Assembly: GCA_002869895.2 (NCBI GenBank)
Contig: NEWP02000014.1
Span: forward strand, 68,178-106,800
Source: Nitrospira sp. CG24E
GTDB lineage: Bacteria; Nitrospirota; Nitrospiria; Nitrospirales; Nitrospiraceae
Direction of reading: 5' to 3'
Length of the DNA stretch: 38,623 nucleotides
Shown here one piece after another: positions 1 to 38,623 of the stretch. A program made the translations under genes and the position numbers. Positions within the stretch are counted from its first letter, which is position 1. Every line of letters begins with the position of its first letter. A model generated the notes under the pieces. It did no database searches. It saw only the letters and a list, made by a program, of their open reading frames with translations, and was not told the DNA's origin.

Positions 1-87
1 CCTGAGCGTCTGAACGATGCGACCTGCCTGCGTGAAGCGCTTCGGCGGAGGCAGGGAACGAAGCTGGCAAACGGTTTCAGCACTCTG
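1..87. repeat. Window-edge non-coding sequence with a hairpin
   Basis: No gene start with a ribosome binding site is visible here. Bases 23-29 (CCTGCCT) pair with 49-55 (AGGCAGG) around the palindrome GAAGCGCTTC at 34-43, giving a hairpin just past the stop of the minus-strand pilX-like gene. There is no T-run on the minus side, so it is not a convincing intrinsic terminator. The plus strand shares short stretches (TGAGCG, GAACGATGC) with the minus strand of the repeat element at 31023-31245, so this may be the end of another copy cut by the window edge. That relation is only a suspicion. Confidence 0.35.
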
Positions 88-1611
88 TTAATATTTCGCC
101 AGCCAGGTTCCTGGTGCTCGATACACAACCGGAAGCCCCCGAAAGAGTCCCTGAGCCAGATCGGCGTTGTACCAGACCTCTATAATGGTACCGGTTCCGA
201 TTGATGTCACAGTCTGTCCTGCCATCATCGCCCCATACAGGCGGGTGGATCGTTCAATCTTTATCCCACCAGCCGCATAGAGCAAACCATTGATGTGAAT
301 GCCGGATAATTGCACCGGCACTCTTGTGCCTATCGACTCTGCACCGGACGGATATGGACTGAGGACTGGAATAGATTTCCCTACTGCACGGGGCTTCAGC
401 GTCAGATGGCCTTGCACCACCAGAAGTCCTTCAACATAGTCCGTATCCAGAACCAGCGTTCCCATATTATCGACATTCGGCGGTTGGCCATCGACTGTGT
501 CGATGAAGACCAATCCACGATAGTCTCCGATGGCCCGAGACTCCAGCGCCTCCGCAGGCGTGATTCCCTGATCCGAGTCTAATGCCCCCTGCGGATGGAG
601 CCGCCCCATCGGATCGAGTCGATAATACGCGCCCCAGCGCAGTGCGATCTTCTTGAGCGAATCGTAATCCCACCGGTCGAGCCTCACCCCAGGCGTCGGA
701 TATTGGTGCAGATGCACATTTTCAGGAAGCGGAGGGTTCTCACTTTGACCTGCTGGAGGAATAATGACCGAGACGGTTCCTCCAATCCAATATTCCGTCC
801 AACGATCTTGGGCGTATAGCATCTGGCTATACGACTGATCGGTGACTGGGGCTGAGATATTCTTGATGGCAAGATCTTCGACTCGCTGCACCGCAAGATC
901 GCCCAATACCCGGAGATCCCCCCAATGGACCATCACGGGAGATTCGCCGCCCTGCTGCAAGACACCGAGCGTCTGTCCGACTTGCGCCGCTGCGCGAACT
1001 GCAGGAATCGCTACCGTTCCAAGCTGAAGCTGAACGGTTCGTGCGACCGGTCGATGATCGACGGTTGTGGCCGTCACCTCAACCGTGCTCAGCAAGCCCG
1101 GCTGCAAAGGGCCATAGACCTTCACTCTATCGATTCGGCCAAGCTCGCTCAAAGAATTGTGGAAGCCGCTGGGTGAACCATTGAGCAGCTGATCATCCGT
1201 CTGGTTAGCTGCGTCAAGGAGGATGTCAGGATGATCAGCGGTTCCGACAAACTGCGAACGCCCAGTTGCATCAAAGAACGAGGGTCCGCTCGCCGAATCT
1301 CCGTGCCGCTTGGCGAGCAATCCAGCAATGGCCCTGGGGGTACCGGAGGGATCGTGGAACCAACTCATCACAACATCCGCCGCCCCGTCGGCCAGCTGCT
1401 GCGCGCGACTGTCTTCTTTCATAGCGCTGACGCCAGGTCCATCCTGGCTTGCCAAATACAATGACGTCATGCCGACGATTCCAAGCAGTACGATCAGCAT
1501 GAGCGCCGCAAGAAGCACATGTCCTTGGTCGTATGGATTGCAACGACTCAGGTCGATAGGCTGAAAGCTTTTAGTCTTCAGCCTTCGACATGCATTTGCG
1601 AGGTAATTCAT
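88..1611 (-). CDS. PilX-like type IV pilus minor pilin/assembly protein
   Basis: A 507-residue protein, probably an inner-membrane-anchored minor pilin or pilus assembly protein. Residues about 30-54 form one hydrophobic helix right after a short polar leader (DQGHVLLAALMLIVLLGIVG), which is the PilX_N pattern. There is no Glu at +5, as in other PilX- or GspK-type proteins. The rest is a long soluble region rich in beta-forming and Gly/Pro segments, much longer than classical PilX (about 200 residues), so the C-terminal function is unknown. I chose ATG at 1611 because GAAGG lies 9 bases upstream. A TTG at 1620 is also in frame but has no good site. It is last in the fimT-pilV-pilW-pilX order, about 50 bases after pilW, which supports a role in pilus priming. 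Confidence 0.7.
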   Translation of the reverse strand: MNYLANACRRLKTKSFQPIDLSRCNPYDQGHVLLAALMLIVLLGIVGMTSLYLASQDGPGVSAMKEDSRAQQLADGAADVVMSWFHDPSGTPRAIAGLLAKRHGDSASGPSFFDATGRSQFVGTADHPDILLDAANQTDDQLLNGSPSGFHNSLSELGRIDRVKVYGPLQPGLLSTVEVTATTVDHRPVARTVQLQLGTVAIPAVRAAAQVGQTLGVLQQGGESPVMVHWGDLRVLGDLAVQRVEDLAIKNISAPVTDQSYSQMLYAQDRWTEYWIGGTVSVIIPPAGQSENPPLPENVHLHQYPTPGVRLDRWDYDSLKKIALRWGAYYRLDPMGRLHPQGALDSDQGITPAEALESRAIGDYRGLVFIDTVDGQPPNVDNMGTLVLDTDYVEGLLVVQGHLTLKPRAVGKSIPVLSPYPSGAESIGTRVPVQLSGIHINGLLYAAGGIKIERSTRLYGAMMAGQTVTSIGTGTIIEVWYNADLAQGLFRGLPVVYRAPGTWLAKY

Positions 1612-1660
1612 ATCCTTCAACCTTCAGCCTGAACACCTGAGCAGTTACGAAGTAGCGCCG

Positions 1661-2422
1661 TCATGTCCTGAGGCTAATTTCTCGAACTGCCCGAATCCCA
1701 TGCTCGGATAACATCACCTCCACAACGACCAGTTTGACCGACGCTGCTTGCGTCACAATCTGTCCGTTCTCATCCCAGTAGGAAAACCGCGCTTCCCTGA
1801 TATTTCTCACCAACACACTCGCGCCGCCATCAACCTGTCGCAATAACCTCAACACGCCCTGATCGTCGCGACGACTGTAGTAACGGACACGATTCAGGAG
1901 GGAGACAAAAGTGCCGGATGGAATCGCCCTGGTCAACGGGTGAGTCACCGTGAGCAGGCGCCGTTGTCCATCCTGAGCCAGGGCAAGCGTCTCGCAACGC
2001 TCGGCCCAGCAGGCTACAATGGTTTTCCGATCTTCCCACCCTCGCCCATCCTCGACCGATAGAGCCGTTTGACCGATCGACGCTCCCGCCGTCACTGTCG
2101 TCGCAAGACCTTGCAGGTTCACAGAAAACTCTACTGTGTCCGAAGCGACGAGGGTGAGAGAACCGGATCCTGCAAGCCGCAATTCTTGCTCAAGCACTTC
2201 TAAGCCGATGCGGAGATCTTGTTGTTGCGCGACTTCATATTGTTGCCGCATAAATTGCCGTTGGAAATACGACAGAGCCTGAAGCGTGGCGGCCAAGACA
2301 ACTAACCCAGCCGCCATGGCAAACATCAGCTCGGTTAGGCTGAGCCCTGCCTCCATCCATCTTCCGCCATGGACCCTGCTTGTCTGTTTTGCCCCCACCC
2401 TGTCTGCCTCCCGATGCATCAT
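1661..2422 (-). CDS. pilW: PilW-like minor pilin
   Basis: A 253-residue prepilin. The leader ends at Gly26, and the mature protein would start LSLTE with the conserved Glu at +5, followed by a hydrophobic helix of about 20 residues (LMFAMAAGLVVLAATLQ). Family knowledge: PilW-type minor pilins help prime type IV pilus assembly after cleavage by PilD. The C-terminal part is predicted soluble, with a Cys pair (CWAERC) that could form a disulfide. The longer open frame reaches 2527 but would overlap pilV by about 100 bases. ATG at 2422 follows the pilV TAA by one base and has GGGAG 8 bases upstream, so translational coupling is likely. Confidence 0.78.
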   Translation of the reverse strand: MMHREADRVGAKQTSRVHGGRWMEAGLSLTELMFAMAAGLVVLAATLQALSYFQRQFMRQQYEVAQQQDLRIGLEVLEQELRLAGSGSLTLVASDTVEFSVNLQGLATTVTAGASIGQTALSVEDGRGWEDRKTIVACWAERCETLALAQDGQRRLLTVTHPLTRAIPSGTFVSLLNRVRYYSRRDDQGVLRLLRQVDGGASVLVRNIREARFSYWDENGQIVTQAASVKLVVVEVMLSEHGIRAVREISLRT

Positions 2423-2423
2423 G

Positions 2424-2915
2424 TTATGGACTCCCGACGAACCGTGGATTGGCCCGCAGGGTGCCGACCCGTACTTCACGCTGGCCTTCGCCTGCGACAT
2501 ACCGTGCACGAGCCTCGATGAGTACATGCCCGGAAGTAGACAGCGAACCTGACCGGCTCGGTGTCACCATCCAGACCAGATGGACTCCATCCTGATCCCA
2601 ACTACCGGAGTACACCCCATCACCGGCCAGCCCATCACCGCCTGCTCCATCGTCGCGCATGACAAGGTCTGGGATTCCGTCGTGATTCAGATCATCCAGC
2701 AAGAGACGATCCCATCGCACAGATCGTTTTACTTCAATCCGCGATTCCGCCATCGCCAGGGCCCGCGTCGCTAACATCCCCGCCCTCAGACTCTGTTCTG
2801 CTGCCTGAAAGGCCCCCATCGCGCCGGCCAATCCAATCGACGTCAAGGCCATGGCCACGAGTACTTCGGCAAAGCCGGCTCCGCCCTCTGCTCGACATAA
2901 TCGATCTGGAGTCAT
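2424..2915 (-). CDS. pilV: PilV-like minor pilin
   Basis: A 163-residue prepilin. Cleavage after Gly12 gives a mature start AGFAE with Glu at +5, then a hydrophobic stretch (VLVAMALTSIGLAGAMGAF). This matches the PilV/GspI-type minor pilin pattern. The middle holds a charged stretch around a DLNHDGIPDLV motif, a calcium-binding-like DxNxDG loop that is unusual for PilV and may bind a metal ion (inference). Its ATG overlaps the stop of the upstream fimT-like gene by 4 bases (ATGA), and its stop lies one base before the pilW start, so the four pilin genes form one transcript. Confidence 0.75.
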   Translation of the reverse strand: MTPDRLCRAEGGAGFAEVLVAMALTSIGLAGAMGAFQAAEQSLRAGMLATRALAMAESRIEVKRSVRWDRLLLDDLNHDGIPDLVMRDDGAGGDGLAGDGVYSGSWDQDGVHLVWMVTPSRSGSLSTSGHVLIEARARYVAGEGQREVRVGTLRANPRFVGSP

Positions 2916-3361
2916 GAGATGGACACTCTTCCTGTAATGTTCACGGTGAATGTGGTTTCCCGACCCTGACTATCTCGCACACGAATGGTTGTAGGGGTTG
3001 CCGACCGGCCGCTGGGATAAAAGGTCAGTTCAGGACCGGCGGTCGGCTCCTCCACAACCACTCCCTTGTCCGCATACCGATAGACGTGCAGGATACCTTC
3101 GACATCTGCACGCCGAAGCGTGATCGTACGGCCCTCTCGATCGAATATGACCCGCAAACGTTCTCGCCTAGCCATCGCCAATTGCCTGGCAAACCTGAGC
3201 TCCGAGGCAATTTCTATTGTGGCGCTACGCGCCTGGACCCTTGCAGTCAATGTTTGATAACCAGGCCCAGCGAGCAGACTCATGATTCCTATGATCGCCA
3301 GCACGACGAGAAGTTCCGTCAGGCTCCAGCCCTGCTCCTGCCTTTGCAACTTTCTGAGCAT
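2912..3361 (-). CDS. FimT/GspH-type pseudopilin
   Basis: A 149-residue prepilin. The leader ends at Gly11, and the mature start WSLTE carries Glu at +5, followed by LLVVLAIIGIMSLLAGPGY. The remaining part has the GspH/FimT layout: ARSATIEIASELRFARQLAM, then short beta strands. Family role: minor pilin of the type IV pilus, in some species involved in DNA binding during uptake. ATG at 3361 has a GAGG-like site close upstream. A GTG at 3370 is an equally possible start. It is the first gene of the minor-pilin operon, with about 260 bases of non-coding sequence before it. Confidence 0.72.
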   Translation of the reverse strand: MLRKLQRQEQGWSLTELLVVLAIIGIMSLLAGPGYQTLTARVQARSATIEIASELRFARQLAMARRERLRVIFDREGRTITLRRADVEGILHVYRYADKGVVVEEPTAGPELTFYPSGRSATPTTIRVRDSQGRETTFTVNITGRVSIS

Positions 3362-3621
3362 ACCCCTCACTCGCAGAGAGATTTCTTTTCACTGGTAAAC
3401 ATGGTCTCCAAAACCCATGCCCAGGCCGATCCATTTTCAGATGGATGAATGGCTTGAGAGAGCCTGGGCGAAATACTTCGTAAGATCGCCCCTTCTCACG
3501 TTGTCATAAGAAAAGATGAAGTTAGATCAGGCCTGTGCATGGCCGAGAAAGAGAAGGGAAACCAGAGAAGCCCTTCACTATTTAGATACAGAGACTCGCC
3601 AGAAGAGATACAGAGAGATTG
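3362..3621. other. Non-coding leader of the minor-pilin operon
   Basis: About 260 bases between pilD and fimT. Inverted repeats GCCCAGGC (3419-3426) and GCCTGGGC (3462-3469) enclose a smaller hairpin ATCCAT/ATGGAT (3431-3436 and 3441-3446), so the RNA could fold into a two-tier stem near the operon start. A direct repeat AGATACAGAGA occurs twice between about 3585 and 3617. I searched for a GEMM-type c-di-GMP riboswitch core and did not find one. No clear sigma54 or sigma70 promoter was recognised. Confidence 0.35.
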
Positions 3622-4404
3622 TCAGTCTCCCGCGCTAAGAAGGCCTTGATACCAATCGAGAAGCGGTTGGGCAAAGAACATGGAGAGGAGGGCCCCCAAC
3701 ACAAGGAAGGGACCAAAGGGAATATAGTCGTCACGCTTGATGATGTGTAGCGCCATCAAACTGATGGCGATAACAGAGCCAGTGAGTGAGCCGATCATGA
3801 TGGTGAGGAGCGCCGGCTTCCAGCCAAGAAACGCACCGACCATCGCCAGCAGCTTGATGTCACCACCCCCCATTCCCTCCTTGCCGAAAAGGTAGGGGCT
3901 CAGCCAAGCCAGGAGCCAGAGGATACCGCCTCCCACAGTGAGACCAAGCACCGAATTGATCACACCCACAGGCAGAACGGTCACAGCGCCCAGCAGTCCA
4001 ACCACTATCCCGGGAAGGGTAATGACGTTGGGGATTATCTTATGGGTAAGATCCGTTCCCGTCACCACGACCAACCCCGAAAATAGCAACGCATAGAGGG
4101 CAGCCGTCCAGCTTGGGCCGTAGAACCACAATAGTGTGAGATAGCCAAGGGCATTGGTAGCTTCGACAAGAGGATAACGTATCGAAATTGCTGTGTGGCA
4201 AGCCCGACAGCGGCCGGCAAGCCACAGATAGCTCAGCAGGGGGATATTGTCGTAAAACTCAATCGGATGATCGCAGGAGGGGCAATGGGAACCGGGCCAG
4301 GCGATCGATTCGCCTCGGGGCAGTCTGAAGATGCAGACATTGAGAAAACTGCCGATCAACGCGCCGAGGGTTCCGACCAGGAGATAGAGAGACCATTCAT
4401 ACAT
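3622..4404 (-). CDS. pilD: Type IV prepilin peptidase / N-methyltransferase
   Basis: A 260-residue polytopic inner-membrane aspartic protease (family A24). It cuts prepilin leaders at Gly and methylates the new N-terminus. The N-terminal methylase-type domain keeps both zinc-binding CxxC pairs (Cys41/Cys44 and Cys66/Cys69). The two catalytic aspartates sit in the family motifs, Asp118 in TGTDLTHKIIPN and Asp182 in GGGDIK. Several hydrophobic helices fill the C-terminal two thirds. Length is normal for the family. Its expected substrates, four prepilins, lie directly downstream on the same strand, although 260 non-coding bases separate them. Confidence 0.93.
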   Translation of the reverse strand: MYEWSLYLLVGTLGALIGSFLNVCIFRLPRGESIAWPGSHCPSCDHPIEFYDNIPLLSYLWLAGRCRACHTAISIRYPLVEATNALGYLTLLWFYGPSWTAALYALLFSGLVVVTGTDLTHKIIPNVITLPGIVVGLLGAVTVLPVGVINSVLGLTVGGGILWLLAWLSPYLFGKEGMGGGDIKLLAMVGAFLGWKPALLTIMIGSLTGSVIAISLMALHIIKRDDYIPFGPFLVLGALLSMFFAQPLLDWYQGLLSAGD

Positions 4405-4502
4405 AATCGACTCAGAAGCAGACGGTGGCCCAGCATGCCAGAGTCGCTTCGCATGCCAAATGTAATGAATTAGGTAGCTTCACTGGGGCCATCATCTCAT
4501 AG

Positions 4503-4532
4503 TTTACTTATGGCGAGAGAGTTCTTTATAAT
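4503..4532 (+). promoter_or_regulatory. Putative sigma70 promoter for the small LuxR gene
   Basis: TTTACT (4503-4508), an 18-base spacer, and a perfect TATAAT (4527-4532), about 95 bases before the ATG at 4626. A short dyad AGGGT/ACCCT around GAATTAT lies between the promoter and the gene (about 4577-4595) and could be an operator. Seen by eye only. Confidence 0.4.
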
Positions 4533-4625
4533 TCGCTTTTTGCTCGGCAGCGGTCAGTTCTTGCGCGCTTCTCAGTCAGGGTGAATTATACCCTACTATT
4601 TTATTCGTTAAAGGAGAACCAGATA

Positions 4626-4901
4626 ATGGCACGGACTGCAAAGACGAAAACCAGAGCTTCTCTAGCGAATCTAACCCCGCCGCCCCGCAAGAAACGGCCT
4701 GAATCGCTTACCAGCCGTGAACAGGAAATCCTGGAACTGATTTGGGCCGGATTCAAAAATAAAGAGATCGGTCAACGGCTCAAGATCAGCGTCAAGACCG
4801 TCGAAGCGCATCGAGCGAACATGATGAAAAAGATGCGCGTCTCGAATACCGCTCAGCTGCTCAAGTCAGCGATTCAAGATGGGACGATCAAGATTCGGTA
4901 G
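4626..4901 (+). CDS. Stand-alone LuxR-type helix-turn-helix protein
   Basis: A 91-residue protein that is almost only a GerE/LuxR DNA-binding domain (residues about 27-82: LTSREQEILELIWAGFKNKE, then VKTVEAHRANMMKKM). A basic, Pro-rich N-terminal tail (residues 1-25) precedes it. There is no receiver, PAS or autoinducer domain, so its signal must come from expression level or a partner, as with the small GerE-type regulators. ATG at 4626 is supported by AAGGAG 9 bases upstream; the frame is open further upstream but without a site. The 3' end overlaps the end of rlmB on the other strand by 36 bases. Targets are unknown; the divergent neighbour is pilD, but a link to pili is only a guess. Confidence 0.8.
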   Translation: MARTAKTKTRASLANLTPPPRKKRPESLTSREQEILELIWAGFKNKEIGQRLKISVKTVEAHRANMMKKMRVSNTAQLLKSAIQDGTIKIR

Positions 4902-5741
4902 GCATCGCTGGCGAACCACTTCAAACAAAATGACGGCTGCTGCGGCCGAGACATTCAGCGACTGTACTCGGCCCTGCATCGGAATCCTGATACGGTCGTC
5001 ACATTCTCCCGACACACCTGGACGAATCCCTTCCCCTTCACCGCCAAGCACTAACGCGATCGGCCCGGTCAGATCGATATCGGTATGGAGTTTCTGCGCA
5101 GAGGGGTCCACTCCGTAGACCCACAGACCTGCCTCTTTGAGGTCCTGAATCAGACGAATCAGATTGCCCACTCGTCCGACGGAGATGTGATCGAGCGCCC
5201 CGGCCGATACCTTCGCCACCACCGGTGTCAGGCCGACGGCGCGTCGTTCCGGGATGAACACCCCATGAACACCGGCCGCCTCGGCTGTCCGCAGCACCGC
5301 TCCCAAGTTGTGAGGATCTTCAACCCCATCCAGGAGGACAAGAAAGGGCTTCTCACCTCTGGTCTTCACCCGTTCAAGAATCTGTTCCGTCGTGTCGTAG
5401 GATTTCGCGGCGATAAACGCGATGACCCCCTGGTGCCTTCCACCAGGCAGCAATCGATCGAAGGCAGCAGGAGGTTCAATGTGAACAGGGACTCGCTGTG
5501 CCTTGGCTAATTGCGCGAGGTCTGAAAATTGCCGATCGGTCCTGAGCATGAGCAGCCGCTGAAGCGGGCGCGTGCCAGCACGCAGGGCTTCACGCACTGC
5601 ATGTAGACCATAAATCAGTTCCGGAGGATTATCGCTTCCACCGGCTGGTGCCGTCTGGCTTGTCCTCGATGATGATGCCGTGGGAGGCGAGCGATTTTCT
5701 AATCTCATCGGCTTGTGCAAAGTTCTTCTTCTTTTTTGCAT
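4866..5741 (-). CDS. rlmB: 23S rRNA (guanosine-2'-O)-methyltransferase, TrmH/RlmB family
   Basis: A SPOUT-class methyltransferase that 2'-O-methylates an rRNA guanosine. After a basic, poorly conserved N-terminus comes the substrate-binding domain (LIYGLHAVREALRAG), then the SPOUT domain with its three motifs: DGVEDPHNLGAVLRTAEAAG, LVLGGEGEGIR and SLNVSAAAAVILFEVVRQR. The C-terminus continues about ten residues past the usual end, in the part that overlaps the convergent LuxR gene. The start is uncertain. ATG at 5741 has GGAG 7 bases upstream but overlaps cysS by 113 bases; ATG at 5708 has no site. Family members usually start just before the IYG motif, so the extra N-terminal 40 residues deserve caution. 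Confidence 0.88.
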   Translation of the reverse strand: MQKRRRTLHKPMRLENRSPPTASSSRTSQTAPAGGSDNPPELIYGLHAVREALRAGTRPLQRLLMLRTDRQFSDLAQLAKAQRVPVHIEPPAAFDRLLPGGRHQGVIAFIAAKSYDTTEQILERVKTRGEKPFLVLLDGVEDPHNLGAVLRTAEAAGVHGVFIPERRAVGLTPVVAKVSAGALDHISVGRVGNLIRLIQDLKEAGLWVYGVDPSAQKLHTDIDLTGPIALVLGGEGEGIRPGVSGECDDRIRIPMQGRVQSLNVSAAAAVILFEVVRQRCLPNLDRPILNR

Positions 5742-7143
5742 CGAGACGCTCCGCAATCTGTTGTTCAATCTGCTCATTTGAGAGTTCAGTCTCGGGCGAT
5801 ACCTGACCAACCGTGACGGTCGGAGCAAAGGTCGTGATCGTCAGGCTCGCGGTGCCTGGCCTCACAACTATGCCTCCTGACCGTGACTTACCTACGAACT
5901 GCCACTTCTCGAACTGAAGCAATCCCAGGTTATTGCCGAGCAATTGAAATTCCACCCTAGCAATCTTCCGCGCCTCCGTCGAAAGGCCCTGGCCCATAAA
6001 CTTATTGATGTCGCTCTTCAATCGCTGCAGCTCCGCAATCGCAACTGGCGTGTTGAAGTCATCGTCCATCGCCTCTCGGAATGCAACCTTGCATCGCTCG
6101 ATCGCTTCGATCATCCCCTCGTCTGCCGTGGCTCTATATTCAGACTCTTTTAGTCGCTTGAACAGATCATAGAAGCCGTTCAACGCATTCTTCGCTTCCT
6201 CTATGCTCTTGTCTGAAAAATCCAACGGGCTGCGGTAATGTGTCCCGATCAGAAAATAGCGCAGCATTTCTCCAGTTTCGGCCTCAGGCCATTTAGATTT
6301 CTCAAAGATCTCGCGGATCGTGAAAAAATTTCCCAAGGACTTGGACATCTTCTCCTGATTGATTTGCACGAAGCCGTTGTGGATCCAGTAACGCGCGAAT
6401 TCTTTTCCCGTCGCGCCACAGGACTGAGCAATTTCGTTTTCATGGTGTGGAAAAATCAGATCCATCCCTCCGCCATGAATGTCGAATGTCTCGCCCAGAT
6501 GCTTGATAGACATCGCAGAACATTCGATGTGCCAACCAGGTCGCCCTGGCCCCCAGGGACTATCCCACGACGGCTCACCAGGTTTGCTGCTCTTCCAGAG
6601 AGCGAAATCCATCGGATGACGTTTTCGCTCATCCACCTCCACCCGCGCGCCAGCCTGTAAATCTTCGAGCTTCCGTTTCGAAAGGCGTCCATAGGCCTGG
6701 TATTGGTCGACCTGAAAATAGACATCGCCTGCCACTTCATAGGCGAGACCCTTCTGCATCAGCCGGTCGACCAGCTCAATGATCTCGGCCATATGCTCGG
6801 TCGCTTTCGGCTCCTTCGTCGCTCGTTTGATCCCGAGCCTGCCCATGTCGGTGTCGTAGGCATCGATAAACTTGGCCGTAATGGTCTCGCAGGAGACGCC
6901 CTGCTCGTTCGCGCGCTTGATGATCTTGTCGTCGACATCGGTGAAGTTCTTGACGAACTCAACCTGGTAACCGCTGAATTCGAGGTACCGCCGGATCACA
7001 TCGAAGACGAGCGCGCTGCGCGCATGGCCGATATGGCAGTAGTCGTAGACGGTCACGCCGCAGACATACATCTTCACAATCTTGGGCACGAGCGATTCAA
7101 ACCGTTCCTTTTTCCCGGTGAGCTGGTTGTAGAACGAGAGCAT
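5629..7143 (-). CDS. cysS: Cysteinyl-tRNA synthetase
   Basis: Class I aminoacyl-tRNA synthetase that charges tRNA-Cys in the cytoplasm; about 504 residues. The HIGH signature is HIGHARS in the Rossmann fold, the KMSKS loop is KMSKSLGN, and zinc ligands are visible at CGVTVYDYC, in IECSAMS and in FPHHENE. The C-terminal helix carries the usual KKKKNFAQADEIRKSL and ends DGTSRW. Between the helical bundle and that helix there is an extra stretch of about 30 residues (from VGKSRSGGIVV to GQVSPETEL) that most CysRS lack. ATG at 7143 follows the dedA stop by 7 bases. The ORF is open further up, but that part overlaps dedA. Confidence 0.95.
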   Translation of the reverse strand: MLSFYNQLTGKKERFESLVPKIVKMYVCGVTVYDYCHIGHARSALVFDVIRRYLEFSGYQVEFVKNFTDVDDKIIKRANEQGVSCETITAKFIDAYDTDMGRLGIKRATKEPKATEHMAEIIELVDRLMQKGLAYEVAGDVYFQVDQYQAYGRLSKRKLEDLQAGARVEVDERKRHPMDFALWKSSKPGEPSWDSPWGPGRPGWHIECSAMSIKHLGETFDIHGGGMDLIFPHHENEIAQSCGATGKEFARYWIHNGFVQINQEKMSKSLGNFFTIREIFEKSKWPEAETGEMLRYFLIGTHYRSPLDFSDKSIEEAKNALNGFYDLFKRLKESEYRATADEGMIEAIERCKVAFREAMDDDFNTPVAIAELQRLKSDINKFMGQGLSTEARKIARVEFQLLGNNLGLLQFEKWQFVGKSRSGGIVVRPGTASLTITTFAPTVTVGQVSPETELSNEQIEQQIAERLDAKKKKNFAQADEIRKSLASHGIIIEDKPDGTSRWKR

Positions 7144-7150
7144 GGGCTGG

Positions 7151-7789
7151 TTATACCCCCGGAGTGACACGGCGCTTCGGCCAATGGGACCAGAGAAAAT
7201 AGCCCACGGCAAGCGCCAGGCAGACGCCGATCACGATGTCGAACTGATGAAAGTAATCTCTCAGATGCTCCCACTGCTCGCCCATTTTTACGCCGATGTA
7301 GGCCAAAAGATAACACCAGGGCAATGCGCCGAGAAACGTGTAGAGCATGAACCGATAGATATTCACTCTGGCGATGCCGGCCGGCAATGAGATGAAGGTC
7401 CGAACCACCGGAAGCATTCGACTGAAAAATACCGCCGCATCGCCATATTTCGCAAACCATCGATCCGCCATCTCAAGCTCGGTCCGCGATACCAACACAT
7501 AGGGCCCGTAGCGCTCGACGAAGGGCCGACCGCCCCACACCCCGGCATAATAGGCCACTACCGACCCAGCGACGTTCCCAAGGGCGCCAGCCAACGTCAC
7601 ACCAAGCATCGTGAACTGTCCCGTGGCCACGAGATACCCGGCAAAGGGCATGATAATTTCACTGGGCAGGGGAATGCATGCGCTCTCAATAGCCATGGTG
7701 ACGAAAATACCGCTGTAGCCGAAGGTCGAAATCATCGACACGATAAACCTGCTGAGCTCTGTCACGATCGCTTCGATCAAGCTTCCCAC
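7151..7789 (-). CDS. DedA-family inner-membrane protein
   Basis: A 212-residue polytopic membrane protein of the DedA/VTT family. Members act in membrane homeostasis and are now linked to undecaprenyl-phosphate or phospholipid translocation; the exact substrate here is unknown. The signature ESACIPLPSEIIMPFAGYL lies near residue 35-53. A G-rich re-entrant region (GALGNVAGSVVAYYAGVWGG) follows, and then R..P..R in FSRMLPVVRTFISLPAG. The start is GTG at 7789, with GAGGAG about 10 bases upstream. It lies 6 bases after the surE stop and 7 bases before cysS, so the four genes surE-dedA-cysS-rlmB look co-transcribed. Confidence 0.87.
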   Translation of the reverse strand: MGSLIEAIVTELSRFIVSMISTFGYSGIFVTMAIESACIPLPSEIIMPFAGYLVATGQFTMLGVTLAGALGNVAGSVVAYYAGVWGGRPFVERYGPYVLVSRTELEMADRWFAKYGDAAVFFSRMLPVVRTFISLPAGIARVNIYRFMLYTFLGALPWCYLLAYIGVKMGEQWEHLRDYFHQFDIVIGVCLALAVGYFLWSHWPKRRVTPGV

Positions 7790-7795
7790 CGTGCC

Positions 7796-8599
7796 CTAGC
7801 TCCTCTGTTTGCCCTTCGATTTCGGCGATACGTCCGCACGATCGGCTTGCGGTCGGCGCACCGTTTCCCACTTCCGGAATCGATCCAAGACCCCATGATT
7901 CGTCGTATCAAGGTGAATGGGGGTGAGTGAAACCGCCCCCTGCTCAAGCGCCTCATGGTCGGCATCCTTGCTTCGATTCCACGACACACGAGTCCCGGCA
8001 ATCCAGTAGTAGGTCCGGCCATGCGGGTCGACTTTTTCTATGATCGGATTATTGAAGCGCCTGCGGCTGAGACAGGTGACTCGAACTCCGGTGATCGACC
8101 CGAATGGCCGATTTGGAATATTGAGATTCACAAGCGTCTCATCCGGCAAACCCTCTTTTAGAATCAGCCGGGCGATACGAACGGCATAGCGAGCCCCGGC
8201 GTTGAAATAAAAATGCTCCTGCCCCTCTTGCGACACAGCCAGCGACGGGACACCGAGCATCGTCCCTTCCATCGCTGCCGAGACCGTGCCGGAATACAAG
8301 ACGTCGTCGCCGAGATTGACGCCTTTGTTGATTCCCGACACAAGAAGATCAGGCGACGACGGCATCAGCTTCAGCACGGCCAAATTCACACAATCGACCG
8401 GCGTTCCATTGACTGCGTAGGTCCTTGTCCCGACCTCCTGTACCCGCAGCGGCTTATGAAGTGTCACGGCATGGGCCACCGCTGTCCGTTCACGATCCGG
8501 CGCAATCACCCAGACCTCACCCACCTTGGACAGGGCCTTAGCCAGCGCCGTCAAACCAGGCGAGTGAATACCATCATCGTTGGTGACCAGAATACGCAT
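7796..8599 (-). CDS. surE: 5'/3'-nucleotidase SurE
   Basis: A 267-residue survival protein SurE, a divalent-metal nucleoside monophosphate phosphatase that can also trim polyphosphate. The N-terminus MRILVTNDDGIHSPG holds the Asp-Asp metal ligands (residues 8-9). SGINKGVNLGDDVLYSGTVS is the second metal/substrate motif. Length is normal. The ORF is open to 8665, but the frame before 8599 reads through the terminator stem, so ATG 8599 is the natural start even though only a weak site (TGGAT) precedes it. An intrinsic terminator ends 11 bases upstream of the ATG, so surE must depend on read-through or an unseen promoter. Confidence 0.93.
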   Translation of the reverse strand: MRILVTNDDGIHSPGLTALAKALSKVGEVWVIAPDRERTAVAHAVTLHKPLRVQEVGTRTYAVNGTPVDCVNLAVLKLMPSSPDLLVSGINKGVNLGDDVLYSGTVSAAMEGTMLGVPSLAVSQEGQEHFYFNAGARYAVRIARLILKEGLPDETLVNLNIPNRPFGSITGVRVTCLSRRRFNNPIIEKVDPHGRTYYWIAGTRVSWNRSKDADHEALEQGAVSLTPIHLDTTNHGVLDRFRKWETVRRPQADRADVSPKSKGKQRS

Positions 8600-8610
8600 A
8601 GATCCATCAG

Positions 8611-8637
8611 AAAAAAAAAGCTGCCGGCGGCAGCTTT
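8611..8637 (-). terminator. Intrinsic terminator after tRNA-Pro, directly before surE
   Basis: On the minus strand a GC-rich stem GCTGCC/GGCAGC (8634-8629 with 8625-8620), extended by three A-T pairs, has a 3-base loop and is followed by nine T residues (8619-8611). This is a textbook rho-independent terminator for the ihfA-merR-tRNA-Pro unit. The surE ATG is only 11 bases beyond it, so it could also act as an attenuator for surE. Confidence 0.85.
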
Positions 8638-8648
8638 GATGGAATAGG

Positions 8649-8715
8649 CCAGAAGCCGGAGGCAAGAGGCTAGGGGTAGCAATCTAACGTCCCACCTCTA
8701 ACCTCTGGCCTCTAG
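8649..8715. repeat. Heptamer-periodic inverted repeat
   Basis: Plus strand 8649-8676 reads as four 7-base units (CCAGAAG, CCGGAGG, CAAGAGG, CTAGGGG). After a short spacer, 8695-8715 holds three units of the complementary type (CCTCTAA, CCTCTGG, CCTCTAG). The two arms can pair with several G-U pairs to form a long imperfect hairpin. It sits between the 3' end of tRNA-Pro and its terminator. No protein is encoded. Confidence 0.55.
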
Positions 8716-8739
8716 CCCAGAGCCCCTCAGCTAGACATT

Positions 8740-8816
8740 TGGTCGGGGCGAGCCGATTTGAACGGCCGACCACTCGCACCCCAAGCGAGTACGCTACCGG
8801 GCTGCGCCACGCCCCG
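8740..8816 (-). tRNA. tRNA-Pro (anticodon GGG)
   Basis: A 77-base cloverleaf on the minus strand. The acceptor stem CGGGGCG pairs with CGCCCCG. The anticodon stem CTCGC/GCGAG holds the loop TTGGGGT with anticodon GGG (8782-8780). The T arm contains GTTCAAATC, and the discriminator A is followed by an encoded CCA ending at 8740. It follows ihfA and the MerR-like gene on the same strand, an order also seen in many other bacteria, and precedes a strong terminator. Confidence 0.95.
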
Positions 8817-8908
8817 ACATGATCTATTTAGTTTCACCGTATCCAGCATTGTCTCCTTGGAAGCAGTTGGAATGCAACCGACTTGGAAGAGACGGGGCCG
8901 GATCGCCG

Positions 8909-9259
8909 TCAGTCAGAATGAGACTCCAAGATTTTGAGAATCGCCTGGAGATTCCCCCGCAGTTTTTTCGCGAGCTCCTTCGGGCCTACCCGTTGACTGG
9001 CCACCCGGCCTCGCCTGGCCCAATATCGTTTCACACCGGCAAGTGTATGCCCTTCCTCATAGAGCATCCGCTTGATCTCCAGCACCGTTTCAACTTCTCG
9101 CCTGACATAGAGACGCTGATTTCCACGACTTTTCTTGGGTTTGAGAAACGGGAACTCGGATTCCCAGAATCGCAACACATAGGCCGGGAGCTTGGTAATC
9201 TGGCTGACTTCGCCGATTTTATAAAAGACTTTGCTGCCCAGCCTGGGCTCGTTCCCCAT
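8909..9259 (-). CDS. MerR-family HTH protein downstream of ihfA
   Basis: A 116-residue protein with an N-terminal MerR-type winged helix (residues about 11-80: [20 protein letters not shown], then [20 protein letters not shown]). A short basic C-terminal helix follows. No Cys metal site or ligand-binding domain is visible. Family knowledge: this short MerR protein is the usual neighbour of ihfA and tRNA-Pro, and its physiological role is not well defined. ATG at 9259 has GAGGA 6 bases upstream. The gap to ihfA is about 40 bases. Confidence 0.85.
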
Positions 9260-9302
9260 GACCGGTCCTCGTGGTGGGATGAGTTAAGGTGATTGAATGA
9301 AG

Positions 9303-9578
9303 TTATGAATTGACGTATTTCTTAAACACTTGACTGGGACGAAATGTCACCACACGGCGAGGCGTGATTCCTATTTCTTCGCCGGTCCGAGGGTTCCGGC
9401 CTTTCCGTGCCCCTTTGCTGCGTACCACAAAGTTTCCAAATCCAGCAATCTTGACCGACTCGCCCTTGTGCAACACGTCTTTCAACATATTCAGCACAAG
9501 TTCAACGATATCCGCTGCTTCATTCTTGGAAATACCAACCTGCTTATAAATTTCGTTCGCGATATCTGCCTTTCTCAT
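9303..9578 (-). CDS. ihfA: Integration host factor alpha subunit (HU/IHF family)
   Basis: A 91-residue nucleoid protein that bends DNA. It starts MRKADIANEIYKQVGISKNE, keeps the beta-arm signature KIAGFGNFVVRSKGARKGRN and the P in RNPRTGEEI, and ends TFRPSQVFKKYVN. The IHF-alpha assignment rather than HU rests on the sequence style and on the ihfA-merR-tRNA-Pro order. GGAGGAG lies a few bases before ATG 9578. The open frame to 9632 would use a start without a site. It has its own promoter overlapping the end of cimA. Confidence 0.88.
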   Translation of the reverse strand: MRKADIANEIYKQVGISKNEAADIVELVLNMLKDVLHKGESVKIAGFGNFVVRSKGARKGRNPRTGEEIGITPRRVVTFRPSQVFKKYVNS

Positions 9579-9657
9579 ACTTTCTCCTCCGACACCCGCA
9601 CACACTTCTCGAACGAACGTTTGCGAACCCACGACGAACGATTGGCAGTTTCGCTAT

Positions 9658-9686
9658 AATTTACGTGAGGTTACATGGGCTGTCAA
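9658..9686 (-). promoter_or_regulatory. Putative promoter of the ihfA-merR-tRNA-Pro unit
   Basis: On the minus strand a perfect -35 TTGACA (9686-9681), a 17-base spacer and -10 TAAATT (9663-9658), giving a leader of about 70 bases before ihfA. The TGA inside the -35 box is the stop codon of cimA, so promoter and coding end overlap. Confidence 0.5.
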
Positions 9687-11371
9687 GAAGAAAGATGCCG
9701 AACCAGAGGCCCGGCTCCTTCCTCTTCAGCCAGCAACTTATACTCGATACTGTCCGCCAACGCTTGCCAGCTCGCCTCCATGATGTTCTCGGACACACCA
9801 ACAGTGCCCCATTTATCTTTATGATCGCCGGATTCGATCAACACACGGACTTTGGACTCTGTTCCACTGTTGGCCGACAAGACCCGCACTTTATAGTCAA
9901 GCAGTTTGACTTCTCGAAGCTGGGGATAGAACTTTTCCAATGCTTTCCGTAAGGCATGATCGAGCGCGTTGACCGGGCCGGCTCCAACCGCTGCCGCATG
10001 TTCTACCACTCCGCCAACCTTCACCATCACGGTGGCCTCGGACGATGAAGCTCCATGGTCCTGTTTCTTCTCGACAATCACTCGAAAGCCGAGAAGTTGG
10101 AAGGACGGCCTGTGGGTCCCCATCGCTTTCCGCATGAGCAATTCGAAGGAGCCCTCCGCTGCCTCAAACTGATAGCCTTCACTTTCACGCTCCTTCAAGG
10201 TATCGATCAGTTCACGCACCTTGGCATGTCCCTTGTCCAATTTGATTCCATAGGCCTCAACCTTCTCCAACAATCCACTCCGACCAGCCGCATCCGATAC
10301 CAACATACGTTGGCGATTGCCGACCGACTTGGGGATCACATGCTCATAGGTCGCGGGATTCTTCAGCACCGCATGGATATGAACCCCACCCTTGTGGGCA
10401 AAGGCCGAGTCTCCCACATAGGGTTGATGCGTATTGGGCATCAGGTTCGCGATCTCGGTCACAAATCCCGAGACCCGCTTCAATTGGCTCAACCGGTCTC
10501 TCAGCACCGGACGTTTCATCTTCAGTTCAAGATTGGGAATGATGGAACAGAGATTGGCATTGCCGCACCGCTCGCCGATCCCGTTAATCGTCCCTTGTAC
10601 TTGTAGTACGCCGGCTTCGATCGCCACCAGGGAGTTCGCAACGGCCATTTCGCAATCGTTGTGCGCATGAATCCCCAAGGGCACAGTACATTCCCGTCGA
10701 ACGATCTGGCAGATTTCTTTGATTTCCCAGGGCATCGCTCCACCATTGGTGTCGCAGAGAATCACCCGTTCGGCTCCGGAGGCGACAGCTTGACGAATCG
10801 TCTCCAAGGCATAGTCAGGATTGGTCTTGTATCCGTCAAAGAAATGTTCCGCATCGTAAAAGACCCTTCGGCCTTTCGAACGGAGGTGGGCCACGGAATC
10901 GCCGATGAGTTCCAGGTTCTTGGCCAGAGAAATACCGAGCGCGTCGGTCACGTGCAAAGACCAGGTTTTTCCAAAGAGCGTGATAATCTTGGTCTCTGAC
11001 TCCAGCAACGCCAGAATGTTCGGATCTTTCTGTACCGTGTTACTGGCTTTTCTGGTCGACCCGAACGCCGCTACGGTTGCCGTATTCAACGGGACAGTCT
11101 TAATCATCCGAAAGAATTCGATGTCTTTTGGATTTGCCCCGGGCCAACCACCCTCAATGAACTGCACGCCTAACCCATCTAACTGTTGGGCCACCCGCAC
11201 CTTATCTTCTGCCGAGAAGGTGACATCTTCGGCCTGAGCCCCGTCCCGTAAGGTCGTATCGTAGATTTCCAATGCTGCTGGACGGGCGGAGGAAAGAGGG
11301 GCGGTGGACGAAGCGGAACCGACCGGCTTGCCTTGTGAGGAGGATCGTGCTGGTGAAAATTTTCGAGCCAT
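9683..11371 (-). CDS. cimA: (R)-citramalate synthase
   Basis: A 562-residue enzyme that condenses pyruvate and acetyl-CoA to citramalate, the first step of the threonine-independent route to isoleucine. A Pro/Ser-rich N-terminal tail of about 34 residues precedes the TIM-barrel with DTTLRDGAQ (from Asp38), the metal site HAHND and the GTINGIGERCGNANL motif. A HKGGVHIHAV linker segment and a C-terminal regulatory LeuA-type allosteric domain follow. Length and the early FIEGGWPGANPKD motif fit the long CimA type rather than isopropylmalate synthase. No good ribosome site is seen before ATG 11371. It is the last gene of the alaC-to-cimA run. Confidence 0.9.
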   Translation of the reverse strand: MARKFSPARSSSQGKPVGSASSTAPLSSARPAALEIYDTTLRDGAQAEDVTFSAEDKVRVAQQLDGLGVQFIEGGWPGANPKDIEFFRMIKTVPLNTATVAAFGSTRKASNTVQKDPNILALLESETKIITLFGKTWSLHVTDALGISLAKNLELIGDSVAHLRSKGRRVFYDAEHFFDGYKTNPDYALETIRQAVASGAERVILCDTNGGAMPWEIKEICQIVRRECTVPLGIHAHNDCEMAVANSLVAIEAGVLQVQGTINGIGERCGNANLCSIIPNLELKMKRPVLRDRLSQLKRVSGFVTEIANLMPNTHQPYVGDSAFAHKGGVHIHAVLKNPATYEHVIPKSVGNRQRMLVSDAAGRSGLLEKVEAYGIKLDKGHAKVRELIDTLKERESEGYQFEAAEGSFELLMRKAMGTHRPSFQLLGFRVIVEKKQDHGASSSEATVMVKVGGVVEHAAAVGAGPVNALDHALRKALEKFYPQLREVKLLDYKVRVLSANSGTESKVRVLIESGDHKDKWGTVGVSENIMEASWQALADSIEYKLLAEEEGAGPLVRHLSS

Positions 11372-11429
11372 AGGGGGAACGATACCAGGAGCAGGACAAA
11401 CCTGTCGAGACCCGCAGAGACAAAATCCG

Positions 11430-12680
11430 CTACTTCGCGGTTCGCTCCCCTACCGGCGACTGGTCCAACCCGAACGCGGAATGGAGAGACCGCATGGCCA
11501 GCTCGACATACTTTTCATCGATGACGCAGGAGATCTTGATCTCCGAGGTGCTGATCATGAGAATATTCACACCTTCCTGCGACAAGACTGTGAACATCTT
11601 GGCCGCGACTCCCGAATGGGACCTCATCCCGACGCCGACCAATGAGACCTTCGCGATCGCCTCGGTGACGGCAACGGATTTGGCGTCGATGCCTTTCGCC
11701 ACGTCCTGAATCAGCGGCAAAGCCTTCTTAATGTCCACCCGTGGAATCGTGAAGGAAATATCCGTCATGCCGGACTGGCTCATATTCTGAATGATCATGT
11801 CGACATTGATGTTCGCCTTGGCTACCGGCCCGAACAGTTGAGATGCAATACCTGGTTTGTCCGGTACGCCCACAATCGTGACCTTGGCCTGGTTTCGATC
11901 ACCGGTGACTCCCGACACTGCAACCGCTTCCATATCTTCATCTTCACGCGTCACGAGCGTCCCCTTTCCTTCGTTGAAGCTGGAGTTCACCTCCACCGGC
12001 ACATTGAACTTCGCAGCGAATTCGACGGAGCGGCTCTGCAGCACTTTGGCGCCCAGACTGGCCATTTCCAACATTTCCTCATAGGAAATCTTGTCGATCC
12101 GTCGAGCCGCCGGCACAATGTTGGGGTCTGAGGTGTAGACACCGTCGACGTCGGTAAAGATAATGCACCGATCGGCCTTCAAGGCTGCGGCCAGCGCAAC
12201 TGCCGTCAGATCCGAACCTCCGCGCCCCAACGTCGTGACGTCTGACTGTTCATTGATCCCTTGAAAGCCGGCGACCACCGGGATGACTCCATGGCCCAGA
12301 GCTTCGCGGATTCGGTCGGCACTGACTCTGGTGATACGGGCTTTGGTGTGGGCGCTGTCGGTCATGATCCCGACTTGGCGCCCGGTGAAGGATTGAGCAT
12401 CGAGCCCACGAGCCCGCAAAGCCATCGCCAGTAAGGCAATGGTCACCCGCTCTCCGGTCGAGAGGAGCATATCGAGTTCGCGATCGTCCGGCAACGACGT
12501 GACTTCATGCGCTAACCGAAGCAACCGATCCGTTTCTCCGCTCATAGCGGACAGAACAACCACGAGGCGATGGCCATCCCTATGCGCCTTCTGGACGCGA
12601 TCAGCCACACGGCAAATCCGCTCGATCGTGCCGACGGACGTCCCTCCATATTTCTGGACAATCAGCGCCACGACCGTCAA
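11430..12680 (-). CDS. lysC: Aspartokinase
   Basis: A 416-residue aspartate kinase, which phosphorylates aspartate to open the lysine, threonine and methionine branches. It has the N-terminal kinase motif [13 protein letters not shown], the GRGGSDLTA loop, the [12 protein letters not shown] motif, and two C-terminal ACT domains (about residues 265-400) with [16 protein letters not shown], the usual site of feedback control by lysine and/or threonine. The start is uncertain: TTG at 12680 overlaps the upstream stop by 4 bases (TTGA) with AAGGG just before it, while GTG at 12671 would remove three residues. The gene is tightly coupled to the apgM-like gene. Confidence 0.93.
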
Positions 12681-13918
12681 GAGCCCTTTGCAAAGAGTCG
12701 CACGACAAACTTCGTCGCATCGCGAGGAGGCAGGGTCGAGGCCTGAGCATCCGCCTCGGTAAATCTGCGCGCTGCCCCGCTAGAGGAAGTTGCTCCGCTA
12801 TCACAATAGGCAAAGAACCCAGGACTTTCCGCTGCCTGCCCAAGATGCACGTTGCTCCCATCGCAGAATACTGCAATGCGATGGGGGCCTAACTTGGCCA
12901 GCCCTTCGAACAGCGGCCCTATCAATTCGCGATCGACCGCTTCGATAGCCTTTACCTTAGCGGCAACATCCAGCCCATAGACAACCGAGTCGGGCAACTC
13001 CACATGCACATAGGCAAAATCTCTTTTCTTCAATTCCTCCAGGGCAACCGCTGCTTGAGTACGAAGATCGGCTCCGGCCAATCGCGCTACATCCACCGCT
13101 TCGAGTCCTGCCATGATGCCGAGTCCACGATGGACATCGCTCTGCGAGACCACCACCCCTGACGTTTTGAACCGTTCAGAGATGCTTGGCCAAAGAATGG
13201 CCTTGCCCTGGCCCCAGAGCCAAAGACAATTGGCCGGTTTCTGCCCCGCCTTCTGACGTTCCTCATTGAGAGGATGGTCGCGCAAAATCTGAAATGAGGC
13301 CTCCATGAGTTTCCGAAGGATATCGGAGCCGTCTCCCGTCGGCAACACATCGGCGATCGGCCGGCCGACCAATAGTTGCGGATCTGTACAGACTGCGCGC
13401 GATTTTCCGTCGACCCATACCATGAGATGCCGGTGCCCTAACCCGGGATAGAACTGGATCATCTCCGATCCCAGCTGTTCATTGATCGCCTCGATCAGAT
13501 CACGGGCCTCTTCTGTTGAAATCAAACCGGCAGTCGCATCGTCCATCACCACATGCGGCCCGAGTTTCTTAACCTCGTTTAATCCGCCCTTGCTCCCGAA
13601 CTGGGCGTCTGCCCGCAACGCAACCATCGTGCAACGATAGACCACATCATGCTCGCCGATTCCAATCCCTAGACTGGCCGCTTCGAGCGGACCAGGCCCT
13701 TGATAGTATTTCTTGGGATCGTACCCGAGGATGCTGGTTCCCATCAGACCGCTCCCCTGCCGCACCTTCTCAGGCGCCAGGGCCAGAAGCCCGATCTCTC
13801 CAGTCTGCACAAGACGATCCAGATGAGGAGTTGCAGCCCTTTGAAAAGGAGTCCGCCCGTCCAGTTCCTGCCGAGGATGGTCCGCCATCCCATCGACATG
13901 GAGAATGACCTGTTTCAT
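12677..13918 (-). CDS. ApgM-like protein, candidate homoserine kinase
   Basis: A 413-residue member of the archaeal-type cofactor-independent phosphoglycerate mutase family (alkaline phosphatase superfamily). Seen: DGMAD with Asp9, GSG with Ser56 followed by [32 protein letters not shown] and [12 protein letters not shown]. Compared with the family as I know it, the usual SD pair is SG (56-57), DEAGH has become PDSVVYG (Asp310 kept, His replaced by Tyr314), the DH pair has become DG (353-354), and the last His is missing near 361-362. Asp and Ser ligands stay while all three His ligands are gone. It lies between thrC and lysC with no thrB in the operon. Relatives of ApgM are proposed homoserine kinases (TIGR02535-type), so this is the best candidate for that step. 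A plain phosphoglycerate mutase role looks unlikely. AGGG lies 5 bases before ATG 13918. Confidence 0.8.
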
Positions 13919-13940
13919 CGAAGCCCTGCGCTCATGATGT

Positions 13941-14999
13941 CTACACCCTTAAAAGACGAGCGACATCCTCCCGCGTCGCTCTAACGGTTTTCGGTTGGGT
14001 CGATACGCTGATCGCCGTGTCGGCATCTTTCAATCCATGGCCGGTCAATGTACAGACCACTGTCTCTCCTTCACGCAAGCTTCCTTGCCTGCTCAACTTC
14101 ATCACACCTGCAACCGATGCGGCAGACGCCGGCTCGCAAAAGACCCCCTCTGTCGCGGCGACTGCCCTATAGGCCTGCAAAATCTCTTCGTCCGTCACCG
14201 AATCGATGGCTCCCATGGATTCCTTCACAGCAATCAAGGCCGCTTCCCAACTGGCCGGATTACCGATTCTGATCGCCGTCGCCACTGTCTGCGGGTTCTC
14301 CACGATGTGACCGAGCACGATGGGCGCTGCACCAGCCGCCTGAAATCCGATCATACGAGGCAGCCTCGTGGATTGATTGGCCGCACGATATTCCCTATAC
14401 CCCTTCCAATAGGCGGTAATGTTACCGGCGTTCCCGACCGGCAGCACATGGATGACCGGGGCGTCACCGAGCTGGTCGCAGACCTCCATTGCAGCGGTTT
14501 TCTGCCCTTCGATGCGGTAGGGATTAAGCGAGTTGACCAATTCGATGTGATGAGTCGATGACAATTCCTTTACGATGGTCAAGGCCTGATCGAAATTTCC
14601 TTCAATCTGAATGACCGTGGCCTGGTGCATCATGGCTTGAGACAGTTTACCTATCGCAATCTTCCCGGCAGGGATCAACACATAGACCGCGAGCCCAGCC
14701 CGCGCACCATAGGCGGCGGCAGAAGCGGAGGTATTTCCCGTGGAGGCACAGATCACTGCCTTGGCGCCGGATTCGACGGCTTTTGAGATGGCCATCGTCA
14801 TGCCGCGATCCTTGAACGATCCTGTGGGATTCATGCCTTCGAATTTGAGGTAGAGATCGATGCCGGGAGCGATCTGTTTAGCCAGCCTCGTCGCCCGGAT
14901 GAGCGGCGTGTTGCCTTCACCGAGCGTCACGACCGGAGTACGGTCGGTCACCGGCAAAAACTTTCGATACTCTTCGATCAGGCCGCGCCAGCGATTCAT
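13941..14999 (-). CDS. thrC: Threonine synthase
   Basis: A 352-residue PLP enzyme converting O-phosphohomoserine to threonine. The PLP lysine is Lys63 in [11 protein letters not shown]. The [19 protein letters not shown] loop and the glycine-rich phosphate-binding [13 protein letters not shown] are present. The short form, without the N-terminal extension, fits the bacterial short class. The start ATG 14999 follows the hom stop by 4 bases, and the gene is followed by the apgM-like gene after a 22-base gap. Its substrate must be phosphorylated homoserine, which is why a kinase is expected nearby. Confidence 0.95.
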
Positions 15000-15003
15000 C
15001 TCA

Positions 15004-16317
15004 TCACTCGTCCTTGCCCTCGACCCGAATCAACGTCGTCGGCTCAGAGATGAAGGCCATGCGATTGATCGCGATTAATGCCGTTTGAATATCTCGCTCC
15101 TTGGCGGTATGGGTCTTGATCACGACAGGAACCGTCTGCCCTTCACGCCGTCCCTGTTGAAGAACGGAGGAGATACTGATGCCGCACCGGCCCAGCTCGC
15201 CTGCGATTTGGGACAAGACACCGGGACGGTCCAATACCATAAAGCGGAGGTAGTAGAGCGAGCTGATTTCCTCCATCGGCCGCATCCGGAGCGGACGACG
15301 TTGGTCCTGCTGAAACGAAGCGGGCGGGACCCGCCCAACCGCTCCCTTCAACAGATTACGCGCGATGGCAATCAGGTCGCCGACGACCGCACTGCCGGTC
15401 GGCATGGATCCAGCACCGCGGCCGTAGAGCACCACATCGCCGACCGCATCGCCGACAAGCTGAATCGCATTGTAGACTCCTTCGACTTGGGCGATCGGAG
15501 ACGAGGAAGGCAGCATCGTGGGATGCACTCGGGTTTCGACTTCGTTGCCAACCAGCTTGGCAATGCCCAGCAGTTTGATCGTGCAGCCGAACTCTCTGGC
15601 ATAGGCGATATCGAGCGGCGTAATGTGGGTGATCCCTTCCGTATACACATCTTTAAAATTGACCGGCGTTCCATAGGCCAGGGCCGCCAGGATTGCCAGC
15701 TTGTGGGCTGAATCGATGCCGGCCACATCGAAAGTCGGGTCCGCTTCGGCATAACCGGCCTGCTTCGCTTCGTCGAGCACCGCTTCAAAGCTCTGGCCCT
15801 CACGGGTCATGCGCGAGAGAATGTAATTGGCCGTCCCGTTGATGATTCCATAAATCGATTGGATGGTGTTGGCCGCCAACCCCTCCCTCAGTGCTTGGAT
15901 GACAGGAATTCCTCCCCCTACGCTCGCTTCGAAACCTAAATCAACTCCACTGCGTGAGGCTGCGGCAAATATCTCTTCTCCGTGTAACGCAAGCAAGGCC
16001 TTATTGGCGGTGACAACATGTTTACCCGCCGCAATGGACTCGAGGAGAATGCGCTTGGCAATATCGCAGCCCCCGATCAATTCAACGACGATGTCGATCG
16101 ATGGATCGGAGAGAACCTGTTTTGCATCGGTCGTGAGGAGACCTGCAGGCAGAGCCAGCCCCCTATCTCGTACCACATCGAGATCGGCGATCCGAACGAT
16201 CTCGACCGGCACGCCGACCCGGCGACCGATTAAAGCGGCGTTCTCCAAGAGAATCTTCGCGACACCGGTCCCGACCGTTCCGAACCCAATGATGCCGACG
16301 CCCACACGCGAAATCAT
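15004..16317 (-). CDS. hom: Homoserine dehydrogenase
   Basis: A 437-residue NAD(P)-dependent enzyme reducing aspartate semialdehyde to homoserine. The N-terminal Rossmann fold shows [13 protein letters not shown] (from residue 10), followed by [13 protein letters not shown] and [14 protein letters not shown] of the catalytic domain, with [19 protein letters not shown]-terminal ACT domain (about residues 350-430: [20 protein letters not shown]) suggests feedback by threonine. ATG 16317 overlaps the alaC stop by 4 bases. Confidence 0.95.
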
Positions 16318-17510
16318 TCTTCCAACCCTTCAAGCTTTAGGGCTTTGCGGATGCCCCGAACTGCTTGTTTGGTGCGATGTTCATTTTCGACAAGGCCAAA
16401 CCGCACATATTCGTCTCCGCCTTCACCGAATCCGATCCCGGGCGACACGGCCACTTTCGCCTCGCGGAGCAGGAGTTTTGAAAACTCCAAGGACCCCAGA
16501 GACCGATAGGGCAGGGGAATTCTGGCCCAAATGAACATCGTGGCTACCGGCTTGTTCACTTGCCACCCAATGCGATTGAGTCCGCTCACCAGCACATCAC
16601 GACGCTTCTGATAGCGTAGGACTGTCTCTTTGACACAATCTTGTGGTCCATTCAGGGCAATGACACTGGCAATTTGCAACGGCTGGAAAATACCGTAGTC
16701 GAGATAGCTCTTGATCTTGGCTAAGGCCCCTACGACCTCGCGATTACCACAACAAAATCCCACGCGCCAACCAGGCATGTTATAGGCCTTGGAGAGGGTA
16801 TAGAACTCGACGCCGACATCCTTGGCCCCGGGAGCCTGCAGGAAGCTCGGCGCCTTATATCCGTCGAACACCAAATCGGCATAGGCCAGGTCATGAATGA
16901 CAATGACATTATGTTCTTTGGCAAAGGCGACGATTTTCTTAAAAAACCCGAGATCCGCTACGGCAGTGGTGGGGTTATGCGGAAAATTAATGACCAAAAT
17001 CTTGGGCCGTGGAAAGGTCTGGCGATAGACCCTCTGTAACTCGTCGAAGAAATCACTATCCGGACGCAACTCAATCCCTCTGACTTCTCCTCCTGCAATG
17101 ATGAAACTGTACATATGGATGGGATAGGTCGGCGTCGGCGTCAGCACGACGTCGCCGGGCCCGATTAAGGCCAGCGCCAGATGCGCCAACCCTTCTTTGG
17201 AGCCGATCGTGACGATGGTCTCGGTCTCAGGGTCGAGATCGACATCGTAATTCCGCTTGTACCACCCTGCAATCGCATGTCGTAGTTTTGTGATCCCGCG
17301 CGAGGCAGAATAGCGATGATTCTTCCCCTTCCGCGCTGCCTCGATCATCTTTTCGACAATATGGCTTGGCGTCGGTTGGTCCGGGTTCCCCATTCCGAAA
17401 TCGATGATGTCTTCACCCTGTTGGCGAGCCTCGAGTTTAAGGCTCTGCACCTGGGCGAATACATAGGGCGGTAGCCGTTTGATACGATAAAATCCGTCGC
17501 CTAATCCCAC
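16314..17510 (-). CDS. alaC: Alanine transaminase AlaC-type (class I/II aminotransferase)
   Basis: A 398-residue PLP aminotransferase. It resembles E. coli AlaC closely along its length: [85 protein letters not shown], and the PLP lysine Lys241 in [15 protein letters not shown]. AlaC makes alanine from pyruvate and glutamate. Position at the head of the hom-thrC-apgM-lysC operon leaves room for a wider role, for example on aspartate-family or LL-diaminopimelate substrates, as related enzymes are often so annotated. The start is GTG 17510, with AGGGG about 5 bases upstream. Confidence 0.87.
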
Positions 17511-17582
17511 CGAATCCCCTGCCTCTAATACCCTTCCACGCGGAACTGTCGAGCGATCGCCCTCCGCCCCACCAAGGAGGCT

Positions 17583-17612
17583 ATTCTAATGGCGTGGAGC
17601 ATATCGAGTCAA
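17583..17612 (-). promoter_or_regulatory. Promoter of the alaC-hom-thrC-apgM-lysC-cimA operon
   Basis: On the minus strand -35 TTGACT (17612-17607), an 18-base spacer and -10 TAGAAT (17588-17583). The expected start of transcription is near 17576, giving a leader of about 65 bases before alaC. The same box pair with the same spacing occurs before the ferredoxin gene at 38148-38177. Confidence 0.6.
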
Positions 17613-17697
17613 ATTATCTCGTGATTCTGTGGGGTTCCGTATTCAGGTCCTTGGGGGGACTTACGGGGCAGCTCCCACCAATTTCCCTTCCCAGTCC

Positions 17698-17727
17698 TTG
17701 CCCCTCCCAGTCAATTTCTGTTACAAC
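17698..17727 (+). promoter_or_regulatory. Possible weak promoter of pdxJ
   Basis: TTGCCC (17698-17703), 18-base spacer, TACAAC (17722-17727), about 70 bases before pdxJ. The match to consensus is partial. Confidence 0.25.
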
Positions 17728-17795
17728 TGCAACACCTTTCGCACTCATCACACAACTCAGTTTCTCCTCGCTCCACATAGCAGAACGGAGGGTCC

Positions 17796-18509
17796 GTGCC
17801 ACGACTTGGGGTGAACATCGACCATGTGGCCACCTTACGACAAGCCCGTGGTGGAGCCGACCCAGACCCCCTCACCGCCGCTATGTTGGTGGAATTGGCC
17901 GGGGCCGACGGCATCGTCGTCCATCTCCGAGAAGATCGGCGCCATATTCAAGACCGCGATCTTCGACTTCTACGGGAACTGATCCCCACCAAGCTCGATC
18001 TGGAGATGGCCGCCGATGAAGCGATGGCCAAAATTGCGTTAACCACAAAGCCGGACATGGTCACGCTCGTCCCAGAACGGCGCCAAGAGCTCACAACAGA
18101 GGGTGGCCTAGACGTGGCCGGTCACAAAGATCGTATTCAGAAAATTGTGGCCCAACTCCAGAAAGGCGGCATTCCCGTCAGCCTCTTCATCGAACCGAAT
18201 CTGGTACAGGTCAAAGCCGCTCACGGAGTCTCGGCAGATTTCGTGGAACTCCATACAGGCCGATATGCAAATGCCCATGGTTCGAAGGAAACAGTCGCAG
18301 AAGTAGAAGCCATTACGCAGGCAGCGAAACTCGCTCACAAACTCGGAATGGGTGTGAATGCAGGACACGGATTGGACTATCTTAACCTGACGCGCTTGAC
18401 ACAGATTCCTGAAATTACCGAATACAACATCGGCCACAGCATTATTGCCCGGGCGGTTCTGGTGGGCCTCGATCAAGCCGTGAGGGAAATGAAAATGTTG
18501 CTGAACTGA
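17796..18509 (+). CDS. pdxJ: Pyridoxine 5'-phosphate synthase
   Basis: A 237-residue TIM-barrel enzyme joining 1-deoxyxylulose 5-phosphate and 3-amino-2-oxopropyl phosphate into pyridoxine phosphate, the last ring-forming step of DXP-dependent vitamin B6 synthesis. Signatures: [16 protein letters not shown] at the N-terminus, [37 protein letters not shown] and [12 protein letters not shown]. Length matches the family. The start is GTG 17796, with GGAGG 5 bases upstream. Several PLP enzymes (alaC, thrC, dat) are nearby, which is fitting but not evidence of linkage. Confidence 0.95.
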
Positions 18510-18937
18510 ACCATCGAACCGATACGGCGCCTGCATCCCTCCATGGGCAACCAGATTCGCCCCGGTCATGATATTGCACCTAGGAGCCTGTCCGAGTCAT
18601 GTCATTCTACTGCGGCAAACGATCTGCCGGCATCTGCATCGTGCTCAGCTCGAAAAAATCCTCAACGTATTCCAGTGAATACACCTCCAGTTTTTTCGAG
18701 CTTTGCGCCGCTCACCTGCCAGCTGCTCCTTCGCCTCGCAACAAAGAATTACTAATCCTCAACGTATTCCAGCGAATACGCTTCCGGTTTTTTCGAGCCT
18801 GCGGCCTTGCATCTACCAGCTGCTCTTTCGCCTCGCAACGAAGAATTACTCGGACAGGCTCCTAGGCAACAGATCTCTTGTTTTCTCCAGCGCACCACAT
18901 TCTCTGTGCGGTATCGATCCCGCACAGAAGGATACCA
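18510..18937. other. 428-base non-coding gap between pdxJ and nnr
   Basis: No gene is supported here. Bases 18579-18866 are a MITE-like element described separately. Just after it, CTGTGCGG (18904-18911) and CCGCACAG (18920-18927) form a perfect 8-base inverted repeat around TATCGATC, ending at the nnr ribosome site. That dyad could be an RNA hairpin controlling nnr translation or a protein-binding operator. No convincing promoter for nnr was recognised. Confidence 0.6.
18579..18866. mobile_element. MITE-like non-autonomous element with internal 97-base tandem repeat
   Basis: The ends are a perfect 19-base inverted repeat: CCTAGGAGCCTGTCCGAGT at 18579-18597 and its complement at 18848-18866. 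If TA is the duplicated target, the inverted ends begin GGAGCCTGTCC. Inside are two directly adjacent copies of a 97-base unit (18657-18753 and 18754-18850), about 85% identical by my count. A 12-base stem AGCTCGAAAAAA (18647-18658) pairs with TTTTTTCGAGCT (18691-18702), and each unit carries a CGTATTC/GAATAC hairpin. No transposase is encoded, so mobility would need one in trans. Confidence 0.75.
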
Positions 18938-20491
18938 ATGAAGATTGTGACCGGAACCGAGATGCAAACACTCGATCGCCGCACAATCGTCGAAGCGCAG
19001 ATTCCCAGCGCCGTCTTGATGGAGCGAGCTGGCGAGGGAATCGTCCGGCATCTGGAGGACTACTGCGGGCCGGCAAGAGGCACGGCCATCACCATCCTCT
19101 GCGGGAAGGGCAGCAACGGAGGAGACGGACTGGTTGTAGCCCGACTGCTGCACCGCCGGCGTGCTCGAATTCACGTGATACTTCTGACACCGATCACCGA
19201 CTTGAGTCGGGATGCCGCAGTGATGTATCGCCGGCTCGTTCGGATTACAGGACGAACCGCGATCGCTCGATTCCGGTCTACAGACCAAACGCGGGCCCTC
19301 CTCGCCTCCAGCGATATTCTCGTCGATGCCCTTCTTGGTACCGGGCTATCGGCCGCCGTGACCGGAGCCTATCGCGAGGCCATCGAACTCATCAACAGCG
19401 CCGGGAAGCCGGTCATCGCAATCGATATCCCCTCCGGTCTCCATGCCGATACCGGCGCGATCCTGGGGCAAGCAATCCGCGCCACCTTGACCGTCACTTG
19501 CGGCCTCCCCAAGCTCGGCCTCTATGTCAATGCGGGAATCGACCAGGCCGGCGCAATTCGCGTCGCTGATATCGGCATTCCACCAGCTTATGTAGATGCC
19601 ATCGAGAGCCGAACCCTGCTCCTGACAGCCGACGGCGCCTTTCAATCTTTACCGGAACGTAGACCCTCCGCACATAAGGGAACCTTTGGCCATGCAGGAA
19701 TTATCGCAGGCTCCGTGGGGAAAACCGGTGCGGCGGCACTGGCAGCCCAGGCGGCACTCCGCGTTGGCGCCGGCCTGGTGACCGTAGCCACTCCAAGCAG
19801 CGTCAATGATGTCCTGGAAGCCAAGCTACTTGAGGCGATGACGATGCCTCTGCCGGAAACGAAGGCTCGCACATTGGCCCGCTCAGGACTCGATCGTATC
19901 TTGGCCTTCATCCAAACACGCAAGGCGGTCGCCATCGGTCCCGGCCTCTCGACACATCACGAAACCGTCGAACTGGTGCAATCGCTCATGCAACATCTCG
20001 ATCGACCCTCCGTCCTCGATGCCGACGCGCTCAACGCCTTGACCGGACGAGCCCTGTTGCTGACGGAATGTAAGACCCCACCCATTCTCACCCCACACCC
20101 CGGTGAGATGGCCAGGCTCGAAGTCGATGCCACCATACAAGGCGTCAATGCAGACCGAATCGGCACGGCCAAACGATTCGCCCAAGAACGTGGCGTATTC
20201 GTCGTCTTAAAAGGCGCAAGAACCGTCATCGCCCGACCCGACGGCCTCGTCGCTATTTGCCCAACCGGCAATCCCGGCATGGCCACGGCCGGAACCGGCG
20301 ATGTATTGACCGGCATGATCGTCGGCTTGTTGGCGCAAGGAGTCTCCACATGGGATGCCGCTTGCACCGCGACCTATTTCCATGGCTTAGCCGGCGACTT
20401 GGCCGCCCAACAGTTCGGGCAACAGGGGATGCTCGCTGGCGATCTCATCGCTCAGATCCCTTATGCGCTCCAGCAGAGGACAACGACCTAA
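18938..20491 (+). CDS. nnr: Bifunctional NAD(P)HX epimerase / ADP-dependent dehydratase
   Basis: A 517-residue two-domain repair enzyme. The N-terminal NnrE part (about 1-215) epimerises hydrated NAD(P)H: MKIVTGTEMQTLDRRTI, GKGSNGGDGLVVARLL, DALLGTGLSA and AIDIPSGLHADTG. The C-terminal NnrD part (about 240-510) dehydrates it with ADP: KGTFGHAGIIAGSVGKTGAA, ILTPHPGEMARL, VVLKGARTVIARPDG and the nucleotide-site GNPGMATAGTGDVLTGM. ATG 18938 has AAGG 8 bases upstream. The open frame to 18878 crosses the leader dyad and lacks a site. It is followed immediately by tsaE. Confidence 0.94.
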   Translation: MKIVTGTEMQTLDRRTIVEAQIPSAVLMERAGEGIVRHLEDYCGPARGTAITILCGKGSNGGDGLVVARLLHRRRARIHVILLTPITDLSRDAAVMYRRLVRITGRTAIARFRSTDQTRALLASSDILVDALLGTGLSAAVTGAYREAIELINSAGKPVIAIDIPSGLHADTGAILGQAIRATLTVTCGLPKLGLYVNAGIDQAGAIRVADIGIPPAYVDAIESRTLLLTADGAFQSLPERRPSAHKGTFGHAGIIAGSVGKTGAAALAAQAALRVGAGLVTVATPSSVNDVLEAKLLEAMTMPLPETKARTLARSGLDRILAFIQTRKAVAIGPGLSTHHETVELVQSLMQHLDRPSVLDADALNALTGRALLLTECKTPPILTPHPGEMARLEVDATIQGVNADRIGTAKRFAQERGVFVVLKGARTVIARPDGLVAICPTGNPGMATAGTGDVLTGMIVGLLAQGVSTWDAACTATYFHGLAGDLAAQQFGQQGMLAGDLIAQIPYALQQRTTT

Positions 20492-20492
20492 C

Positions 20493-21065
20493 GTGATCAG
20501 ACCGGCCAAGACAAAACAGTCTGCCATTCGCCGCGTATCTGCATCGCGTCTCCCGTGGAAACTGATCTCCACATCACACCAGCACACCACTCGACTGGGC
20601 CAAGTGATTGGCCGCGTACTTCGCGGGGGAGAAACGATCGCACTCTACGGACCGCTCGGAGCCGGCAAGACGGCACTCGTTCGTGGAATCGTACAGGGTC
20701 TAGGCGCACCGCCGGCAACCGTGACCAGTCCGACATTCGTCGTCATTCACGAATACCAAGGACGTCTGCCGCTCGCGCATGTAGACCTGTACCGGATTGG
20801 CTCACCCCGCGAACTTGAATCGACAGGACTGACCGAATATTTCTCAGGCCAGACCGTCACCGCCATCGAATGGGCCGATCGGGGCCTTGCCGTACTACCA
20901 CCTGACAGGATCGAGATTGCGCTGAGCCATCGAGCAGCACAGACCAGGATGATTCAGCTGAGTGTCACGGGACCGAAGTCTCACGAAGTTCTCGCCCTCG
21001 CGCATAAGCAGTACAGTTCGACCGACAGGGTGCATCGAACGGCGACTGGACCATCAAAACGGTGA
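20493..21065 (+). CDS. tsaE: tRNA threonylcarbamoyladenosine biosynthesis ATPase TsaE
   Basis: A P-loop ATPase that works with TsaB and TsaD to make t6A37 in ANN-decoding tRNAs. Walker A GPLGAGKT lies at residues 53-60, followed by VTSPTFVVIHEYQG, HVDLYRIG, and AIEWADRG as the late conserved motif. About 190 residues, longer than the usual 150-160, with extra basic N-terminal and polar C-terminal tails. GTG 20493 starts one base after the nnr stop. ATG 20463 is an alternative with a 29-base overlap and no visible site. The nnr-tsaE pairing is widespread in bacteria (fused or adjacent). Confidence 0.9.
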   Translation: MIRPAKTKQSAIRRVSASRLPWKLISTSHQHTTRLGQVIGRVLRGGETIALYGPLGAGKTALVRGIVQGLGAPPATVTSPTFVVIHEYQGRLPLAHVDLYRIGSPRELESTGLTEYFSGQTVTAIEWADRGLAVLPPDRIEIALSHRAAQTRMIQLSVTGPKSHEVLALAHKQYSSTDRVHRTATGPSKR

Positions 21066-21078
21066 ACATAACCAGGCC

Positions 21079-21423
21079 ATGATTAGACTGATTCTGGTCG
21101 GAATTCTTCTGCTTCTTTCCCTGGCGTTTTTCCTTCAGAACCAGGAACAGGAAGTCACGCTCTTGTACTTCTTTGGTCTCTTTGAAGCCTCAACCCCGAT
21201 CTATAAACCCATCCTTGCTGGTTTCGGAGTGGGGCTCCTGGTCTCCGGCATCCTGCTCTTTCCCCCATGGATACGGGGCCGGATCGAACTCCGCCGAAAA
21301 ACCAAAGCGTTGCAGGAAGCCGAGGTGGACCTCGAACGGTTACGCCATTCACTTGAAAAAGTGACCGGACGAATCTCTCCCACCCTCACCGACGAACCGG
21401 ATCGAGAACAACGGGATGAGTAA
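21079..21423 (+). CDS. LapA-domain (DUF1049) membrane protein
   Basis: A 114-residue protein with two hydrophobic helices (residues about 2-19 and 43-61). Between them is the LapA-type stretch QNQEQEVTLLYFFG. A charged coiled-coil tail follows (LRRKTKALQEAEVDLERLRH). The E. coli homologue LapA works with LapB in control of lipopolysaccharide synthesis. No lapB is in this window, so the role here is inferred from the domain only. ATG 21079 is 13 bases after tsaE, and the 3' end overlaps the mutS start by 8 bases. Confidence 0.8.
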   Translation: MIRLILVGILLLLSLAFFLQNQEQEVTLLYFFGLFEASTPIYKPILAGFGVGLLVSGILLFPPWIRGRIELRRKTKALQEAEVDLERLRHSLEKVTGRISPTLTDEPDREQRDE

Positions 21424-24085
21424 CACAGACGCTTCACCGTTGATGCGGCAATTCCGCGACATCAAGCAGGGCTATCCCGACTCAATCCTGCTGTTCCGCG
21501 TCGGCGACTTCTATGAGATGTTTTACGACGATGCGAAGCTGGCTTCGAAGCTGCTCTCCATCGCCCTTACCTCTCGCGACAAATCCAGCGCCGACCCAGT
21601 CCCGCTCTGCGGAGTGCCCTATCATGCCGCGCAAGGTTATATTGCGAAGCTCCTCCAGGCCGGGCGGACCGTCGCACTCTGTGAACAGGTGGAAGATCCA
21701 AAACTTGCAAAGGGTCTCGTGCGGCGAGAAGTCGTTCGTCTCTATACGCCGGGCACGCTGGTCGATACGGAGTTTCTCCACCCGGACGAATCACACTTCC
21801 TGGCGGCTGTTGCCTTCTCCGACTCCACTGCCCCATCGGTCAAGGGACAGGTCACCATTGGGCTGGCCTGCCTGGATGTTTCGACTGGAGAGTTTTGGAC
21901 GACGGAATTCCAAGGGGCGCAAGCGGAGATCCAGCTCATGGATGAGCTGGCTCGGCTCGAACCACGAGAGGTGCTCCACCCCGACTCTCATGAAAATGCC
22001 AGGTCTTGTCTGAGTCGCTTGCAGGGAGCGCGCCTCTGTGCTCGTCCATCGCTTTTCTTCAACCCCAAAGATGCCACACAACTGCTCCAGACACAGTTTG
22101 CGGTGCAGTCACTCGACGGATTCGGCTGTCGCGGCCTGACCGTCGGAATCGGGGCTGCCGGAGCGGTCTTGCGATATTTTCGAGAAACCCAGCCGACCGC
22201 TACTCTCGGACACCTTCGCCGTCTCCAGCCACGTTGGAGCGGCAACGCCATGCATTTGGACAGTGCGACCATTCGAAATCTAGAACTCGTGCGATCATTG
22301 GATACCGGCGAGCGCCGATCCGAACAAGACCGGCCAACGGTCTTATCAGTCTTGGACCGCACGGCTACAGCCATGGGCAGCCGTTTGTTACGCGATTGGC
22401 TTGTCAGACCGCTCCTCAATTGCGATGCCATTCACGCTCGACTCGATGCAGTCGGCGAGTTGAAAGATCGGATTCAACAACGAGTGTCGCTGCGGGCTAC
22501 ACTCCGCAACATACAAGATATTGCCCGATTGAGCAGCCGCGTAACGCTGGGTATCGTAGGGCCTCGCGAACTGCTCGCGTTGAAACAATCAGTCGGCGCC
22601 TTGCCGGAGCTTCGGTCTCATCTCCAGCCGTTCCATGCCTCAATACTGACCGGCCTTCGAGACTCCTGGGACGATTGCCAAGATGTGCACGATGCCATTG
22701 AGCAGGCCATCAAGCCGGATGCGCCGATGTCGCTCCGTGACGGCGGCATATTTCGAGAAGGTTACCATGCCTCGATCGATGAGCTGCGCAAAGCCAGCAC
22801 GGAAGGCAAGGGTTGGATCGCCTCGTTGGAAGCCAAAGAACGGACGCGGACGGGAATCGATTCGCTGAAGGTCCGCTTCAATCAGGTCTTCGGTTACTAT
22901 ATTGAAATCACCAAGACACACCTATCCCGTGTTCCGCCTGATTACATTCGCAAACAGACGCTGGTCAATGCCGAACGATTCATGACACCGGAGCTGAAAG
23001 AGTTAGAGGAACGTGTCACTGGTGCGGAGGTTAAACTGCTGGGGCTGGAACAGGAACTGTTCGAACAATTGCGTCGGCGCTTGGCAAACAAGATGCCTCG
23101 TCTTCAAGCAATGGGCCAGGCGATCGCGTTGCTGGACGTCCTCGCAGGTCTGGCTGAAACTGCCGCCTTACATCGCTACGTCAAACCCCTCGTCGATGAG
23201 GGCAGTACGATCTTGGTTCAAGAAGGGCGGCATCCTGTTGTCGAACAGCTCAGTACCGACCTGACGTTCATACCCAACGACACGGCCCTTGACTGTGAGG
23301 GCAACCGGCTGGTGATCCTCACCGGACCCAATATGGCAGGGAAAAGCACCTACCTTCGCCAGATCGCACTGATCGTCCTGTTGGCGCAAATCGGGAGTTT
23401 CGTCCCGGCAGCCGAGGCCCGCATCGGACTGGTCGACCGCATCTTTACGCGAGTCGGAGCTTCGGACAACTTGACAGCAGGACAGAGCACCTTCATGGTG
23501 GAGATGATCGAGTCCGCGCACATTTTGAACAGCGCGACGTCCCGCAGCTTAATTCTATTGGATGAGATCGGCCGAGGGACCAGTACCTACGATGGACTGA
23601 GTATCGCCTGGGCCATTGCGGAATATATACAAGACCGCCGGCACTTGGGAGCCAGGACACTGTTTGCAACCCACTATCACGAAATGACACAACTGGAAGG
23701 ATTACGCGAGGGGATCAAAAATTATTGCGTAGCAGTTCAGGAACGGGATGGTGATGTGGTCTTTCTGCGTAAAATCGTGCGTGGCGGCGCAGACCGCAGT
23801 TACGGGATTCATGTCGCGAAACTGGCAGGACTTCCTCCAGAAATCATCGCCCGGGCAGTACAAGTCCTGGCCCAATTGGAACAGCCTGATATCGCCATTG
23901 GCGTCAGTCCCCGATCAGCCTCAGAAAAAGAAGCAACAGGCTCCGGGCTTCCTCAACCCCATCCGATCATCGAGGAAATGAAGCAAATCGATCTCTTCTC
24001 CATGACGCCGCTCGATGCGCTGAACCGCCTCGCTGACCTTCAGCGAAGAATCGGTCCAACCGGCCAAGACAGCCGCGACAAATAA
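21416..24085 (+). CDS. mutS: DNA mismatch repair protein MutS
   Basis: An 889-residue mismatch-recognition ATPase. The N-terminal mismatch-binding domain holds the Phe-x-Glu motif in VGDFYEMFYDDAK (around residues 29-40). The connector, lever and clamp domains follow, and the ATPase domain shows Walker A GPNMAGKSTYLRQ (from about 636), a LTAGQSTFMVEM signature and Walker B SLILLDEIGRGTSTYDGLS. ATHYHEMTQLEG follows. Near the C-terminus there is a spacer rich in Ser/Pro before the end helix (IDLFSMTPLDALNRL). It is the last gene of the nnr-tsaE-lapA-mutS run. No mutL is in the window. Confidence 0.96.
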   Translation: MSNTDASPLMRQFRDIKQGYPDSILLFRVGDFYEMFYDDAKLASKLLSIALTSRDKSSADPVPLCGVPYHAAQGYIAKLLQAGRTVALCEQVEDPKLAKGLVRREVVRLYTPGTLVDTEFLHPDESHFLAAVAFSDSTAPSVKGQVTIGLACLDVSTGEFWTTEFQGAQAEIQLMDELARLEPREVLHPDSHENARSCLSRLQGARLCARPSLFFNPKDATQLLQTQFAVQSLDGFGCRGLTVGIGAAGAVLRYFRETQPTATLGHLRRLQPRWSGNAMHLDSATIRNLELVRSLDTGERRSEQDRPTVLSVLDRTATAMGSRLLRDWLVRPLLNCDAIHARLDAVGELKDRIQQRVSLRATLRNIQDIARLSSRVTLGIVGPRELLALKQSVGALPELRSHLQPFHASILTGLRDSWDDCQDVHDAIEQAIKPDAPMSLRDGGIFREGYHASIDELRKASTEGKGWIASLEAKERTRTGIDSLKVRFNQVFGYYIEITKTHLSRVPPDYIRKQTLVNAERFMTPELKELEERVTGAEVKLLGLEQELFEQLRRRLANKMPRLQAMGQAIALLDVLAGLAETAALHRYVKPLVDEGSTILVQEGRHPVVEQLSTDLTFIPNDTALDCEGNRLVILTGPNMAGKSTYLRQIALIVLLAQIGSFVPAAEARIGLVDRIFTRVGASDNLTAGQSTFMVEMIESAHILNSATSRSLILLDEIGRGTSTYDGLSIAWAIAEYIQDRRHLGARTLFATHYHEMTQLEGLREGIKNYCVAVQERDGDVVFLRKIVRGGADRSYGIHVAKLAGLPPEIIARAVQVLAQLEQPDIAIGVSPRSASEKEATGSGLPQPHPIIEEMKQIDLFSMTPLDALNRLADLQRRIGPTGQDSRDK

Positions 24086-24116
24086 AAAGGCGGCATCTCC
24101 TTTCAGAGATGCCGCC
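24084..24116 (-). terminator. Intrinsic terminator between convergent mutS and the secreted-protein operon
   Basis: A perfect 11-base stem GGCGGCATCTC (24089-24099) / GAGATGCCGCC (24106-24116) with a 6-base loop. On the minus strand it is followed by TTTTTATTT, so it ends the 24141-25387 operon. On the plus strand no T-run follows, although the stem may still slow transcription leaving mutS. Confidence 0.85.
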
Positions 24117-24140
24117 TGTACAAACAGAAACAGATTCAGT

Positions 24141-24821
24141 CTAGTGATGGGCAGCGCTAGCGCCCGTGTTGTACTTCGCGGTCCAGGGAATCAAACCAGC
24201 GATGGGCTGTCCACCTGGGAGCAACACATCATACTGCATGGGTATCGCGGCTCCATCTGGAGACAGTGGTGAGGTGTTGAGTTGTTGTTTTGCTGCTGCA
24301 CAGCCCGCCTCAACTTCGCTCTTTCCCGCACATTCCTTCAACCGAAGACCGGAGATGCTGAGCGGCTTCCCCATGGAGCCCGCCACTTCCGGTAGCTTCT
24401 TGACCGAGGAGATGACGCGGTGATTCTGCTCTGGCTCTGTCGCAACAAATTCAATCAAATCGGTTGTGCTGGACGGCGGCACTTCCTTGGCTGCAGCCGG
24501 TCCTGCATGGGGGCGACCCATTTTCTTCAACTCCTCCCATGCCCCCTTCTCGGCATAAAACTTGAGGTTCTTACCTGGGTGAATCTTTTGCCAAAAGAAA
24601 CCGCTCTCAGCGGCTCCTCCGAACACAGACACGTTGATCCAAACCGCTTCGTCGTAGTGATCGAGCACGACCACGCGACCCTGGATGGTGGTCGGCTTGC
24701 TCAAGTCTCCCCACTCAAAACGCTCTTGGAATGATTCGATCGCCAGTGCGGTGGAGGCCATAGAGACTACCAGCGCAGCGGCTGCCATCACAGCCCAGCC
24801 TTTCGCATGAAACTTCATCAT
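24141..24821 (-). CDS. Secreted protein of unknown function
   Basis: Not recognised. A 226-residue precursor with a classical signal peptide (residues 1-27, cleavage likely after STALA). The mature part starts with a compact beta-rich region (TTIQGRVVVLDHYDEAVWIN, then VSVFGGAAESGFFWQKI). A central Ala/Pro linker and a C-terminal region with two cysteines eleven residues apart (ECAGKSEVEAGC), probably a disulfide, complete it. AAGGAGG lies 5 bases before ATG 24821. It is 50 bases downstream of another secreted protein, and both share a short GRV motif near the mature N-terminus. A periplasmic or surface role is inferred only from the signal peptide. Confidence 0.8.
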   Translation of the reverse strand: MMKFHAKGWAVMAAAALVVSMASTALAIESFQERFEWGDLSKPTTIQGRVVVLDHYDEAVWINVSVFGGAAESGFFWQKIHPGKNLKFYAEKGAWEELKKMGRPHAGPAAAKEVPPSSTTDLIEFVATEPEQNHRVISSVKKLPEVAGSMGKPLSISGLRLKECAGKSEVEAGCAAAKQQLNTSPLSPDGAAIPMQYDVLLPGGQPIAGLIPWTAKYNTGASAAHH

Positions 24822-24871
24822 CGCGTCCTCCTTAAACAGAACATGAAAGAATGAATGCTTGTCAGGGTCGA

Positions 24872-25387
24872 TTACTTAAGAAGTTTAAACCCGGTAATCG
24901 TCCGACCATCCAAACTTACTTCCATTGCGACGAGTTCTTGGGAGGCCTTAATAATTTGGTCCATGAGGGCCTTATCCTTCACAGCCAACCGAACGGTCGT
25001 CGCGGCATGGTACCAGCCGGAGTAAGGACTGTTCTTATCGGTTCCCCCTACGAAACCCCAGCCGCAGCAGGAGAATAATGGATCCGGCGGTTTCACATCA
25101 AGATCGGAAGACGAACGACCAGCTGAATTTCCAGAACCAGGCTCACCGGTGTTCCAGTATTGAATCCCGAAAAGCAGCTCTCCATCCGGGTTATCGGCCC
25201 ACTGTGACCATACCCGGCCCTTGAGAGTCTTGGCGACTTCACCCTTCATGGGTTTCCCTCCGACGATGTTGTCGGTAGGTTTATTACCCCCCGGCGCATC
25301 CACCGGGTCAGCCACGGCAAATTCCGCTGTCAACATGCCAAGAACAGTAAACGCTGAAACGGCGGCTATAAGTATGGCCTTTGGCAT
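24872..25387 (-). CDS. Secreted protein of unknown function, paired with the downstream one
   Basis: Not recognised. A 171-residue precursor with a signal peptide (residues 1-26, likely cut after AVA). The mature protein has LKGRVWSQWADNPDGELLFG, a Ser/Gly stretch, and a vicinal cysteine pair Cys107-Cys108 in LFSCCGWGFVGG. A C-terminal half follows: YHAATTVRLAVKDKALMDQI, and a strand-turn-strand end (SLDGRTITGFKLLK). The adjacent cysteines are unusual for an exported protein and could bind metal or form a strained disulfide. ATG 25387 has AAGGAGG 8 bases upstream. In-frame starts at 25420 and nearby are unsupported. Confidence 0.8.
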   Translation of the reverse strand: MPKAILIAAVSAFTVLGMLTAEFAVADPVDAPGGNKPTDNIVGGKPMKGEVAKTLKGRVWSQWADNPDGELLFGIQYWNTGEPGSGNSAGRSSSDLDVKPPDPLFSCCGWGFVGGTDKNSPYSGWYHAATTVRLAVKDKALMDQIIKASQELVAMEVSLDGRTITGFKLLK

Positions 25388-25729
25388 ACCTAGTCCCTCC
25401 TTCATAAAAATAACAACCACAAGAACCGATGGATACTCTTTAAAGACGACAACTGCTATAAGACAATTTCAGGGAACCCGTAGCCAGAGCGATGGATCTT
25501 CCGGCTGGAATTCTTTGTCTTGCTTCCTGCTACGTCCCCTCGATCGAGAATCGTTATCAAAATTTTGGCCATGGTACTGAAACCATGAAACTGTGTCAAG
25601 AAATTGTTTGCCCTATCGACAGCATCAACTGTAATGCAGGAAGTATATAGAAATCAATAATTTGGAGAGATTTGTGCGGCGAGAATTATCCGCGATTTGC
25701 AGGCTTGACCGGCTTGTATTAAGAAACTC
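25388..25729. other. 342-base non-coding region between two minus-strand operons
   Basis: No gene is supported on either strand. It holds the putative promoter of the secreted-protein operon with an overlapping dyad (25570-25599) and AT-rich sequence around 25630-25730. No clear intrinsic terminator for the upstream pnp-M16 operon was found. Confidence 0.5.
25570..25599 (-). promoter_or_regulatory. Putative promoter with overlapping operator dyad
   Basis: On the minus strand -35 TTGACA (25599-25594), a 17-base spacer, -10 TACCAT (25576-25571). The inverted repeat CATGGT (25570-25575) / ACCATG (25582-25587) covers the -10 and part of the spacer, the position expected for a repressor site. The leader to the first gene would be about 175 bases. 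Confidence 0.4.
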
Positions 25730-26983
25730 TTATCTAGACGCTTGTAGACTGCGCGAAGAGAGAGGCCCGAGCCCTGTGATCGCAAGGGAATCCAGTTTGA
25801 AAAATTGACGGCCCACGTGAAGCACCTGCTCCTCACCCACACGATCGATCTGATCCAACATATCTTCCAGTGATACATGCCGACCATGTGTAAGCTCATC
25901 CTTTGCCAGCTTGCTCATGCGGCTGTGGGAGCTTTCCAAGCTCAGCATGAGACTCCCCTTCATCTGGGTCTTCGCCTGTTCAAGCTCTTTCCGTTCCACA
26001 CCCTTGTCGCCGATTCGCCTGATCTCTCGGCAAACCAGATCCACAACACGATCCACTTCTTTTGGCCTCGTCGCAGCATACACCGTAATCATGCCGCTGT
26101 CAGAGTATCCGGACAAGAAGGAATAAATCGAGTAGGCGAGTCCCCGTTTCTCTCGTATTTCCTGAAACAGCCTCGAACTCACACTGCCGCCCAATACAGT
26201 GTTGAGCGCATACAATGCATACCGATCCTCATGGCCGGCAGCGATGCCGTTGAGCCCAAGGCACAAATGCACCTGCTCCAACCGCTTCTTCTTTAATAAG
26301 ACACCGCCGTGCAAATCGGGAGGATGGCGCCCGTTGGCAGGGTTTGTCTTCGCCCAGCGGCCCTTCCCAAAATACCGCGCCACCATTGGGTCCAGATGCG
26401 CCTGATCGAAATTCCCGGCGATCGAGATGACGGTCTGCCTCGGATCGTAGTGGGTTTCGACGTAGCGCAGAAGATCTATACGGCGTATTTCCCTAATGGT
26501 CTTTTCTTGCCCCAGAATGGGGCGGCCGAGCGGGTGTCGTCTCAACACTTGCCCTGAGTGAAGCTCTTGCACGAGATCTTCCGGATCGTCACGGACCATG
26601 CGAACTTCTTCCAGAATGACTTGCTTTTCTTTTTCAATTTCTCTGGGCGCGAACCGAGAATGGAGGAACAGATCGGAGAGGAGTTCGAGCGCTCGCTGCA
26701 GTTGCTGATCCAACACCTTCACGTAATAGGTGGTCGTCTCACGCGAGGTGAAGGCATTCATCTCTCCGCCAAGCGCATCGATTTCGCGCGAAATATCGGC
26801 GGAAGAACGCTTGCTCGTTCCCTTGAAGAGCATGTGTTCGATGAAGTGGGAATAGCCCGCCTGGGAGGACTGCTCGTCGCGAGACCCGGCGTTGACCCAG
26901 ACGCCGACGGTGACCGACTTGAGCGTCGGCATCCGCTCAGTCACCACCCGCACCCCATTGTCCAGAACGAGCTTGCGATACAA
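25730..26983 (-). CDS. M16-family zinc peptidase (processing-protease-like)
   Basis: A 417-residue metallopeptidase of the insulinase/PqqF family. The inverted zinc motif HFIEH is at residues 46-50, with the third ligand in EKQVILEEV (Glu125 or Glu126). The second half carries the catalytically silent M16 domain. It lies 6 bases after pnp, as the YmxG/MlpA-type peptidase does in Bacillus. The real substrate is unknown; members degrade small peptides. The start is TTG 26983, with AGG 8 bases upstream, since the DNGVRVVTERMP motif that begins the domain follows directly. Confidence 0.9.
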   Translation of the reverse strand: MYRKLVLDNGVRVVTERMPTLKSVTVGVWVNAGSRDEQSSQAGYSHFIEHMLFKGTSKRSSADISREIDALGGEMNAFTSRETTTYYVKVLDQQLQRALELLSDLFLHSRFAPREIEKEKQVILEEVRMVRDDPEDLVQELHSGQVLRRHPLGRPILGQEKTIREIRRIDLLRYVETHYDPRQTVISIAGNFDQAHLDPMVARYFGKGRWAKTNPANGRHPPDLHGGVLLKKKRLEQVHLCLGLNGIAAGHEDRYALYALNTVLGGSVSSRLFQEIREKRGLAYSIYSFLSGYSDSGMITVYAATRPKEVDRVVDLVCREIRRIGDKGVERKELEQAKTQMKGSLMLSLESSHSRMSKLAKDELTHGRHVSLEDMLDQIDRVGEEQVLHVGRQFFKLDSLAITGLGPLSSRSLQASR

Positions 26984-26988
26984 AGCGG

Positions 26989-29106
26989 CTACCTAGCGGA
27001 CGGATCCGGCGCACCAGCGCCGGTCGGAGCCGGCATGGCCTCTTTGCGGCTGAGACGGATCTTTCCTTGCCGGTCTACCTCCAGAACCTTCACCAAAATT
27101 TGATCGCCTTCCTTCACCTCGTCGGACACAGCTTGGACCCGATGGTGCGCCAACTGTGAGATGTGCACCAGTCCGTCGGTCCCCGGAAGGACCTCGACAA
27201 ATGCGCCGAAGTCCATGATTTTCCGAACCGTGCCCGTGTAGATCTTCCCGATCTCGACCTCTTCGGTGATCCGGCTGATCATGTCTTTGGCCTTCTCGGC
27301 CGAGGCTCCGTCAACCGATGCGATCGTGACGGTTCCGCTGTCATCGACATTGATCTTGACTCCGCAATCCGCAATGATGCCGCGGATCGTTTTGCCGCCC
27401 GGACCGATGATTTCTCGGATTTTGTCCTGCTTCACCTTCATCGTGAAAATTCTCGGCGCGTAGGCGGACAGGGTCGTCCTCGGCGCTTGGAGCGCCTTCT
27501 CCATACAGCTCAAAATGTGCAAGCGACCGGCTTTGGCCTGTTCCAAAGCCTGTTGCATCAAGGCCGACGTAATGCCGCCGATCTTGATATCCATCTGCAA
27601 CGCCGTCACACCCTGTTTAGTCCCGCAGACTTTGAAATCCATGTCACCCAAGTGATCCTCGAGCCCAAGAATGTCTGAAAGGATCATGACCCGATCGCCT
27701 TCCTTGATCAATCCCATCGCAATCCCGGCAACCGCTTCTCTGATCGGCACGCCTGCATCCATGAGAGCAAGGCTTCCACCACAGACAGTCGCCATCGAAG
27801 AGGATCCGTTGGATTCGAGAATGTCTGACACGATACGAAGCGTATAGGGAAACACCTCCTTACTGGGAACCACTGAAACCAAGGCCCGTTCTGCCAATGC
27901 GCCATGACCCACTTCCCGGCGTCCCGGCGAGCGAAGCGGCCGCGCCTCGCCGACACTGAACGGTGGGAAATTGTAATGGAGCATGAACGTCCTCATGTAC
28001 TCCCCTTCCAATGCATCGATTCGCTGCTCGTCGTCTGTGGTCCCCAGCGTAACCACCGCTAAACTTTGAGTTTCACCCCTGGTGAAGATCGCAGAGCCGT
28101 GTGTCCGCGGCAGTGCGCCGACTTCGCAAGTGATCGGACGGATATCAGCAGGGCCACGTCCATCCGCCCTCGAACCTTTCTCCAGAATCATGTTCCGAAC
28201 TTCCGTATATTCCAGTTCATGAAACACCAATTTGACGTGCCGCTCCCGATTCGGATCGTCCGCGTTCTTGAGCTTTTGGACAGCGTCGTTCTTAACCTCA
28301 TCCAACCGCTCCTGCCTCGCTGCTTTGTTCGGAATCATGATGGCCTCGCGGATCCCTTGCGCCACCAAGGCCTTCACTTGAGCGGCGAGCGCTGAGTCAA
28401 TCTGCTCCTTCGCCACCTTCCGCTTGGGCTTTCCAGCAACCGCCTGCAGTTCACGAATCTTGGATACAATCTTCTTAATCTCGGCGTGAGCGAGTTCGAT
28501 CGCCTCAAGCATGACGGCTTCGGACAATTCGTTCGCCCCGGCTTCAACCATCATGACCGCATCAGCCGTCCCAGCCACCACGAGATGCAGCTCGCTCTTC
28601 GCTACCGTCTCAAGATCAGGGTTGACCACGAGCTTGCCATCCAGTCGACCAATTCTTACGCCTGCAATGGGATTGTCGAACGGAATATTCGAGACGGTCA
28701 GGGCAGCAGAGGAGGCGATAATACCGAGGATGTCGGATGAGCCGGTCTGATCGGCCGAGAGGACTGAGGCAATGATCTGAGTCTCGAAGTAGTAACCCTC
28801 CGGAAAGAGCGGGCGGAGTCCCCGGTCGATCTGCCTGCTGGTCAGCACCGCTTTTTCCGATGGACGCGCCTCTCGCTTGAAATATCCGCCGGGAATTTTT
28901 CCAGCGGCGAATGATTTTTCCTGATAATCGACCGTGAGGGGAAGAAAATCGATGCCCGGCTTGGCAACCTGTGAGGCGACGGCCGTCGCCAATACGACGG
29001 TGTCGCCGTACGAAGCCCAAATCGAACCGTCTGCTTGTCGTGCCACACGACCGGTCTCGAGCCGCAGAACGCGCCCGGCAACTTCTATTTCAACTGTGTG
29101 TACCAT
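26989..29106 (-). CDS. pnp: Polyribonucleotide nucleotidyltransferase
   Basis: A 705-residue phosphorolytic 3'-5' exoribonuclease and degradosome component. Two RNase PH domains flank an all-helical linker. The second one shows FTRGETQSLAVVTLG and the catalytic GDMDFKVCGT segment. The C-terminus has a KH domain (KIREIIGPGGKTIRGI) and an S1 domain (GKIYTGTVRKIMDFGAFVEV). AGAGGAG lies 6 bases before ATG 29106. It is downstream of rpsO, separated by 221 bases that contain two strong inverted repeats. Confidence 0.97.
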   Translation of the reverse strand: MVHTVEIEVAGRVLRLETGRVARQADGSIWASYGDTVVLATAVASQVAKPGIDFLPLTVDYQEKSFAAGKIPGGYFKREARPSEKAVLTSRQIDRGLRPLFPEGYYFETQIIASVLSADQTGSSDILGIIASSAALTVSNIPFDNPIAGVRIGRLDGKLVVNPDLETVAKSELHLVVAGTADAVMMVEAGANELSEAVMLEAIELAHAEIKKIVSKIRELQAVAGKPKRKVAKEQIDSALAAQVKALVAQGIREAIMIPNKAARQERLDEVKNDAVQKLKNADDPNRERHVKLVFHELEYTEVRNMILEKGSRADGRGPADIRPITCEVGALPRTHGSAIFTRGETQSLAVVTLGTTDDEQRIDALEGEYMRTFMLHYNFPPFSVGEARPLRSPGRREVGHGALAERALVSVVPSKEVFPYTLRIVSDILESNGSSSMATVCGGSLALMDAGVPIREAVAGIAMGLIKEGDRVMILSDILGLEDHLGDMDFKVCGTKQGVTALQMDIKIGGITSALMQQALEQAKAGRLHILSCMEKALQAPRTTLSAYAPRIFTMKVKQDKIREIIGPGGKTIRGIIADCGVKINVDDSGTVTIASVDGASAEKAKDMISRITEEVEIGKIYTGTVRKIMDFGAFVEVLPGTDGLVHISQLAHHRVQAVSDEVKEGDQILVKVLEVDRQGKIRLSRKEAMPAPTGAGAPDPSAR

Positions 29107-29187
29107 CTGGGTCTCCTCTGGTTAGGCCCCACAGATGCCCACAAAGATGAGCTCTGGACGTAATGAAAAATTCAAAATGTAAAATGT

Positions 29188-29217
29188 AAAATTGAATGAC
29201 CACCTCTCTTCAATTTT
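29188..29217. repeat. AT-rich inverted repeat in the rpsO-pnp gap
   Basis: AAAATTGAA (29188-29196) and TTCAATTTT (29209-29217) form a perfect 9-base stem. It is embedded in a longer AT-rich imperfect inverted repeat (29162-29240) with a doubled AAAATGT. It lies in the pnp leader RNA. Confidence 0.5.
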
Positions 29218-29289
29218 TCATTCTTAATTTTGCATTCAACATTGCGCTTGAGCGCATGTCAGTGTTCACCTGTGCGACTGATGACTACC

Positions 29290-29317
29290 CGCTGTGGCGC
29301 CCCCTGACGCCACAGCG
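29290..29317. promoter_or_regulatory. GC-rich hairpin just after rpsO
   Basis: CGCTGTGGCG (29290-29299) and CGCCACAGCG (29308-29317) form a perfect 10-base stem with an 8-base loop, 11 bases past the rpsO stop. No T-run follows on the minus strand, so it is more likely an RNA-stability or RNase III processing hairpin than a terminator. In E. coli the rpsO-pnp gap also holds structures that control pnp. Confidence 0.55.
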
Positions 29318-29327
29318 AGGCAGGATG

Positions 29328-29597
29328 CTACTTTCTGATGCCCAATCGTTCGATCACCGCACGATAGCGGGCATCGCTAACGCCGCGAAGATAACCCAAC
29401 AACCGCCGCCGCCGCCCGACCAGAAGAAGCAGGCCGCGCCGGGAGTGATGATCTTTCTTGTGCAGCTTGAAATGTTCCGTCAAATACGTGATTCGGTTGG
29501 TCAACACCGCGATCTGAACTTCCGGCGAGCCGGAATCCGTCTCATGCTGCCGGTACTGTTTGATCAACTCGGTCTTTGCTTCTTTCAGTAATGCCAT
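29328..29597 (-). CDS. rpsO: 30S ribosomal protein S15
   Basis: An 89-residue primary 16S rRNA-binding protein of the central domain. It matches the family end to end: [39 protein letters not shown] and [19 protein letters not shown] lies before ATG 29597. Its place between truB and pnp is the standard order. Confidence 0.97.
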
Positions 29598-29647
29598 GGG
29601 CTCTTTCCTTCCTATTCCGTATCTTTATCCCTCTCCGCAACGCTGTA

Positions 29648-30604
29648 TCATACGTCCTGATCGACCAACACCTTGTCGATGTTGACGATACCCTCCGAAA
29701 CTTCTGAATACTTTCCGATTGCCACCAAGCGTCCGTCTGTACCCTGGATACGGATCGCCTTGTGTGATCGGCGCGCTCGATCGGCCGCCTCATCACAATG
29801 AAGAATCTGGACTGCAGGCACCGGAACCCCGTGTCGCACACGGTCGACTGTCTGTTCATCCACTACCACAATTCCCAGTTGGTCCAGCGTATGGTTCAGC
29901 GACAATAAATCGTTTCCCAATCGACCGATAGCATGACGAGTGACCACCTCATCGACCGTCAGTGCGTGGTCAATCGTCAAAGGACCCACTCGTCTTCGCT
30001 CTAATGCCAACATATGGCCGCCGACACCCAATGCCTCTCCTATGTCGGCACAGAGTGTCCGTACATAGGTGCCTTTCGAGCAGACGATGCGCAGGGTGAT
30101 GTCCCGCCCCTGAATGGCCAGCACGTCGAGGGTATGGATCACGATCGCTCGAGCAGCCCGGGCAATCGTTTTACCGGCTCGCGCGGACTTATACAGAGGA
30201 ACGCCGCCGATCTTCACCGCCGAATACATCGGCGGAATTTGTTCGATCGGCCCACGGAATCGATCGACCGCCGCATGAATGGCCTCTGGCGTCACCCGAT
30301 CGCTCGCCAGACTGGCCAGCACCGTTCCCGTCGCGTCCTGTGTATCGGTGGTTTCGCCGAGACGAAGCACTGCGCGGTATTCTTTATCCCACTCGACGAT
30401 ATATTCGGCAATACGGGTTCCCCGCCCGATCAGCAGAGGCAGGACTCCTGTTGAAGCAGGGTCGAGCGTACCGGCATGACCGACTTTGACCCCGCCGAGA
30501 AGATGCCGTACCTTTGCCACAACGTCGTGGGAAGTCCAGCCGAATTCCTTCTTGACTGTCAAGACTCCGTCGACAATGGCGCAGCTCTGTGCGAGATTCA
30601 TCAT
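29648..30604 (-). CDS. truB: tRNA pseudouridine(55) synthase
   Basis: A 318-residue enzyme making pseudouridine 55 in the T loop of tRNAs. The catalytic aspartate is Asp48 in GHAGTLDPASTGVL. The Y motif is PPMYSAVKIGG, and the later SKGTYVRTLCADIGEALG and GHMLALERRRVG are present. The C-terminal PUA-like part is present but divergent. Three in-frame starts lie next to each other (GTG 30607, ATG 30604, ATG 30601). The GGGG site is 5 bases before 30604, so I chose that. It lies 13 bases after the rbfA stop. Confidence 0.95.
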   Translation of the reverse strand: MMNLAQSCAIVDGVLTVKKEFGWTSHDVVAKVRHLLGGVKVGHAGTLDPASTGVLPLLIGRGTRIAEYIVEWDKEYRAVLRLGETTDTQDATGTVLASLASDRVTPEAIHAAVDRFRGPIEQIPPMYSAVKIGGVPLYKSARAGKTIARAARAIVIHTLDVLAIQGRDITLRIVCSKGTYVRTLCADIGEALGVGGHMLALERRRVGPLTIDHALTVDEVVTRHAIGRLGNDLLSLNHTLDQLGIVVVDEQTVDRVRHGVPVPAVQILHCDEAADRARRSHKAIRIQGTDGRLVAIGKYSEVSEGIVNIDKVLVDQDV

Positions 30605-30617
30605 CACGACCCCGATA

Positions 30618-31007
30618 CTACGAACTCATTTTCTCTTCGGGTGACTCACAATCCGTTTTGATCCGGAGATCGTCCAATAACTTCAAGACACGATCGCCTC
30701 TCGGCCCACTGACATCCTTGGCAAAGACGATCTCCGGCAGATACCGGAGCGAGAGCCGGCGCCCCAGCTCACCGCGTACAAACCCGCTGGCTTGAGCCAG
30801 CCCGGCTAAGGCGTTTCGTTCTTCTTCTTCCGTACCCATGGCGGTTACGAATACGCGCGCAATCCGCAGATCGCTGGTCAGTTTCACATCGGTCACGGTC
30901 ACGGATTGTACGCGGGGATCTTTGATCCTGCGCATGAGAATATCCGCCACTTCCATGCGGACTTGGTCGGCGACACGGTCGGCTCGATGATACCCTGTCT
31001 TGGCCAC
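30618..31007 (-). CDS. rbfA: Ribosome-binding factor A
   Basis: A 129-residue KH-fold factor needed for late 30S maturation. Seen: YHRADRVADQVRMEVADILM, DPRVQSVTVTDVKLTSDLRI and FVTAMGTEEE, then ELGRRLSLRYLPEIVF. The ORF is open to 31091, but the upstream part lies inside a repeat element. GTG 31007 has GGTGGAG 6 bases upstream and gives a family-like N-terminus. The ribosome site begins only 3 bases from the edge of that element, so the element forms most of the leader between ylxP and rbfA. Confidence 0.92.
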   Translation of the reverse strand: MAKTGYHRADRVADQVRMEVADILMRRIKDPRVQSVTVTDVKLTSDLRIARVFVTAMGTEEEERNALAGLAQASGFVRGELGRRLSLRYLPEIVFAKDVSGPRGDRVLKLLDDLRIKTDCESPEEKMSS

Positions 31008-31022
31008 CGCACACTCCACCTG

Positions 31023-31245
31023 GCAGGATGCTGAGAAAGTCGTCCTTCTCACCCGCCCGATCCCGGCGCGCCGAGACGCGCCTTTTCCCAAGCATCGTTC
31101 TCGCTTCGCTCAGAGGCTCAAGGGACAGGCTCCGGTATTGGCCGGTGCCTGTCCCGCTATCTGAGGGGGACAGCCACCAAGTAGTTGGGTGGCAGTCCGC
31201 GTCGCTTGCTGCGGCCTTGCTGGACGGCCATTTTGAGCACCCTGC
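31023..31245. mobile_element. MITE/REP-like element between ylxP and rbfA
   Basis: About 223 bases with imperfect inverted ends: GCAGGATGCTGAGAAAGTCG at 31023-31042 (continuing to 31045), matched by the complement of 31222-31245 (ending GAGCACCCTGC). Inside are three further hairpins: GGCGCG/CGCGCC (31065-31082); GGGACAGGC-T-CCGG paired with CCGG-T-GCCTGTCCC (31122-31155), a very strong stem with one mismatch; and GCCACC/GGTGGC (31173-31193). No ORF of its own. It fills nearly the whole 252-base gap between two genes that are normally adjacent. Confidence 0.65.
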
Positions 31246-31259
31246 TGGGCGTACTGCCG

Positions 31260-31547
31260 TCACAACAATTCCACTCGGGACTGAACGATCTCCACTGCCG
31301 GGACGCTCCTAATCAGGTTCAACGCCTGATCGCACACCTGATTCACGTATCGCCCTTCGTTGGCCACACACACTAGCCCCAAGACAGCCTTCTGCCACAG
31401 ATCCTGTCCATCGACCTCGGCAACCGAGAGATTGAACTTATCCCGCAGTCGATCTTTGAGACTCAACAACACCTGCCGCTTATCCTTCAACGAGTGACTC
31501 TCGGGGATGAACAGTTCGACCGTGCAGAGTCCGACGATGATACCCAC
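31260..31547 (-). CDS. ylxP: DUF503/YlxP-like protein
   Basis: A 95-residue small protein of the DUF503 family, found between infB and rbfA in many bacteria and tentatively linked to ribosome maturation. Family marks: VGLCTVELFIPESHSLKDKR near the N-terminus, then RLRDKFNLSVAEVDGQDLWQ and a late helix before VEIVQSRVELL. The start is GTG 31547, 16 bases after the infB stop; no clear ribosome site is visible, so coupling to infB is plausible. The biochemical role is not established. Confidence 0.88.
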   Translation of the reverse strand: MGIIVGLCTVELFIPESHSLKDKRQVLLSLKDRLRDKFNLSVAEVDGQDLWQKAVLGLVCVANEGRYVNQVCDQALNLIRSVPAVEIVQSRVELL

Positions 31548-31563
31548 AGGGCAGACTTATGCC

Positions 31564-34107
31564 TCAGAGTTTTGCAGCGATCTTGTCGATCGCGTAGGCT
31601 TCAATGATGTCTCCCGCCTTGATGTCGTTGAAATTCTCGACGCTGATTCCGCACTCATACCCTTGCTGCACTTCACGAACGTCGTCCTTGAAGCGACGCA
31701 ACGATCCGAGTTTTCCCTCATAGACCACCACGTTGTCGCGAATCACTCGGACTCCGATAGCGGCACGGGTGATCGTACCGTCCACCACATAGGACCCAGC
31801 AATGACACCGGCCTTGGATACGGTGAAGACCTGTCGCACTTCGGCCCGTCCCAACGTCCGTTCTTTGAGAGTCGGCTCGAGCAACCCTTCCATGGCAGCT
31901 TTAATCTCGGCCAACGCGTCGTAAATAATGGTGTAGAGGCGGACGTCGACCCCCTGCTGTTCAGCCAGAGCGGAGGCCTTCGGTTCCGGTCTGACATTGA
32001 ACCCGACAACGATGGCATTCGACGCGGCAGCCAGCAGCACATCGGATTCCGTGATCCCGCCGACACCGCTGTGGATGACCCGCAGTTTGACGGCGGCGGT
32101 TGCAAGTTTCTCAACCCCTGCCGTCAGCGCTTCAGCCGACCCCTGCACGTCGGACTTGATCACCAATGCCAGTTCCTTGACGGATCCTTCCTTGATCTTG
32201 GAGAACAAATCATCCAACGTAACCTTCGCTGACCCGGACAAATCAGCCGTTCGCTGCTTGCGCGCTCGCTCTTCCGCGATCTCCCGCGCGATCCGTTCAT
32301 CTTTGACGACCTGAAATACATCGCCGGCGGACGGCACACCGGGAAGTCCAGCCACTTCAACCGGGATAGAAGGACCAGCCTCTTGCACTTTCGCCCCCGT
32401 ATGCGTGATCAAAGCGCGAACCTTTCCACTCACAATTCCGACGACAAATACGTCGCCGACGCGAAGCGTCCCGCTCTGAACCAGCACCGTCGCCACAGGA
32501 CCACGCCCTCGCTCCAGCTTGGCCTCCACTACCACGCCCTTGGCCATGCGATGCGGATCGGCCTTAAGCTCCAGCACTTCGGACTGCAGAAGAATCATCT
32601 CCAACAGAGCATCCAAGCCGATCTTCTCTTTGGCCGAGACCTCCACCATGATTGTGTCGCCGCCCCAAGACTCGGATATGAGTCCATGTTCAGACAAGGC
32701 GTTCTTCACTCGGTCAGCATTGGCGCCGGGTTTGTCGATCTTGTTGATCGCTACAATAATCGGAACGGAGGCAGCCTTGGCATGATTGATCGCTTCGATT
32801 GTCTGCGGCATCACACCATCGTCTGCCGCCACGACTAAAATAACGATATCGGTAATCTTGGCGCCACGGCCTCGCATCGCGGTAAACGCTTCGTGGCCCG
32901 GCGTGTCCAGGAACGTCACCTGCTTCCCACGAACCCCAACCGTGTAGGCCCCGATATGCTGTGTGATCCCACCGGCTTCGCCTTCCGCCACCTTCGTTTG
33001 CCTGATGGCATCGAGCAATGATGTCTTGCCGTGATCGACATGGCCCATGATCGTCACGACCGCCGGCCGCGGTTCAAACCGGGCATTCTCTTCCGTCTCG
33101 ACCATCGAATCCAACAACTCTTCTCCGGCCTTCTCCATCGTCACATCGATCTTGACCCCATGCTCCTCCGCAATAATCCCGGCTGCATCGATGTTCATCG
33201 TCTGATTGAATGTGAGCATCTGGCCCATGTCCATCAGCTTGCGCATGATGTCGGCCGGACGCTGTCCGATCAGCTCGGCGAACTCCTTCACTGTCATACC
33301 TGGCACAAACTTGAAGCTCTTTCTCCGTGGCTTGGTGACCTCTCCAGGCGCGCTGTGATGCGCGTGCTTGCTACGGTCGTCGCGGCGCTGCTGCATAGGA
33401 ATGGCACGAAGATCCTGCCAGCGAGCCGCATCCTCACGAAGCCGAAGCTCTTCTTCTTCCCGCGTGCGTCCCGGCTTACGAACTTTCTTCGCTTTATCTT
33501 TCAGACCCTCGGCTTGCATTTCATCGAGGGAGAGAGCTTTCTTTTTTCCTGTGATTACATCAATGCTTGGCACGACCGCCGGTTTGACGGCAGTGGCAGG
33601 AGCCGAAACAATCGACGCTCCGATAGCATGCGGCTGATCAAGCGTCACCATCGGATCGATATGCGAAACGGCTGGAGCTCCAGCTTGGAGGTGCACCGTG
33701 GGCGGAGAACTCACCAGGGGAACATCGACGGGCGCTATGGTTGCGCTACCTGATTCAACTGCCGGCAGGGACGTTGCCTCTTCCGCTGGAAGGTCATCGG
33801 CTCTTCTACGCTTGATAAGAATGCGTCGTTTGTCGGACTTGGAAGGCTCCTCCGGAACTGGAGCCGCCTGGGATAAACCGGCCTTGCTCCGCTCACCACG
33901 ACCGACGTCGGTATCGGCATCAGCCGTCCTACCAGGCGTTTTCCCCTGAGCCTTGAGCTTCGGACCGAGCTTCTCCAAAACCTTCTGCACCACATCATCA
34001 TCCAACGCGCTACTGTGCGACGCGACCGTGACCCCCATCCGCTTTAATTCCGGGATAAGATCACGGTTTTCCATCCCGAGCTGCTTAGCCAATGCATACA
34101 CACGCAT
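31564..34107 (-). CDS. infB: Translation initiation factor IF-2
   Basis: An 847-residue GTPase placing initiator tRNA on the 30S subunit. The N-terminus has the small IF2-N fold ([20 protein letters not shown]), followed by a long low-complexity linker rich in Ala, Pro and charged residues up to about 260. A second IF2-N domain follows ([20 protein letters not shown]). GTPase motifs: G1 GHVDHGKTS at 355-363, G3 DTPGHEAF, G4 NKIDKPGAN. Beta-barrel domains and the C-terminal C2 domain with the fMet-tRNA site complete the protein. It lies 32 bases after nusA. Confidence 0.97.
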
Positions 34108-34139
34108 GAGAATTTCACACCTACTCTTCTTGGTCCGAT

Positions 34140-35303
34140 TTATCCGGCATCCGGCTCCGATTCTGCCCGAGCCTTCAATTCCTGCTCTCGGGCTTCTTCT
34201 TGCTGATGCAGCGCCTCGGTTTCCTCCGCTAACGCCGCTTTGATCTCTTTATCCCGTTCGGCCTTCTCTTTTTCGTACTCCGTCGCGCTGATGATATCGA
34301 TCTTCCAGCCGGTTAGACGAGCGGCCAACCGCACATTTTGACCGTTCTTCCCTATCGCGAGCGACAGCTGGGAATCTGCGACAACGACCAAGGCCGACTT
34401 CTTTTCCTCATCGACGCCGACCTTCTCAATACTTGCAGGATTCAAGGCCTCGGCGATGAAAACGCGCGGGTCGGAGGTCCAGGTAATGATGTCGATTTTC
34501 TCTCCGCGCAGTTCGCGGACCACCGCCTGGACGCGCGATCCCTTGATTCCCACACAGGCCCCGACCGGATCAACCGCCTTCTCTCGGGACGTTACGGCGA
34601 TCTTGGTCCGATCACCGGGCTCCCGCACAATGGACTTGATCTCAACGATTTTTTCGAGCACCTCCGGGACTTCCAATTCGAAGAGTTTCGCCACAAACTG
34701 CGGATGGCTTCTCGTCAAGATAACCTGGACGTCCTTCGGGGTCCTGCGCACTTCCAAGAGCATGGCCTTGACCCGATCACCACCGCGGTATGTTTCCCGC
34801 GGAATCTGCTCCTGAATCGGCAATACTGCTTCGGTCTTGCCAAGGTCCACCAGATAGTTCCGGCGCTCAACTCCCAGAATGATGCCGTTAACCAGATCTC
34901 CTTGCCGCGAGGAATATTCCTTTTGAACCGCTTCCCATTCAGCTTCCCGGACCTTTTGGAAGATGACTTGCTTGGCGGTTTGCGCAGCGATTCGTCCCAA
35001 GTCGCTCATTTCGATGAGCGACCCAATCTCATCGCCGACCTCCGCCTCGCTGTCGAACTGACGAGCCTCCTGAAGAGAAACCTCCGTTTTCGGATTGATG
35101 ACCGCATCGACGATGATCTTTTTCGACACGACGGAGATCTCACCCGTCTTGGGATCGATCTCGACTTGAATATTTTCAGCCTGCCCGAACCGCTTCTTGG
35201 CAGCCACTTGGAGGGCTGCTTCGATCGCCCCAATCACTCGGGTCTTCTCGATTCCCTTTTGCCGGCCAAGTTCATCGATAACTGAAATCAATTCTCGATT
35301 CAT
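34140..35303 (-). CDS. nusA: Transcription termination/antitermination factor NusA
   Basis: A 387-residue RNA polymerase partner controlling pausing, termination and antitermination. Domains in order: N-terminal RNAP-binding domain (1-125), S1 ([20 protein letters not shown]), KH1 ([20 protein letters not shown]), and KH2 ([20 protein letters not shown]). An acidic coiled tail follows ([20 protein letters not shown]). It lacks the C-terminal acidic-repeat domains found in E. coli, which is normal for many phyla. GGAG lies 8 bases before ATG 35303. Confidence 0.96.
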
Positions 35304-35357
35304 AGTTTACTCTCCGACGACTGCCCCTGCAGCCACACTACAATGCGGCGGTGCAGC

Positions 35358-35840
35358 CTAAAACGTGACGACGCGCCGAGCTTCAGCAACTGAGTCGAAC
35401 TCAAGGAGGATCTTCCGCTCGGGACGAGGATCGTTCACCACGACCGCAACCCCCTGTTCATTCACTTCCGTCAAGAGTCCGACCACGCGCCACTCTCCGT
35501 CGATCGGCTGCCTGAGCTTCACATTCACTTGTTTCCCCAACGCTCGGCGATAATCCTGAATCCGTTTGAAGGGCCGATCCAGACCGGGCGAGGAGACTTC
35601 CAACGTATAGGAATGGGGAAACGGATCAGCCACGTCCAGGGCTGGACCGATTGCGAGGTGTGCACGCCCGCAATCCTCTACCGTAACGCCGCCCGACTTA
35701 TCGATAAATACGCGAACAACCGACCGCGCACCCTGCCCCACACACACGACATCGATCAATTCCAAACCCAGTGCCCAGAGGATGGGCGACACCACCTCGC
35801 TGATGCGATCGGCGACTGGTCGGGACTCCCTCAACGACAC
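35358..35840 (-). CDS. rimP: Ribosome maturation factor RimP
   Basis: A 160-residue factor for 30S assembly. Marks: VSPILWALGLELIDVVCVGQ, RVFIDKSGGVTVEDCGRAHL, YTLEVSSPGLDRPFKR, and a C-terminal SH3-like part. The start is GTG 35840, with no good ribosome site. A 13-codon upstream ORF (ATG 35872 to TGA 35831) overlaps the start and might couple translation. The terminator of the dat operon ends 42 bases upstream of the GTG, leaving little space for a separate promoter. Confidence 0.93.
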   Translation of the reverse strand: MSLRESRPVADRISEVVSPILWALGLELIDVVCVGQGARSVVRVFIDKSGGVTVEDCGRAHLAIGPALDVADPFPHSYTLEVSSPGLDRPFKRIQDYRRALGKQVNVKLRQPIDGEWRVVGLLTEVNEQGVAVVVNDPRPERKILLEFDSVAEARRVVTF

Positions 35841-35882
35841 CCCAAGCCCGTATCTTTGGATGACTCATTCATGAGATCAAAC

Positions 35883-35906
35883 AAAAAAGTGGGCATGAGC
35901 CCACTT
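35883..35906 (-). terminator. Intrinsic terminator between dat and rimP (possible attenuator)
   Basis: On the minus strand AAGTGGGC/GCCCACTT (35906-35899 with 35894-35887), a perfect 8-base stem with a 4-base loop, is followed by a T-rich run (TTTTTTGTTTG). It ends the DUF192-Rieske-I42-dat unit. The rimP operon begins 42 bases later, so it may also act as an attenuator in the rimP-nusA-infB leader. Confidence 0.85.
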
Positions 35907-35932
35907 CCAGTCCGGGGACCATAGCACGCTGC

Positions 35933-36790
35933 CTATGCCAAAGCAAGAGGGCTGGAGACCCGACTCGTGAAGCAGGCGGCTAGCCGTTGGACAATCGGTC
36001 CAGGCCTTCCGTCTCCGATAGTTTTCCCATCTATACGCACGACAGCCAAGACTTCGACCGTGGTTCCGGTAAGAAAGACTTCGTCAGCGTGATAGAGATC
36101 TAGCTGCGAGACAAATCGTTCCTGAACAGGCAGACCTTCGCTTCGGGCTAAATTCAATACGGTCGCTCTTGTCACCCCCGACAGAATGCGAGGCCCTTCA
36201 GGAGCCGTAACGACAGTTCCTCCTTGAACCACCATCACGTTACTGACCGCCCCCTCAGTGACTAATCCCTCTTTGATCAAAATGGCTTCGAAGACCTGGG
36301 CCTGCCTTACTTGTTGTCGTGCCAACACGTTGGCTAAAAGATTTACACTCTTGATGTCGCAACGCCCCCACCGGATATCCTCGATCGTCATCGCCTCTAC
36401 ACCAGCCGCTTGTAGGGACCTATCGAGCGGGTGGAACTCACGAACCGTCATGACGACCGTGGGCGTCGTTTCGGCTGAATAGGCGTGATCACGAGGAGCG
36501 ACGCCCCTGGTAACCTGAATGTAGATTTTGGCCTCGGGATAGGAAGCTCGTCTAATTCCTTCCAGCACATAGTCGGTCCACTCGGCGTTGGAATAGGACA
36601 GTGCCAAGTCGAGCGCCGTGGCGCTGCGATGCAATCGCGCCAAATGGGTGTCGAGTGCGAACGGACGCCCCCTATAGGTGCGGATCACTTCATAGACCCC
36701 ATCGCCGAATTGAAAGCCTCGATCTTCGATCGAGACCTTCGCCTCAGCCAGCGGCACGAAGGTTCCATTGATGAAAGCCACATCCGGCAC
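35933..36790 (-). CDS. dat: D-amino-acid transaminase (class IV aminotransferase)
   Basis: A 285-residue PLP enzyme. The close match to Bacillus D-alanine aminotransferase in RWGRCDIKSVNLLANVLARQ (PLP lysine Lys147), GLVTEGAVSNV and LSGVTRATVL, with VFLTGTTVEVLAVVRIDGK near the end, favours Dat over IlvE. It would interconvert D-alanine and D-glutamate for peptidoglycan. The start is GTG 36790, with GGAAGGG about 9 bases upstream, 2 bases after the stop of the chagasin-like gene. Substrate choice cannot be proven from sequence alone; a branched-chain or lyase role remains possible. Confidence 0.85.
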   Translation of the reverse strand: MPDVAFINGTFVPLAEAKVSIEDRGFQFGDGVYEVIRTYRGRPFALDTHLARLHRSATALDLALSYSNAEWTDYVLEGIRRASYPEAKIYIQVTRGVAPRDHAYSAETTPTVVMTVREFHPLDRSLQAAGVEAMTIEDIRWGRCDIKSVNLLANVLARQQVRQAQVFEAILIKEGLVTEGAVSNVMVVQGGTVVTAPEGPRILSGVTRATVLNLARSEGLPVQERFVSQLDLYHADEVFLTGTTVEVLAVVRIDGKTIGDGRPGPIVQRLAACFTSRVSSPLALA

Positions 36791-36792
36791 GA

Positions 36793-37149
36793 CTACACAC
36801 CCTTCCGAGACGAGGGGCCAGAGACCGTTACGTCAAAGACACGCCGATCTTCAGCGGTAAACTTCCACCCCATGCGTTTCTCAAACAACACCCGATGGGT
36901 TCCGAGCTTGACCGCTTTAAACTCGAACGTCCGCTGTCCGTTATCGACGGCATTATTTCCGGCGATACGCAGGTAGTCGTCGGCCAGCAATTCGAGCCCC
37001 GTAGGATCGTAGGTCGGGACCCAGAGCTCTCCGCGCGTTCTGTCTTCCCAGAGATGGATTTGGACGGGCTGCTCAAGGGTCGTCTGAACGACCTTGACTC
37101 CATCCGAATGGGTGGCGCCGTCATGACTCTGGCTGGATGTTGCGCTCAT
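36793..37149 (-). CDS. Chagasin-like (I42 family) protease-inhibitor domain protein
   Basis: A 118-residue single-domain protein that looks like the chagasin/I42 immunoglobulin-like fold, whose members inhibit papain-like cysteine peptidases. Expected loops can be matched in order: DRTRGELW for NPTTGYxW, a DNGQRTFEFKAVKLGTHRV segment for the GxGGxxxFxFxA loop, and EKRMGWKF for the RPW loop, ending FDVTVSG. The loops are divergent, so inhibition is not certain. There is no signal peptide or lipobox, so it appears cytoplasmic, unlike most family members. No ribosome site is seen before ATG 37149. The gene lies between the Rieske and dat genes. Confidence 0.6.
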   Translation of the reverse strand: MSATSSQSHDGATHSDGVKVVQTTLEQPVQIHLWEDRTRGELWVPTYDPTGLELLADDYLRIAGNNAVDNGQRTFEFKAVKLGTHRVLFEKRMGWKFTAEDRRVFDVTVSGPSSRKGV

Positions 37150-37188
37150 CGTAATGATGCGGTAGCCCGCTCTTCTCCATCTCGCATC

Positions 37189-37509
37189 TTATGGTTTTCG
37201 TCGAGGTCCGACAAGAATTTCGGTTCCATCCACCTGGACATCGTAACTCCCCACACAATATCCGCCGCCATCCGTTCCTCGCCCATTTCGGACATCGAAT
37301 GCCAAATCGTGCCATGGACAAGCAACGACAAAGCCCTTTACGCGCCCTTCACATAGAGGCCCGCCTTCATGGGGGCAACGATTATGGATGGCATAATATG
37401 TCCCCTCGATATTGAAGAGCGCAATCTCCCGATTGTTCACCGTCACGACTTTTGCTTGCCCGGGCGGCAACTCGTTGGCCTGGGCGACAGGTTGAAACCC
37501 CTCTAACAT
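37189..37509 (-). CDS. Rieske [2Fe-2S] ferredoxin-like protein
   Basis: A 106-residue soluble Rieske protein. The cluster ligands are Cys45 and His47 (RCPHEGGPLCEG) and Cys64 and His67 (VACPWHDLAFDVRNG), followed by GGGYCVGSYDVQV. No membrane anchor or catalytic domain, so it is a ferredoxin-type electron carrier, as in NirD-like or dioxygenase ferredoxins, with partner unknown. ATG 37509 has AAGGAG 8 bases upstream. The longer frame to 37542 adds a basic tail without its own site. Confidence 0.88.
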   Translation of the reverse strand: MLEGFQPVAQANELPPGQAKVVTVNNREIALFNIEGTYYAIHNRCPHEGGPLCEGRVKGFVVACPWHDLAFDVRNGRGTDGGGYCVGSYDVQVDGTEILVGPRRKP

Positions 37510-37561
37510 GCGGCCCACTCCTTTCGTCATGCGTTTTGCCATGCCACCTGCGCGCGGCAGG

Positions 37562-38056
37562 TTACATTCGAAGCGTATATTTCAGCTCCAGTCCTATGGT
37601 GACCCCTTCCTGCTTAATAAAACCAGCTCCTGTTTGAATCGCATAACGGGCCGCTTCGGGAGTGGAGCTATATTTAGGGCAGTTATCTTCTCTGCAGGGA
37701 GCGATATTTTCCTTGAGCCCCACGATATGATGGCTTTCATCAACCCACATCATGTCCACCGGAAACCGGTACTCCTTCGTCCAGACATGGTTCTGTCCGG
37801 TCGACTCAAAAATATAAAGCATCCCACCGTTCTCTGGCAACGTGTCTCGAAACGCGAGGCCGACAAGCAATTTTTCGGGCGTATCCGCCACTTCCATCTC
37901 AAGCTCACGACCATTAGGAAAGGAGACGACAATGATCGTCTCCTCTTTTCGATCGATGAGAAAGAACGACGCGCTCATTAAGAAAAACGCCATGAGAGCA
38001 AGCGTGACGATACGCTTCTTTTTTTGTCCCCAGTCGCTCGCCGGTGAAGAAGCCAT
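37562..38056 (-). CDS. DUF192 protein with N-terminal membrane anchor
   Basis: A 164-residue protein. Residues about 16-34 form one hydrophobic helix (IVTLALMAFFLMSASFFLI), probably a signal anchor or uncleaved signal. The rest is the DUF192 domain, with GLAFRDTLPENGGMLYIFES, the FPVDMMWVDESHHIVGLKEN core and the RYAIQTGAGFIKQEGV end. The family function is not established. AGGA lies 7 bases before ATG 38056. It heads the DUF192-Rieske-I42-dat unit and is divergent from the ferredoxin gene. Confidence 0.85.
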   Translation of the reverse strand: MASSPASDWGQKKKRIVTLALMAFFLMSASFFLIDRKEETIIVVSFPNGRELEMEVADTPEKLLVGLAFRDTLPENGGMLYIFESTGQNHVWTKEYRFPVDMMWVDESHHIVGLKENIAPCREDNCPKYSSTPEAARYAIQTGAGFIKQEGVTIGLELKYTLRM

Positions 38057-38147
38057 AGCCGTTTCCTATCACGACCTGTCGCAACTCTCTGAGCCCAAAG
38101 GCCCACAGGTAGCGGGGGCCTAGGCCTTCTGAGCAAGTGCCGTTCTG

Positions 38148-38177
38148 TTGACTTGGAAAAGAGCGGCGGACTAGAAT
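38148..38177 (+). promoter_or_regulatory. Promoter of the ferredoxin gene
   Basis: TTGACT (38148-38153), an 18-base spacer and TAGAAT (38172-38177), identical in boxes and spacing to the alaC operon promoter. The leader to ATG 38268 is about 85 bases. Confidence 0.6.
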
Positions 38178-38219
38178 GACGCTCACATCTCGCCACGCAT
38201 AATGGTCGTGGCAGGGTAA

Positions 38220-38615
<396 letters not shown>

Positions 38616-38623
38616 TCACTGTT

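Follow-up and report, generated by a model that had tools for sequence, protein, structure and literature searches.

The ylxP-rbfA junction and its element

We analysed a stretch of 38,623 nucleotides from Nitrospira sp. CG24E (the window), in which ylxP and rbfA are 252 bases apart. Both genes lie on the minus strand, and the identities given to them in an earlier note on this DNA agreed with their Pfam matches (Table 1). We observed that the two genes are separated by a non-coding element of 221 bases. The earlier note had reported 223 bases, and its boundaries were right to about 1 base. The ends are imperfect inverted repeats, CAGGATGCTGAGAAAG (from 31024) and CATTTTGAGCACCCTG (ending at 31244). 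CCAGGTGGAG follows the element in the mRNA, and the ribosome site of rbfA therefore overlaps the outer flank copy; the earlier statement that the element stops 3 bases before this site was about right.

The strong internal hairpin noticed earlier was found again, with arms of 14 nt (31122-31135 and 31142-31155) that are 93% complementary. When the region 31020-31250 was folded as the mRNA strand, the predicted energy was -112.4 kcal/mol (z = -4.58), and 0 of 200 shuffles did as well. The element is built from two repeat families, which we call A and B. No second copy was seen within the window at E<=0.01, and the window had no Rfam match above the gathering score. By YlxP, the closest named relatives were Nitrospiraceae and Nitrospira metagenome-assembled genomes, the nearest being L087 (98%), in a search that may leave out records very near the window genome; this puts the window genome in the Nitrospira clade.

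Table 1. Parts of the junction and its neighbouring genes, in window positions; L numbers denote loci.
Feature	Position	Strand	Remarks
rbfA	30618..31007	minus	Pfam RBFA; GTG start; downstream of the element
CTGG, left 4-bp flank repeat	31020..31023		putative target duplication, from the L099/L106 comparison; overlaps rbfA ribosome site
Family A element, mosaic	31024..31244	+	order: L end, module E, left arm, B in tip, right arm, R end
L end, CAGGATGCTGAGAAAGTC	31024..31041	+	canonical CAGGATGCTGAAAAAGTC; 94% to positions 1-18 of the 124-bp consensus
Module E, about 50 bp	31042..31090	+	common to L002, L006, L007, L175 and junction copies L057, L096, L109
Left inner arm	31091..31121	+	consensus positions 23-53, 87% identity
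Family B palindromic repeat	31122..31202	+	two hairpins (31122-31155, about 31164-31199) replacing the canonical hairpin tip; junction at consensus 53/82
Right inner arm and R end	31203..31244	+	31202-31244 against consensus positions 82-124: 91%
CTGG, right 4-bp flank repeat	31245..31248		read from the window sequence
ylxP	31260..31547	minus	Pfam DUF503; upstream of the element

Two other places in the window were noted. At the edge of the window, on the minus strand of positions 1-82, the family A consensus has two matches, both short and weak, which may represent a decayed copy. A different element with inverted ends, AGGAGCCTGTCCGAG ... CTCGGACAGGCTCCT, lies at 18581-18868. Within it is a tandem pair of 97 bp that weakly resembles the family A tip; this element is possibly the first repeat element of the earlier note.

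Family A in the genome and in the order

The search for further copies that had been proposed earlier was carried out in the window genome (3.45 Mb, 99 contigs). We observed 50 matches to the element at E<=0.001, many of them partial (40 of 188 candidates were scored). The family A end motif, searched with up to 2 mismatches, was present 252 times (129 + 123) as against 4 times for the reversed control pattern. In the loci retrieved from this genome, 64 paired palindromes could be extracted, 40 of which are 121-127 bp long. These canonical copies gave a 124-bp consensus that forms one long imperfect hairpin. In a sample of 117 genomes of the order, 109 gave a match to the consensus at E<=0.001. 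The matching genomes fall in 22 of 24 genera, and the matches were strongest in the window's own family and weaker in the other families.

The flank before the L end was YTAR-like (Y in 56, T in 50, A in 50 and R in 57 of 64 copies), and the flank after the palindrome was not, in the same 64 copies. This one-sidedness is accounted for by a third end, resembling TTTTTCCGCAGCCTG, that lies further downstream in 24 of the 64, at 75-78 bp in 19 of these 24, and is followed by TA in 15. The search for it allowed up to 4 mismatches in 15 positions and returned hits in 4 of 64 left flanks and in 3.6% of 3200 shuffled flanks. In the longer form, which includes the third end, the same 4-mer stood on both sides in 8 of 29 cases, a count reached by 0.0008 of shuffles (the 29 come from a wider set, and a few of them share an end). 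Palindromes lacking the third end showed no excess, with 8 identical 4-mer flanks among 206. When the palindrome edges were taken as the boundary, the flanks were identical in 1 of 60, and this one was the window copy itself, which has no third end. Since palindrome flanks generally disagree, the flank repeat of the window copy rests on the comparison with empty sites. In our reading, the longer form is a putative element of the classical type that duplicates 4 bp on insertion, and the palindrome would make up most of it.

Family A is thus short and present in many copies, has no transposase gene, and carries terminal inverted repeats, as a MITE does. A target duplication was seen for the longer form and for the window copy (CTGG/CTGG, compared with empty sites), and was not general at the palindrome edge. 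Among the matches listed in the literature on Nitrospira MITEs, repetitive elements, insertion sequences and palindromes, a scope that mostly left aside subscription literature, no title on family A was found; we do not claim that the family is undescribed. Several contigs of the window genome (C6, C7, C10, C23 and C89) start or stop near family A end motifs, so these repeats may break the assembly.

The same junction in related genomes

We compared the junction in 32 genomes of the genus, in which 30 YlxP loci were found and 29 had both genes (L060 has no rbfA). With the own genome included, 10 of the 29 junctions are filled and 19 are empty, the empty gap being 26-30 nt with the stop codon. 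The filled junctions carry their elements at the same place and with different interiors. In a second set, which overlaps the first and consists of the best 80 of 140 named loci, 79 could be assessed (L089 has no rbfA). Gaps of 4-65 nt, stop codon included, were seen in 67 of these 79, so near-adjacency of ylxP and rbfA is indeed the normal state, as had been stated. The other 12 have a family A-like element, 8 at the position of the window copy and 4 elsewhere in the gap. In the distant relatives L132, L141, L150 and L164 an A-like element of opposite orientation follows immediately on the ylxP stop codon (those of L150 and L164 have just one recognisable end), and the gap was therefore probably hit more than once.

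The clearest pair is the filled L099 and the empty L106, which differ by the element plus 4 nt. Most other filled junctions are flanked by CTAG at one end and by CCAG (CTGG) at the opposite end. A reading without duplication, with insertion on the 3' side of YTAR in the style of IS200/IS605, was dropped, because the third end was found downstream, often followed by TAG or TAA, and because the clearest empty junction lacks the 4 extra bases. The earlier proposal of an inserted repeat element thus holds as to insertion, with many copies, empty junctions in congeners, inverted ends and a 4-bp flank repeat, and needs revision in that there are two elements rather than one, B being set in a frame of A. 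The combination that the earlier note had named as refuting it, no other copy in the genome together with strong conservation of the exact sequence between the two genes in other species, was not what we found.

The filled species do not form one clade, and the similarity of the arms does not track the species tree. The own genome and L087 are sisters (support 1.000; infB part 95% identical), and their element arms are 88% and 85% identical; L087 has neither module E nor B. Against L096, the infB part is 88% identical and the arms are 92% and 95% identical, and the tips are unrelated. The arms compared are only 49-55 nt long. From these comparisons we infer that a resident junction element was rewritten, or else replaced by another copy.

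Mosaic interiors and family B

Variation of this kind was also seen away from the junction. Among the 64 own-genome copies, 24 fall outside the canonical length, and 8 of the 24 differ from the consensus in the block at the hairpin tip. The breakpoints, in consensus positions, are 62/68 (L203), 55/58 (L200 and L006), 55/59 (L007), 65/70 (L194), 55/72 (L018), 59/72 (L204) and 53/82 (the window copy). The remaining 16 differ elsewhere than the tip, and some are broken in one arm or twice. Larger central losses occur in L029 (27/79), L016 (15/88) and L202 (16/89), and in L175 only module E is added to the frame. In the longest four copies (379-541 bp) only the ends match the consensus, and these may be pairs formed by chance. 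The tip modules were of three kinds: one of 69 bp (L200, L028, L007 and L006), one of 91-101 bp (L194, L018, L204 and the junction copies L096, L100 and L104), and family B, present in the window copy and also, as judged by reading, in L004.

Family B has 15 matches in the own genome, the window copy included and several of them partial, and in the sample of the order it matched 15 of the 117 genomes (3 of 24 genera). It stands free at L008/L041, L042 and L052, and it also lies inside another inverted-repeat element at L043-L046 (four copies). As it occurs alone and within a different repeat element, B is an independent repeat. The element at L043-L046 belongs to a third repeat family, with ends like AGCCCGCATTATTCATGA. 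Family B resembles REP, BIME and REPIN sequences in being a short, imperfect and dispersed palindrome, with two hairpins in a row; unlike these, it had no GTAG foot in the copies read, and no linked RAYT (REP-associated tyrosine transposase) at the RAYT-like L086 and L085. None of the Y1 transposase loci L084-L086 had the family B motif.

Candidate parent insertion sequences

We observed an insertion sequence of about 1.3 kb in a congener (L274, genome G021), with CAGGCTGCGGAAAAAC at both ends and CTAG bounding each side. A complete family A element, also with CTAG on both sides, lies about 100 bp from it. The 16-base third end, exact in 2 of the 64 own copies, is the reverse complement of CAGGCTGCGGAAAAAC (16/16). 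The L274 transposase scored 280.5 bits with the IS5_4 model (cut-off 140, passed) and 182 bits with IS1182 (cut-off 270), and had no match among solved structures at E<=0.01.

A second type of insertion sequence, with ends CAGGCTGTTGACAAAC, was found in G004 (CTAG on both sides), G015 and G003 (one end varied). The G015 copy has CTAG on one side, and its right flank is cut after CTA by the contig end. When scanned, the G004 and G015 copies fell below the cut-offs of both the IS5_4 and the IS1182 models, IS1182 scoring best. The window genome has its own copy of the second type, broken by two stops. The third end of the family A copies L022 and L027 is close to CAGGCTGTTGACAAAC. Set against the ends of the first and the second type in turn, the canonical L end agrees in 13 and 12 of 16 bases, the window L end in 12 and 12, and the window R end in 11 and 10.

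Genome G025 gave 206 first-look family A candidates, among them the copy best matching the consensus (98%), and those listed are near the consensus. Four queries in G025, the second-type transposase, PF01609, PF05598 and PF01797, gave no match, so the mover of family A there lies outside these four queries or is gone. An own-genome insertion sequence next to queA, at L239/L371, was rejected as a parent, the best inverted repeat beside its gene being CTAGGGAAGGTCTGAT.

Copies flush behind stop codons

In this genome, 29 of 57 family A palindromes start at most 2 bases from an in-frame stop codon when ORFs of 80 codons or more are counted, and 25 of them at distance 0. The corresponding controls were 0 of 57 for the other end of the palindrome, 4 of 21 for the third end, and 1.3% of 1280 random points. 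When ORFs of at least 120 codons with a start codon were used, 27 of 59 copies were flush behind a stop; among extragenic YTRR sites of these loci the figure was 23 of 867 (p about 6e-27, on the generous assumption of independent copies). A cruder control, with YTAR sites upstream in the same loci and ORFs of at least 60 codons, gave 15.6% of 147 sites against 30 of 59 elements. The ORFs were called mechanically rather than taken from annotation, and one example, at L167/L371, was taken by eye to be queA. The counts exclude the elements longer than 300 bp (4 of 64) and any loci whose flanks were short. The 20 best-match loci of the order survey, several of them in other genera, included 10 flush copies; the window genome supplies 1 of the 20, which is not flush.

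The own-genome copies in this test include L012, L013, L017, L024 and L167, and about half of the copies tested start immediately after an in-frame stop codon; the copy in the window is not of this kind. If a YTRR target were duplicated over 4 bp, TAA, TAG or TGA would be regenerated, and the excess may reflect targeting or selection. A bolder proposal, which we think unlikely, is that family A is a stop-codon-seeking mobile 3'-end module. The YTRR target would cover all three stops, the duplication would restore the stop, and a two-way hairpin with A and U runs would be set flush behind genes across the order. The tip would then be a dock that swaps palindromes (B and the two further modules) by stem-loop replacing transposition, and the ylxP-rbfA copy would be a natural record of such an exchange.

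Effect on the operon

The earlier note had suggested that the element could stall or terminate transcription, be a target of RNase, or alter the rbfA:IF2 ratio. We observed no promoter-like or terminator-like sites on either strand of 30950-31350, in a scan that sees loops of 3-8 bases only. Our analysis gave no support to the proposed effects, and we do not favour them. With the same loop range, the canonical copy L013 (1380-1640) had 0 terminator-like sites.

The predicted mean unpaired probability (averaged by hand) was about 0.33 for the rbfA SD region in the 10 filled junctions and 0.27 in 8 chosen empty ones; for the rbfA start region it was about 0.26 filled as against 0.33 empty. Two junction pairs of the same length, with 10 and 9 differences, had no double-sided compensatory change and are uninformative. 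By these predictions the element is probably a tolerated, largely passive passenger, and at most a weak RNA-processing or polarity element.

Comparison with known systems

RUP with IS630-Spn1 and MITEAba12 with ISAba12 are bacterial MITEs with an identified parent (PMC2229807, PMC6382973). Like them, family A has inverted ends and many copies at a length in the range of about 100-220 bp, and a short target duplication or fixed target; ends shared with a transposase-bearing insertion sequence may be a further likeness. It differs in its alternative interior modules, its many stop-flush copies and its order-wide spread, and in that the link to a parent depends on a single type of end, which is identical in 2 of the 64 copies.

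Correia/NEMIS and ERIC are hairpin MITEs within transcription units, for which RNase III or RNase E processing has been reported, and the 155-bp Correia form carries a 50-bp internal sequence (PMC2229807, PMC10969869). Family A is alike in being a hairpin MITE inside a transcription unit. It has different ends and several alternative tip modules, one of which is an independent repeat.

IS1272, of the IS1182 family, has been reported to replace stem-loops, the content of its palindromic targets being replaced; the likeness to family A lies in a related transposase family and in palindromes as targets (PMC5678879). IS1272 replaces the whole target stem-loop without duplication, whereas here the outer arms stay, the interiors differ, and a 4-bp flank repeat is present. 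Stem-loop replacement like that of IS1272 is, by analogy, a possible route for the junction interiors.

Origin of the junction element

We consider it probable that the element is a non-autonomous MITE of an order-wide family, inserted with duplication of its site by an IS5/IS1182-type transposase acting in trans, its interior being rewritten later, and that it is mostly passive in the operon. This reading builds on the copy number, the inverted ends, the congener insertion sequences with related ends and flanks, the empty sites and the nested structure. Against it stand the lack of a third end in the window copy, the modest agreement of its two ends with either type of insertion sequence, the broken own-genome copy of the second type, the negative queries in G025 and the disagreement of palindrome flanks in general; the passive role is a prediction. 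The putative transposase would have met a 4-bp YTRR-like target within the gap between ylxP and rbfA and duplicated it on insertion. The placed palindrome would keep its outer frame while its interior is rewritten, and the own copy would so have gained module E in one arm and the B palindrome at its tip, neither of which the sister species has. The interiors differ between junctions, and the agent of rewriting may be copying between dispersed palindromes, repair of breaks at the hairpin tip, stem-loop replacing transposition, or re-insertion. Transcription would pass through the element, and its RNA would fold on itself as a hairpin with little change in the accessibility of the rbfA ribosome site; for this reason the element would be mostly a tolerated passenger.

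The rewriting step has a competitor, in which the different interiors are separate family A copies that inserted independently at the same nucleotide, the resident never being rewritten. The filled species are not one clade, a shared position could reflect target preference, and the gap of the distant relatives was hit at another position, all of which would suit it. However, the own copy and that of the sister L087 share variants of the R end (CCATTTTGAG.ACCCTG, partly present in L057 and L096) yet differ in E and in the tip, and the own copy and L096 have E and near-identical arms in common with tips that are unrelated. We find independent insertion doubtful on these grounds, though it keeps some weight. 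We regard as very improbable that family A is a REP/REPIN-type repeat, a palindrome with a foot tetranucleotide moved by a RAYT. The YTAR tetranucleotide on one side of the palindrome recalls such repeats, family B is itself REP-like in look, and three Y1 transposase matches were seen in the genome, of which one is RAYT-like (79 bits, with a cut-off of 80) and one has an internal stop; an IS200-type gene (L084) has a family A copy about 500 bp away. But the outer ends of the longer form agree in their 4-bp flanks and a DDE-type insertion sequence has the same end, motifs A, B and C are all absent from L085 and from the RAYT-like L086, and 13 of 32 genus genomes, several of the 13 incomplete, have no Y1_Tnp match.

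A further reading gives the element a function, as a site of RNA processing or of partial termination. Levels of rbfA and truB would thereby fall relative to those of infB and ylxP, and selection would maintain the element. The very stable fold, the one place filled in 10 of 29 genus genomes, and the filling of the gap in distant relatives at another position and orientation all speak for such a regulator. So does the canonical inner stem, which is followed by a U run on both strands, with AAAA in 33 of 40 copies and TTTT in 33 of 40 at the two ends. Yet the A/U run of the window copy is interrupted (GAGAAAG), and the terminator scan, blind to hairpins with long interiors, was negative for it and for L013. 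SD accessibility is similar in filled and empty junctions, compensatory changes were absent from the two pairs, and the element is missing in related species, including tree neighbours of filled ones. We therefore hold a selected regulator to be improbable.

On the preferred reading, that of an inserted and later rewritten MITE, what looked like an isolated oddity of a translation operon would be one visible copy of an order-wide mobile hairpin family of nitrite-oxidising Nitrospira, with a candidate parent transposase. The record of one site with different interiors would offer a test bed for palindrome rewriting in bacterial chromosomes. Should selection or targeting be what places half of the copies flush with stop codons, the family may influence where transcripts end across the genome.
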